A DNA stretch of 64,000 nt. Source: Diacronema lutheri. Taxonomy: Eukaryota > Haptophyta > Pavlovophyceae > Pavlovales > Pavlovaceae. The notes beneath the pieces were generated by a model. That model was given only the letters and a program-made list of their open reading frames with translations, was not told the DNA's origin and did no database searches. The stretch spans positions 1,178,001 through 1,242,000 of the forward strand of contig JAGTXO010000005.1 in assembly GCA_019448385.1 (NCBI GenBank). Reading direction: 5' to 3'. The position numbers were made by a program, and so were the translations under genes. Positions 1 through 64,000 of the stretch are shown here, piece by piece. The number at the start of each line of letters is the position of its first letter. Within the stretch, counting starts at the first letter, position 1.

Positions 1-3000
1 GGCCCTGCCGACGCACCGCGCCAGCTGGAGAGCCGCTACGGCGAGGCGAGCAAGCTCGACCTACCCCAAGATTCCACTACGGGCCGCGTCCTCGACGCTC
101 GCGAGGCCCAGGACCGCGCGCGCGTGCCTGCTGCGCCCGACGGCACAGCGCTGCGCCGCGTGCTCGACGCCGTCGGCGCGGGCGCGCCCGCGCAGCGCAG
201 CCCGCGCTGGCACGACGAGCGATGGGAGGAGGTCACGGGCAGCAAGGTTGGCGACGTCGTGAACGACAACGCCGGCGTCGCGCACGAGACGCTCACCGAC
301 GAGTACGTGCACCGGCGGCGGCGCGAGGTGCGGACCAAGGCGACGACCGCGGGCATCCTCGGCGAGGCCGTCGCGCTGCGCAAGCTGGCGGCCGCGTACG
401 GCATCACCGTCGTGTGCAACCTGCCGATGGTGCGTGCGGACCCGCACGACAAGAGCGCGCCGTTCGCCTTCTCGCCGGACGGGCTCGCGATCCTCCCCGA
501 AAACAACGAGCAGGTCCTCGTCGAGGTGAAGACGCTCACCAAGGCGGGCGCCACGGCGCACGAGGACGGGCCGCCGCAGCCGCACCGCGATCAGCTGCAG
601 CTCGGCATGCACGTCCTCGGCGTGAGCAAAGCGCTCTACGTGCAGTACCTCAGGCACGAGGACCGGATCGTCGTGCACGTCGTGACGCGCGGCGCCGGCT
701 GGCTTGCATTCGCGCAGCCGAGGGTGCAGGCCTTCTGGGCGCGCGTCGTCGAGCGGCGCGCGCGGCTCGAGCGCGCGCGCGCCGACCACCCGGCTGCGAG
801 CCGGCGGCACCGGCGGCAGCAGACGCCGGCCGGGCCGCCGCTCGTGCTCGCGCTGGACGGGCGCATCCCCGCCGCGCGCGCCGCCGCGCTGCACGCCGTC
901 GCGCACGGCACCGCGAGCGCGGCGGCGGTGACGGCGGCGGCGGCGACGGGCGACGCGACGGCGTTGCAAGACGCGATCGCGGCGCTGCGCGCGCCCGTCG
1001 GCAATGCGGCGATCGCCAGCGCAGCGCGTGCGGAGGGCGCGGCCGTCGAGCGGGCGATCGCGTACCTCGGGCAGCCGGCGGGCGACGCCGCCGCCCGCGG
1101 CACGGCCGAGGCGGCCGAGGAGGAGAGGACGGTCGACGCCGACATCTGCGCGTTGCTGCACCAGCTCGGCGCGAGCGTGGCGCACGTGCACGTCGAGGAC
1201 GCGGATTGCGTCACGCGTGAGCACTGGGGCGAGGCGGTGCTCGCTGCAGCGGACGACCCGTCGAGCGCCCCCGCCATTTCGAGCGTCATCGTCGCGCACA
1301 TCGTGCGCCTCGCCGGCTTTGGCGTCGAGCTCCCGCAGTCGATTCGCGTCGCCCCCAGCACGGCCGACTGGCACGAGGGCTGGCTCGACGTGCAGTGCGT
1401 GCTGCTGCGCACGCGCCGGCGCGGGCGGCGCGACGACGACTTTGTGGCCGTCGTCAGGCGCGGTGGGCGCTGGTTTGCGTGCGAGCCCGGCCGCGCGCGG
1501 CGGCTGCAGTGGCGGTCGGTCCTACGCCGCGCGCGCGGCGGCGTCGACGGGACCGGCGAGGAGGCGTTCGCGATCGTCTACGTGCGGCGCGGCGACGCGG
1601 CCGGCGACGCGGCTGGCGACGCGCAGGCCGCACGGGCGCGCGGCGGGCGCGCGCGCAGGCGCACGCGCGGCGGCACGCGCAAGCGCAAGCGCGGCGCCTC
1701 CGCCGGGCTCGAGGCGGCCGCGCCCGCCGGCGCGCCGGCGGGCGCTGCTCACCGCCCGCCCGCCAGGCGTGCCACGGTCGCCGCGCGCACCACGCGCTCT
1801 GTGACCGACGCGCGGCACTCGGCGCCTGCCGCCACGGTTGCACCTGTCTTCGACTGGCGCGCCGGCCGCCCGCCCCCTGCCGCCGCCGCCGCCGCCAAGC
1901 GCGGCCAGGCGCTCGAGCCGGGGCAGTTCGCGCGGCCGCGTGGGCGCGCGCCATGGGGCAAGGTCTGGGACAGAGTCTCGGGTGCGTGGGCGGACAAGCC
2001 GACTGGTGCTGCCGTCGCCGCCGCGCCGCCGCCGCTGCCGCCCGCCGCCGCGCCGCCGCCCGCCGCCGCGCCGCCGCCCACCGCCGCGCCGCCGCCCGCC
2101 GCCGCGCCGCCGCCCGCCGTCGCGCCGCCGCCCGCCGCCGCGCCGCCGCCGCCGCCGCCACCGGCGGCGCTCGGCCGCCGGCAGCACGTCGGCGCGGGCG
2201 GCAGCGCGGCGGGCCGGCGGCTCGCGGCCATCGCACGGCGGCAGCGCGGCGTGCGCGCGCCGCCGCCCGCCGCGCGCTTCCTCGCCACGCTGCCGCCACC
2301 GCCACGCGACGGCCTCGCGCGCACGAGCAAGCAGGCGCGCGCGAGGCGCAACGCGGACGGACGGCCGGCGCACGCGCGCGCGGCCAACGCGCGCGCCTTC
2401 TACCGCGGCGTGGAGCTCGGCGTGCACGCGACGCGCGCCATCGTCGACGCGCGCCACGCCGACCTGCCGCAGGCCGTCTTCGTGGCGGAGGCGCGGGCGA
2501 TCGTCGCGCGCTCCGCCGGCGGCGGCGCGCTGCTCGCGCCGGACGACGTGCGCGACCTGTGCGACGCGCAGACGGACGCCGATCGCGCTGCGATCTGGGC
2601 GTCGGTGGGCGCGCACGAGGCGACGCGCATCTTCGCGCTCGTCACGCGCAACGCGAGCTTGGCGGGCGCGGCGCTGCTCGTGCTGCACACGCCGGCGGGC
2701 GCGCCGGCGCGCGCGCTCGGGCTCGTGGCGACGCGCTCGCGCGCGCCGTCGACGGGCGCGCCGCGCGACGCGCACAGGGCGCTGGTGCAGCGGTTGGACG
2801 TGCTGATGGACGCGATCGCCGCGGCGCGAGGCGCGTCGCCGCTCGAGCTCGAGCTCGCGCTCGCGCCCGAGCCGCAGAGCGCGTGCAACGCGCGTGCGGC
2901 CGCGCTGCTCTGCCTGCAGGCCGTCGCGGACGCGAGCGGCCGTCCCGCCGCTGAGGACGCGCTGGCCGCGCTCGACGACGCGCGCGGCATCGACCGGCAC

Positions 3001-6000
3001 TGCCACGCCGTCCGGCAGCAGATCGAGGCGAAGCTCGCGTGGCGGCGCGCCGACGGCGCCGTCGGCGTTGACGGCGCCGACGGCGCGCCCGCGCTCGCGC
3101 CTGCCGCCGCACCGCCGGCGTGCGCGCCGGCGCACGCTGCCGGCGAGGCGGCGGTCGACCAGGCGATCGTCACGCGGGTGCGCGACGCGCTGCGCGCGTG
3201 GGCGACGACTGGCACCGCGCCCAGCGCGGCGGTGCTCGACGACGCCTGCGCCGCGTACACGGCCCGCGCACGCGCGCGCAAGGACGCGCGCACGGCGCTG
3301 GGCCCGACGCGCGCGGCCGAGCTGCTCGCCGCGGCCGCGCGCGGCGGAGCCGACGGGGCGGATGCCGCGCGCGCGCTGCTCGGCGGCACGCCGCGCCTGC
3401 TCGTCGTGCTCCTCTGCGTGCCCGTCGCCGCGCCGTCCGGCGAGCCGCCGCGCCCGGTCGGGCTGCTCGTCGCCGACCGGCCGACGGACGACTCGCGCCC
3501 GGCCGCGCTCGTGCGCTACGACTTTGCGCCGCTCGACGCGGACGTGGCCGTCGCGGTCGGCGCGCATGCCGTCGCGCTGGCCAGTGCGATCTGGCCGCTG
3601 CTCGCGGCCGAGGGGGAGCCGCGGCCATCGCCCGTCGTGCGCTCGCAGCCGCGCGGCGGCGACGATGGCGCGCGTGCGCTCGCAACGTTCGCGTGCCTCG
3701 ACGCGCTGATGACCGCCAGCGTCGGCGCGCACGGCCTCGCGGGCGGCGCGGGCATGCTGCCCGCGCTGGTCGCGCGAGGCGCCGCGGCCGCCCAGCGCGA
3801 GCGGCAGCTGCGCGCGGCCGCCGAGAGGCTGGGCGGCACGGTCGCTGGGTGGCCGGACACGGGCGCGAGCGCGGCGGGCGCGAGCGTCGACGAGGAGGCG
3901 CGCACGTACGAGGTCGAGGCGGTCGTCGACGAGCGCCGCAAGGCGGGCAAGAAGGTGACGTTCCAGTTCCGGATCAGGTGGCGGGGCTACGACGAGAGCG
4001 CCGACACGTGGGAGCCTGAGGCCAACGTGAGCAGCGACCTCGTCGCCCAGTTCCGCAAGACGCGCGACGAGCAGAAGCGGCGCGCGGGCGTATCGGGCAG
4101 CGGCAGCGGCGGCGCGGGCGCGGCGTCGGCATTGGCGTCGGCGCCGCTTCGCGCGCACGGCGAGTCGGGCGCCGCGGGCAAGCGCGCCGCGGCGGGTGCC
4201 GCCGCGAGCGCGCGCGACGCCGCGGGCGCGCGCGCGCCGAGCGTTCCCCGCGCGCGCGGCGTCGAGCGCGCGCGCGTGGACGAGCCCGCTGCGCCGAGCG
4301 CGCGCGCCGCCGGCGGCGCGACGGCGCGCACGCGCGTCAGCGTGCTCCCGGGCTTCGTGGTCAAGCGCTCGACGCTCAACGCGGGGCCGCAGGCGGTGAC
4401 GGCGCAGCCCGGTGCGCGGAAGGAGCTGCGGCGCATCGCGGCGGCCGTGCACAGGCTCACGACACAGGCGTACCGCGTCATCAACAAGGTGGTGCGCGAC
4501 GAGGCTGCGGTGGCGAGCGCGCAGGCCGTCGGCGCGGCGTCGGGCGGCCCGTCGACCAGCGTGCACACGTCGACCACGATGGACAAGGGAACCGTCCGTG
4601 CGATCTTCTCGGCCATCGGCTGGCACAAGGACGAGAGCACGTACGGTGCAGCGCCCCGAGGCAAGCCCGCCGAGCAAGCCGCCGCGCAGACCAAGGCGGC
4701 GACGGCGCGCGCCGTCGGCGAGATGGCCGAGGGCGTCCAGCCCGTCTGCGCGGTGGGCCTCACGGAGATCCTCGAGGCGGAGGCGACGCAGGTGTCCACC
4801 GCGTGCCTGATGCATCCATCGCGCGTCGTGAACGGGCTGCTCCGCGACGTCGTCCGCGCGGCAGTCGAGCGCGACGAGGCGCTCGTCGCGCTGCCCGAGA
4901 TGCAGCGAAACGCGCGCGTGCGCGAGCTGTGCGAGCGGCTGCTGCGCGGCGACGTGGAGGGCGCGCGCGTCGGCTGCCCCGCCGCGCTCGACCGCCACCT
5001 GCCCGACATGGTCCTCCACAAGATCGACTACAAGTGCACGCCCACGAAAAGGTGGAACTACGACCGGCACACGACGCGCTACTTCCTCGTGCAGATCCGC
5101 ACCCTGCAGCACGTGGCCGAGGGGCAGGCGCTGCTCTGCCGGCTCGCGCACATCCACACGCAGCTGACCGGACGGCCGCCGCGGTACAATGTGGCGCCGC
5201 TGCGCACGCACAATGTGCGCGCGAGGCGTGGCTGCCGCTGCCGCCGCCGAGCGCCCAAGCGCGCGCGCCGCCGCCGTGCGCGCCGCCCCGCGGCCAGGTT
5301 GGTCACGCGCCCGCGCGCTCGCGCGCCGCGCGCTGCGCGCAGGTGCCGCGCAACGTGCGCCTCGCCGCGAGCGCCATCTGGGTGACGCTTTCGGATGACG
5401 AGCGCAAGGAGCTGCGCGCGCGGCTCAAGGCGCTGGACCTGCGCGACCACGATGGCGAGCCGATCAAGTGGACAGGCACAAACGGCAACACCCCGCCGAT
5501 GTCGGACGTGCGCGTCAGGTACGCGGTCTTTGCGACGCGCTTCGACATCTCCAACCGCGTCTTCGACTACGCCGGGCGCGAGCGGCCGCCGGCCGATCTG
5601 CCGTGGCACGCGCGGCGCTCGTGGGTTGGCCTCGCGCCGCTGCCGCGCGTGCCGCTCCCGGGCCGGCAGCCCGTCAAGTCGGTGGTGACAGATGGCGTCG
5701 CCGTGCACGCCGTCGGGACCGTCCTCGTGCCGAAGGCGCAGGCGCCGGCCGGCGGCTCGGGCGTCCTGCACCGCTGGCGCCGGCCGGACGGGCGCATCGC
5801 CGTCGCGCTCGGCTCCGAGCTGCGGCGGGCGATCGACGTCGAGGCGGCGGTCGTCGTCGCGGCCGACCCGAACATGGGCAACATCACCACCTACTCTGCG
5901 CACGTCGGGCGGGCGGCCGTCTGGCGGCAGTTCACGCAGCGCGCGCGCGCGCGCGCCGCGGGCTTTGCGCGCGAGACGGCCAAGACCAACGCGGCGCGGC

Positions 6001-7067
6001 GGCGCGTGCGCAAGGACGGGCGCGGCGAGGAGTTCAGCGTGGAGGCGGACGAGGCGCGGCTTGGCGAGGCGCACAGCGCCAAGGTGCTCGGCGAGGGCGA
6101 GTTCCACGCCTTCCACCGCGAGAGCGCGCGGGTGCGCGAGCGCGCCGCCGAGCACGTGTACGACGCGCCGGCGCGCCGGAAGGAGCGCTGGCGGCGCGAC
6201 AGCGGCGGGCGGTCCAACGCGGCGCGCGTCGCCGAGGCGCTCATCGCGGCGCACTGTGTCGACGGCGTGACGCGCGACCGGCTGCTCGTGTGCGTGGGCA
6301 AGTGGCTGCGCGACCACAAGGGCGCGCAGCCCAAGGGCGCGCCGCCCGCCTTCCAGGTGGGGCTGCTGCGCGAGCTGCGGCGGCGCGGCGTCGCGGCCGT
6401 CTTCGTGCCCGAGCCGTACACGTCGATGCACTGCTCGATGCCGCGGCTCGCCAAGGGCGGCAGGCTGCAGCGCTGCGGCGCGGAGCTCGCGCAGAACCCG
6501 CGCCTGCCCGTGGCAAAGGGCGGCACGCGCACGGTGCACGCGCTCGTCATCTGCCCGGCGTGCAACGGCGGCAAGAAGCCCGTGCACCGCGACTACAACG
6601 CCGCGCGCAACATCTTCTACGACGTGCACGACATGGCGGCGCACGCGGCCGGGCGCGACACCACGTCGACGCCTGAGCGCTTTGCCCTCGTGCTCGCCTG
6701 GTGGGCGCGCGGCGAGGTGTGGGAGCGTGAGGAGCGCATGGTGCACGGCGAGGGCGACGACTGCGACGACGAGTGCGACGGCGACGACGAGGGCGACGAC
6801 GAGGGCGACGACGACGACGACGACGATGGCAGCGGCGACGGCGGCGGCGGCGAGGGCGACGGCGACGGCGACGGCGACGGAGGCGGCGGCGGCGACGACG
6901 ACGATGACGGCGGGGGAGGCGGCGGCGGCGACGGCGGTGGCGACGACGGCGGCGGGCGCGGCGGCGGTGGCGGCGGCGGCTCTCGCGCCCGCACCCCCGC
7001 CCGCGGAGCTGCCAGCGCCAGTGCCGGCGGCGGCAGCGCGCGCGGGCCGAAGCGCGGCCGGCGTTGA
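1..7067 (+). CDS. Giant YqaJ nuclease - chromodomain - Fanzor (TnpB-like) fusion protein, 5' end outside window
   Basis: The frame is open from base 1, so the start lies upstream; at least 2312 residues are in view. Residues about 121-205 carry the YqaJ/lambda-exonuclease pattern: GEA helix, SPDGL, VEVKTL, then QLQLGMHVLG. Residues 669-722 are a PPPAAA-type linker. Residues 1302-1352 form a chromodomain (TYEVE, IRWRGYDESADTWEPE) with the aromatic-cage Y and W positions. The C-terminal part is a Fanzor core: RuvC-I Asp in VVVAADPNMG (codon 5865), RuvC-II Glu in VPEPYTSMHC (codon 6411), a Cys-type zinc knuckle ending CPAC, and RuvC-III Asp in HRDYNAARNI (codon 6591). A very acidic, Gly-rich tail follows (about 6740-6960). 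Exon 1 (1-5214) joins exon 2 (5343-7067) in phase 0. Fanzors are RNA-guided DNA endonucleases; the role of this fusion is inferred. All catalytic residues are present and the frame is intact, so it may be functional. Confidence 0.85.
5215..5342 (+). other. Spliceosomal intron inside the Fanzor fusion gene
   Basis: 128-bp intron with donor GTGCGCGCGA and acceptor GCGCGCAG. Removing it joins RTHN to VPRNVRLAAS and moves the reading frame from one long ORF to the next exactly in phase. The boundaries match the introns of ordinary genes in this window (for example HMBS and SYF2), so the gene is adapted to host splicing. Confidence 0.8.
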
Positions 7068-7688
7068 CGCACGGCCGAGCCGCGCAGCGGTCGACGCTTT
7101 GCGGGCTCTGCCCAGGTCGCGCGCGGCTGGCGACGCGTGCCGCGCGCGGCACGACCGTGCACGCCGCCACCCGTGGCCGAGCGCGCCGCACCAGCCGGCC
7201 CGCTCCAACCGCCGTGCGGATCACGGACGCTCGCTACGGCTCGTCGGCGCGCGTCACCTGCGCCGGCGGCCACGGCGCCGTCTGCTCCGGCCTCGTCGCG
7301 AGCAGCCCGACCGCTGCTCGCCGCCCGCACGCCGCCGCAGCAACGCTGCGCGTCGTGCTCCCCCGCTCGCCAAACGCGAAGAGCTCCCTCACAAGGACGT
7401 CCTTCCGAACGGCCCGCGCTGCACTCGGGGCGCGATCGTGCCCCTGATCGGATTTGGCTTGACCATCTATACTGTGTTGTGCACTTGGGAGTACAACCGT
7501 TCCAGCGGGCATGGCCGACGCATGACGCGCACGGTCACGCATCGGTCATGCCGCCACCGGTATGGGGTGCGCGAGCTCGGCGCGCGCCAGCGACGAAGAG
7601 ATGGCGTGTCCACGCCGAACGACGCCGCGGCGCGCACGTCCGCCCTCGTCTGACGTTCGCTCGAGTGCGCGACGGCAGCGGCAGGCGT
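7068..7688. other. Gene-free stretch between the Fanzor fusion and the ABC gene
   Basis: About 620 bp with no ORF that resembles a known protein. Most is GC-rich like its surroundings, but roughly 7440-7510 is less GC-rich. If the Fanzor gene belongs to a mobile element, its right end and a 3' guide RNA (omega RNA) would be expected here. I see no convincing terminal inverted repeat, and the left end is outside the window. Confidence 0.4.
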
Positions 7689-9959
7689 CTAGCCATACAT
7701 GTTCACCTGCCGGCCGGCGCCGCCGAAGCGATCAAAGCGCGAGCCGCCCGACGAGGCAAACATGGAGACGACGGGCTTGGCGGGCGGCTCGACGTCCATC
7801 GCCGCACACGTCGACGGCGCGGCTTCGACGTTTGCGACGGGCGGCGGTGCGGCCATCGCCGCCTTGCCCTCGGCCTCAAGCTCCGAGCGCAGCCGTGCGC
7901 GCACTGTGCGGTACAGGCTGCCGCTCTCGCGCGCGCGCGGCTGCGCAGCGTCTGCGGCGGCGAGCGCGAGATCTTCAGCGTGTCCGTAGTGCACCACCTT
8001 GCCCGCCGAGACGTGCAGCAGCTTGGTGGGCCAGCCATCGAGGCCGTCCAGAATGTGGGTCGCGTACACGACGCTCACGCCGCGCGTCTCGCTCTCCTGA
8101 ATGAAGGTGGGCGGGAGGGACCGGGCGGCGGGCCGCGCGACGACGTGCCCGTGAGCACGGCCTGCCATGCGGCCGGCGTCGCGCACGGCGCACGACGTCA
8201 CGCGCGGGCGCGCGGCGGGCTGCGCTGCTCACCTCCTTGAGGAAGGAGAGGAGGGACTGGCGTGCGAGGAGGTCGAGGTCAGTCGTCACCTCGTCCATCA
8301 AGTAGATGTCGCAGGGGCGGAGGAGCTTGAGAAGAATCTGGATGCGCCGACGCTGTCCGTCCGACACGGCGTTCATGCGCCACGTCGGGTCGAGGTCGAG
8401 CGCGGCGGTGAGCCGCGCGAGGCGCGCGTCGAGGAGCACATCGTCGTACATCTTCTCCGCCTTGAGCGCGCTGAGCGCGTTGGCCGCCATGAAGCCGGCT
8501 TCAAAATCCGCCTGGTACGGCACGCCGCTGCCCACGCACGCGACGGTGCGCGACCAGTCGCCCGTGAGCAGCGCGACGCGCGTGTTGAGCGTCTGCACGT
8601 CGGCGAACGCGTCGCGCCCGAGGATGCGCACGCTACCCGCCGAGACCATGTGCTTGCCGCCGAGGATGCGCAGCAGCGAGCTCTTCCCAGCGCCGTTCGC
8701 GCCGGTCAGGAGCACGCGCTCGCCGTGCGCGATCTGCACGTCGACGCCGTCGAGCGCGGGCGGCAGCGTCGGCGCGCCGCGCACGCCGGCGGGCGGTGCG
8801 TACGACCAGCGGAGCGCGCGCACGTCGATGGCGTGCGCGCCGGCATCGGCGAGCGGCGCGCGCGCTGCGGACGGCGCGGCGCGGCGGCCGTCGGCGGCGC
8901 TGAGCAACGCGGCAAAATCTGGCCGCGCCTCGAGCAGCCAGCCCTGGATCGCGCGGAAGAGGATGCCCGCCGCACGCCCGTCGGCGGGCGCGGCGGGCGC
9001 GGAGTGCACGGCGAGCTCGGGCACCGCGCCCACCTCCGCGTTGGTGCGCAGGCGCGTCTGCTCGATGTGGCAGATGTGCGTCGCCCAGCCGTCGAGGCCG
9101 TCAAAGATGTGCGTGCAGTACACGACGGTGACCGCCTTGTCGTCGCACTCCTTCTTGAGCCACGCGAGCAGGTCCTGCCGAACGATCAGGTCAAGGTCGG
9201 TCGTAATCTCATCGAGGAGGAGCACTTTGAACGGGCGGAGGAGCTTGAGCAGGATCTGCACGCGCCGGCGCTGGCCGTCGGAGGCGGCGGTGAGGTTCCA
9301 CCCGCGCTTCACGCCAAGCAGCGCAATCAGCTCCTCCAAACGCGCCGGGTCCACCCCCACCGAGTGCGAGTCGATGAGCGTCTGCACGGCCATCGCCTGG
9401 TAGGGCACGCCGTGGCCGACAAACGCGACCGTGCGCGTCCAGTTGCCCGTGAGCAGCGCGACCTCGTTGGCGAGCGCCGTGTCCTCAAAGGCCTTGCGCG
9501 AGAGCACGCACACGTCGCCGTTGCTCACCATGTGCTTGCCGCCAAGGATGTTGAGCAGCGTCGATTTGCCTGCTCGGCGCGCGCGCGCGTGGGCTTGCGC
9601 AGCGCGCGTCAGCGCTGCGCGCAACGCAGCGGGGTCGGCGCGGGCGCGCGGGCGGGCCGGACCGGCGGCGCACCCGAGCCGTTCGAACCGGTCATGAGGC
9701 AGCGCGCGCCGCGCGGCAGCTCGAGCGAGATGTCGCGCAGCTGGATCTTGTAGACGATCTCCTCGCGCGCCTCGTGCTGCCGGCGCGGCAGGTCGAGTGA
9801 GAGGCCGCCGTCGCGCGTAGTCTTGCGCTCGTCGGCGCCATGCGCCGACTCGTCGGTGACGAGACGCTTGACCGTCGAGTTGATATTCTGCGCAACCTCG
9901 TAGCTAAAGTACAGGTTCTTCACCTCGATCACCGCCGACGCGGACGACGACGACAACAT
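7689..9959 (-). CDS. Tandem CAF16/ABCI-type soluble ABC ATPase with two nucleotide-binding domains
   Basis: Three exons: 9959-9674, 9569-8233 and 8096-7689 (676 aa). The introns are 104 and 136 bp; the first splits the Walker A motif GSNGSGKST. Each half has a full ABC set: Walker A (GSNGSGKS; GANGAGKS), the CAF16-type signature SDGQRRR, Walker B with LLLDEITTDLD or YLMDEVTTDLD, and the switch segment VVYCTHIFDGLDGW or VVYATHILDGLDGW. There are no membrane segments. Yeast CAF16 and plant ABCI19-21 are single-domain proteins of about 300 residues associated with transcription or CCR4-NOT, so this gene is an internal duplication and may act as an intramolecular dimer. It diverges from the FKBP gene, with 84 bp between the start codons. 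The lumen of any organelle is unlikely because there is no leader. Confidence 0.85.
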
Positions 9960-10043
9960 CTTCTGGAAGGTTACGCGCGATTCCCGCAGCGCGAAGACCG
10001 AACTTAACAGAAGAGTCGACGGTTGTGTGAGTACCAAGCAAGC
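9960..10043. promoter_or_regulatory. Bidirectional promoter, ABC ATPase / lumenal FKBP
   Basis: Only 84 bp separate the two divergent ATGs, so both promoters and both 5' leaders must lie here or overlap the coding regions. The segment is locally richer in A/T than the flanking genes. No TATA box is evident. Confidence 0.5.
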
Positions 10044-10747
10044 ATGGCCGCATTGATTACGAGGACGAGGGCGCGATGGTTTGCGGTCGCCGCGGCCGCG
10101 GTGACCCTGCCGCGCGCGGCGGCGCTGACGGCGCGCGCGTCGGCGCTCACGCGACGGTCGATGCTCCTCGGCGCCGGCACGGGCGCCCTCGCCGCGGCCA
10201 CCTCTGCCGCGCCGGCGCTCGCGCGCCCGGCGCCATCGGACGGCGCGTGGGCCAAGCACGACGGCGCGTTCGCAGGCGTCGAGTTCGACGGCTTCAAGAA
10301 GACGCCGTCCGGGCTAGAGTACAAGGTCTTTGAGGAGGGCTATGGCGTGAAGCCCACCGCCGGCCAAGGCATCAAGGCGCACTACGCCGGCTACCTGCTC
10401 GACGGCGCGAAGTTCGACTCGTCGTATGATCGGCGCTCGCCCCTCGGCTTCGCCGTCGGCACGGGCCGCGTAATCAAGGGCTGGGACGAGGCGCTCCTCG
10501 ACATGCGCGTGGGCGAGAAGCGGGTGCGCCGCCATGCCCGCCGCCCACCCACGAGGCGGCGCGGACGGAGCGCAGACTCCTCCGCCCGCCGAGCTGCCCC
10601 ACACCCCCGCCCTTGCTGTTCGTCCTCGCCCTCCCGCAGGTTCTCAAGATCCCGGCTGCGCTCGCGTACGGTAAGCGCGGCGTTGGGCCAATCCCCGCGG
10701 ACTCGACGCTCGTCTTCTTCGTCGAGCTCGTCGCGATCACCGGGTGA
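10044..10747 (+). CDS. FKBP-type peptidyl-prolyl isomerase, thylakoid lumen targeted
   Basis: Exons 10044-10523 and 10640-10747 (195 aa); the 116-bp intron is GTGCGCC...CCGCAG. The N-terminus has a signal-like stretch, a transit-like region and then a twin-arginine lumenal leader (RRSMLLGAGTGALAAATSA) ending at an A-x-A site. The FKBP domain is complete: LEYKVFEEGYG, VKAHYAGYLL-type strand, FDSSYDRR, FAVGTGRVIKGWDEAL, IPAALAYGKRGVG and STLVFFVEL. The family isomerises X-Pro bonds; lumenal members help assemble photosystem and cytochrome complexes. I chose the first ATG of the frame; upstream in-frame codons are TTG only. Confidence 0.88.
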
Positions 10748-11318
10748 GCCGGCTCAGCGCAGCGCGACGGGAAGCGCCGCCGCGCGCGCCGCGGCAAGGG
10801 AGACCGCAGGCGGCAGGACATGCGAGCGCAGGCATGCGAGGGGAGGCCAGACAGACGATCGAGCGCCGGATTGTTGGGGCGGGACCCGCGAGAGTTGCGG
10901 AAGGAGAGGCTGCCCCTCGAAGCTTTTTTGACACAAAATAAGGGGGCGCTGCCCTGGGGCTGGAGACCCCGCCGGGGGGCGGGGGGCCGTTTTTCATGTT
11001 GCCGATTAAAGAATGCTGAGGAGGAGAGGCTCTCGCTTGGTTGAGGCTGGTCATCTGCCAAAAAGTGCGCCATCTCGACCGTTTTCCCGTTGGCCGGTTC
11101 AAAAATCGTTCGAGTGGCCAATTCCATTCGATTGGCGGGTTCAACAATGCCAATCCGTCGGCAAAACCTCCGATTGGCCAGGCTAATTCGATCGGCTGGT
11201 CAAATACCAAAATGACGAACCCGTCTGAGGAAAATCGTTTGGATTATAGCATCCCAGGGCTCGGTGTCCACCTCAGCTCTGTTTTAAAAAGCTGAGGGGT
11301 CTCCAGGATATTGACTGG
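10748..11318. other. Intergenic stretch with lower GC and a CCAAT-box cluster
   Basis: 571 bp between the FKBP stop and the GPATCH3 start. The first part is GC-rich; the part from about 10920 is much richer in A/T than anything nearby and holds a G/C-rich patch near 10960-10990. No ORF here resembles a protein. The CCAAT cluster is listed separately. Confidence 0.5.
11118..11177 (+). promoter_or_regulatory. Cluster of four CCAAT boxes upstream of GPATCH3
   Basis: CCAAT lies at 11118-11122 and 11150-11154, and its complement ATTGG at 11131-11135 and 11173-11177. That is four boxes in alternating orientation within 60 bp, about 140-200 bp before the GPATCH3 ATG, in an AT-richer island. This is the usual distance and arrangement for NF-Y-type promoters. 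Function is inferred. Confidence 0.45.
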
Positions 11319-12680
11319 ATGGCCGTGCTCCGCGTTGGCGGGATCCCGGCCGACTGGGCGTGCGCCGACCTGAGAGACTTCTTCGCCCCCGAGATCGAGC
11401 GCGAGGTCTTCAGCTGCTTCCACTTTGTGCGTGCGCCCGATGCGCACTCCTCCGGCTCGCTCTGCGCGCTCGCCGCGATGGCTGACGCGGACGCTCTGCG
11501 CGCGCTCATCGCCAAGTACGCCGGCCGGCCGTGGTCCGAGAGCGCAGCCGAGCGCGTGTGCAGGCTCGAGCCGTGCCGCGCTCTTCTTGCGCCCGCGTCC
11601 TCTGCTCGTGATGGCCGAGCCGATCGCTTCCGCACGCGCGCACAGCGCCGGGAGCGCGGCGCGGTGCGCGAAGGCGGCTCGCCACGCGCGTCAGAGCTCT
11701 GCGCGCCGAGCTGGCTGCCGCGCGGCAACGTGGGCAGCAGTGCGGCGGAGCTGCGCGCGGCCGTGGCGCATTGCCGCCTCTCCGCTCGCGACATTAGCCA
11801 GCTTGGCCTCGAGTTTGCGCTCGGCAGCGCCGCGCTCTCGCGGCGCGGTGCGCGCTCCGAGCCGTGCGCCTACCGCGCCGGGCAGCCGGTGCGCGCGCTG
11901 CGGCACGCCGCGGGCTCCCTGCCCGCAGAGCTGTGCGCGGCGGGTGGCCCTGTGCGCGTCGGAGCATCTGTGGCCGAGCGGCGCGCAGCCGCGCGCGCGG
12001 CCGCGGCGACGAGCGCGCGCGGTTGCTGGCTGAGCGCACACGGCGCGACGCGCGGCGACGCCGGGCGCGGGGACGGCGACGCGACGTGCGAGGCCCACGA
12101 CGCGGACGAAGGCGGCGCGGCATATGCAGACGCGGACGAAGAGCCGGACGACGCGGAGGAGTGGGATAGGCACGAGGCGACGACCGAGCCCGGGGCATGG
12201 GAGCGCAACGACCGCCCGACATTTGCCTACTGGAACAGCGGCAACCACCACCTCTTCGAGGAGGAGGTGGAGGGCGTTTGGGAGAAAGGCGGCTCCGGCC
12301 TCGCGTTCTATACGGACGATGCTTTTTGGGACAAGGCGATCAGCGCCGAGGAGCGGCTTGTCGACGGCTGGGACACGCACGAGCCCGACGACGAAGACGG
12401 CGACGGCCTTGAGCCTCGGCCGCGCGTTGCGCTCGAGCCGGGAGCACACGACCACCGCAACGTGGCCGCCGAGGGACCCGTCGCGCTGGTCGGCGCAGCT
12501 GCGCGCCGGCGCGCGCACGCGCGATCTCTGCAGCTTGACGCAACAAACCGTGGCTTCCAGCTGCTGCAGAAAATGGGCTGGAGCGAAGCGCACCCCAAGC
12601 TCGGCAAGCGTGCGCACGGCGCGGTGCAGCCGGTTGCTGTGAGCATGGCCCACAAGCGGGGCCGGCGCGGGCTGGGATGA
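11319..12680 (+). CDS. GPATCH3: GPATCH3-like G-patch protein
   Basis: Single exon, 453 aa. The N-terminus (MAVLRVGGIPADWACADLRDFF) matches the RNA-binding-like start of GPATCH3. The diagnostic central block FAYWNSGNHHLFEEEVE, then WEKGGSGLAFYTDDAFWD, is present at about residues 304-342. The C-terminus has a short G-patch (FQLLQKMGWSEAHPKLGK) and ends RRGLG, the usual GPATCH3 tail. G-patch proteins bind nucleic acid and often activate DEAH helicases; the human protein is nuclear. The acidic middle is low-complexity. It converges with the CxF-repeat gene; only 25 bp separate the two stop codons. Confidence 0.82.
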   Translation: MAVLRVGGIPADWACADLRDFFAPEIEREVFSCFHFVRAPDAHSSGSLCALAAMADADALRALIAKYAGRPWSESAAERVCRLEPCRALLAPASSARDGRADRFRTRAQRRERGAVREGGSPRASELCAPSWLPRGNVGSSAAELRAAVAHCRLSARDISQLGLEFALGSAALSRRGARSEPCAYRAGQPVRALRHAAGSLPAELCAAGGPVRVGASVAERRAAARAAAATSARGCWLSAHGATRGDAGRGDGDATCEAHDADEGGAAYADADEEPDDAEEWDRHEATTEPGAWERNDRPTFAYWNSGNHHLFEEEVEGVWEKGGSGLAFYTDDAFWDKAISAEERLVDGWDTHEPDDEDGDGLEPRPRVALEPGAHDHRNVAAEGPVALVGAAARRRAHARSLQLDATNRGFQLLQKMGWSEAHPKLGKRAHGAVQPVAVSMAHKRGRRGLG

Positions 12681-12705
12681 TACCACGGCCCGCCGGCTTT
12701 CAAAT

Positions 12706-14770
12706 CTAGGCCTTCCGGCATGCCGCACGCGCGCTCGCCCCCGACGGCTGGGCCGCCGATTTGTCCGGCAGACGCCCGACGTTCATCGGCTTGAACGTGC
12801 ATGCCTCGAGCTCGGCGCGCAGCTGGGCGGCGTGCGCGCGCGGTGCGCGCGTGGTGAGGCGGCAGGCACGAGCTGCGCGCGGCGCGCACCCGCCACGTTG
12901 CGCGCGCGCGCACATTGGCCTCGCGCACGGAGTCGAGCAACTGCTGCTTGAGGAGCGCGCGCTCCTTCATGCGCGCGATGAAGCCCGACGGATCGGACGC
13001 GATCTTGAGCATCCCGTCGACCCCCTCGAGCGCGGCCGATGTGAGCGGCACGGGCAGCAGCTGCTCGCTCTCCCGCTCGCGCGCGCGCTCGGCGAGCTCG
13101 GCGTGCACCAGCCGCCTGTGCGTCGCATCGCCGTACGCCAGCTCGTTGACCGAGCGGGCGCGCCGCGCGCGGGACGACGGGTTGATGCGCGGGTGAAATG
13201 TGCACTCCGTTGCGTCCGCGTCCGCGAGTGGCGGCCGCCCGAACTCGTGCGTACGTTGCTCGTACCGCTCGACGGACCCCTCCACGCGCCGCAGGAAGGC
13301 GGCGCGTGCGCGCGCGCGCTCGGCGCGCTGCTCGGCCGTGGGCGGCTGCGCGTGCGCGGCCTCGTCGAGGCGGAGCGCGACGATCTCTCGCTTGCGCAGC
13401 GTGCGCGCCTGCCTTTGCAGGAATTGATGGAAGCGCAGCCGCGCCTCGTGCAGCTGACCGCCATGCCGAGGCGTGTTGCCGTCATCGCTGGCATCTCCGT
13501 TGCGCGCGCGCGAGTCGTTGGGGCGCGCCCTTGGCGCTGATGCGGGGCGCGTCCCGCCGCTGCCGCCGCGCGCCGTGCGAGCCGCGGGCGGCGTCGCGGC
13601 GCGCGCGCGCAGCGGGTCGGCCGGGGCGCGCCGCTGCGCAAGTCGCTCAAAGGCGTTCATGCTCAGGTAGGTGCGCACGCCCGCGCTCAGCTCCTCGGGC
13701 GCGCGCGCGCGCGCGATGAGCGTCGGCTGGCGTGCGTCGCGCGGCGCGGCGGCAGGCGGCTCGGAGCAGCGCGCGCCCCTCGCCTCGAGATAGCGCGAGC
13801 GGACGAGCGGCGCGCCGCGTTGCGGCTGTGGGGGCGACGCACGCGCGTCGCGCGTGTGCGCTCCTTTGGCCACGCTCGTCGGGCGGCCGTCAGCGCGTGC
13901 GTCGGTGCTCGCGCGCCGCTCGCGCCGCCGCTCGCGCGGCGGGCTTGCCGAGCGCGCGCGCTGCCGCTCCCCGCCCGCCGTCTCGCGCCGAGCCGCGCGC
14001 ACCGGCTGCGGTCGCGTCGCCGCATTCCTTCCGCGCGAGAAGATTCGGGGCGTGAAGGAACAGTCGCGCATCTCCTCGGCCTCGTGCGCCTCGCGCAGGG
14101 ATGCGCGGTGCGCGAGCCGCTCGCGCTCCCACGCGCGAGAACGCTCGTACACGCCGGCGGGCGGGAACGCGGCGTGCTGCACGAGCAGCGGCGCGGGTAC
14201 GACGCCGCCGCGCGCGTTGCGCGGCAGCCGCGACGCGCGGTTGATCGCGGGGCGAAAGGTGCACTCGGCGAGCTCGCGCGCGTCGCGCTGAGCCTCGAGC
14301 TCGGCCACGTTCGCCTGCCAGCTTGGGTCCATCCGCACCGGGTATGCCGGGTCCGCGCGCGCTGGCCGGCTCGTTCCGTCCGCGCGGCGGTTGTACGGAT
14401 GTGCGAGCAGCCCGCCCGCCGCATCGGGCCGGCCGTCGGCCGCGCGCGCCGGCTTGGCGCGCATCGCCGCGAACAGCTCGGCGCCGTGCGCCCAGGGGTA
14501 CCCACGCGGGTCGTCTGGCTCGGCCGCCCACACGCTCCCCTCGTCCGATGGCCGGCGCGGCGCGGCGTGTGCGCGCGCCGGCTGCTGCGGCTCGGGTAGC
14601 CGCGGCTCGGCGGCGGCGTGATTGAGTTGCGCCAACGTGGCACGCTCGGACGACGCCGATGGCAGCGCTACGCGCTCAATTTCACCCCACAGCTCCGCAT
14701 CGCTCATCCGGCCCGACTTGAACTGCGCGATCAGCGTGGTGAATCGGCCGTGCGGGTCTTCCATGGCCAT
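12706..14770 (-). CDS. Ciliary-type coiled protein with CxF-x-P repeats
   Basis: Exons 14770-12914 and 12822-12706 (657 aa); the 91-bp intron starts GTGCGCGCG. The protein is basic, Ala/Arg-rich and low in hydrophobics. It carries at least four copies of a short motif: ECTFRPAIN, DCSFTPRIF, ECTFHPRINP and, after the intron, ACTFKPMNV. Repeats of the type C-[TS]-F-x-P-x-[IM]-N recur in flagellar and basal-body proteins of algae and protists, and CFAP91 and the dyneins lie on the same window, so a ciliary role is likely but unproven. I chose ATG 14770 (MAMEDPHGRF) because the longer frame starts only at GTG. The stop is 25 bp from the GPATCH3 stop. Confidence 0.6.
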
Positions 14771-14844
14771 CGTTTGAATATTGTGGCCGTCACGAGGCTG
14801 AGTGAAAGCAGTGAGTGTGTGGGGCCTCACACTGACAGCCGCAC

Positions 14845-20428
<5,584 letters not shown>

Positions 20429-20514
20429 CCCTGGGCGCCTCCTTGGGAGGCCAAGACGGCCCTGCTGAAGCCAGGAAAACGTTTTCCTGCCCATCATTGA
20501 AATTGGGCGGCACG
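20429..20514. promoter_or_regulatory. Bidirectional promoter CFAP91 / membrane C2H2 protein, with 18-bp palindrome
   Basis: 86 bp between the divergent start codons. It contains the perfect palindrome CAGGAAAACGTTTTCCTG at 20472-20489, roughly midway. A palindrome centred in a bidirectional promoter is a good candidate for a dimeric transcription-factor site serving both genes. Confidence 0.5.
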
Positions 20515-21660
20515 ATGGCGGTGCGCGTGGTAGCGGTGCTGCTCATCGCGATGTCGGATGGCAGGCACGGGAGCTCGGGCGTGTCCGCCGAGCTCGCGGT
20601 GAGACCGCGCCTTGCGCCGATGGAGCACGTGCTGGTGCCCGAGACCGACGCCGCGGAGTTGATCGCACGCGATGGACGTGCTACCGGCGATACGGATGCC
20701 AACGCCGATGCCGACGGCGACGATGGCGACGACGGCGACGACGGCGACCATGACAACGGAGACGGCGTGATCGAGGGTGCGGTAGACGACAATGGCGCGG
20801 CGCTGGCCGATGTCGGCGCCGTCCCGACCAATGTGCCGCCATCCGACCCTGCGCCGGCCGCCGCCGGAGCTGGTCCGACGCTGGCCGAGTTTGTGCCGAT
20901 ACCCGACCGGCCAAAGATCCCGCAGCCCGACTTTGGCTCGGCGCCCAGGCAGCCTTGCTCGCGCGCGCTGTCGCGTGAAGCACGCCGTATCGTTGACGAG
21001 CATCTGATCGCAAAAGCGCGCGCGCATGGCGTGCAGATCGACGCGCGGTGCAAGCTGCACCCGCAGAGCGACATGCTGCGCGCGCACGAGCTCAACAAGA
21101 GCGCGCTCGCGGCCGCGCAGTGGAAGTGCCGGACGTGCGGCAAGGTCTTTCGCAGCGAGGCGTATGTGGATATGCACATGGACCGCGCGCACATGGACAC
21201 CGTCCCGAACGACGCGAACATCTGCCTGGCCGACTTTTGCGACGTCCTCGGCTGCAGGTCGACGCTGCCAGTTGCGGGCGGCGCGTGCTCGGCGCAGCGC
21301 ATGCAGAGCAGGCGCGTGCTTTGCCAGCACCTTGTGCACAATTGCTTCCCCCCTGAGATCAATGCGGACTATTGGCACGCGCACGAGCTCTTCGAGCACG
21401 AGCTCTGCGAGCGGCTCACGTGCGACCCTGCAGGCATCGGCGCCGAAGTGCGAAACCATGGCGCGCGGACGCTTCGCATCGTTGGCACGGTGGTCGTCGG
21501 AATCGTCTTGGTCGTCGTGGCCATCGGGATCTGGTGTCACGAGATGGACGCGCGGAGCGGACCCGACCTCCGCAGACGGAGTGGCCGCCCGCGGGCCGGC
21601 CGGCGCGACGCGTGGGCCTGGCTTGGCCGCGTCGTCGAGCGGCGCGCGCACTTCGATTAA
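20515..21660 (+). CDS. Membrane-anchored single C2H2 zinc-finger protein
   Basis: Single exon, 381 aa. The N-terminus is a signal-like hydrophobic run (VRVVAVLLIAM), followed by a highly acidic DADGDDGDD tract. A C2H2 finger lies at about residues 204-225 (CRTCGKVFRSEAYVDMHMDRAH). It is followed by a Cys-rich block with C-LADFCDVLGC, CSAQ, CQHLVHNC and CERLTCDP. One transmembrane helix follows (LRIVGTVVVGIVLVVVAIGIW) and then a basic tail. If the signal is cleaved, the finger faces the ER lumen or cell exterior, which is unusual for a C2H2 finger. Similar secreted or membrane single-finger proteins of unknown role exist in plants and protists. The function is unknown. Confidence 0.65.
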   Translation: MAVRVVAVLLIAMSDGRHGSSGVSAELAVRPRLAPMEHVLVPETDAAELIARDGRATGDTDANADADGDDGDDGDDGDHDNGDGVIEGAVDDNGAALADVGAVPTNVPPSDPAPAAAGAGPTLAEFVPIPDRPKIPQPDFGSAPRQPCSRALSREARRIVDEHLIAKARAHGVQIDARCKLHPQSDMLRAHELNKSALAAAQWKCRTCGKVFRSEAYVDMHMDRAHMDTVPNDANICLADFCDVLGCRSTLPVAGGACSAQRMQSRRVLCQHLVHNCFPPEINADYWHAHELFEHELCERLTCDPAGIGAEVRNHGARTLRIVGTVVVGIVLVVVAIGIWCHEMDARSGPDLRRRSGRPRAGRRDAWAWLGRVVERRAHFD

Positions 21661-21851
21661 GGTCGTTGAGACCAATTGAGTTGCAGCTGTCGTCGCCAAC
21701 ACGGCGGCTGGGCATCGCCCGTGCCCGTGGCCAGGGCCGAGGCCACGTGCGGGCGTGCCTGTCGAAACGTCGGCCCGTGCGGCGCAATTGCGGCTTGTGC
21801 CAACTTCTGCTCGAAGGACGCATGCAGCGACGTGCACTGGGTGGGCTTGGC

Positions 21852-22349
21852 TCAGGCATCGCTCAATGGCACGGTCATGTTCAGCTCGGCGCACGCCGTG
21901 CAATTGTAGTCGCGCACGACGGAGGCGACGCACGGCGCCGATCCCATCACTTTCGCATCCGCCGCATTCAGCCAAAGCGGGAGCTTCTGCCCGCTCTCAT
22001 CGCCGACGCGCTCGCGGAGGACCTTAACGAGCTTCGACTGCTTCGAACCAAAGCAGGCGACGTCCACGTCGACGATGTAGGGAGCAATCTCTCCGCGGCG
22101 GCACGGAGCGGCGGTCGCGCCCTCCGTTGGGCACACCTGCGTCGGCACCAGCTTGGCGTAGAGTGCACGCAGGGCGACGGCGCTGGCGCCGCCGAGGATG
22201 CCTAGGAGGAGCGTGCGCCTGCGGAAGGCGAAGGAAGACCACCGCGCAAGTCTGGAGCCGCCGGCCCGTCGGCGAGCGGCCGCTCTACGTGCCGCAATGT
22301 CCGCCATCGCCACAATCTCGGACACGTCACGACCTTTGTGGTGTGACAT
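21852..22349 (-). CDS. Small membrane-anchored Cys-containing protein, unknown
   Basis: 165 aa, single exon. It has a basic N-terminus, one membrane segment near residues 46-64 (RTLLLGILGGASAVALRAL), then about 100 residues with six spaced cysteines, ending NCTACAELNMTVPLSDA. The layout suggests a type II ER or secretory protein with disulfides. I do not recognise the family. A second ATG (MADIAARRA) 14 codons in is an equally good start. A short + strand ORF (21676-21909) overlaps its 3' end, and I cannot exclude that the opposite strand is the real gene. Confidence 0.45.
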   Translation of the reverse strand: MSHHKGRDVSEIVAMADIAARRAAARRRAGGSRLARWSSFAFRRRTLLLGILGGASAVALRALYAKLVPTQVCPTEGATAAPCRRGEIAPYIVDVDVACFGSKQSKLVKVLRERVGDESGQKLPLWLNAADAKVMGSAPCVASVVRDYNCTACAELNMTVPLSDA

Positions 22350-22698
22350 TGGAGGGAGTGCTGCGAGCGGGGTCGCAATCGCAGCCTACGCTGTCGGCGG
22401 TGTCACCACTGTCATGCCGCAGTCACAGACCCGCGCGGCCGCGCGCCCTGCGCTCTCTGCGAGCACCTGAGTTGCAAGTGTGCAAGACGTCACGTCGCCG
22501 GTGTGACAGATCTCCTCCCCTGGGACCCGTGCTGGCATCGCGTGTCAGTGTACAATCGCTGGCCGGCTCGGCTTCACGCACCCGAGATGCGCGCGGCAGG
22601 CGCTGGCATCGCGTAGGGGCGCAGCCTGCACCCTCGGCGCAGGCCCCATCGCTCGGAGCGGAAATCGACCGGTGCGGAGTGTCACGCAGACGGGCGCA
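22350..22698. other. Intergenic stretch between the small Cys protein and the PDI-like gene
   Basis: 349 bp with no recognisable coding or RNA gene. The short phrase GCTGGCATCGCGT occurs twice (about 22531 and 22600). I saw nothing else. Confidence 0.4.
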
Positions 22699-23598
22699 TC
22701 ACATCTCGTCCTTGAGCTCAGCGGTGTCCTTGATCTTCTTGAGCGCACGGAGCGGCTTGGAGATCTCGGCCACCTTCTTCTCCGTCGCCTCCTTGCTCGC
22801 CTCGTACTGCTTCTGCAACGACTCGAGGAGCGTCTCGTGCTCCTTCTCCGTCTTCTTCACCTCGTCCTCGATGCGCTCGATCTCCGCCTTGCGTTCGGCG
22901 GGCGACACCTTCTCCCACTTCTCGAGCTCGGCGAGGTCCTCGGGCGTGCACGCGGCCTTGTTGGCCGAGTTGCAGATCGGCTTGGAAAGCGTCTCCTTGA
23001 CAAACTTCTCGAGCGCCGCAAAGTCGCGGCCGCCCTTGTAGTCGGTGCCGTCGTCCTCCTGGTAGTACTTGACGGTGGGGTACCCCTTCACACCGTACTT
23101 CTGGCAGAGGTCCTTCTCGACGGTGCAGTCGACGTCGGCGATGACCACTGGGTCGGAGCCACCGTTCACCGCGGCGCCCAACTGGTCCCATGCCGGCTTC
23201 ATGGCCTTGCAGTGGCCGCACCTGCGCGGCGAGCGCGGCGCGGCGGACAACGCGTGGCGCGTGTCACGCGATACGCTGGCGACGGGCGAGCGGTGGGACG
23301 ACGCGGCGGTAGCGGCGGCCATCGGGGCGAAGGAGTGAGCGCCGCCACGACGTACCACGGGGCGTAGAACTTGACCTGCGCACGGCGCACGCGATGCGGT
23401 GCGCGAGCCGCCGTGAGCCGCGGCGCGGTGGGCCGATCGCGAGGACGGCGCGCGCGCGCGCGCTCGCGCGCGCGCGCGACGCACAAAGACCGCCTTGCCC
23501 GAGCCGTAGACAGTGCTTTCAAAGGTGGACTCCGTGAGCACCTGCGCCTCGCCGCGCGCGTACGCGACGATCGCGGTCAACACGAGCAGGCGGAGCAT
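22699..23598 (-). CDS. Protein disulfide isomerase-like thioredoxin protein, ER
   Basis: Exons 23598-23485, 23375-23356 (20 nt) and 23221-22699, 218 aa. A signal peptide ([18 protein letters not shown]) leads into a single thioredoxin domain, [20 protein letters not shown], with redox motif CGHC and the cis-Pro segment [12 protein letters not shown]. The rest is an alpha-helical coiled region ([20 protein letters not shown]) ending ELKDEM. The final KDEM resembles the KDEL ER-retrieval signal with Met for Leu. The single-domain a plus helical layout resembles PDI-D/ERp-type or PDI-like 2/3 proteins. It would form and shuffle disulfides on secretory proteins. The motif WCGHC is assembled across two introns. 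It diverges from the FKBP-fold gene, with 66 bp between starts. Confidence 0.88.
   Translation of the reverse strand: [299 protein letters not shown]
23356..23375 (-). other. 20-nt microexon encoding VKFYAPW of the PDI active site
   Basis: GTCAAGTTCTACGCCCCGTG is bounded upstream by a GCGCAG acceptor and downstream by a GTACGT donor. Splicing it between exons 1 and 3 yields [16 protein letters not shown], the canonical PDI sequence; the Trp codon is itself split (TG|G). Confidence 0.85.
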
Positions 23599-23664
23599 AT
23601 CGGAGGGGAGGTATGCGCTGTCTTTCGCTCGCTCCGCACAAAAGACGCGAACCTCCGCGCCGCC

Positions 23665-24321
23665 ATGCTGACTGCCCTCGCGAGATCCGGCCGGGTGCGC
23701 GGCGGGGCGCTCGCGGGCGCGGTGGCGGCGGCGGGCGGCGCGGCGATGTGGGCTGCGGCTTGCGCCCGGCCGAGCGCGTGCGAGCAGCACGTGGCCGGCG
23801 TTGACCCCGCGCGAGCGACGAGCGCGGCAGACAGTGCCGCAGGGCTGTCGAGCCGGCTCCCTGTGCGCGAGCTCTTGCGGGGCACGGGTGGTCGGGAAGC
23901 CGTCGAGGGCATGATGGTCAGCGTGCACTTTCGCGTGCGCGTGGCGCAGACTGGCCTTGAGCTCGAGCGGTCGCGCAACTCGTCCGGCACAGGCGATCGC
24001 ATGTTTGGCGAGCCGCTCACCTTCGTCCTCGGCGACCGCTCCGACAAACGCATCCTCGGCGCCGTGCACGTGGCCACCGTCGGCATGCGCGTCGGCGGGC
24101 GGCGCGAGGTGCGCCTCGCGTTTCACGACCCCGATTTTGGGTACCGCATCTACCCGCAGGACGAGCGAGGCCGGTGGATCGCGCTGCACCCGTGGACGGA
24201 GATCGTCGTCGAGCTCGAGCTCGACGCCATCCGGCAGGACGCGCCGCCGACGGGCGTTTGGGACCACGCGCAGCGCGGGCTGCACTGGGCGCAGGCCATC
24301 TGGTCGGACGCCCGATCGTGA
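23665..24321 (+). CDS. FKBP-fold protein, secreted or plastid
   Basis: Single exon, 218 aa. The N-terminus is hydrophobic (ALAGAVAAAGGAAMWAAACA), so it enters the secretory route or plastid. From about residue 70 it follows the FKBP pattern: MVSVHFRVRV, GLELERSR, GEPLTFVLGD, RILGAVHVATVGMRVGGRREV and IVVELELDAI. Several catalytic aromatics of active FKBPs are replaced: the usual VIxGWDEAL loop reads RILGAVHVATV. It may therefore be a non-catalytic FKBP-like chaperone. The PDI-like gene lies head-to-head, which would fit joint expression of folding factors. Confidence 0.68.
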   Translation: MLTALARSGRVRGGALAGAVAAAGGAAMWAAACARPSACEQHVAGVDPARATSAADSAAGLSSRLPVRELLRGTGGREAVEGMMVSVHFRVRVAQTGLELERSRNSSGTGDRMFGEPLTFVLGDRSDKRILGAVHVATVGMRVGGRREVRLAFHDPDFGYRIYPQDERGRWIALHPWTEIVVELELDAIRQDAPPTGVWDHAQRGLHWAQAIWSDARS

Positions 24322-24511
24322 GAAGCCGCTGCGTCGCACTGTCTGACAGGCGCGTGCAAGCGAGGGCGCACAGGGTGCAGCTGCTGATGGACGCCGTGAT
24401 GAAGGGCACGCTGCTCGTGACTGCAGAGGTGAACTCCCCCAGGCGGGTGATCGGCGACCGGGCCAACCGCCCATGTTTGCTGCCTCACCAGCACGTTGAT
24501 CCCTCGGAAAA

Positions 24512-25648
24512 TCAGTCCTGCGAGCCGAACGTACCATCAGGCGATTTCGCTTTCGCTCTCGCCTTGCCGGGCGCGTATGAGCGAAGCTCGCGGCGAGGCG
24601 CGTATGAGCGAAGCTCGCGGCGAGACCACCGCCTGGACGGCCTCCGGATGACCACATCGGCCGGCTGGGCAAGCACGCCGCTGCCGCCAAGCAAGGATGC
24701 GTCGAGGATGACGGCCTCGGACGCGAGCAGCTGCGCAAGCTCCGCGTGCTGCCCGCGCGCAAACACGATCGCGCCTCGCCCAAAGCTGCGCTCGTAACGC
24801 TGCGCTTGTTCGCGCGTGCGCCGGAGCCAGAGGCGCAGCACCTGCGCGCCGAGCCGCGAGAGCGACGGCGCCGGCCCAAAATAGGCCTTCGCGTCGATCT
24901 ACTGCACGCGCTCGCCGTTGATGAGCGCGCCCTCGGGCCCGAGCAGCACATCGGGCGTCGACGGCAGCGGGCCCGCAACGCCGAGGTGGCGCTGGCGCTG
25001 ATCATCCTCGGTGAGGAAGGCCATGCCCCTCTCCTCGAGGAGCCGCTGCAACGCGCGCTCAAGCCGGTACGCGCCGCGTCTCTGGCCATAGAGGTCGCAT
25101 TCTGCGGCGTACGCGACGGCGTCCAGTGGCATCGCCGCCGCCAGCTCGGCGCAGTCGCGCTCCGAGAGGTGGCACTCCGGTTCGCGCAGCGTCCGGCGAA
25201 TCTGCTCGCGCAGTGCCTTGGCGCCACACAGCCCTTTGAATCGCGCGCGCAGCACGGCGCGGAAGAGCGCAACCGGAGGCACGTCCGCTGCCCGCGCGGT
25301 CTCGACGAGCGACGTGCCGGCCTCGTACGTGCGGCACAGCGCCGCCTCGCGCCTCGGCTGGCTGCGCAGGCCGCCGGTCCGGCCGATCGCGCGCTCGGTG
25401 AGAAGGAGCTTACGCAGCGACAGCGCCTGGTGCGAACGCATGCCCGCCGACTCGGCCGCCTCCGACACGCGCGCGCGCTGCGCGCACGTGAGGCAGCGGT
25501 TGGGGCTGAAGTCGCCGGGCACGATGAGCGTCCGAAGGAGCGCGTCGAAGACCGGCTCGGAGCAGGAGCGAGCAACCTCGCCGCGCGGCCAAACGAGGTT
25601 GACCGGCGCGCGCGTGCCGGCATGCGTGCCGACGTTGCACGTGAGCAT
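24512..25648 (-). CDS. CDIN1: CDIN1 (C15orf41) / TPD-motif nuclease-like protein, interrupted by an in-frame TAG
   Basis: The frame runs from ATG 25648 to a final stop at 24512, but TAG at 24899-24901 interrupts it. Landmarks of the CDIN1 family are clear: ALSLRKLL, VPPVALFRAVLRARFK, YRLERALQRLLEERGMAFL, the STPDVLL (TPD) motif, LINGERVQ, then after the TAG IDAKAYFGP, YERSFGRGAIVFARG and VILDASLLGG. The IDAKAYFG block carries the Asp-Lys pair of a PD-(D/E)XK-like fold. The family has a conserved Trp exactly where TAG stands (human HWIESKASFG), so a single base separates it from sense. Human CDIN1 partners codanin-1, which binds the histone chaperone ASF1. Nonsense allele, sequencing error or read-through are all possible. 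The tail contains a duplicated RRELRSYAP. Confidence 0.75.
24571..24624. repeat. 27-bp tandem duplication in the CDIN1 tail
   Basis: Two perfect copies of GCGCGTATGAGCGAAGCTCG plus CGGCGAG side by side. Antisense to the window they encode RRELRSYAP twice. The exact identity points to a recent duplication. Confidence 0.8.
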
Positions 25649-25777
25649 CAGCGCGACCCACGCACGGCTTGTTCGCCCGCCGATCAGCGCGACCACGGCG
25701 GCCTGTTGATCGGCGCGCGTCCCACGCAACCATGGTGGCGGGGGCGTTTCGCTTGTCGGTTTCGCTTCAGCGGAAGG
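25649..25777. promoter_or_regulatory. Bidirectional promoter, CDIN1 / helical protein
   Basis: 129 bp between the chosen ATGs of divergent genes. No TATA box is seen. The true CDIN1 start could be further inside the gene (MRSHQALSLRKLL), which would widen the region. Confidence 0.35.
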
Positions 25778-28025
25778 ATGATCGTCGACGATCCGGTGGT
25801 GAGCACGCTCAACGAGCACGCCGAGCCGCCGGGCGTGTGGCTGCGCCGGCTCTTCTTGTGGTATGCAAGCCGCAACACGGAGCGCAGCCTGTCCGCACTC
25901 AGCCTGCAGAGCTACCAACGGCTCGTGCGCGACATGGCCGTCGCGAGCCGGCTCGACGCGATGGCGGGCGTGGTGCTGTACAACACGGTCTCGCGCGAGG
26001 ACCGGCGGATGGATTACGCCGGCTTCGCCGAGTCGCTCGTGCTCCTCTCCCGCCGTTTGTACCCGGACCTCGACCAGCGCGACGCGTTCAGCGCACTGCT
26101 TGAGCGCGACGTCCTGCCGCGCACGGGGAGCCGCGCCTCGCCGCCCGAGCCCGTGGACGGGTGCATGGCAGCGAGCATGCGGCTGCTCGAGTCGCTCGGC
26201 GCGCCACTGTACAATGTCTGGCTAGGCTACTGCATGCGTCCCGGTCTCTCCTTCCATCCGCGCTCGCGCGAGAACCGCGCGTCGGCGGTGCAGGCGCAGA
26301 TGCTGGTCGGCACGAGGCGGCCCGGGCAGCACGCGGACGGGCCTGACCCGGAGGCGGAGGGCGACGAGGGGATGCCGCTCGAGAGCTTTTTGCACTTCTG
26401 CGCCGACGCGGGCATTGCGCCGACCAGCTCGCACGGCAGCCTATCCGAGGTGTTCGTGCAATCGCTCGAGGGCTCCTACGATCCGTGGGTGGCAGACGGC
26501 AAGTGGCAGCCCGTCCTCAGCTTCAAGGCGTTCCAGGTGGCGCTCGTGCGCACGGCGATGCACGTGTGGGCCAGCCGCGCGCACACTGACGTGCGCTCGG
26601 AGGCGTGGCCAAGGCCGCTCAAGGCCCTCTTCACGCAAATCTTGCTCTACACGCGCTGGCGCGAGCAATCGCACAGCCTGGGCAAGCTGCGCACGCGCGC
26701 GCGCCTCGGCCTCGAGCACGAGCAGATGCTGCTTGACGGCTGGCACGCGCTGCTGCACAGGATTCAGCTCGTCTGGGAGAAGGACGGCCACCCAGAGTAC
26801 TTTGAGATGCCGCCAGCGCACACACCGTCAGGGCTGGTGCGCGCGCGACTGGAAGAACGCACGGCGCGGCCGCGCGCGCGCGCTCATGCGCACGCCCCCG
26901 CTTGCCCCCCCTCCCCTCTCCTCCCTTCCCTCGCCCCCCCCGGCCGGCCATGCGCAGGAGCTGATCGGCGTGCATGCGCCCGATAGCCCTCTGCGCAAGA
27001 CGAGCGGTTACTCGCCGCTGCAGCTCGGCACGCGCGGTCGCGCGCTCTCCCCGCAGCTCTCGTGGCCGGACAGCGCGTCCGCTTTACGCGCAGCCGCGCG
27101 GGTGGACTCGAGCTCCCTCGTGCATGCGACTGTTGCCGAAGGTGGCCCGAGCTCCCTCGTGCATGCGACTGTCGCGCGCGCGACTGCCGCCGAAGGTGGC
27201 GACGACGAGGGCGACGACGCGCCTGCGGACGCGGCGAGCCTGCGCCGCGCCCTCGGCGCGGATCTCAACCGCTCGCTGAGCGCGTCGCGCGAGCGCGAGC
27301 AGACGCCCGTGCCACGGCCGCACACACCGCTCCACGCCGACGCACTTGGCGACGCCACGACGGGCGCGCACTCACCGCCGTGCGCGCGCGCGCTGCCGCC
27401 GCCAGATCGCGCGTGCACGCCCCGTCTGCGCTCGCCCGAGCGGCAGGCGTGTACGCCCGGCGCAGCTGGCGCGGCCAGCGCGCACTCGCCGCCGTACGAC
27501 CGGGGTGGCGCTCGGAGGCCGCTCTTGCTGCCGCCATCGCCCAGCGCCGTGCCGCACGGCGGCGGTGGAGGCCATGCCGCGGTCGTGAGCCCGAGCTTTG
27601 CAAGCGCGCGCTCGACCCGTCACAGCCAGGACGGCGAGCAGGCCGCCGCGTGGACCTCGCCGCGTGCAGCCACGTACGGCACGATGCCGTGGGAGGTTGC
27701 GTCAAGCTGGCCGCCCGCGGCGGATCGGCCGCCGCGCACGCACGACGGCGAGCCGCGCACGACGGCTGAGGCGCTCGCCGCCACGTCCACCGGCTCGTAC
27801 ACCGTTGCGAGCCGCCGGCACGCGCAGCTGGCCGCGCAGCATCAGCGGCGCTGGCAGTTTCACACGGTCGAGCTGCGGCTGCACGAGGCGCAGCTCGGGC
27901 AAGAGCGGCGAGCGGAGCAGCGCGCGCGCGAGCTGGAGGGGAACCGGCTGCGCTCGCCCGCCGTGCCGCGCACACCCAAGCAGTGGATCGGATTGGACAC
28001 GCAGAACGTGACGCGGTGCGGGTGA
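25778..28025 (+). CDS. Uncharacterised helical protein with disordered Ser/Pro-rich tail, possibly ciliary
   Basis: Exons 25778-26836 and 26958-28025 (708 aa); the 121-bp intron is GTGCGCGC...GCGCAG. The first 350 residues are ordered and helical, with two EF-hand-like or p25alpha-like units: LRRLFLWYASRNTERSLSAL...LVRDMAVASRLD...MDYAGFAESLVLLSRRLYPD, and later MPLESFLHFCADAGI...LSFKAFQVALVRTAMHVW. The pattern 'YYA..., RDM, F..ALV.LA...YP' is like TPPP/p25alpha-containing ciliary proteins but lacks a clear core motif. The second exon is low-complexity with many TP and SP sites (RPHTPLHADAL, CTPRLRSPE) and two copies of SSLVHATVA. The last 18 codons lie in a 65-bp tandem repeat. Confidence 0.6.
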
Positions 28026-28170
28026 CGTGGCGCCGCACGCCCAAGCAGTGGATCGGATTGGACACGCAAGACGTGACGCGGTGCGGGTGACGTGGCGCCG
28101 CACGCCCAAGCAGTGGATCGGATTGGACACGCAGAACGTGACGCGGTGCGGGTGACGTGGCGCCGCACGC
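27976..28170. repeat. 65-bp tandem repeat, three copies, spanning a stop codon
   Basis: Units begin at 27976, 28041 and 28106, each starting CCAAGCAGTGGATCGGATTG. The copies are nearly identical (an A/G change in the CACGCCC lead-in and CAGAAC versus CAAGAC). Copy 1 encodes the C-terminus (KQWIGLDTQNVTRCG) and the TGA of the gene; copies 2 and 3 follow the stop. Confidence 0.9.
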
Positions 28171-28176
28171 GCGCTC

Positions 28177-28854
28177 TTAGCACAACCGCCCTCTGAAGAC
28201 AGTGCCCGGGTGACGCGCCGCCAGGCATTCCCATTGGACGAAGAAGGCGTCCGCGATGCCGAGCTTCCACACGATGCGCCCGGTGAGCGAGAGCGAGCGC
28301 ACGCGCGCCATGCTCTCGACGTACACGATGACAGTCGGGCGGAGTGTGACGAGCGTCAGCGCGCGCGCGACGAGGCACACAGGCAGACATGTGCCCGGCC
28401 CGTTGCACAGGACAAGGTCTGCTCGGCTGGCGGAGACGGTCGCGATCGTGCCGACGAGCGCCCGGAGTGTCGTGAGGACCGAAGAGAGGTACGATTGGCC
28501 CACCTCGCGGCTCCTTGGGATCACGCGGAAGGAGACGGGCGGGAAAGGGCGCTCCGTGTGCACGAGCCGCTCACGCAGCAGCTCGGCGCTGGCCCGGCTC
28601 GAGAGGTCCGTGTCGGCGAGCACGAATTCCACGTGTGCGTACTCCTCGCGCTGGCAGAGGCTCGTGAGCAGGCGGAGCATCTCTGCGGTGTGGCCGCCCG
28701 AGCCGAGCACGGCGAGCACGCGCACGTGCTTCTCTCGCCCACGCCGCCTCGCACGCGCGCGCAGCACCCCGCGCGCGACGAGCACGAGGAGCATGACTGC
28801 TGTCCACAGCGCGGCCACCGCCGCTGTCCATGGCGCCGCTTCTCCGACGCCCAT
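28177..28854 (-). CDS. ALG14: ALG14, membrane anchor subunit of the UDP-GlcNAc transferase of N-glycan assembly
   Basis: Single exon, 225 aa. One N-terminal membrane helix (AVAALWTAVMLLVLVARGVL) precedes a GT-B-type N-domain with the family motifs VLAVLGSGGHTAEMLRLL, REVGQSYLSSV, DLVLCNGPGTCLPVCLVA, VIVYVESMARVRSLSLTG and DAFFVQWECLAARHPGTVF. ALG14 recruits catalytic ALG13 to the cytosolic face of the ER to add the second GlcNAc to dolichol-PP-GlcNAc. The ATG at 28854 (MGVGEAAPW) is favoured; the one at 28881 overlaps the SYF2 start codon. The stop codon is 7 bp past the tandem repeat. Confidence 0.92.
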   Translation of the reverse strand: MGVGEAAPWTAAVAALWTAVMLLVLVARGVLRARARRRGREKHVRVLAVLGSGGHTAEMLRLLTSLCQREEYAHVEFVLADTDLSSRASAELLRERLVHTERPFPPVSFRVIPRSREVGQSYLSSVLTTLRALVGTIATVSASRADLVLCNGPGTCLPVCLVARALTLVTLRPTVIVYVESMARVRSLSLTGRIVWKLGIADAFFVQWECLAARHPGTVFRGRLC

Positions 28855-28879
28855 CGTGAAGCGGCGCCCGCGCTGCACC
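28855..28879. promoter_or_regulatory. 25-bp gap between ALG14 and SYF2 starts
   Basis: The shortest divergent gap in the window. The SYF2 start lies in CCATGG, whose reverse strand gives an alternative ALG14 ATG, so the two transcripts almost certainly overlap at their 5' ends. Confidence 0.5.
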
Positions 28880-29876
28880 ATGGCTGACGAGGAGATTGAC
28901 CTCGGGGAGGAGCGCACCTACCACGCGGTGCCTCCGCCGAGCGCTCTTGGCGGGCCTGCGGCGGCACAGGGCGCGTCGTTGGAGCTCGGACCGCGGAAGC
29001 CAGAGGAGCCGCCACGCACCAAGTCGGCGAGCGAGTTGCGCCTCGACGCGATTAGGCGAAAGCTGGTGCGCGCGCCGCGCCGTGCGAAAGCCTCGCTTGG
29101 ACGTGCCATTCACCCGCGCTCGACTGGCGCGCCCCGCGTGCGCGCGCGGCACGGTGATTCTTGTTTCGACCGTCACGCACCCAGGGCGAGGCGCGCTCGA
29201 GCAACCACAAGGCGGTCGTCGACGAGGACCGTAGGCGCAAGATGACGGACAAGCAGCTGCGTGACGAGGAGCGGGGTCGAGGGCGCGAGCTGAAGCAGAA
29301 GCGCGGGGAGGGCACGCTCGCAGAGGATCCGCTTTTCTCCGTGAGCGCCGAGGAGGCCGAGCTCGCGGTCGAGCGCGAGCGCGAGAAGCGCCGGCGCGGG
29401 GAGTCACACACTTGGAATTTGGAGGAATTCACGCTGGTGCACGGCGCGCGGATCAAGACGGAGATGGCGCTGGAGGCGTCGGGCGCTGTCGCCGCCGCCG
29501 CCGGCTCGCAGGCCGATGTCGATCCGATGAGCTATGGCAGCGCGAGCGCGTATGCGCCCAGGGAGGATCGCGTCGACGCGCTCGTTGATGACCTCGCGAG
29601 GCAGGCGGCCGCGCGCGCGACGAGCAGTAGACGGCGGCAGCACTACGAGGAGGACGACGTTACGTACATTAACGATCGAAACAAGGTCTTTAACGAGAAG
29701 ATCGCCCGCGAGTTCAACAAGGTGCGCGCACGCTGCGGGCCGCTCGGCGCGGCGCGGCACCGGCCGCCGCGCGGAGCGCACGCTCATGCGCAGCGCGACC
29801 CCGACCCCGTCTCCGCGCACGTGCACAGTACACGAGCGAAATCAAGAACAACCTCGAGCGCGGCACCGCGCTGTGA
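28880..29876 (+). CDS. SYF2: SYF2 pre-mRNA splicing factor
   Basis: Exons 28880-29065, 29185-29721 and 29829-29876 (256 aa); the introns (119 and 107 bp) both start GTGCGCGC. The C-terminal SYF2 domain is unmistakable: HTWNLEEF, DPMSYGSASAY, DRVDALVDDLARQ, SRRR, VTYINDRNKVFNEKIAREF and finally YTSEIKNNLERGTAL. The middle KAVVDEDRRR also fits. SYF2 is a component of the Prp19-related (NTC) complex and acts in the nucleus in both splicing steps. The third exon is only 48 nt but carries the most conserved segment. Confidence 0.92.
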
Positions 29877-29993
29877 GCTCGGCACCGCGCGGCGCGGGAC
29901 ACGGGAACAGTCATGTGTGATTGTGTGACTTGTGCCGCGCCGCGTTTAGTGTTGACTGACGACTTCGTCAACTCCGGCTGACTCCGTCCGCCA

Positions 29994-31699
29994 ATGAGCA
30001 GTGCTTCCGTCCGCGCTGACATGAAGATGGACGCGGTGGTCTCCGCGGCGAGCGCAACGATCGTGGTGATCGGCGGCGGCCTCGCGGGGCTGAGCGCCTC
30101 GCTCGAGGCCGTTCGCCACGCCGCCGCCTGCCACGCGGCGCTGAGGGTGCTCGTGCTCGAGAAGTCGCCCGCGCTCGGCGGCAACAGCGCAAAGGCCTCG
30201 TCGGGGCTGTCGGCGCTCACCGCCGCATCAAATGACACAGAGGCGCTATTCCTCTCCGACACGATCCGGTCTGGCGGCGGCCTCTCGAACGAGAGTCTCG
30301 TCCGCAAGCTCGTTGTGCGCGCAGCTTGCGGCCGCGCGCGTTTTGAGCTGCCCGCCCGCCTCGCGGCCGTGCGCGAGCGCGGCGCGCTCATACTCGCACT
30401 TGTCCCGCACGCGCGTTCGCCGCGCGCTCGCAGCACGAGAGCGAGGACGCGCTTGCCTTCCTCAAGGGATTTGGCGTCGACCTGTCTAAGCTGAGCCAGT
30501 GCGGCGCTCACTCAGTTGTCCGCACGCACCGGAACGAGCGCGGACCCAATGTCGGCTTTGCCATCATGAGTGCGCTCACGGCCGCGGCTGCAAATGACGA
30601 GGCCATCGAGATCGTCACGGGCGCGCGCGTGCACGAGCTGCTGCACGAAGGGCAGCTCGACGGTTTGGTCCCTCAAGCCGTGCGCGGCGTCGCCTACTCG
30701 TTGCAGCACGGCGCGGGCGGAGGAGGCGACGGTGCGTGCACGACTGCGGTCGCGGTCGAGGCGGACGCGGTCGTGCTCGCGACGGGCGGGTTCGCGGCGT
30801 CCGCGGAGCAACTGGGCCGCTGGGCGCCCAATTTACGCGCCCTGCCCACGACCAATAGCGAATGCGCGACGGGCGACGGCGTGCTACTCGGCCTCGAGCT
30901 CGGCGCGTCGACCGTCGACCTCGAGCAGGTGCAGGTCCACCCGACGGCCATCGTCGATCCGGCGCACCCGGACGCGCGCACAAAGTGGCTCGCGCCCGAG
31001 GCGCTGCGAGGCTCGGGCGGCGTGCTTCTCGACGCGGCCGGCCGTCGCTTCGTCGACGAGCTCGAGAAGCGGTCGGTCGTGACGCGCGCCATGTTTGCCC
31101 TCCCCTCGAAGGGCCACGCGCGCCTCGTGCTAGGCGAAGTGGCCGCGGCGGCGTTCGGCCTGCCCACGCTCGCGTTCTACGAGAAGAGGGGCCTCGTCGC
31201 GCAGCACGACGGCTTTGCCGGCCTTGCCGAGCACCTCGGCGTGCCCGAGACCACGTTGCGCGACGAGGCTGGAAAATACGATGCGGCTGCCGCGCACGGC
31301 AAGGACCCGCTCACCGGCAAGACTGTCTTCCCCTCGCCGTTCGGCCGGGCGGCGGGCGAGGCGGCTGAGTCGAATGGCGGCACCTTCTTCTCGCTCATCG
31401 TCACGCCGGCGTTGCATTATTGCATGGGCGGGCTGCGCATCGGCGAGAGCGCCGAGGTGCTGCGCGAGCTCGCGGACGCTGATCCGGATGCGCATGGCGG
31501 TGCGCGCTTCGCGCCCATCCGCGGGCTGTACGCGGCAGGCGAGGTGACTGGCGGCGTGCACGGTCAAAACCGGCTTGCGGGAAACTCGCTTCTCGAGTGC
31601 GTGGTCTTCGGGCGCGCCGCTGGGCGCGCCGCGGTCGACGCGGCGATCCGTCGGCTGGCCGAGCGCACGCGCGACGGCACGCCGCCCCCCGGGGCATAA
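29994..31699 (+). CDS. NADH-dependent fumarate reductase (OSM1/FRD1 type flavoprotein)
   Basis: Exons 29994-30314 and 30434-31699 (528 aa); the 119-bp intron is GTGCGCGC...TCGCAG. The FAD-binding start is TIVVIGGGLAGLSASLEA, then LEKSPALGGNSAKASSGLSAL and VVLATGGFAAS. The active-site blocks include VQVHPTAIVDP, RGSGGVLLDAAGRRFVDEL, MGGLRI and AAGEVTGGVHGQNRLAGNSLLE. The family reduces fumarate to succinate and reoxidises FADH2/NADH, supporting anaerobic redox balance and ER/mitochondrial thiol oxidation in yeast. No cytochrome b5 domain is fused. No clear targeting peptide. Confidence 0.93.
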
Positions 31700-31718
31700 A
31701 TGTCGTTACAGATCACGC

Positions 31719-31749
31719 GGGGGGAGGGGGGGGGGGGGGGGGGGGGGGG
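31719..31749. repeat. Poly-G tract (G6-A-G24) between convergent genes
   Basis: Six G, one A, then 24 consecutive G, ending one base before the stop codon of the minus-strand gene at 31751. It lies in the 51-bp convergent gap. The exact length is doubtful in any assembly. It could fold as a G-quadruplex in the fumarate reductase 3' end. Confidence 0.8.
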
Positions 31750-31750
31750 C

Positions 31751-32926
31751 TTAGCGGTGGCGCTCAACGAGCACGGCCACGCCCGACTCGCTGCCCTCGC
31801 TCTGCAGCTTCTTCAGAAGGCCCAGGGTGCCAGAGTCTCGCTCAAGCATGGGCGCGCTCGTTGCGTCGGGCAAGCGCGGCGGCCTCGACGGTGCGCAGCT
31901 CGCCGAGCCAGCGGCGCGCTCGAGCGCGAAGCGCAGCAAGTCGTCGAAACGCTCGTACGCGTCCTCAGGGTCCTCGGCGCCGAACGCGCGCCTGATGCGC
32001 CCATCGATCGCAGCGCGGTCCTTGCCCTCGGACGTGACCGCGCTCCGAGCGTCGAGGTTGCCGAGCTCGGCGATGAACGCGCGGCGGCGCGCGGAAGGCA
32101 AGGCGCGTGGCGTCCGCGCCGCCTTGTCGCCTTCGTCGTCGACAAGTGCGACCTCGCTGCCTGGCGCGAACGGGCGCTGCGCAAATGCGAGAGAAATTGG
32201 CACACCGCCAAGCTCGGCGGTTGCGACCTCGAAGAGGCACCAGAGCCTCGTCAGGCAGGCGGGCGCGTCAGGCGGATCGAGCACGAGAGCGGTCGCGCCA
32301 ATCGCACGCTGAACGCGCCCCACCTGCGCCACCTCCTCCGGGATGCGATGGTGCCGGCAGCAGACAACCGAGAGCCACAGGTACGTGTTGAGCGGGTCGG
32401 CGCCGGCGCGCTCAAGGTGCGCGTCGACTGCGTCGAGCATGTGGATGAACGAGCTGCCGTGATGGTGCGCAACAAAGAGCGTCGCCGGCCCGACCGCCGG
32501 CCTCCCCGTGGACGTGAGCGTGTCCACTTTCGCCAGGTCCTCAGCGTGCGACTGACGCGAGCGCGCTGTCCGCCGGATCATCAGCTCGGCGATTCGCTGC
32601 GTCGCGTCCGTGGAGCGAATGCCGTTGACCTCGCAGAACGTGCGCAGGTAGGCCGGCGAGAGGCCGAGCAGCAGGTGCGGGGCGAGGGGCGCCTCCTCGC
32701 TCGGCGCCCACGCGAGCAGCCCCGCTGCGGACAGCGGCGGCTCGCGTGCCGCGACGCGTGCGCTCGGCCGGGGCGAGAGCGCTCTGATCGCGCGCGCAAA
32801 GATGTCGCTTAACCTGGCGAGCGGGCTCGCGTGCACCACTTTGAGCGTCGCCGCTTCCGCCTCGGGCGCGTGCGCCACGACCGTTCCTCCGCTGGCCCGC
32901 TTCTTGTTAGTGCAGGCCAGACCCAT
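31751..32926 (-). CDS. TIR-like / 'WCLFE' domain protein
   Basis: 391 aa, single exon. The central part reads like the large protist family seen with kinesin-light-chain repeats: ATLFVAHHHGSSFIHMLDAV, TYLWLSVVCCRHHRIPEE, ATALVLDPPDAPACLTRLWC and LFEVATAELGGVP. The order 'SHxW-like strand, fxDxx-like strand, VLxxPxxP, L-RxWCLFE' suggests a TIR-like alpha/beta fold. The N-terminal 110 residues include LLLGLSPAYLRTFCEVNGI. No membrane segment is seen. The biochemical role is unknown; related TIR folds act in signalling or NAD cleavage, but the classical catalytic Glu cannot be assigned here. Confidence 0.5.
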   Translation of the reverse strand: MGLACTNKKRASGGTVVAHAPEAEAATLKVVHASPLARLSDIFARAIRALSPRPSARVAAREPPLSAAGLLAWAPSEEAPLAPHLLLGLSPAYLRTFCEVNGIRSTDATQRIAELMIRRTARSRQSHAEDLAKVDTLTSTGRPAVGPATLFVAHHHGSSFIHMLDAVDAHLERAGADPLNTYLWLSVVCCRHHRIPEEVAQVGRVQRAIGATALVLDPPDAPACLTRLWCLFEVATAELGGVPISLAFAQRPFAPGSEVALVDDEGDKAARTPRALPSARRRAFIAELGNLDARSAVTSEGKDRAAIDGRIRRAFGAEDPEDAYERFDDLLRFALERAAGSASCAPSRPPRLPDATSAPMLERDSGTLGLLKKLQSEGSESGVAVLVERHR

Positions 32927-33048
32927 CGATTTTTTCGGAGCCGGCCAACGGGCGACCCTTCGCTCCCTTTCACCCTGCTTTGATGCCGACGACGCCGAGT
33001 CAGCAAGGGGGGGCGTGCATGGGGCTGAGGCGTACAAGACTCACGAGG

Positions 33049-34611
33049 TCACGGTCGTGGTGATCTCGCCGCACGAGAAGCGACGGGGTCTTTCGCGCGA
33101 ATCGCCTCGAGCACGGCCGCAATGTCCACGACGGCGTCCATCTCGCGCGAGTTGTACTTCCACGGCGGCGGGCACACGACCTGCGGCCCGACCGCGTCGA
33201 GCGGCGCCGGGATGATCGCGTTATGCCTGCGCATCTGATAGGGCACGCCGCGCGCTTCCTCGGTGCACGGCGCCGAGCGCAGCTCAATGACGAGCGCGTC
33301 CTGCGGCAGCGCGTGCCCGAGCGTCAGCCCGGCGCCATGCACGCCGAGCAGCGTGGACGAGTTCGAGACGACCGCGAGCTGCGCCTCGAGGGGCATGCAC
33401 TCGAGCGAGACGACAGTCACGGCGTACTGCGCGTCGTGCAGCGCGCGCACGACGTAGGCAATGTTGAGCAGCTTCCGGTTTTTGAGCCGGTGTATGACCG
33501 TTACGCGCGGGATGTCCCACAGCGCGCCGACGGGTGGCACCTCGGGCGGGAAGCCGAGCCGTTCGCGCGCGCGCTGTACGATCGTCAAGAAGCCGACAAA
33601 CTTGGCATCGTCGGCGGGCCAGCCGGGCCACGTGTGCGCGCCGGGCGGGTGCAGCCCCGCAACGTGTGCACACGTGTCGGCGATCGGTCGCACGTCGCCG
33701 CCCTCGCTTTCAACGTGCAGCCTTCGAAAGCAGAACGTGGCGCCCGCGGCCTCGCCCGGAATGTAGTAGGTGCCGGTGCCACCAGTGCCAATCTCCCAGA
33801 GCCGGCCGATCGTGTTCCGTCCAAGCAGCCGCCGCCGGTGCATCATCAAATAGCGCGTGCCGCTGTCCGCCGCGACCGCCCCGCAGATCATCATCCGTCC
33901 GAGCCAGCCCACCTCCTCGAGGATGGAGTGGAAGATGTTGCCCAGGCCGAAGCGGAAGCGCGGCGAGGTGACCACCCACGTGTAATCGAGCCACACGCGC
34001 TCGCCCGGCACGGCCGCCTCAGCCGCCACCTCCTTGAGGTAGCGTCTGTACGTGGAGCGATCCTTTGGGTCGCCCCACCAATCCTCCGTGAGCAGCACAG
34101 GCGCGGCCTCACGGTCGGAGAGCAGGTAGAACGTCTCGTTGTGCAAGCACACGTTCTCGAGCGCAAGCACGCGCGTCGGCGGGCGCGGGTTGCACGTTCT
34201 GAGCGAGCACCTCGCCCGCACGCCGTGCGGCTCGGCCGAACGGAGCTCGCGCGCCGAGCTGGACGTGAGCGGGCGCTGCACCATGTTGGTGCGACGAGTG
34301 CGGTTCGGGTCCATGGAGAAAGGGGAGCACTCGGTGCTACGCAGCGTGAGGCCGGCTGGCGAGTAACGCACGCCGTCCACCATCGACGCGGTGAGCGCCA
34401 CGGCATAGTCGCCCTCGTCCGCCTCCGGCAGAGGCGCGGCGTATAGCGCCGCGCAGCCCGCGGCCGCGCAGAGCGCGCAGCAGAAAATGACGGGCCACGG
34501 GCTGGCGGCGGGCCGACGCTCGTGCGTGATGAGCGGCTCGTCTTCCAACAGCTCGTCCGCGTCGCGCTCATTGTCGCCGCCACCCACGAGCCGAGCGCGC
34601 TCGTGGTTCAT
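33049..34611 (-). CDS. GT61-family glycosyltransferase (DUF563), type II Golgi/ER membrane protein
   Basis: Single exon, 520 aa. A single membrane anchor lies near residues 40-58 (PWPVIFCCALCAAAGCAALY), with an acidic cytosolic tail before it. The catalytic region has FGLGNIFHSILEEVGWLG, VTVIHRLKNRKLLNI, and the family signature LLGVHGAGLTLGHALP followed by VIELRSAPC. GT61 enzymes include plant xylosyltransferases and animal EOGT/POMGNT2. Acceptor and donor sugar cannot be told from the sequence. ATG 34611 was chosen because the longer frame begins at TTG. Confidence 0.85.
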   Translation of the reverse strand: MNHERARLVGGGDNERDADELLEDEPLITHERRPAASPWPVIFCCALCAAAGCAALYAAPLPEADEGDYAVALTASMVDGVRYSPAGLTLRSTECSPFSMDPNRTRRTNMVQRPLTSSSARELRSAEPHGVRARCSLRTCNPRPPTRVLALENVCLHNETFYLLSDREAAPVLLTEDWWGDPKDRSTYRRYLKEVAAEAAVPGERVWLDYTWVVTSPRFRFGLGNIFHSILEEVGWLGRMMICGAVAADSGTRYLMMHRRRLLGRNTIGRLWEIGTGGTGTYYIPGEAAGATFCFRRLHVESEGGDVRPIADTCAHVAGLHPPGAHTWPGWPADDAKFVGFLTIVQRARERLGFPPEVPPVGALWDIPRVTVIHRLKNRKLLNIAYVVRALHDAQYAVTVVSLECMPLEAQLAVVSNSSTLLGVHGAGLTLGHALPQDALVIELRSAPCTEEARGVPYQMRRHNAIIPAPLDAVGPQVVCPPPWKYNSREMDAVVDIAAVLEAIRAKDPVASRAARSPRP

Positions 34612-34672
34612 CGAGCGCGCGTGCAATGGCGCCCGGTGGCCGCAACTTTAAAATCCGGCTTGACCTCAACTC

Positions 34673-35728
34673 TCAGCCGCCACGTCCGCCCTGCACCCCG
34701 GCGATCACGTGGGCGCCCTGCATCCAAAGCCCTTCGCCCGTGCTGAGCCCCGCAGCCGGCTGCGTTGAGGGATGCGGCAAGCCGGTCGCAACCGACGACG
34801 CGCCACGCGCGAAGTTGACGTCGGCCGCTGCCGGGCTCGCCGCCAAGACGCACGCTGGCTCGCTCGACTCCGCAGCGGCCAGCTCCGCCGTTCCGTCAAA
34901 CTCGTCGGCAGGCAGTGCCAGCGGCTCCAGCTGCCACGTTTCCGAGTCCACCTGTGCATCCGCGCCAAACACCGCGCCTGGCCCTGGCCTCGGCGGGGCG
35001 CCGCGCGTCGGCTGAAGCACGAGCCCCGGCCATGAGCACACGTCCGCTTGGAAGGCCTCCTGCTGGCCAATGTCGACCGTCACCACGTGGCAGGAGGCGT
35101 TGAGCGCGATGCGGAACGCTGGCCGTGACGCGAAGGCGTGCGGCGCGTCGTCCGCGGCCACGTTCCCCGGTGACTGCGCGGCCTCGCGCACAGCCCCGTT
35201 CGCGTGGTGCACGAAGATCCACGTGCGCATCGGCCTGCGCACGCCCTCAAACTGTGACTCGACCTCCGTGACTAGCTTCCTAAGCAGCCGGCGCGTGCTG
35301 TCGTGCGCCGCCGCGGCATCGAGCGGCACCCCCGGCGCAGGCCGCTCGGGCGCGGCCGCAAAGCGCAGCACGTACACCTCCTTTGGAAGGGTCGGCGAGT
35401 GGCCAATCACGACGGCGGCCATGTCAGGCGGATTGGGCCCGTCACAAAGCGCGCGCACCGAGGCGAAGGCGCCCTCGGCCGCCTCGACGCAGCGCGTTCT
35501 TCGCCTGCTTGCCATCGCCGAGCCTGGCTTTGCGGCACGGCTCGGCGGCGCGTCCGCCGGCGCGAGCTCAGCGCGCAGCTCGTCAAACTGCTTGGGCAAC
35601 TGCTGGCGCACGAACAAGAGGTATTTGACCAGGCCCTCGACTAACGCACCGCGCAGCGCCACGCCCGCCCCGCCCAGGCTGCACTTGAGCGGGACCTCGA
35701 CGTGGACGTGCTGCGCCCTGCGCGGCAT
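34673..35728 (-). CDS. MAD2L1BP: p31comet (MAD2L1-binding protein) homologue
   Basis: Single exon, 351 aa. It matches p31comet in order and spacing: VEVPLKCSLGGAGVALRGAL, VEGLVKYLLFVRQQLPKQFDEL, RCVEAAEGAFASVRALC, VVIGHSPTLPKEVYVLRF, TRRLLRKLVTEVE and FRIALNASCHVVTVDIGQ. Human p31comet has LLKHILYQRQQLP and GGNALSPKEFYELD at the same places. The protein adopts a HORMA fold, binds closed MAD2 and helps TRIP13 silence the spindle checkpoint. The C-terminal 100 residues are disordered and not conserved. It diverges from the PsbQ-like gene, 74 bp apart. Confidence 0.68.
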   Translation of the reverse strand: MPRRAQHVHVEVPLKCSLGGAGVALRGALVEGLVKYLLFVRQQLPKQFDELRAELAPADAPPSRAAKPGSAMASRRRTRCVEAAEGAFASVRALCDGPNPPDMAAVVIGHSPTLPKEVYVLRFAAAPERPAPGVPLDAAAAHDSTRRLLRKLVTEVESQFEGVRRPMRTWIFVHHANGAVREAAQSPGNVAADDAPHAFASRPAFRIALNASCHVVTVDIGQQEAFQADVCSWPGLVLQPTRGAPPRPGPGAVFGADAQVDSETWQLEPLALPADEFDGTAELAAAESSEPACVLAASPAAADVNFARGASSVATGLPHPSTQPAAGLSTGEGLWMQGAHVIAGVQGGRGG

Positions 35729-35802
35729 CCTTGGGGGGCTTTTCAGTTTTCAAAGTTGGTGCGCAGTGAGTTCGTGGGAGTCATCGACGCGCTCGGGTTC
35801 GA

Positions 35803-36366
35803 ATGCTGCCGTCCGTCGTGTGCGTGACGCTCGCGCTGGGTGCGTCGCCACCGCCAGCGTCGCGCGCGCTGGGTATGAGCGCACGTAGGCTATTCACGTC
35901 CGCGCTGGCTTCGTCGGCTGCGCTTGGCCTCGGCGCACCCGACGCGCGTGCGTACCGCACGGTGCAACAATCGATGGAGGACACGCAGCGCGTTTCGCAG
36001 GCGTCGGCGCTATACGCGCGGTTCGGCGTTGTGCAGGACCGCATGAAGCAGCTCGACGAGTTTGGCGAGATGGCTGACAAAGCGCAGTGGGACAACTTGC
36101 AAGCGTTTGCGCGCAACTTCAACCGGGTCGTGCAGAACGAGGAGATGCTTAAAATCGTGGACATGTTGCCGCCGTCCGCCAAGGAGGAGGCCAAGAAGTA
36201 CGCCGAGCTCGTGACGAACGACTTGAAGGCCATCGACAAGGCGGCGCGCATGCAGGAGGCCAACACCGTGAAGGATGTGACCGTCAAGCTGCGTGCTAAT
36301 CTCGACGCGTTCGTCGCGCTGCGACCAGCCGAGCTCAAGGATCAGTACAGCGTGCCCGACCTCTGA
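35803..36366 (+). CDS. PsbQ-like thylakoid lumen protein
   Basis: 187 aa, single exon. A hydrophobic signal (LPSVVCVTLALGA) is followed by a short transit region and a second, twin-Arg lumenal leader (SARRLFTSALASSAALG) ending ARA. The mature protein of about 135 residues is all-helical (QASALYARFGVVQDRMKQLD, WDNLQAFARNFNRVV, AKKYAELVTNDLKAIDKAA), as in the four-helix bundle of PsbQ. Twin-Arg leader and helical mature part suggest an extrinsic photosystem II subunit or related lumen protein. Sequence motifs of PsbQ are weak, so another lumenal four-helix protein is possible. Confidence 0.65.
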   Translation: MLPSVVCVTLALGASPPPASRALGMSARRLFTSALASSAALGLGAPDARAYRTVQQSMEDTQRVSQASALYARFGVVQDRMKQLDEFGEMADKAQWDNLQAFARNFNRVVQNEEMLKIVDMLPPSAKEEAKKYAELVTNDLKAIDKAARMQEANTVKDVTVKLRANLDAFVALRPAELKDQYSVPDL

Positions 36367-36844
36367 CACTCCAACCCTCGCGCGCGCACGCGCTATTGCG
36401 ATTCTCACGTGGAGGCGATCAGCGATTCAGGGGGGGCCTGCGCCGACGCTGCCGGCGGGATGCTCGGCTCGTTCACCCTTGAACGATCCTTGAACGTCGA
36501 ATGCCATTCAACGTTCAAGGGTGAACGAGCCGAGCATGCGCTTGTCAAAACATGCGCAATCCGAACAGGACAATCCAGGCGTGGGGCGGGGGGAGCACGA
36601 TTGATCCCCACTCGCGTGCCGTGCGCTCAAACGTGCGATGAAACGGCCTCGCAGGGGCGGGAGGTGGGGCAGGCGAGCGCAAAGGGAGAAAGCGACGCCC
36701 GTCGTGCGTGCTTTGGGCTCGTTGCTGCAGGCGCAGAGCCATGAACAACGCAACGCCGGAAGGCAGCTGCACTGCAGGGCGGTCCGAGCGTCTGCAATGG
36801 CTTGAAGACCCTGGTCATCACGTGGTGGGTTGGCGCCGCGCAGC
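36367..36844. other. Non-coding stretch after the PsbQ-like gene
   Basis: 478 bp that hold the 26-bp inverted repeat and nothing else recognisable. The first 100 bp may be the PsbQ-like 3' UTR. Confidence 0.4.
36460..36537. repeat. 26-bp perfect inverted repeat (hairpin)
   Basis: Left arm 36460-36485 (ATGCTCGGCTCGTTCACCCT plus TGAACG) is the exact reverse complement of the right arm 36512-36537; the loop is 26 nt. The loop repeats part of the arm (CCTTGAACG), so an alternative 10-bp stem exists. It lies about 95 bp after the PsbQ-like stop at the start of the decayed region. It could be a terminator or RNA hairpin, or the remnant of a small MITE. Confidence 0.85.
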
Positions 36845-37707
36845 TCAGCCGTCGAGCTGGAGGGCATTGGTGCTGGGATGCAACGAGCTCGACTCTTTGG
36901 CATCGCCGCGCATCTTGCCGAACCACGTCACCCGTTTGATGGGCAAAGAGCGTGTCTCCTGGTTGAAATCGCGCAGGTGGACGACTTGCAGGCGTGCCGC
37001 ACCGCGCCGCTTCGGGTCGGGCGGCAGCGTGCGCGGCTCAATACCAACGATCTGCGTGTCGTCGTACGAAAACGAAATGTTGGGAGAGATCGCGTAGGTG
37101 AGCGCCGGCTCGGCGGCGCCCTGGGAATGGAGCAGCATTCTTCGGACGGCCGCGGCGGGTGAATGTAGGACTGTGGACCTACGGTGGAGGGACGAAACAC
37201 GATGGCGTCGGTGGGTGGAGCAGCATTTGCTCGGCGCGGCTCGCCGCGGTCGAGCGCGAGCAGCAACGCGAAGCGGACGCAAAGCCAAACGTGCAGCTCG
37301 CTTCCTCCGCGGCAACCTCGTCGCCGGACGCGTGGGCATGACCGACGGCAGGCGCGAGCTCGTTGGCGCGCGAGCTCTCTCGTCGCGCGGACGCGCTCGA
37401 CGAGCTCGCGTGCAAGTGCCGAGGGCGTCCGGCGCACATCGACGGGCATGCACTGCTCGGCGGCCGCACGGCTAGTGCGCGGCGCGTGCGCGCCGATGCG
37501 GTAGAGGTAGCTCACGGCGTGTGCGAGCCCGAGGCGGGAGCAGATGAGCCCACGACGGCAAAGACGGCCGCGCTCGCGGCCGTCGCGGAGCCGGCCGTGC
37601 AGCACGTCCTTGCGCATTGGGCCGAGTGTTGGGCGCGCCCCAAAGGCGGAGGACGAGGCGGCGGTTGCGGCTGCAGAAAGCGCGCTGCGCGAGCTTTCAT
37701 CTGCCAC
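36845..37707 (-). CDS. Possible orphan gene, frame uncertain
   Basis: Two overlapping minus-strand frames are protein-like in different parts. The downstream one (about 37150-36845) reads LTYAISPNISFSYDDTQIVG, then RLQVVHLRDFNQETRSLPIK and ends LHPSTNALQLDG. It has balanced composition, unlike a GC-shadow frame. The upstream one starts MADESSRSALSAAATAASSS at 37707. I could not find an intron that joins them cleanly. No family is recognised. Treat as a tentative host gene or a broken one. Confidence 0.3.
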
Positions 37708-38289
37708 CGGGCACGATCAGAGCTCGCCGCGCCTGCCGCAGGCGCAGCGGCTGTCGACGGGCGCCTGCGCGCACAGGCAGTGGCTGGCGCTCGACGTGCG
37801 CGCCTCGCGAGACGCGCTCCTTCGCGACGTCGTCCTGGCGCGGCCCGGGCAGCCGGCCAGCACACTTGGAGTCGGTGCACTGCATTCCAACGCGCACGCC
37901 GCGCGCCATCTCGACCCGTGCGCCTGGCGGCTGCGCACATTGGCCGACGTGCGCGGGCTCGCCGCGGCGTGCACGAGGGCGAGCGAGCGTGCGGGCGACG
38001 CGCTGCTCATCGACAACTTTGCCTTCACCCATCGGCGCTGTCCTCGCTGCTCATCGCGCTGTCGCCCATCGGCGCGGGTGGCGGTGCCGCCCTCGCAGCC
38101 GCCCTCGCAGCCGCTGCCGCTCCACGCGACGGCGCCGACGTGGACGCGCTGAGCGCGCTCGACGGGCTGCGCGGCGGGGCGCGCAAGCTGAGCGTCGCAA
38201 CAATACGCCAGTCCCTGCACAGCGCCGCCGCCGCCGTCGTGCTCTGCGCGCTCGACGGCGCCCTTCCAGCCAGAGAGCGCGCGTCTTGA
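37544..38289 (+). pseudogene. Decayed coding region upstream of Fanzor copy 2
   Basis: Plus-strand protein-like sequence that changes frame near 38030: RQWLALDVRASRDALLRDVV, LADVRGLAAACTRASERAGD, ALLIDNF, then ALSSLLIALSPIGAGGG and KLSVATIRQSLHSAAAAVVL. The composition is more balanced than in shadow frames. It may be the N-terminal part of the broken Fanzor that follows or a neighbouring gene. The family is unknown. Confidence 0.35.
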
Positions 38290-38305
38290 GCAGAGCAGCG
38301 CGCAG

Positions 38306-39371
38306 ATGCTGAGCGCGGGCGCGCCTTTCTCTCAAGCTGCGCAACACGCCCACCGTGGTGCTGCTCCCGGCCGCGCCGGCGGTGGCGGTCGCGGCGACCG
38401 AGGCCGAGGTCAAGGCCGAGGAGAGGGCGGCGGCGGCGGCGGCGGCAGAGGAGGAGGAGGAGGAGGCGGCGGAGGCGGAGGAGGCGGAGGAGGAGGAAGG
38501 CCGGCGGGCGATGGCGACGCGGATGACAACGCTTCCAGCGACGGCACCGCGTCCGAGGCTGAGTCGGACGCGGCGCACGGCTCGAGCGGCGCGCGCGGCG
38601 CGCCGCTGCACACCTCGTGCCCGTTTGCGCGCAGCACGCCATGCGGCGGCTACCATCGCGCGCCGCACCGCGCGACGCGCCCGCTGCAGCACAGCTCGCC
38701 GTCCGAGCACGAGCGCACGGTCAAGGTGCAGCTGGCCGACGTTGTGCGCGGCCCCGCCAAGCTCGCCTACCTCAGGCAGCTGGCAATCAAGATGGACAAG
38801 GTGGCGGAGCTCGCGTTCGCCGTTGGCGCCGACTTGGCCGAGGCATACTGGCGCACGTACTGGCGGTGCCAGTACTTGAGCAACTGCTTGCTCGCGCAAT
38901 CGATGCTCCGCGTGCTCGATTGCGCGCGCGCGCTCGCCGGCAGGCCAGTCGGCCCGCGCCGCTTCCCGCGCACGGGCGACGTGCTCGCGGAGGGCGAGGA
39001 GCGGCGGCGCGGGCGGCCGCGTCGCGACGGGCAGCTGATCGTCGGCCATTTTCTGCGCATCGACGCCCGCTTCATCGACCAGTGGCTGCGCACAGACTCT
39101 GAGCTCAAGGGAATGCGTGGTGGGCAGCAATATGTACCCAACACTGGCGACGACAACTCCGCACGCGCTGCGCCGTGGCAACGCCCGCAAGGCGGACGTC
39201 AAGCAGGTGCTGACAGGCGGCTTCTCGCTCTGCATCCCGCGCGCACTGCGGTCGCCGCCACTCGACGAGCCGCGCGGCCGTAAGGACTACCTCGACCAGG
39301 CGACGCTGCGGCGCTTTGATCCGCACTGCATCGTCGCCATTGACCCGGGCAAGAAGGCGCTGATCAGCTGA
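38306..39371 (+). pseudogene. Broken second Fanzor (TnpB-like) nuclease, N-terminal half up to RuvC-I
   Basis: The first frame (38306-39283) has a Gly-rich start, then VKVQLADVVRGPAKLAYLRQ, AYWRTYWRCQYLSNCLLAQS and FLRIDARFIDQWLRTDSELK. A second frame (39117-39371), one base off, continues MYPTLATTTPHALRRGNARK, LTGGFSLCIPRAL and the RuvC-I signature HCIVAIDPGKKAL, with the catalytic Asp at 39342. A stop follows in the TGATCAGC repeat. The RuvC-II Glu, zinc knuckle and RuvC-III Asp are missing. The sequence is not a copy of the Fanzor at 1-7067 (that one has AADPNMG). At least one frameshift and a 3' rearrangement make it non-functional unless an unseen intron is used. Confidence 0.65.
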
Positions 39372-39638
39372 TCAGCTGATCAGCTGCTACCGGCCGGCCG
39401 CGCCCGGCGTCTACGGCGCGCGCGTGGTGGCCGGACGGCGCAAGGGCGCCGCGTCCACGCGGCCGGCGAGCTGCGCGAAGCGGCCCACGCGGCCGGCGAG
39501 CTGCGCGAAGCGGCCCGAGGTGAAGCGCAGCGTCGTCGGCTCGCGGCGCGCGCCCTTGCGCCGTCCGGCCACCACGCGCGCGCCGTAGACGTCGGGCGCG
39601 GCCGGCCGGTAGCAGCTGACCAGCGCCTTCTTGCCCGG
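39345..39638. repeat. Inverted duplication at the Fanzor RuvC-I region, with internal tandem repeats
   Basis: Left arm 39345-39440 and right arm 39550-39638 are near-perfect reverse complements, including CCGGGCAAGAAGGCGCTG and CTACCGGCCGGCCGCGCCCG. The left arm has three copies of the 8-mer TGATCAGC where the right has one similar unit. Between the arms is a 30-bp sequence present twice in tandem (39456-39485, 39486-39515). Read on the minus strand, the right arm continues PGKKALVSCYRPAAPDVYG then TTLRFTSGRFAQLAGR, the expected continuation of the broken Fanzor. So the downstream part of the gene was inverted. Confidence 0.8.
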
Positions 39639-39639
39639 C

Positions 39640-40147
39640 GCACCGCGTCGCGCGCGCAAACATCCACCGGCGCGCGCGGCGACTGGGCGGCCGCCGTGTC
39701 GTCGCCGTTGCCGCCGCCGCCGCCGCCGCGCGCGCCGGCGCGCACGCCGCTGCCGCCGCCCTCCGGCGCCGCGCGCGCGACGCGCTCGCAGGCGGCCCTT
39801 TTCCTCATATCGCCACCCAAGGGCGCCATAGCGCGCGCGCACAGGCCTCGCACCCGCGGCCGGCTTTCTGCCGGCCGCTGCGCTTGGCTGCGCGCGCGCG
39901 CCTTGCGGCGCACCCCGCACAGTGCACAGCACGCACACTGCACACACTCACGAAACCCGCAGAGGGATCTGCACGTGCCACCACCCTGGACGGTCTTTGA
40001 GCCCCCAGGGATGCCCTCTCACAGCCCCCTCCACGCGGTGCTCGCGCCGCGCGGCGGGGGTGAGGCACAACAGTGCCGCACGCTTACTCTCTGGGCTTAG
40101 GCTCGGAGGGGCTTGAGGGGATCTACGGCCGCGGCGACGCTCCGTAT
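39640..40147. other. Gene-free stretch before the dynein 3' end
   Basis: About 500 bp without a recognisable gene. It is GC-rich to 39910, then a CA-rich stretch (GCACACTGCACACACTCACG) and a C-rich block. It probably holds the 3' UTR of the minus-strand dynein and element debris. Confidence 0.4.
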
Positions 40148-43100
40148 TTAATCGTCGAGAGCGCAGAGCATCGCGACCCCCCTCTTCACCCAGTGCTTTT
40201 GCGGGTCGTGCGAGGGCAGCAGAATGAAGAGTACAAAGTTGGTCGAGTGGCCCGTCGTCGAAAGCGTGCCTTTGCGCGCAGACGTGCGGTAGACCGGCGA
40301 CTCATACACGCCCGTCTGCGGCACGGGCTGCGTAGTCGGCTTGAGCCAGATGACGGGCACCTCCGAGTAGAGCACCTTTGGCTCGGACTCGCCAAGCGCC
40401 TCGGTGAGCGGATCCCAGCGGCAGCCGTCGAGGTAGAGGCCGTGGATGTAGCAGCCTTCCGTCGGCGGCGGCGCGCCGCTCTCCACGCGGATGTGACCCA
40501 TCACGTCAAAGTGGAAGTTGAGCTGGTCGATCGCGATGCCGTGCTTGCGTGCATAGTTTTGGCGCGTGCCGGTGATGAAGGACTGAGTGAAGAAGAAGCC
40601 CGAGATCCAGAAGATGGCGGGCTTGCCACGGTCGATCCAGCTCTGCAAAAAGTGCACGCGCTGCGTGAGATTGAGCACCCAGCTACCGAGCGGCTTAAGC
40701 GACGGGTACGCCTTCTTGGCCCACATCTCCGGCACCTGCGCGCACAGCGCGACCGAGGGCGCGCGGTGCGGTTGGCGCGAGAGATGCGCGTCGCAGCCGC
40801 CACGCGCGGCGCACGGCGAGCGCGCAGCAGTGCGTCGCGGCACTTTGCGCGGCGCGCATCCATGCTGACCTGGCTGTTGAGTATCGAGTTGAAGACCGCC
40901 TCGAGGTCGGAGCTCATCACGACGAGGCCCTTGATCGCTTTTTGGATGCTGCTTAGCGAGGAGCGGATCACGTGCAGCAGCCGGTTGTAGCGCGAGAGCT
41001 CCTGCACGAGCACCGTGTTCATTGACTCGAGATATTCGGTCGGGTATTTGAGCATCACCTGCGCACAGAGCGACACGTGAGGGTGGGCGCGCGCGCAGCC
41101 TGAGCGAAACACAGCCGAAAAGCACAGCCGTTGGACGGGCGTGGCTCGGCACGACTCGTCGACTCGAGTCGCAGCGAGACGCGCGCTTCGCACACACGCG
41201 CTACGCGCGCGCGCGCACCTCATCGAGGTCCCACGGGTGCGGCACCTTGCCCTCGATGTCGCGCACGACCGCGTCGACGAGCTCCTCGGGCGACGCGCCA
41301 CGGCCGCCTGCCGCGCGCGGCTGCAGCGAGAGGAGCGCGTTGAACACCTCGGCTGCCTCTGCGCGCGCGCACGAAATCTCGGCGTTGGCGTGCAGCCCGA
41401 AGACCTCGGGCGGGTCGTTAATCGGCAGCTTCCGAACGTACTCGCGCAGCTCGTCGAGCGAGGACGAGGCGGGCGGCGCGTAGTAGAGCGGTGCCTCTGG
41501 CGCAAAGCGGTACGCATCGTCGAGCATGTCCGGCGTGTAAAAGTCGGAGAGGATGTTTGTGATGCATCGCCGGTCCTTGTCGTCCGTCACACGACCGCCA
41601 TAGTTGAGCTCGCCCACCATGTAGGAGAGCGCCTTGTACGGCACCTGCGTCGCGTAGGGCGAGGCGGCGTGTCGCGCGGCGCACGGGCTGTGCACGCGAG
41701 CGCGGCAGGGCGGGCGGGCAGCACACGCGCGGCGCGCGCGCGGCGATGAGCGCGGCGGCGCTCGCGCATGCACTCGCCTCGTCAAACTCGTTGAGGTACA
41801 TCTGCAGCTGGCGCTGGCAGATGGACAGATCCGACTGATTGAACTCGTAAGCGATGTTCCAGCCGAGCGCGCCAAACTTGCGCCGCTCCTGGATGGACGC
41901 GTGGAAGAAGAAGAGGCCGGTGACCAACTTCTTGAGCACGGCGGGCTTGGAGCACTCAGCAAAGTAGGCCTCGCTCACCGTCGTGAACGACGAGGCGATG
42001 TTTGCCTTGAGCCCATTTGGCGGCTCCTGCGTCATCTTGATCCCGTTCTGCAGCACGACTTGCGGGAACTTTGGCGACGGCGCCGACGTGAGCCACAGCC
42101 GGAAGTCGGCGTGCGCGCGGTCGACGGTGATCTCCTCGCACGTCTTCTCAAGCATCGGCATCCACGACTCGGCGAGGTGGCAGTTCTGCAGGATGACCCA
42201 ACCGCCGTCGTTGAGCGCGTCCGAGATCATCACCTCGGCGATCACGCCCTGCCCCTGGCCGAGCGAGATCGACGAGAGCCGCTTGCTCTCGCCGCGCGCC
42301 TCCGCAAACTTGTACAGCGCCTGCACCGGGTCCGAGCCGGGCGAGAGGATGAAGACCAGCGGCGTCGCGGCGTTCGACTCGGCAAAGGTGCCCTCAATGT
42401 CGAAAAGCGGCGGCTCGAGGTACGCCTTGCCCATCTGCGCGGTGACGAAGATCTGCAGCGCGGGCAGAGTCTTGCCTGGCCGCAGGCAGCGCAGCACGAG
42501 CACGCGCTGGAACGGGCGCAGCTTGCCGTCCCACCCGTCGGGCAGCGACTCGGCCTGCGGCTCGAGCGCGTCGTAGTAGCGCTGCCACGGAGCCGGGTGG
42601 GCGCGCAGCGAGGCGGTGAGGCTGGCAAAGGCGGGCAGCTTGCTCAGCCCGGCGAGATCGTTCCAGCATCTGCGCGGCAGCCAGTCTTCCGCCGGGTTGG
42701 GCTCGCCCTCGCCGATTGTGAGGGCGCCCGTCAAGAGGAAGCGCCACTCGTCCGCGTCGAGCGACTTGTCGCCCTGCATGATGCGCGCGGTGAGCAGCGT
42801 CGAGAAGAGGAGCTTGTGCTTCTCGAAGAGCGAGCGGCAGATCTGCTGGTACAGCAGCAGCGTGAACCACGAGTTGAGGCTGCTCAGCCGCTCCTCCATC
42901 TTGTCGGACTGTGGCGGTGCGCCGCGCGCGGCAGCATTCTCGCCAATCGCGCGCACGAAAAGCGTCGTGTACCAGACCATCGACCACTGGTACATCGAGT
43001 CGATCATCGCAAGCTCGGAGATGCAGAAGAAGAGCAGCGACGAGCGGAAGGCGCACGACGTGTACTTTGCGCGCGCGTCATCGATGGCGGCCTCAGTCTT

Positions 43101-46100
43101 CTCCGCGATCTGCACCTTCTCCTCGATCTCCGTCGACTTGACCTTGGACTGCTGCAGCGTGTTGATGAGCACCTCGTCGTCGAGGATGTTGCCCGTCGCC
43201 GCCGAGAGGAGGTGCAGGATCTTGTCCTCGAGCTGCTGCAGCTGCGCCGCGTTGCTCGCGTTCTCGACGATGAGGGCGCTCTTCTGCTGCTCGAGCTCGG
43301 GCCGCTCCTTCTTGACGACGATGCCGAGCAGCTGCTCCTCAAGACCCTCGGGCGTGATCGTAAAGTTGAGCAGCGTCACCTTGGTCGACACCTCGGGCGT
43401 GTAGTGCGGGTTGGAGAGCTTGGTCGTCATGTAGAAGCGGAAGGCCGCCGAGTACTGCACGTCGGCGTCGCCCAGCCGGATCGACATGATGCCGCCCGAC
43501 TCGAAGATCTGCTTGAGCAAGAGCGGCTCGAGCGCGGGGTCAAGCTCCTCCCCCACGTTCTCGCACAGGACCGGCGTGCCAAACTGCACGGCGTTCTCGA
43601 GCGTGCGCATGAAGTCGGAGTCGGAGAGCTTGATCACGCGCATCTGCTTCTCGCGCTCCATGTTGCGCACCCACTTGTTCGCCTGGCCCTGCGGGTCGAT
43701 CATGAGCGGCCACTGCTCCGACGTCTTCAGGATGATCCCATTGTCCGTCGAGAACGAGTCGGACGGTAGCCCGCTCACCGCCCACTGCCGGATCGCCACC
43801 TCGTTGCCAAGCGTGGCGCGCAGCTGGAATTTCTGCGAGCAGCGAATGTTGAGCGAGCGGACAAACTCGCTCCAGTCGGTGATGCACGCCGCGCGGTATG
43901 CGGCCATGAACGGGCCGAGGTAGGTGCACACGCCCGCCGAGACGATGATGTCGCCCGTCAGGTTCTCGAGACTCTCGCCGAGGTCGACCGAGCGCTGCGT
44001 CCAGCGCGTCTTCTCGCCGCCAAGCCCGTTGATCAGCCGCTGCGCGCGGTCGAGCTTCTTTTCGCAGTCGTCGACCTGCGCCTCAAGCGAGTTCTTCTCC
44101 TTGATCGTCTTGTCGAACTGGTCGGTCAGCTCCTGCAGTTTGCGGATGACAGCGTCAAGCATCGCCTTCTTCTCGGCAAGCTTGCTCTCGGCGCTCGCGA
44201 GCGACTCCTCGGCGCCCTTGAGCGCGATGCGCTTGGGCTCGACAACTTTGGCGACCTTGTTGTACACAAACATGGCGCGCACCCACGAGCACAGCCCCTT
44301 GGCCGCGACAGAGCCCTTGCCGACGACCTCCGGCGTGAATTCGGGCATCTCGATGTAGGGCGCGAGCTTTGCGATCGTCTCGTCCGAGATGTTGTCCTTG
44401 TCAAAGTCGAAGAGCGAGTTGAGGAAGCCCTGGTCGCCCATCATCTTCTTCGACGGCTCCCAGTAGTCGTCCACCTTTCCCTTGCCGTCGGGCGCGGGCA
44501 CCTTGCTCGGCTTGATGCCCTTGAGGATGCACACGGTCTCCATCGTCAGCTTGACGCCGTTCGGCGGGCTCTTCATCGCCTTGAGCTCGATGATGTCGTT
44601 CTTCGAGAGGCCCTTGAGCGCCTTGAGCGCGTTATTCAGCGCGGGCATCGCCTCAGCCAAGTCCGCCTCGCACGACGCCTTGAGCTCGCCGGCCTCGTCC
44701 GCCTGGACCTTGCACTCGGCCTCCTCCTTCTGCACGATCGCCTTGGTCTTGTCCGCCTGCGCCTGGTCGCGCTGGATGACGATCATCATCTCGTCCGCCT
44801 CGGCTGACTTGACGATCAGCTGCGGCTTGAGCGCCTCGAGCTCGATCTGCATCGTCTGCACCTGCTCGGCCGTGTTGAGCAACTTCTCGAGGCCGACGTC
44901 GTACCGGCGCTTGAACGCGCTCACCTCGGCGCGCTTCGCGCCCATCACCGACTTGAAGGTGCCGAGGAGGCGCAGGTAGAGCGGCGGCGTCACGTACGTA
45001 ATGCGCCGCATCTCCGCCTTGTACCGCGCCGTCGCGTCGATGACTGTCTGCTGGATGTGCACGCACACGCGCGTGAGGCGGTTGATCAGGTCGTCGTCCA
45101 TGCCCGGCATCGCCATCTGGCCGAGGAAGTTGCCCGCGACGGCGTCGAGCGCGTCGGGCGGCCAGCCGTGGAACCAGTCGATCGTGCAGCAGTTGATGAG
45201 CGACGGAAACTGGCGCAGGCGCGTACGCAGCCCCTCGCCGACGGGGCTCATGCACAGGACGATGTGCAGGTTGCGCTTTACGCGCTCGACAAACCAGCCG
45301 AAGATGCCCGTCGCCGAGGTGATGCCCAGCTCCTTGCACTGCGGCTTGAGCTCGCCGATGATCCCCTCCGTCTCGTCCGGCGCGAAGAGGTTTGGCACCT
45401 CGCCATTGTTGAGCAAGTTGTTCACGTCCTCGAGGAAGGATTCGAGCTTGAGCTGCGTATCGGACAGGATGAATGCGACGGGCTCGCCCACGCGGCCGGC
45501 GCGCTGCATCATCTTCTTAAGGTCCTCGCGCCAGTCCTCGCTGCCGTAGTTCTTGGTGATCTCGATCTGGTAGGTCGGGTAGCCGTGCATCGCAGCCGCG
45601 AGCTTTGCGAGCGACTGCCGACCGGAGCCACCGACGCCGATCAGCAGCGCGTTGCCTCCAGGGATGCCGATGACGCGGTGGATGCGCGAGACGTGCTCGA
45701 CGGCCATGCTGAACAGCACGAGCGGCATCGGGTTCTTCGAGACCGAATTGTAGTTTGCGAGGTGCTTGTCGACATTGTCGCGCACCGCCGCCATCTCGAC
45801 GTACTCCTCGTACACGAGCTTCTCCTCGGTCGAGCGGACAAAGGAGCCGAAGACGAGCGGGCGCTCGCCGGCGGGGAACACGTCACGCGCCTGCACGCCC
45901 GTGAAGTGCGTGCCGACGAGCTCCTTGAGCTTGGCGCGCAGCCAGTCCTCGTCGTCGGTGGAGACGAGCCGGTCCTGGAAGACGCGCTGCGTCTCGTGCA
46001 CCCACAGCCGGACGAGCACGACCGGCTCGGGCAAGCACTCGGGCGTGGCGCGGCAGAGGCCTTGAAAGATGCGCACCAGGTCGCGCAGGTTGAAGACGTA

Positions 46101-49100
46101 GTGCGACTTGGTTGGCGTGGGCAGCAGCTCGGCCATGACCGTGCGGTACACGTCGATGGACGCCGCGACGATCGGCGCACCGAACCCCTTAAACTTGGCG
46201 TCAAAGTCGTCGAGGAACCACGCGATGATCTTGGAGAAGATAAGCGTGAGCGACTCGTGCCCGAACGGCACGACCGAGAGCACGCTGAAGTGGCGCACGA
46301 AGCGCGCGCTGATCGGGTTGCGGCCGCCGCCGGGCGGGCCCATCGCCGCGATGAACTGGATGTCCTGCAGCTGCTTGAAGGCGTTGGCCTTGGTGTCGAA
46401 CCAACCTCCATGGTCCATCCACTGGCGCAGCAGCTCGATCGGCGGCTGCGCGCCGTACGTCTCCTTGGCGGGCATGTTGAGGTCGTCGACGAGGAAGACG
46501 CAGCGCGTGCCGTGCGGCGGGCCAAGCACAAACTTGCGCCGCTTGTCGAGCTTGCTCTCGATGATGTCCTGCACTTGCGCGGCAAGCGTGCGCGCCGAGA
46601 ATGTGATGAACTGCGTCGCCCACTTGTGCGCGTCGAGCGCGCCGAGCTCAGCCTTGACGGTGACCGTCTTGCCCGTGCCGGTCGGGCCGACGACGAGCGC
46701 CGGCCGGTTGCTCAGTAGCAGCGTGCGCACGGTCGCGGCGATGCGGACCGAGTCGACGGTGGGGACGGTGATCGAGTTGACGTCCGTCTCTTTGGGCACA
46801 CGGTACTCGGGCACCGTCTTCATCCACGGCGTCCACTTGTGCGCGCGCGCGTCGAAGGTGATATCGAAGAGCGACTCGCCGTCGGGGTACGGGCAGCTCA
46901 CGCTCTTGGGGATCGCGTCGCGCAGCACCTGCTCGAGCTTTGGGCGCGAGCTCTCGTCAGCCGTGCCCGCGAGCGACCAGATCAGCGCGTGCATCGTCAG
47001 CCCCTCGAGCTTCTTGGCAAAGTCCGCGGGCGGGATGCGCGACGGCGCCGCATCGCCCTCGGCGTAGCCGAACGCGAGCTCGTTCTGCCGCAGCAACCCG
47101 GACAGCAGCTGGACGGCGCTGTTGACGAGCATCATGAAGCTCGTCGGCACGATCTCGCGCCCCACCTTGCGCACCGCCGTGAGCACCGGCGGGATCGCCG
47201 CCTTGAGCAGCTTAGACGGCGCGTGCGCGCGCACGTGCTCGGGCAGCGCCGCCTCCCACGAGTCGACGATAGGCTCCCAGCCGAGCGCGACGGTCTGCAT
47301 GTACACGATGCCAACGCGGCTGACGGTGGCGGGCGAGGCGACGGAGAGGTCCTCGACCTCGAACATCATCGTCTGCGTCGGCCCCATCTTGATGATCTCG
47401 CCGGACATGAGACAGAGCTTCTTGTTGTCGTCGAGGACCGTGTTCATATTCTCGATCCACACCGCGTCGACGGGGCCGTCAAACATGACCCACTGCCGGT
47501 CGGTGGGCGGCGCGGTGGCAGCGGCGCGGTACGTGACGGCGAGCACGCCGTCGGACCACTCGTGCGAGATGTCGTCGAACTGGCCGTAGAGCTGCCCCAT
47601 CGTGACCGCCTTTGGGTTGAGCGTGTGCAGCACGACCGGCAGGTACGCGCCCGACACGTCGTCCTTGAGCGAGCCGAGCGCGCTTGCGAGCGTGTTGAGC
47701 ACGCACGTCTTGCCCGAGTAGGTCTCGCCGACGAGCATGAGGCCGTGGCGCACGAGGATCGTCTCCCACAGCTGCACGCACTTTGAGAGGAAGGCGGGCA
47801 CCTCCTGCAACCCGCGACCGACGGCGGCGTTCCGGAGCGCGACCATCAGCGAGCCGTAGTCCGGCGGCTCGAGGTGCAGGCCGGGGAAGAGGTCTTGCGT
47901 GATGCCGTTGAAGAGCGGAATGTCTTCCATCGTGAACTTGGGCAGGTTGACGTCCTTGATCGCGCGCATCGTGAGGAGCAGCTCCTCCGTGCTGGGCTCA
48001 TTCCGCTTGAGCGAGCCGGCGGCGACGATGATCGATTTGACCGCGCGCATGCCGTAGTCGTAGTGGTCCTGCGACGAGAGCTGCTCGGAGGCAAGGCGCA
48101 GGCAGCCGACGAGCTTCTGCGCGCACGTGCGCGGGTCGGAGAAGCCGTACGAGTAGAGCGAGATCTCGGAGATCATCTCGTACGACGGCACCATCATCGC
48201 GCACGAGCGGAAGAGCGCCTTGAGGTTGTCGGGCAGCTCGGCGCGGCCGGCATAGCCCGGGTTCATCGTGATGAAGACGCCGCAGTTGGGCTTGATGGGC
48301 AGGTTGGTGCCCGAGAAGATGAAGCTCTTCTTCCGCTCGTTCTGCGCCTGCTGGATCGAGAGCACCTGCTGCGCGACGACGGAGAGCACCTCGAGCTGGA
48401 TGCGGTTGAACTCGTCGAAGCACGCCCACGCGCCCGACGCGGCGACGCCCTTGAAGAACTTGGCCATCGCGAGGTAGTCGAGGCCGTCCGAGCAGTTGAA
48501 GACGACGCACTGCTTGGCGAGTGCCTTGGCGAGGTCCTTGGTCGTCTCCGTCTTGCCCGTGCCGGCGGGCCCCTCGGGCGCGCCGCCCAGGTTGAGATGG
48601 ATCGCGCCGATCAGCGTGCGGTAGCAGCGGTCGGTGAGCGGCGTGATGACGAGGCGGAAAGAGTTGCCCAGGTACTCAAAGTCGTACGGTCGCGTCGCGT
48701 TCATCATGCGCACGACCATCGTCTCCGTGCCGGCGGCAAAAGCGCCGCCGGGCACCGCGGCCGCGTCCTCCCAGTAGTAGCGCAGCTGCGAGAGCCACTC
48801 GAACGCGGCGGCGCTCCCGATCTGCAGCGCGGCCATCTCGTTGATCACGTCGCGCTGGTGCACGTCAATCGTGACGAGCGCGCCGATCGTCGTGCGCATC
48901 GCCGACGAGAGGTTGCCCGAGCGCACCTTGTCGACGACGGCCTCGAGCTGCCGCTGCAGCTGCGCGCCGTACGCGAGCAGGCCGTCGACGCCCTTGTTGC
49001 GCAGCGCGTCCTCCACCTCGGCGGTCCAGTAGCGCTGCGACGCGTTGAGCACGGTCATTCCCGGCCAGTTGTCCACCCACGCCGTGCGCTGCGCGACGGC

Positions 49101-52100
49101 GTAGTCTGCGATCGCGTCGGCGAAGACGGCGCGCAGCGTCTTGATCATCTCAGACTCGACGTCGCACAGCCACACCTCCACGTTGCCCTTGCGGTTGCCC
49201 TCGTTGGGGTCGATGGGCGCGAGGAGGCGCACCGTCTCCGCCTCGGGCGAGATCATCTCGGTGATCGCGCCCTTGTCCGAGAAGGTGAGGCGCGAGATGC
49301 CCTCAAAGCACTTGCCCAGGTGCGGCTGGACGGCGAGCGGGTTCTTGGTCTGCGAGAGAATCTCGAGGAGCTCGTCGTTGGAGAGGAAGAAGAAGCGCGG
49401 GAAGAGGAGGCGCTTGGTCTCGAGGTAGTCGTTGAGCCCCTTCTGGATCAGGTCGAGCCACTTGTTCGCGTCCTGGAATTGCGCGAGGAGCTTCTCGTTC
49501 TCGCCGACCCTGAGGGCCTCGGGCGACGCGTGCGCGCCCTTCATCACCTTGCGCCACATCCCGTCGACGGCGGCAAAGCGGCGGCCCTCGGTGGGCATCT
49601 GGCGCATGATGTCTTCCGAACCGAAGATCGGCTCGAGGTAGAGCCACACCTTCTGGCACGAGATCCACTCGTCGAGCGTCTCCTGCAGGTACATGAGCCG
49701 CTGCTCCCACTCGGTGCAGCGCAGCTCGAACGGGCCGATGAACGGCGAGCCACGCATCGCCTGCGTCTTGACGATCTGGTCGTCGAGGAGCTGCAAAATG
49801 TCATCCATCGCACGGAGCACGTACGTGCCCGTCTCCTTGTACGGCGCCACCTCGAGCTTGAGCGGCTCCCACTCGCGCTTCATCCGATCGAGCGCGGTCT
49901 CGAGCGCGTACTCCTGCGTCGCGACGACGCTCACCTCCTCGATCTTGGCGGTGTAGTCCATCACCTTGAGCTCGATCGCGCGGGTGAGCGTGAAGGTGGG
50001 GTCGGGCTTGAGCGCGATCCCGGTCTTTTCCGAGATCGCGTCCCAGTGCCGATCGCGCAGCCCCGGGTTGCGCAGCTGCACGATGAGCGGCACGAGCGCC
50101 TGGAAGGACGTGAGCTTCTCGAGGAACGCCTCGGCCGCGCGCTGCGGCTCGGGGAGCTCCTTCTCCGCGAAGGCGATGTTGAGCTTTTTGAGCTGTAGCA
50201 GCCACGCCTGCGAGTTCTCCTCCACCTCCGCCTTGATCATCTCGATGAAGGGCCCGTCCATCCAGATCGGGTAGTGCGTGCTCCACTCGCATCCGATCTT
50301 CCACAGCTGCGCGAAGGGCTCGAACGACTTGCTCAGCTTCTTCACTTGCTCGTACTGCGTGAGTGGCCAGCCGAAGAGCGCCTCGCGCGAGTTGATCAGC
50401 TCAGCGAGCGCCTTGGCGTCCGCGAGCTTGTCCTGCAGCTGCTTGACCAGCTCGTAGGTGCCCTCGACGTCCGAGACGTCGCCCATCGCCTTGAAGGCCT
50501 CGACCTCCTTGGCGTACCGGCTCAGGTCCTTGAGGAACTGCTCCTGCATCTCCTGCAGCTCGACGGTGAAGAGCTTGTGCGACTCCTCCATCGCCAGGTC
50601 GTTGCGCGCCTTGGCCGCCTCGATCTGGCCTGGCCACGCCTGCGTCGCGCACGCGAGGGAGAAATCGTCGTCGTGCTGCACGACCTGCGCGTCGTCGAGC
50701 ACGCGCAGCTTGGCCTTCACCGTGGCCATCTCGTCCTCGAGCGCGTCCAGCTCCTTGCGCATCCCGCCGATGTACTCGCGCTTCGCCGTGAGCGCCTCGA
50801 CGTCCTTCGCGTCCTCCATCACGCGCTCGGCGATCTCGGAGAAGCGCTTGGAGATGCGCTCGTTCTGCGCGCGGCACTGGTCGGAGACGGTCGCGCACAG
50901 GACGGCGGAGAGCGCGGCGGCCTTGTCGAGCAGCGCCTGCCGCAGCTCGCCCACGTCCGAGCAGTACATGCCCAGGTTGACCCGCTCGTACATGCAGATC
51001 TCCGACGACACCTCGACAACAGCGCGCGCGTGCGCGGCGAGCTCGTCCCTGTACTCCTTGAGCCAGTTGTGCAGCGAGAGCTCGGCGGTGCGCGCGTGCA
51101 TCTGCGCGGCGTACTCGTCCTCGTGCCGCAGCAGCAGCCGCTCGCAGTGCCCCGCGTACGCGTCCGCCAGCCGCCTGGGCCACGCCGTGCACGCGTCGAC
51201 CGCGCGCCGCAGCTCGACGGCCGCGCTGAGGATCCGTTCGTCCGCACTCGCATCGACAACGAGCGCGTCGTCGCGCGCAACGACGGGCGCGGGCGCGCGC
51301 GCGCCGCGCGCGCCCTCGGTCACCGCCGCCGAGCGGATGGGCGACGGCGGCGGCGCGAGCCCGTCGAGCGCGTGCGACGAGACGACGCCGTCGTCGCCGT
51401 CGTAGCCGCCTTCCTCGTCGGCGAGGTCGTCGATGTCGCTCGCGATCAGCTGCGGCAAGCTCGTGCTGCCGTTGTTCGCCAGGTCGAGCTCGGCGGCGTT
51501 GGCGACGGACTGGAGGAGGCGCGCGTCGATCGGCCGCAGCTCGCGCGTCGCGCCTGCGATCTCCATCGCGAGCTCGCCGATCGCGTGAGCGTACTGCGCG
51601 ATCGGCGGCGCGAACGCGGCGGCGCCCGCGCCGGCGTCCGGCACGATGCGTATGAAGAGGAGCGGCAGGTGGCCCTTCCACGGGCGCGATTCGACGAGCT
51701 GCTCGGCAAAGTCGATGACCTCGATCTCCGCCGGATCGAACGCACGGACCTGCGCGAGCAGCTCGTCGATCGCCACGTAGACCGCCGACCGGACGGCGTC
51801 AGCCATCATCACGTTCGCAAGCGACACGAGCCGCTCGAAGACGGGCGCCTGCTGACGGCGCTCACGCACGTCTTCGATCGAGACGTACGCGTTGACGATT
51901 TGCTCGGACGCGTACGCGATGTGCAGCCGCTGGATCGCACGCATGGCCGTCTCGAGCGCCTGCCGGTGGCGCGCGACAAACTCGTCAAGCGAGAGCGGCT
52001 CGCCAGCGGCCGGCGGCAGCAGCGACAAGGCGCGCACCGCGTCCGTCTCGCGCCGCACGGCGAGGAGGCAGCGGAGCGCAGGCGCCGACGCGCGCGGGAG

Positions 52101-54133
52101 CGTGCGCTCGAGCCGCTCGGTGCGGCGCGCGACCGAACGCGAACGGTCGGGCGTCGGCAGCTTCGTGCCGAGCCGCGGCGCGGGCGGCCGATGCACGGTG
52201 AGTGGGTGCGGCTTGCGCGGCAGCGCGAGCGCCGACGCGTCGGTCGTGTACGGCAGCTTCATCTCGAGGTCGACGCGCGTGGAGGCGCGAGAGTAGGAGG
52301 CATGGAGCTCATCGACAAGTCGGTTGAGCAGCTCGAGCGGCGACGTGCGCGCCACCTTGCCCAGGCGGTCGAGGATCGCGTTCACCTTGGCCGCGCCGAT
52401 CGCGTCGGGCGCGCGCCGCGCGAGCTCCTCGATCCGCTTGGCGTGGCGCAGCGCCTCCTCCGCGCCCCGGCGGTGCTCGTCGACGCGCTCGAGGCGGTGG
52501 AGGAAGAGCGCGTGGTCCTCGCCGTCGAAGACAAGGTTGAGCCTTGAGACGCGCTTGCTTTTGCCCGTCGCCTCCCATCGGATCTCGAAGAGGCGCAGCT
52601 CCTCGTCATAGCCGAGCACGTCGCACGCCGCCCAGCCCCACTCGCCCGTCGGCGCGAGGAAGCGCGAGAGGCCGCGGTCCGGCTTGCCCGTCCGGAGGAA
52701 CGAATCCATCAGCCCGCGCTCAAACGAGAGGTCATCAAAGTTGGCCAGCGGGAAGAAGCTCGGCGCCTTACTGAGCGCGTCCTCGGGCTCGAGTTCGTCC
52801 GCGGGCAGCCCGCGCGAGGCGGCGAGTCGCTCGAGCTCGCGCTCGCGCGAGATGGCGGCGGGCGTTGCGTCGAGGCGCGTGAGATCAACGACGGTCGGCA
52901 CGCGCTTCGCGCGGGGCGCGTCGGCCATCGCGCGCGCCGGCGTCGGCGGCGAGTGCGAGCGCGCCGGCGCGCCGTCGTCCTTGAGCGCCGGCGCGTCGCG
53001 CGTCATCCGCGCCGCCGGCATGCGCGCGCTCGACGCTGCTATGTGCCGCAAGTTGGTCGTGCGCCACTCGAGGCCGCCGAGGGCGGGGGTGGAGGCGGAG
53101 CCGCTTAGCCCGACAATTGCGCTTACGCCACTCGCACTCTCGAGCGCGCCCGCCGCCGCCTGCTCGATCGCGGCCGCGGCCGAGCGCGTGAGCACAAGCG
53201 ACGCGGGCACGTGCGGCGACGAGCCGACGCCGGGCACGTCGACGAGCTGCTTGGGGCGGAAGAAGTGGGAGGGCTGGAGGATCTCGATGTCCTCAGACGT
53301 GTAGCTCAGCTGCTGCAGCACGACCGCGCCGCTCGCGTCCCCTTCGCCGCCCACTTCGCTCGCACTCGGCCCAAAGCCCAGCGCGCGCGATGCGCCGAGC
53401 GCCGGCTGCGAATGCGCGCCGAGCGGGGCGAGCGCGCTGAGCACTCGCAGCTCGCTTGCCGCCACGGCCTTTGCCACGCGGCTTGGCTTGGCGGCGGCTG
53501 AGCCCGCGACACGCGCGCTGTCCGGGAAGGCGCGGACCCCCTCGAGCTGCCGCGCGCCGCCCTGCGCGCCCGCCGTGAGCGCGGAGAGCGAGCGCGAGCC
53601 GCCGAGCGTTGCGCCCAGTCCGCCGGCGATGGCCGCGCCGTCAGTCGCGATGACCCACTCGCCGACGCGCGGCATGTTCGAGGTGCGGCCACCCCTGCGC
53701 GTGGGTGACGGCGCGCGGCGCGCGCAGCACGGCGCGGCGCGGCGCACGCGCGTGAGCGCACGGTGTTGCGGCGTTGCGGCCGGCTCGCGCGCGTACCGTC
53801 CGGGGATGCGTGTCGGGTCCGAGGTGGGCTTGGCGCGCATGCGCTGGCGGAGTGTCAGCTCCTCGAGCGTCGAGTTATCGTGCTCGATGAAGCGCCGGTA
53901 TGCCCACGTCGACGTCGTCTACGCACGGCGCGACCGTGCGCGGTGTGTGCGCGCGACGCGCGCGGTTACGCGCCCGATGCGAGCGGCGCGGCGAACGCGC
54001 GCGCGCTGTGCGCCAGCGGCCGCTCGTGCGCGGCGCGCTAGGTGCGCACCTCGGGCTCGCGTTTAACGCTAACATCGCCGTACGTCAGCGGCTTGCCCGC
54101 CTTGCCCACGCCGAGGCTCCGCTCGCGGCTCAT
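40148..54133 (-). CDS. Axonemal inner-arm-type dynein heavy chain, complete
   Basis: Six exons: 54133-54050, 53918-53797, 53694-41778 (11.9 kb), 41644-41219, 41058-40870 and 40735-40148, 4441 aa. All junctions restore the frame. The first exon gives [20 protein letters not shown]; the N-terminal tail follows. P-loops in order: AAA1 [14 protein letters not shown] near residue 1780, AAA2 [11 protein letters not shown] near 2055, AAA3 [12 protein letters not shown] near 2405 and AAA4 [13 protein letters not shown] near 2755. The stalk coiled coil and microtubule-binding domain lie near residues 3000-3350. The C-terminal domain ends [15 protein letters not shown] and includes [10 protein letters not shown] and [20 protein letters not shown]. 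The AAA1 context ([14 protein letters not shown]) resembles single-headed inner-arm dyneins (DNAH1/3/7/12 group); the exact orthologue is not certain. One intron has a GC donor. Confidence 0.93.
41645..41777 (-). other. GC-AG intron in the dynein gene
   Basis: The donor is GAG|GCGAGTGC and the acceptor ACGCAG|GTGCCG; length 133 bp. Only this pairing joins QMYLNEFDE to [19 protein letters not shown], the conserved dynein reading. The nearby GT four bases on would shift the frame. The donor matches the strong AG|GCRAGT consensus of GC-AG introns. Confidence 0.8.
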
Positions 54134-54295
54134 GCCCTGGTAGGAGTCGAACCCGCCACACCGCCGTTACGCGAGCGAGGGCCTTTTGGTGCCACTACTG
54201 TACTGTAAGTAGTGCCTTTCTACACTCACACGGCGCCCGGTGGGTGGCATTTAGCCCCCTGTGGGGTTGGTCGGGCGCCCCGCCCGCGGCGCGCG
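54134..54295. promoter_or_regulatory. Bidirectional promoter, dynein / duplicated membrane protein
   Basis: 162 bp between divergent ATGs. It contains the inverted repeat CACTACT (54193-54199) / AGTAGTG (54208-54214) separated by GTACTGTA, in an AT-richer patch. I looked for an RFX X-box and saw no full site. Confidence 0.4.
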
Positions 54296-55126
54296 ATGAT
54301 GCTCCCGCGCGGCGGGGAGCCGCAGGTGCAGCAGGCAAACAGCGCAGCGTCGGCGGCACACGAGCCTGACCTGCACCTGGCGTCAGAGCGCAGCGGGCCG
54401 TGCACCGCGCTGCGAAAATGGATGGGCGGCCACCGGCGCTACTTTGACGCGCTCGCGATCCTCGAGAGCCTCGTTGCGATCACGTCGGGCATCATCGTGT
54501 GGCTGGGCACGTGGGACCTGCTCGACAACCACCTGCTCCCCGACACCATTACCGCCAAGATGCTCCTCATCGTCTTCAGCCTCCTCGCGCTCTTCGCGAG
54601 CCGCACGCTGTACGACAAGCAGCTGCTCAAACTGAGGAACGTTGAGCGCCGGCGGCGCAAGAGCATCACGCGCGTCCGTCAGGCGAACGCGCAGGCGGCG
54701 GTGGGGTGCGAGAGCGAGGCACGAGAGTCCAGCTCGCAGATGGCCGCGCCCGCCAGCGAGCGCGCCTCAAGGCAGGGCCTGCACGGCGACGAGCTGGGCA
54801 GCTCGGGCGCGGGCCTCGTCGCGCCGTCTGCGACGCCGATCGAGCACATGCACCGGCTCTACTTTGACGCGCCGCACTTCAGCGCGCGCCGGTTCGCACG
54901 CGCGGCGTTCGCGCTGCTGGCCAGCCTCACTCTGTGGATCGGCATGTGGGACATGATCGACAACCATATCATCCCGACACTTTTTGCCGTCTGCGCGCGC
55001 GAAGAATGGCAGTGCGCGTTCGTCAAGGTTGGCTGCGTGGTGCTTGGCCTGCTTGGTCTGTACGCCACGCGCACGCTCTACGGCTCCGACTCGGTGAAGA
55101 ACGCGCACTTCTCGCGCATGCAGTAG
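54296..55126 (+). CDS. Membrane protein with duplicated WDLLDN-type domain
   Basis: 276 aa, single exon. It is built of two similar halves, each with two membrane helices and the loop motif W-x-G-[TM]-W-D-[LM]-[LI]-D-N-H: IIVWLGTWDLLDNHLLP...LLALFASRTLYDK, then LTLWIGMWDMIDNHIIPT...LGLLGLYATRTLYGS. The link between them is polar and Ser-rich. The motif resembles the Fuseless-type family of small membrane proteins, a guess from memory. The true start could be ATG 54296 or 54299. Its TAG stop is the first base triplet of a 17-bp direct repeat. The function is unknown. Confidence 0.6.
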   Translation: MMLPRGGEPQVQQANSAASAAHEPDLHLASERSGPCTALRKWMGGHRRYFDALAILESLVAITSGIIVWLGTWDLLDNHLLPDTITAKMLLIVFSLLALFASRTLYDKQLLKLRNVERRRRKSITRVRQANAQAAVGCESEARESSSQMAAPASERASRQGLHGDELGSSGAGLVAPSATPIEHMHRLYFDAPHFSARRFARAAFALLASLTLWIGMWDMIDNHIIPTLFAVCAREEWQCAFVKVGCVVLGLLGLYATRTLYGSDSVKNAHFSRMQ

Positions 55127-55262
55127 TATTTATTTCACCTATCGCTCGCTGGTGACCGGGATGCACGGTGATCGACGACATTGGTGGCTACTCGATCCCC
55201 CCGCAGCTGGTGCTGACCCCGCTGTCCTGACGTAAGCGCCGTTATTAGTATTTATTTCACCT
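55124..55262. repeat. 17-bp direct repeat pair
   Basis: TAGTATTTATTTCACCT occurs at 55124-55140, where its TAG is the stop codon of the membrane protein, and again at 55246-55262. The copies are 122 bp apart in the convergent gap with the OTC gene. They stand out as AT-rich in a GC-rich genome and may be 3'-end (polyadenylation) signals or a short duplicated segment. Confidence 0.75.
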
Positions 55263-55298
55263 GGAGGACGACAGCCAAATCGCCCGAAATCGGATGCA

Positions 55299-56737
<1,439 letters not shown>

Positions 56738-56813
56738 TCGCGTGCACGGCGATGGGTTGAACCGCAACGTTTCTCTCTCTGTCTACAAGGGCTCTTGCTG
56801 TCTGCAGCACAAG

Positions 56814-57686
56814 TCAGAACCCGGCGAGCGGCGCGCGCCGCGCGACCAAGTTGTCGGCGAGCCTGCGCAGGAGGGCGCTGACTGCCGCGGGCTGCTCCAT
56901 CATGCACATGTGCGACGCCGTCTCGACGCCCACGAACGCGCTCGCGCCGCCAAAGCGCGCCAGCCACGCGCGCCCGCTCGCGGCGGAGATCACCTGGTCG
57001 TCGTCGCCGTGCACGGCAAGCACGGGACAGCGCACGGCCGATGCGGCGTTTGGCGTGGCCCAGCGCATCTGGCGATACAGCGCCCTGCACACCCACATGT
57101 CGTTTGCCGCAGAGACCGCGCGGCCGCGCGCGACGATGGCGGCGTCCGTGCGCGGGTGGAACGCACCCCGGCAAAAGGCGACGGTGAGCGCGGGCTGGAG
57201 CGCGCGCAGCGCGAGCACGGGGAGCGCAAATATGCCGAGCTGCGCGAGCACCTCGCGGCCGTCCGACGTCGACATCAGGACGAGCGCCGCTGGCTGCAGC
57301 GCCGGGCGTGCGCGCAGCAGCTCGACGACGAGCGAGCAGCCGTAGCTGTGCGCGACGATCAGCACGGGCGCGTCGCCGCCATCGGCGCAAAGTAGCGCGA
57401 GCGCTGCCTCGACGTCGGCCAGCAGCTCGGGCGGGCTGTACGCCGACCACTCGCGCGGCTTCTCCGACGCGCCGCAGCCCAGCCAGTCCCACGCGAGCAG
57501 CGACGTGTCTTGACGCTGGGCGAGCGCGTCCACCTGGGCGTCAAATTGGCCCATCGAGGCGGCCGCGCCGTGTACAAGAAGGACTCGCAGCACCGCGCGC
57601 GCCGGCGGCTGCACGTGCAGCAGGGACACGCGCCGCCCCGGACGGAGCTCCGTCCGGGCGCGCCCGGCCACGGCAGCCATCGCCAT
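56814..57686 (-). CDS. Alpha/beta hydrolase (ABHD8-like)
   Basis: Single exon, 290 aa. The fold motifs are clear: VLLVHGAAASMGQFDAQVDA (oxyanion region), LLAWDWLGCGASEKP, nucleophile Ser in IVAHSYGCSLVVELL, acid in CPVLAVHGDDDQVI, and His in GVETASHMCMMEQP. The nucleophile elbow is A-H-S-Y-G rather than G-x-S-x-G, as in ABHD8-type proteins. Substrate unknown. No clear signal or membrane segment. ATG 57686 (MAMAAVAGRART) was chosen; the frame continues upstream only as antisense to the next gene. It is head-to-head with the outer-arm dynein gene. Confidence 0.78.
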   Translation of the reverse strand: MAMAAVAGRARTELRPGRRVSLLHVQPPARAVLRVLLVHGAAASMGQFDAQVDALAQRQDTSLLAWDWLGCGASEKPREWSAYSPPELLADVEAALALLCADGGDAPVLIVAHSYGCSLVVELLRARPALQPAALVLMSTSDGREVLAQLGIFALPVLALRALQPALTVAFCRGAFHPRTDAAIVARGRAVSAANDMWVCRALYRQMRWATPNAASAVRCPVLAVHGDDDQVISAASGRAWLARFGGASAFVGVETASHMCMMEQPAAVSALLRRLADNLVARRAPLAGF

Positions 57687-57794
57687 CGAAACGCATAACA
57701 CGGCGGTTACTGTGCGCCTGGCGCGCAGCGCGGTCGAGGTGAGAGGCGCTGGGAAGGGGCTGCACCGGCAGCCGGCTCCTCGCGCGCGGCCGTC
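57687..57794. promoter_or_regulatory. Bidirectional promoter, alpha/beta hydrolase / outer-arm dynein
   Basis: 108 bp between start codons. On the minus strand it contains GTAACCGCC, which matches one half of an RFX X-box (GTNRCC); the second half is not convincing. Confidence 0.4.
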
Positions 57795-60700
57795 ATGGGT
57801 GACGCTCGGCAGAAGTGGATCGTGAAGGCCGTGTCGCACGCCTTCGACATCCCCAACTCGACGGTGGAAGAGTGCATTCGCGACCAATCGACGCAGGCGC
57901 TGCTGACGGGGTTCTTCGGCGGCGAGCCGACGGGCGCGACGCGGATCATCTTCTACCGGCAGAAGCGCGACCGCGTGGGCAACGGGGGCGAGGCGTACGA
58001 GAACGGCGGCCCGGAGGAGCTCTTCGTCACTTCGGGCGACACCGACCGGTTGAAGTCGCGCGCCATCTTCTTTGTGCGCGTGTGCGAGAAGGCGGTCAGC
58101 GCGTCGACGGTCGACACCGACCTGAACTGCGGCATCATCGAGGGGCTGCCGGTGGCCAACATGCGCTCGCTGGTGACCGAGGTGTACACGCCCGTGCTCA
58201 CCGCCGGCTTCGCCGCGTGGGACAAGAAGATGAGCGCCGAGGCCAAGGACGACATGTACGGCGTGCTCGACCGCTTCTCGTCGCTGCTCGGCGACGTCAT
58301 CGATAGCCTCGCCAACGGGCTCGAGCTCAAGAAGCCGTCGGCGGGGATCACGATCACGGACGGCGAGGTCGCCAAGGCCGCCGCTGATCAGCGTTACATC
58401 GCCGCCTACGAGGAGATCGTCGAGGACTGGTGCAACCAGGTTGACCGGCTGCTCGCCGAGACGGACGACAACCGCAACGAGCCGGACGACGCGGGCCCGT
58501 CGACCGAGCTCGAGTACTGGCGGTCGCGGATGGGCAAGTTCAACTCGATCACCGAGCAGCTCAAGCAGCCGGCGTGCAAGCTGCCCCTCGCCGTCCTCGG
58601 CCTCGCCAAGGCGCGCGTGATGAAGCGCTGGCGCACGCTCGACAACGCGATCACCGACGCGACCAACGAGGCGAAGGACAACGTCAAGTACCTCTCGACG
58701 CTCGAGAAGTACATCGAGCCGCTCTACACGGGCGATCCGCACACCATCATCGACGCGCTGCCTGGCCTGCTGAACAACACGCGCATGATGCTCACGATCG
58801 CGCGCTACTACTCGACGCGCGAGCGCATGAGCCTCCTCTTCCGCAAGGTGACCAACCAGATGATCGCGAACTGCCGCGAGCACGTGATGGCGGGCGGGAT
58901 CCTGTGGTCGCAGCCCACGCACGAGCTGATCGCGCGCCTCGACGCGTGCCTCACGCTGCACGAGAACTACCTCGAGCAGTACCACGCGACGCGCGCAAAG
59001 CTTGAGGAGACGCCGTCGGGCAAGCAGTTCGACTTCGACGTGCCCAAGATCTTTGGCAAGTTCGAGCTCTTCCAGCGCCGCATCGATAAGCTCATCGAGA
59101 TGTTCCGCATCTTCGACCAGTTCTCCGCGCTCGCGCGGCACAACGTTGAGGGGATGGACGGCTTCATCAGCAACTTCTTCGGCATCATGGAGGAGTTCAA
59201 ACGCAAGCCGTACGACCTGCTCGACTTCACGAACAACCAGTTCGACCGCGACTACCTTGAGTTCTCCGCCAACATCCACGAGCTCGAGTCGTCGCTGCAG
59301 GGCTTCATCAACCAATCCTTCGAGTCGATCTCGAGCACCGAGAACGCGCTCATGCTGCTCAAGCAGTTCCAGCTGATCATGCAGCGGCCTTCGCTCAGGG
59401 AGGACCTCGACTCAAAGCTCACCCTCATCTTCCACAACTACACCATCGACCTTGAGACCGTGCAGCGCCTGTACGAGAAGCAGAAGTCGTCGACGCCCGC
59501 AGTGCGCAACATGCCGCCCGTCTCGGCGAACGTTGCGTGGGCGCGGCAGCTGATGCGGCGGATCGAGGTGCCGATGCACAAGTTCCAGGCCAACTCGGCG
59601 CTCATGCAGGCGCGCGAGGCGAAGAAGATCACCAAGACGTACAACAAGATCGCGCGCACGATCATCGAGTTCGAGACGCTCTGGAAGCTCGCGTGGGCCA
59701 AGGGCATCGACTCGGCGCGCGCCGGGCTGCACGCGACGCTGCTGGTGCGCCACCCGAACAACAACAAGCTCTACGCCAACTTCGACCCCGAGATCCTCCA
59801 GCTCCTGCGCGAGACCAAGTGCCTGATGCGGATGGGCGAGGACGTGCCCGAGGCCGCGCGCATGGTGCTGCTGCAGGAGGACAAGCTCAAGTCCTACTAC
59901 AACAAGCTGTCGTACGCGCTCGGCGAATACGAGGCGCTCAACGCGCGCCTCCACCCGCTCACCCACCCGCTGCTCAAGCCGCACCTCGCCGACATGGACG
60001 CGGTGCTGCAGCCGGGCATGGTCACGCTCACGTGGACGTCGATGAACATTGACGGGTACGTGCACTCGATCCACGCGGCGCTCTTCAAGCTCAACGACCT
60101 GGTGAACAAGATCCACGACCTCGTGCACAACCGCATTGACCGCAACGTCCACCTCATCTCGGACCTCGACCTCGTCGACCTGAAGGCGGACGAGTCGTTC
60201 ACGCTCGACCGCTTCGTCTCAGCGCAGGAGAAGCACATGAAGGAGCTGACGGTCGTGATGCGCTCAAAGTCGATGGAGGTCGAGGCCGCCGTCACCGACC
60301 TGATCCACCTCATCCAGGCCTTCCCGCGCGAGCACGTGCAGGCCGAGGTGCCAGACGACGAGGTGCGCAAGGTCCGCGCGCACTTTGCGGGCAAACTCTA
60401 CGAGGCGGTGCTGCACGCGACGTCGCACTCGCTCAACAAGGTGAAGGACCGCGTGGGCTCGCGCACCTCGGGCGGCTTCCTCTACCTCGAGCGGCCCTTC
60501 TTCGACGTGCAGGTCGAGCTCGACATCCCCGAGGTCGTGATGAACCCGCCGCTCGACGACATCCAGCTCGCCATCTACAAGTGCTCGAAGGCGATCCTCG
60601 CGTGCTCCAAGTCGGTGCCGATCTGGGCGTCCGAGGTGATGAGCGGCGAGCCCATGTACGAGATGGTCTCCAAGGACCGCGACATTGTGCGCTCGCTGCT

Positions 60701-63700
60701 GCTGCTGCGCGGCTCGATCGAGGGCGCCAAGCGGCAGGTGCACGACTACCTGCAGGCGTTCACCAAATACGACTGGCTGTGGAAGGGGAACATGCAGCAG
60801 GCGTACGAGGCCTTCATGGCCAAGGACCCGTCGCTCGAGGACTTCGAGTTGGAGCTCAAGCGGTACGTCGACGTCGAGGCCGAGATCACCAAGATCGCGC
60901 CCGTGCACAACATCGGCGCGCTCTCGCTCGAGACGGGCCCGCTCAAGTCGTCGCTGATGAGCGAGGCGAACGCGTGGAAGGCGCAGTACGCGCAGAACCT
61001 CCACCGCCAGGCGCGTACCGAGCTCGACCGCATCTCGCAGTGGCTGCACGACATGAACCGCAACCTCAAGCGCGAGGTCAACGACCTTGACGACGTGCGC
61101 TCGGCGGTCACCTACCTCGAGCAGCTGCGCGACAAGGAGGCCAACCTGGACGCCGAGTACGGCCCCGTCGAGGACATGTACGCGCTGCTCGCGCGGTACG
61201 ACGTGCCCGTGCCCAAGGAGGAGACGGACATCGTGACCGACCTGCGCTACTCGTGGAAGAAGCTCAAGAAGCTCGCGGGCGACCTGCAGGAGCACCTCTC
61301 GCAGATGCAGGCGCCGTTCAAGAAGAACCTCGTGCGCAATATCAAGCTCTTCGTCGTCGACGTCATCCAGTTCCGCAACGACTTTGAGGCGAACGGGCCA
61401 ATGGTGCCGGGCGTCGCGCCGATGGAGGCGGACGAGCGGCTGCGCAAGTTCCAGCGGCTCTTCGAGGAGCGCGAGCGCAAGTGGACGGCCTACTCGGAGG
61501 GGCAGAAGCTCTTCGGCCTGCCCGTCACGGAGTATCCCGAGCTCGTCAAGACGAAGCAAGAGCTGCAGCTCCTCGAGAAGCTCTACGGCCTCTACACCGA
61601 GGTGATCAACACCGTCTCCGACTTCAAGGAGGTGCTGTGGGCCGACGTCAAGGACGAGCTGGACATGATGACCACCAAGATCTCTGAGTTTCAGAACGGC
61701 TGCAAGAAGATGCCCAAGGCGCTGCGCGAGTGGGACGCGTTCATTGAGATGAAGAAGACGATCGACGACTTCCTCGAGTCGCTCCCAATGGTGCAGGACC
61801 TGACGCACCAGGGAATGCGCGACCGGCACTGGACGGCGCTCGAGAAGGTGTGCGGTCAGGAGCTGCCCGTCCACTCGGAGACCTTCAAGCTCTCCGGCCT
61901 GCTCGACGCCAACCTGCTCGAGTTCCGTGAGGACGTCGAGGAGATTGCAAACTCGGCGGTCAAGGAGCTGCAGATCGAGGAGAAGCTGGCGGGCATCGCG
62001 TCGGACTGGTCGGACAAGACGCTCCAGTTCTCCGCCTTCAAGACGCGCGGCAACATCATCCTGAACGGCGGCGCGACCGCCGAGCTGATGGAGCTGCTCG
62101 AGGAGGCGCAGATGGTCCTCGGCTCGCTCATGGCGTCGCGGTATGTCGCGCCGTTCAAGGAGGACGTGCAGGAGTGGATCACCAAGCTGTCGACCGTCTC
62201 CGAGATCCTCGAGAGCTGGGTGCAGGTCCAGTCCATGTGGATGTACCTCGAGGCCGTCTTCACGTCGGGCGACATTGCTAAGCAGCTGCCCGGCGAGTCC
62301 AAGCGCTTCCAGGGCATCGACAAGAACTGGGTCAAGATCATGTCCAAAGCGAACGAGCAGCCCATCGTCGTGCAGTACTGCTACGGCAACGACGTGCTCC
62401 AGCAGCTGCTGCCGCACCTGCTCGAGCAGCTCGAGATGTGCCAGAAGGCGCTCTCTGGCTACCTTGACCAGAAGCGCGCCGCCTTCCCGCGCTTCTACTT
62501 CGTCTCGGACCCCAACCTGCTCGAGATCCTCTCGCAGGGTTCCAACCCCGAGGCGATCCAGCCGCACCTCCAGTCCGTCTTCGACTCGATCGAGTACGTC
62601 GAGTTCCACAAGCAGGAGCGCACGCAGATCCAGACCATCTTCTCGGGCGTCGGCGAGTCGATCGTCCTGCGCTCGCGCGTCAAGGCGGAGGGCAACATCG
62701 AGGACTGGCTCAACGCGCTGCTGCGCGAGATGCAAAACTCGCTCCGCGCGATTGTGCGCGAGGCCGCCGGCGACTGCGAGGTGCTCGACACGGCCGACCT
62801 GACGCACAAGTACCAGGCGCAGGTCTCGCTCATCGCCATCCAGTTCAAGTGGACGGCGGACTGCGAGGACGCGCTCTTCCGTGCCAAGGCGGAGAAGGGC
62901 ATCATGGGCCAGACCAACAAGAAGAACCAGGCGCGCCTCAACGACCTCGTTGCGATGAACATGCTCAAGGACGACGACCTGCGCAAGTTTGGCAAGTGGA
63001 CGCGCCGCAAGATCGAGACGATGATCACGGTCGACGTGCACCAGCGCGACGTGTGGGAGGAGATCGTCAAGCGCAAGGTGCGCGACACCGAGGACTTTGA
63101 GTGGCAGAAGCAGGCGCGCTTCTACTGGCGGTACGACATGGACTACGCGATGATCTCGGTCGCGGACGTCGACTTCAAGTACTGCAACGAGTACCTCGGC
63201 GTGAAGGAGCGGCTCGTCATCACGCCGCTCACCGACCGCTGCTACATCACCCTCGCACAGGCGCTCGGCATGTTCCTCGGCGGCGCGCCCGCCGGCCCCG
63301 CCGGCACGGGCAAGACGGAGACGACCAAGGACATGGGCTGCACGCTCGGCAAGTACGTCGTCGTGACCAACTGCTCGGACCAGATGGACTACCGCATCAT
63401 GGGCAACATCCTCAAGGGGCTCGCGCAGTCCGGCTGCTGGGGCTGCTTCGACGAGTTCAACCGCATCGACCTCGAGGTGCTCTCCGTCGTCGCGCAGCAA
63501 GTGATGTCGGTGCTCGTCGCGATCCGCGAGGACCGCAAGACCTTCCAGTTCACGGACGGGCAGGTGATCGCGCTGGACAAGGAGGTGGGCTTCTTCATTA
63601 CGATGAACCCGGGCTACGCCGGCCGCCAGGAGCTGCCCGAGAACCTCAAGTCGCTCTTCCGCGGCGTGACGATGATGGTGCCCGACCGCGAGATCATCAT

Positions 63701-64000
63701 GAAGGTCAAGCTGACCGCGTGCGGCTACAGGGACGCGACGCTGCTCGCCAAGAAGTTCAACGTGCTGTACAAGCTGTGCGAGGAGCAGCTCTCCAAGCAG
63801 GCGCACTACGACTTTGGCCTGCGCAACATCCTCGCCGTGCTGCGCACGGCCGGCGCGTCCAAGCGCAACGAGCCCGAGAAGCCTGAGCAGGAGCTGCTCA
63901 TGCGCACGCTGCGCGACATGAACCTCTCCAAGTACGTCGCGGAGGACGTGCCGCTCTTCATGTCGCTGCTCGACGACCTCTTCCCCGGCCTCAAGGCCGA
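57795..64000 (+). CDS. Axonemal outer-arm-type dynein heavy chain, N-terminal 2068 residues (runs off window)
   Basis: A single uninterrupted exon over 6.2 kb starting MGDARQKWIVKAVSHAFDI. The tail (DHC_N1) region includes ILWSQPTHELIARLDACL and VPMHKFQANSALMQ-type helices. The linker (DHC_N2) includes YSEGQKLFGLPVTEYPELVK, WVQVQSMWMYLEAVFTSGDI and FPRFYFVSDPNLLEILSQG. AAA1 begins [20 protein letters not shown] with P-loop [19 protein letters not shown] near residue 1835 and Walker [17 protein letters not shown], then PGYAGRQELPENLKSLFRG. The IQRLYEK-like helical tail and KDMGCTLGKYVVVTNCSDQMDY context fit outer-arm heavy chains of the DNAH5/8, Chlamydomonas gamma group. Length to AAA1 is normal for the family. 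AAA2-AAA6, the stalk and the C-terminus are outside the window. Confidence 0.93.
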   Translation, partial: MGDARQKWIVKAVSHAFDIPNSTVEECIRDQSTQALLTGFFGGEPTGATRIIFYRQKRDRVGNGGEAYENGGPEELFVTSGDTDRLKSRAIFFVRVCEKAVSASTVDTDLNCGIIEGLPVANMRSLVTEVYTPVLTAGFAAWDKKMSAEAKDDMYGVLDRFSSLLGDVIDSLANGLELKKPSAGITITDGEVAKAAADQRYIAAYEEIVEDWCNQVDRLLAETDDNRNEPDDAGPSTELEYWRSRMGKFNSITEQLKQPACKLPLAVLGLAKARVMKRWRTLDNAITDATNEAKDNVKYLSTLEKYIEPLYTGDPHTIIDALPGLLNNTRMMLTIARYYSTRERMSLLFRKVTNQMIANCREHVMAGGILWSQPTHELIARLDACLTLHENYLEQYHATRAKLEETPSGKQFDFDVPKIFGKFELFQRRIDKLIEMFRIFDQFSALARHNVEGMDGFISNFFGIMEEFKRKPYDLLDFTNNQFDRDYLEFSANIHELESSLQGFINQSFESISSTENALMLLKQFQLIMQRPSLREDLDSKLTLIFHNYTIDLETVQRLYEKQKSSTPAVRNMPPVSANVAWARQLMRRIEVPMHKFQANSALMQAREAKKITKTYNKIARTIIEFETLWKLAWAKGIDSARAGLHATLLVRHPNNNKLYANFDPEILQLLRETKCLMRMGEDVPEAARMVLLQEDKLKSYYNKLSYALGEYEALNARLHPLTHPLLKPHLADMDAVLQPGMVTLTWTSMNIDGYVHSIHAALFKLNDLVNKIHDLVHNRIDRNVHLISDLDLVDLKADESFTLDRFVSAQEKHMKELTVVMRSKSMEVEAAVTDLIHLIQAFPREHVQAEVPDDEVRKVRAHFAGKLYEAVLHATSHSLNKVKDRVGSRTSGGFLYLERPFFDVQVELDIPEVVMNPPLDDIQLAIYKCSKAILACSKSVPIWASEVMSGEPMYEMVSKDRDIVRSLLLLRGSIEGAKRQVHDYLQAFTKYDWLWKGNMQQAYEAFMAKDPSLEDFELELKRYVDVEAEITKIAPVHNIGALSLETGPLKSSLMSEANAWKAQYAQNLHRQARTELDRISQWLHDMNRNLKREVNDLDDVRSAVTYLEQLRDKEANLDAEYGPVEDMYALLARYDVPVPKEETDIVTDLRYSWKKLKKLAGDLQEHLSQMQAPFKKNLVRNIKLFVVDVIQFRNDFEANGPMVPGVAPMEADERLRKFQRLFEERERKWTAYSEGQKLFGLPVTEYPELVKTKQELQLLEKLYGLYTEVINTVSDFKEVLWADVKDELDMMTTKISEFQNGCKKMPKALREWDAFIEMKKTIDDFLESLPMVQDLTHQGMRDRHWTALEKVCGQELPVHSETFKLSGLLDANLLEFREDVEEIANSAVKELQIEEKLAGIASDWSDKTLQFSAFKTRGNIILNGGATAELMELLEEAQMVLGSLMASRYVAPFKEDVQEWITKLSTVSEILESWVQVQSMWMYLEAVFTSGDIAKQLPGESKRFQGIDKNWVKIMSKANEQPIVVQYCYGNDVLQQLLPHLLEQLEMCQKALSGYLDQKRAAFPRFYFVSDPNLLEILSQGSNPEAIQPHLQSVFDSIEYVEFHKQERTQIQTIFSGVGESIVLRSRVKAEGNIEDWLNALLREMQNSLRAIVREAAGDCEVLDTADLTHKYQAQVSLIAIQFKWTADCEDALFRAKAEKGIMGQTNKKNQARLNDLVAMNMLKDDDLRKFGKWTRRKIETMITVDVHQRDVWEEIVKRKVRDTEDFEWQKQARFYWRYDMDYAMISVADVDFKYCNEYLGVKERLVITPLTDRCYITLAQALGMFLGGAPAGPAGTGKTETTKDMGCTLGKYVVVTNCSDQMDYRIMGNILKGLAQSGCWGCFDEFNRIDLEVLSVVAQQVMSVLVAIREDRKTFQFTDGQVIALDKEVGFFITMNPGYAGRQELPENLKSLFRGVTMMVPDREIIMKVKLTACGYRDATLLAKKFNVLYKLCEEQLSKQAHYDFGLRNILAVLRTAGASKRNEPEKPEQELLMRTLRDMNLSKYVAEDVPLFMSLLDDLFPGLKA

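Follow-up and report, generated by a model that had tools for sequence, protein, structure and literature searches.

A giant Fanzor-carrying mobile element of Diacronema lutheri with a predicted exonuclease-chromodomain-Fanzor fusion gene

Results

The window (the whole stretch of 64,000 nucleotides of Diacronema lutheri DNA analysed here) opens within the 3' part of a giant mobile element that was amplified recently. One open frame with one predicted intron runs through this part and combines three domains, namely a YqaJ/lambda-exonuclease module, a chromodomain of the HP1-like kind and a Fanzor nuclease (Table 1). Upstream of this fusion gene, the element carries a gene for a PIF1 helicase and a UCH-like domain. 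A single spliced frame with these three domains had been proposed from the letters alone; it is borne out by profile matches for all three, by a predicted GT-AG intron and by the join in the public gene model KFE25_006464. The extent first assigned to it, 1-7067, needs correction: the frame is open further back, to about -3074 in this copy (upstream of the window's first base), it reaches some 4,500 codons in many copies, and the element itself ends at 7472.

Table 1. Features of the window copy (window positions) and of the complete element (element positions)
Feature	Position	Strand	Basis or remark
3' part of the window copy of the giant mobile element	1..7472	+	Copies alike up to 7472, then diverge
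YqaJ/lambda-exonuclease module	184..759	+	PHROG 434, TIGR03033 and Pfam YqaJ profiles, motif
HP1-like chromodomain	3907..4059	+	Pfam Chromo; aligned to CDYL structure 2dnt
Probable Fanzor N-terminal half	4330..5214	+	By position upstream of the intron; no Pfam match of its own
Predicted intron	5215..5342	+	GT5215-AG5342, 128 nt, phase 0, read from sequence
Exon 2: Fanzor nuclease core, acidic and Gly-rich tail	5343..7067	+	PF07282, motif test, relatives
Cas12f1-like TNB/OrfB zinc-ribbon match (PF07282)	6375..6614	+	aa 345-424 of exon 2
Non-coding 3' terminus of the element, ending ATCTATAC	7068..7472	+	Copy boundaries; place to seek a guide RNA
PIF1 helicase	element 3368-5241		Two frame pieces; profile matches 3.7e-14 and 1e-24
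PIF1 2B domain	element 5245-5772		1.5e-12
UCH-like domain	ORF at element 6883-8376		Pfam 4.3e-8
1,345-aa ORF	element 11740-15774		No Pfam match

YqaJ/lambda exonucleases resect DNA ends. The translation of window 1-5214 matches PHROG 434 (RecE-like exonuclease) at 4.8e-16 over aa 62-253, and the domain alone matches both TIGR03033 (lambda-exonuclease family; 2e-7, 3-151 of 153, 31.3 bits against a cut-off of 68) and Pfam YqaJ (2.5e-4, 2-147 of 150), the latter at 21.8 bits and thus 0.2 under the cut-off of 22; the whole exon scores 16.7 bits (0.0092) with the same Pfam profile. The C71 copy, the sole one in the genome-wide Pfam search, is above this cut-off (28.2 bits), and together with the PHROG match it upholds the lambda-exonuclease-like module of the original prediction. 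The motif positions are E364-366, D478-480, E523-525 and K529-531, which we take to be the likely catalytic codons. Sequence search found no solved YqaJ-type chain, scanning of viral contigs returned no matching contig, and a single-sequence AlphaFold model of the domain alone was unusable (pLDDT 40.9).

Chromodomains of the HP1-like kind read H3K9 methylation. The Pfam Chromo match is strong (2.2e-12, aa 1303-1353), and the domain aligns to CDYL and HP1 structures, reaching 3.1e-11 with the solved CDYL chromodomain. Aromatic-cage residues had been proposed here, and Y3907, W3979 and Y3988 (codon starts), presumably the residues of the cage, do align to CDYL.

In exon 2, the acidic residues expected of RuvC were found at codon starts 5865 (RuvC-I D), 6411 (RuvC-II E) and 6591 (RuvC-III D); the first is invariant in 4/4 aligned rows, the other two are kept in the 3/3 rows that reach them. 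PF07282 is matched over its cut-off (1.7e-6, 28.5 bits, cut-off 26.3), confirming the Fanzor core with its zinc motif, and NCBIfam guided_TnpB is matched far below its own (0.023). The Fanzor/TnpB motif, D-X(125,275)-[TS][TS]XX-C4 zinc finger-X(5,50)-RD, as given in PMC3627910, is present in P0002 and P0004 (0/2000 shuffles of P0002 1-470) and absent from the relative P0005 and from the short P0006. Solved Fanzor chains were not recovered by sequence search, in which a Cas12f1 appeared only at E 0.13 to 0.26; an AlphaFold model of exon 2 built on four rows was unusable (pLDDT 43.9), and the viral contig scan with the Fanzor profile gave no relative.

Within the window, one reading frame is open over 1-5385 and another runs up to the stop at 7067. 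Joined across the GT5215/AG5342 junction, they would give a product reading NVAPLRTHN from exon 1 and VPRNVRL from exon 2. KFE25_006464, a D. lutheri gene model from another copy and the only public one seen, joins the same residues; it covers just the end of exon 1 (its last 70 codons) and the start of exon 2. The genome was annotated using BRAKER2 and RNA-seq data (PMC8379373). Three relatives, with identities of 39, 44 and 45%, start at the first residue past the predicted intron, and P0003, a 99% identical relative, starts five residues later than these three.

Leftward, the frame that carries the three domains opens near element position 15437. It is unbroken to the end of the piece examined (2,267-2,297 codons) in five of seven copies and broken in the C75 and C1r copies. 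A wider count scored 96 of 517 candidates, with fractions given out of 95 scored copies: the frame that surrounds the final 71 codons of exon 1 measures 4,490-4,520 codons in 37/95 and at least 4,000 codons in 64/95, and it is shorter than 4,000 in 31/95. The long frame, minus the intron read-through and with the 574 aa of exon 2 added, predicts a protein of up to about 5,000 aa. Between-copy differences show no third-codon-position excess (7, 7 and 6 in 4,621 bp), and we therefore claim no purifying selection. That one frame joins all three domains is supported by the profile matches, by the very long frame in most scored copies and by the same splice in the public model.

The genome holds many further copies, as a search foreseen with the original prediction now shows: window 1-1600 recurs at full length at least 40 times at a printed identity of 100%, and the end patterns, searched at one mismatch or fewer over 43.5 Mb, give 233 (5') and 230 (3') matches, with 0 for the reversed patterns. 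With the C75 copy (31,051 bp) as reference, and going leftward, the match reaches back to -23578 or -23577 in the C9a, C1r, C9b and C34 copies, to -23571 (in two pieces) in C69 and no further than -19185 in C84a; the complete element thus measures about 31.05 kb. Among the ends listed on C1-C40 (90 and 98), 65 pairs could be formed, of which 29 span 30.8-31.2 kb, 11 span 21.3-21.7 kb, 8 span 29.0-29.6 kb, 6 span 26-27 kb and 11 have other sizes. The window copy is an internally deleted derivative of the full element: it starts left of the window at C82:1172500 (about -5500; L002:4500), is 12,973 bp long and has both ends, and it carries 122 bp of other sequence in place of element 2379-20569. 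A simple 5' truncation is ruled out, given that the 5' end is present at L002:4500 and the middle is deleted.

The end motifs are short, like-oriented and alike without being identical (CTATATAC on the left, CTATAC on the right). In 44/47 left ends the core GGCGCGG follows TATATA plus C or G, and ATCTATAC stands at 36 of the 38 complete right ends. Inverted matches between the two ends are no longer than chance would give (longest match 6, reached by 299/300 shuffles). Of 38 copies with both flanks, 37 show no recognisable abutting target duplication, with a very short one inside the TA-rich motif possible; in the exception, the C9:2907808 copy, a duplication of 12-13 bp abuts the element and the left end is odd (1/38), and another copy has a 9-bp flank match that does not abut. 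Over 20 bp, flank GC is 0.61 on the left (47 ends) and 0.55 on the right (34 ends), AT-rich compared with a genome of 73.25% GC (PMC8379373), and the flanks share small AT-rich repeats with one another and with window 55173-55242. No clean empty site was found among the flank comparisons. Telomere targeting, considered for copies equidistant from several contig starts, was rejected: C12 starts with the element's last base, and the flanks of other copies are ordinary and differ from one another. In our reading, the assembly broke at a long repeat and so produced these contig ends.

At least 150 PIF1 matches occur across the genome, and the three compared with the end list all sit 4,562 bases from their own 5' end; the viral contig scan for PIF1 gave no relative. 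No homologue of the 1,345-aa ORF turned up when 7,979 candidates were scored. Two resemblances noticed by eye were dropped after searching: Ulp1-like protease motifs in the giant frame (no protease match, five pieces, E up to 10) and an SSB-like N-terminus of the PIF1 protein (no profile match). No transposase or recombinase family was matched when 30 of the element's ORF pieces were scanned with E up to 1, a scan that left some ORFs outside, many of them antisense or short, and that could miss small exons; tyrosine recombinase, reverse transcriptase, DDE transposase and polymerase are among the families looked for in these 30 pieces. A Helitron Rep domain was likewise not found in the element, and the one genome match to Helitron_like_N, at C63, falls in a locus where neither an end nor coding sequence of the element is present. 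Genome-wide, tyrosine recombinases (PF00589) give 16 matches, compared with some 230 for the ends, and those checked with the end lists are all outside the element. KDZ transposase (PF18758) gave no match, nor did the control genomes.

At the right end of the element, the RNA fold does not differ significantly from shuffles (z -1.13), and an Rfam search of window 5000-7700 returned no match.

Discussion

Most likely, the element represents a hitherto undescribed type of giant transposon that carries a Fanzor. Our preferred explanation, to which we give a probability of about 0.5, is that an element of about 31.05 kb with an exonuclease-chromodomain-Fanzor gene spreads by guided cutting, resection and repair, its first integration being due to a recombinase. 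The Fanzor, guided by an RNA from the element's right end, would cut sites that lack the element; YqaJ would resect the cut, and repair, aided by the helicase, would then copy the element in or restore it. The chromodomain could tether the protein, or the insertions, to H3K9-methylated chromatin, and the first integration would take place via a recombinase, of which none is recognised in the element. RNA-guided cutting followed by resection by the element's own exonuclease is plausible, and that chromatin reading is coupled to guided cutting and to resection is inferred. Several observations count against the cut-and-repair view: the missing fold signal at the right end, the lack of third-position bias, the shortened frames in 31/95 copies and the want of a relative with the fusion. 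The Fanzor motif missing from P0005 and the short P0006, and the YqaJ score of the window copy slightly under the Pfam cut-off, belong on the same side.

A bolder version holds that the element is a transposon without a transposase, in which RNA-guided Fanzor cuts and a lambda exonuclease/PIF1 kit would suffice to copy it in, the chromodomain would steer it to silent chromatin, and cutter, resector and reader would be combined in one giant protein. We think this improbable; if true, transposase-free spread would be categorically new.

The preferred explanation could fail at the protein itself. The three domains might not form one polypeptide, and separate transcripts could arise from the shared long frame, or a precursor could be cut into separate enzymes. 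A single protein of up to about 5,000 aa would be extreme, the linkers between the domains are rich in Pro and Ala, the sole public model seen (KFE25_006464) is confined to the stretch where exon 1 ends and exon 2 begins, and the upstream part of the gene is missing from the window copy. Against this, the C34 copy has 0 stops in 2,272 codons where its other five frames have 7 to 22, and 4,500 open codons would arise by chance at the same composition with a probability of about 1e-16; we consider separate products rather unlikely.

It could also fail at the mode of transposition. Helitron1 elements end in 5'-TC and CTRR-3', and Helitron2 elements have asymmetric inverted repeats. The element might belong with Helitron2-like rolling-circle elements, its HUH Rep either having diverged beyond detection or acting from elsewhere, with Fanzor, YqaJ and chromodomain as captured helpers. 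The lack of inverted repeats and the near lack of target duplications, with one clear case (12-13 bp) beside an odd left end, recall the Helitron2 Fanzor elements described from Chlamydomonas (PMC3627910), and a PIF1-type helicase and a cysteine-protease-like domain are present in some Helitrons (PMC6431247). However, the Rep family has just the one genome match, at C63, and is in no copy of the element seen; the ends read CTATATAC..ATCTATAC and not TC...CTRR, asymmetric inverted repeats do not go beyond chance, and 3' ends are not in excess of 5' ends (230 and 233); we consider rolling-circle transposition rather unlikely. A Crypton-like route, in which a tyrosine recombinase that goes unrecognised in the element or acts in trans would insert a circle at AT-rich sites, seems to us a distant prospect: the like-oriented short end motifs, the lack of inverted repeats and the near lack of recognisable duplications would fit the description in PMC3627910, and the genome does contain tyrosine recombinases, but 16 matches stand against some 230 end matches, those compared lie outside the element and the 30 ORF pieces hold none.

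Fanzors are RNA-guided, and their discoverers propose that cutting aids element spread (PMC10432273); that they occur inside transposons is already established (PMC3627910). Within this known kind, we regard as new the fusion of Fanzor with YqaJ and a chromodomain, and the 31-kb host element. The same fusion was not found in another species, a query with the chromodomain and the Fanzor N-terminal part giving just KFE25_006464 and an unrelated chromodomain protein; no paper in the open-licence literature was found to treat Fanzor and YqaJ together, and PMC6338049, in the text available, mentions Fanzor and chromodomain without this fusion. The role that Fanzors play for their host elements remains an open question, and here the Fanzor shares a frame with a resection enzyme and a chromatin reader. 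A highly amplified element in a cultivable alga makes the cut-and-repair idea directly testable. The locus is also a sign that annotation can miss giant transposons that have neither inverted repeats nor a recognised transposase: according to the genome paper, most annotated repeats are LTR and LINE elements, and its main text, as available, does not contain the stem 'transpos' (PMC8379373).

While the element shares features with several known systems, it departs from each: (i), like the Fanzor1-carrying transposons, for example the Helitron2 elements CRe-1, 2 and 3 of Chlamydomonas, it has the Fanzor motif, the zinc ribbon and a mobile-element setting, and it is without inverted repeats as Helitron2 elements are (PMC3627910), whereas here the element is 31 kb long, the Fanzor is in frame with YqaJ and a chromodomain, and Helitron Rep is not matched; (ii), it shares RuvC catalytic residues and a transposon setting with SpuFz1 and other Fanzors with RNA-guided cleavage (PMC10432273), although the SpuFz1 element is about 2.1 kb with inverted repeats; (iii), it resembles Starships, as well as Terminons, Teratorn and Polintons (PMC6431247), in its tens of kilobases and several accessory enzymes, and differs from them in that the 30 ORF pieces matched neither a tyrosine recombinase nor a reverse transcriptase, a DDE transposase or a polymerase; (iv), the exonuclease module is like lambda exonuclease and the YqaJ and RecE-like phage nucleases in its profile matches across the whole domain, and unlike them it lies within a nuclear transposon protein, fused to other domains.

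Copy number and length classes of the element

The right end of the element lies no more than about 9 bases from the starts of contigs C1, C5, C6, C10 and C12, and equally close to the ends of C8, C13, C14, C15, C32 and C33; these contig ends are read as assembly breaks at the repeat, and its true copy number may therefore be higher than counted. Judged by sequence comparison, a copy of the 21.5-kb class (L087) represents a diverged subfamily: its first 2,378 bp are 99.8% alike to the 31-kb form and its alignable interior pieces 88-95%, a combination of near-identical start and diverged interior suggesting mosaics that arose through recombination between elements.

Related loci and annotation

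In the public gene model KFE25_006464 a SAM-domain gene is fused to the last part of exon 1 and the first part of exon 2 from the element's 3' gene; the model is either a chimeric annotation or a captured fragment. As for a Helitron-like reading of the element, profile search of the genome gave a sole Helitron_like_N match (8.3e-23), which spans 91 of the 191 profile positions at a locus that appears broken.

Flanks and left end

Features of the element and its surroundings
Feature	Location	Strand
642-aa ORF, a short way beyond the element's right end	window 7975-9903	minus
KFE25_006464 (P0008)	C69:1672449-1675608	
Helitron_like_N match (L086)	C63:35738-36019	
Element copy L087	C34:390201-400200	minus
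Small AT-ended repeat	window 55173-55242; copy flanks in L023, L033, L062, L064, L065, L082	
18-bp palindrome, C75 copy	element 48-65 (near L033:1267-1284)	

By eye, the neighbouring 642-aa ORF has two GKS-type ATP-binding stretches and is ABC-ATPase-like. Several insertions of the element are adjoined by a small AT-ended repeat (around GTCGTTAGTATATA), whose AT-rich ends may be favoured for insertion. Near the left end of the C75 copy, a perfect palindrome, also noticed by eye, is possibly a protein-binding site.
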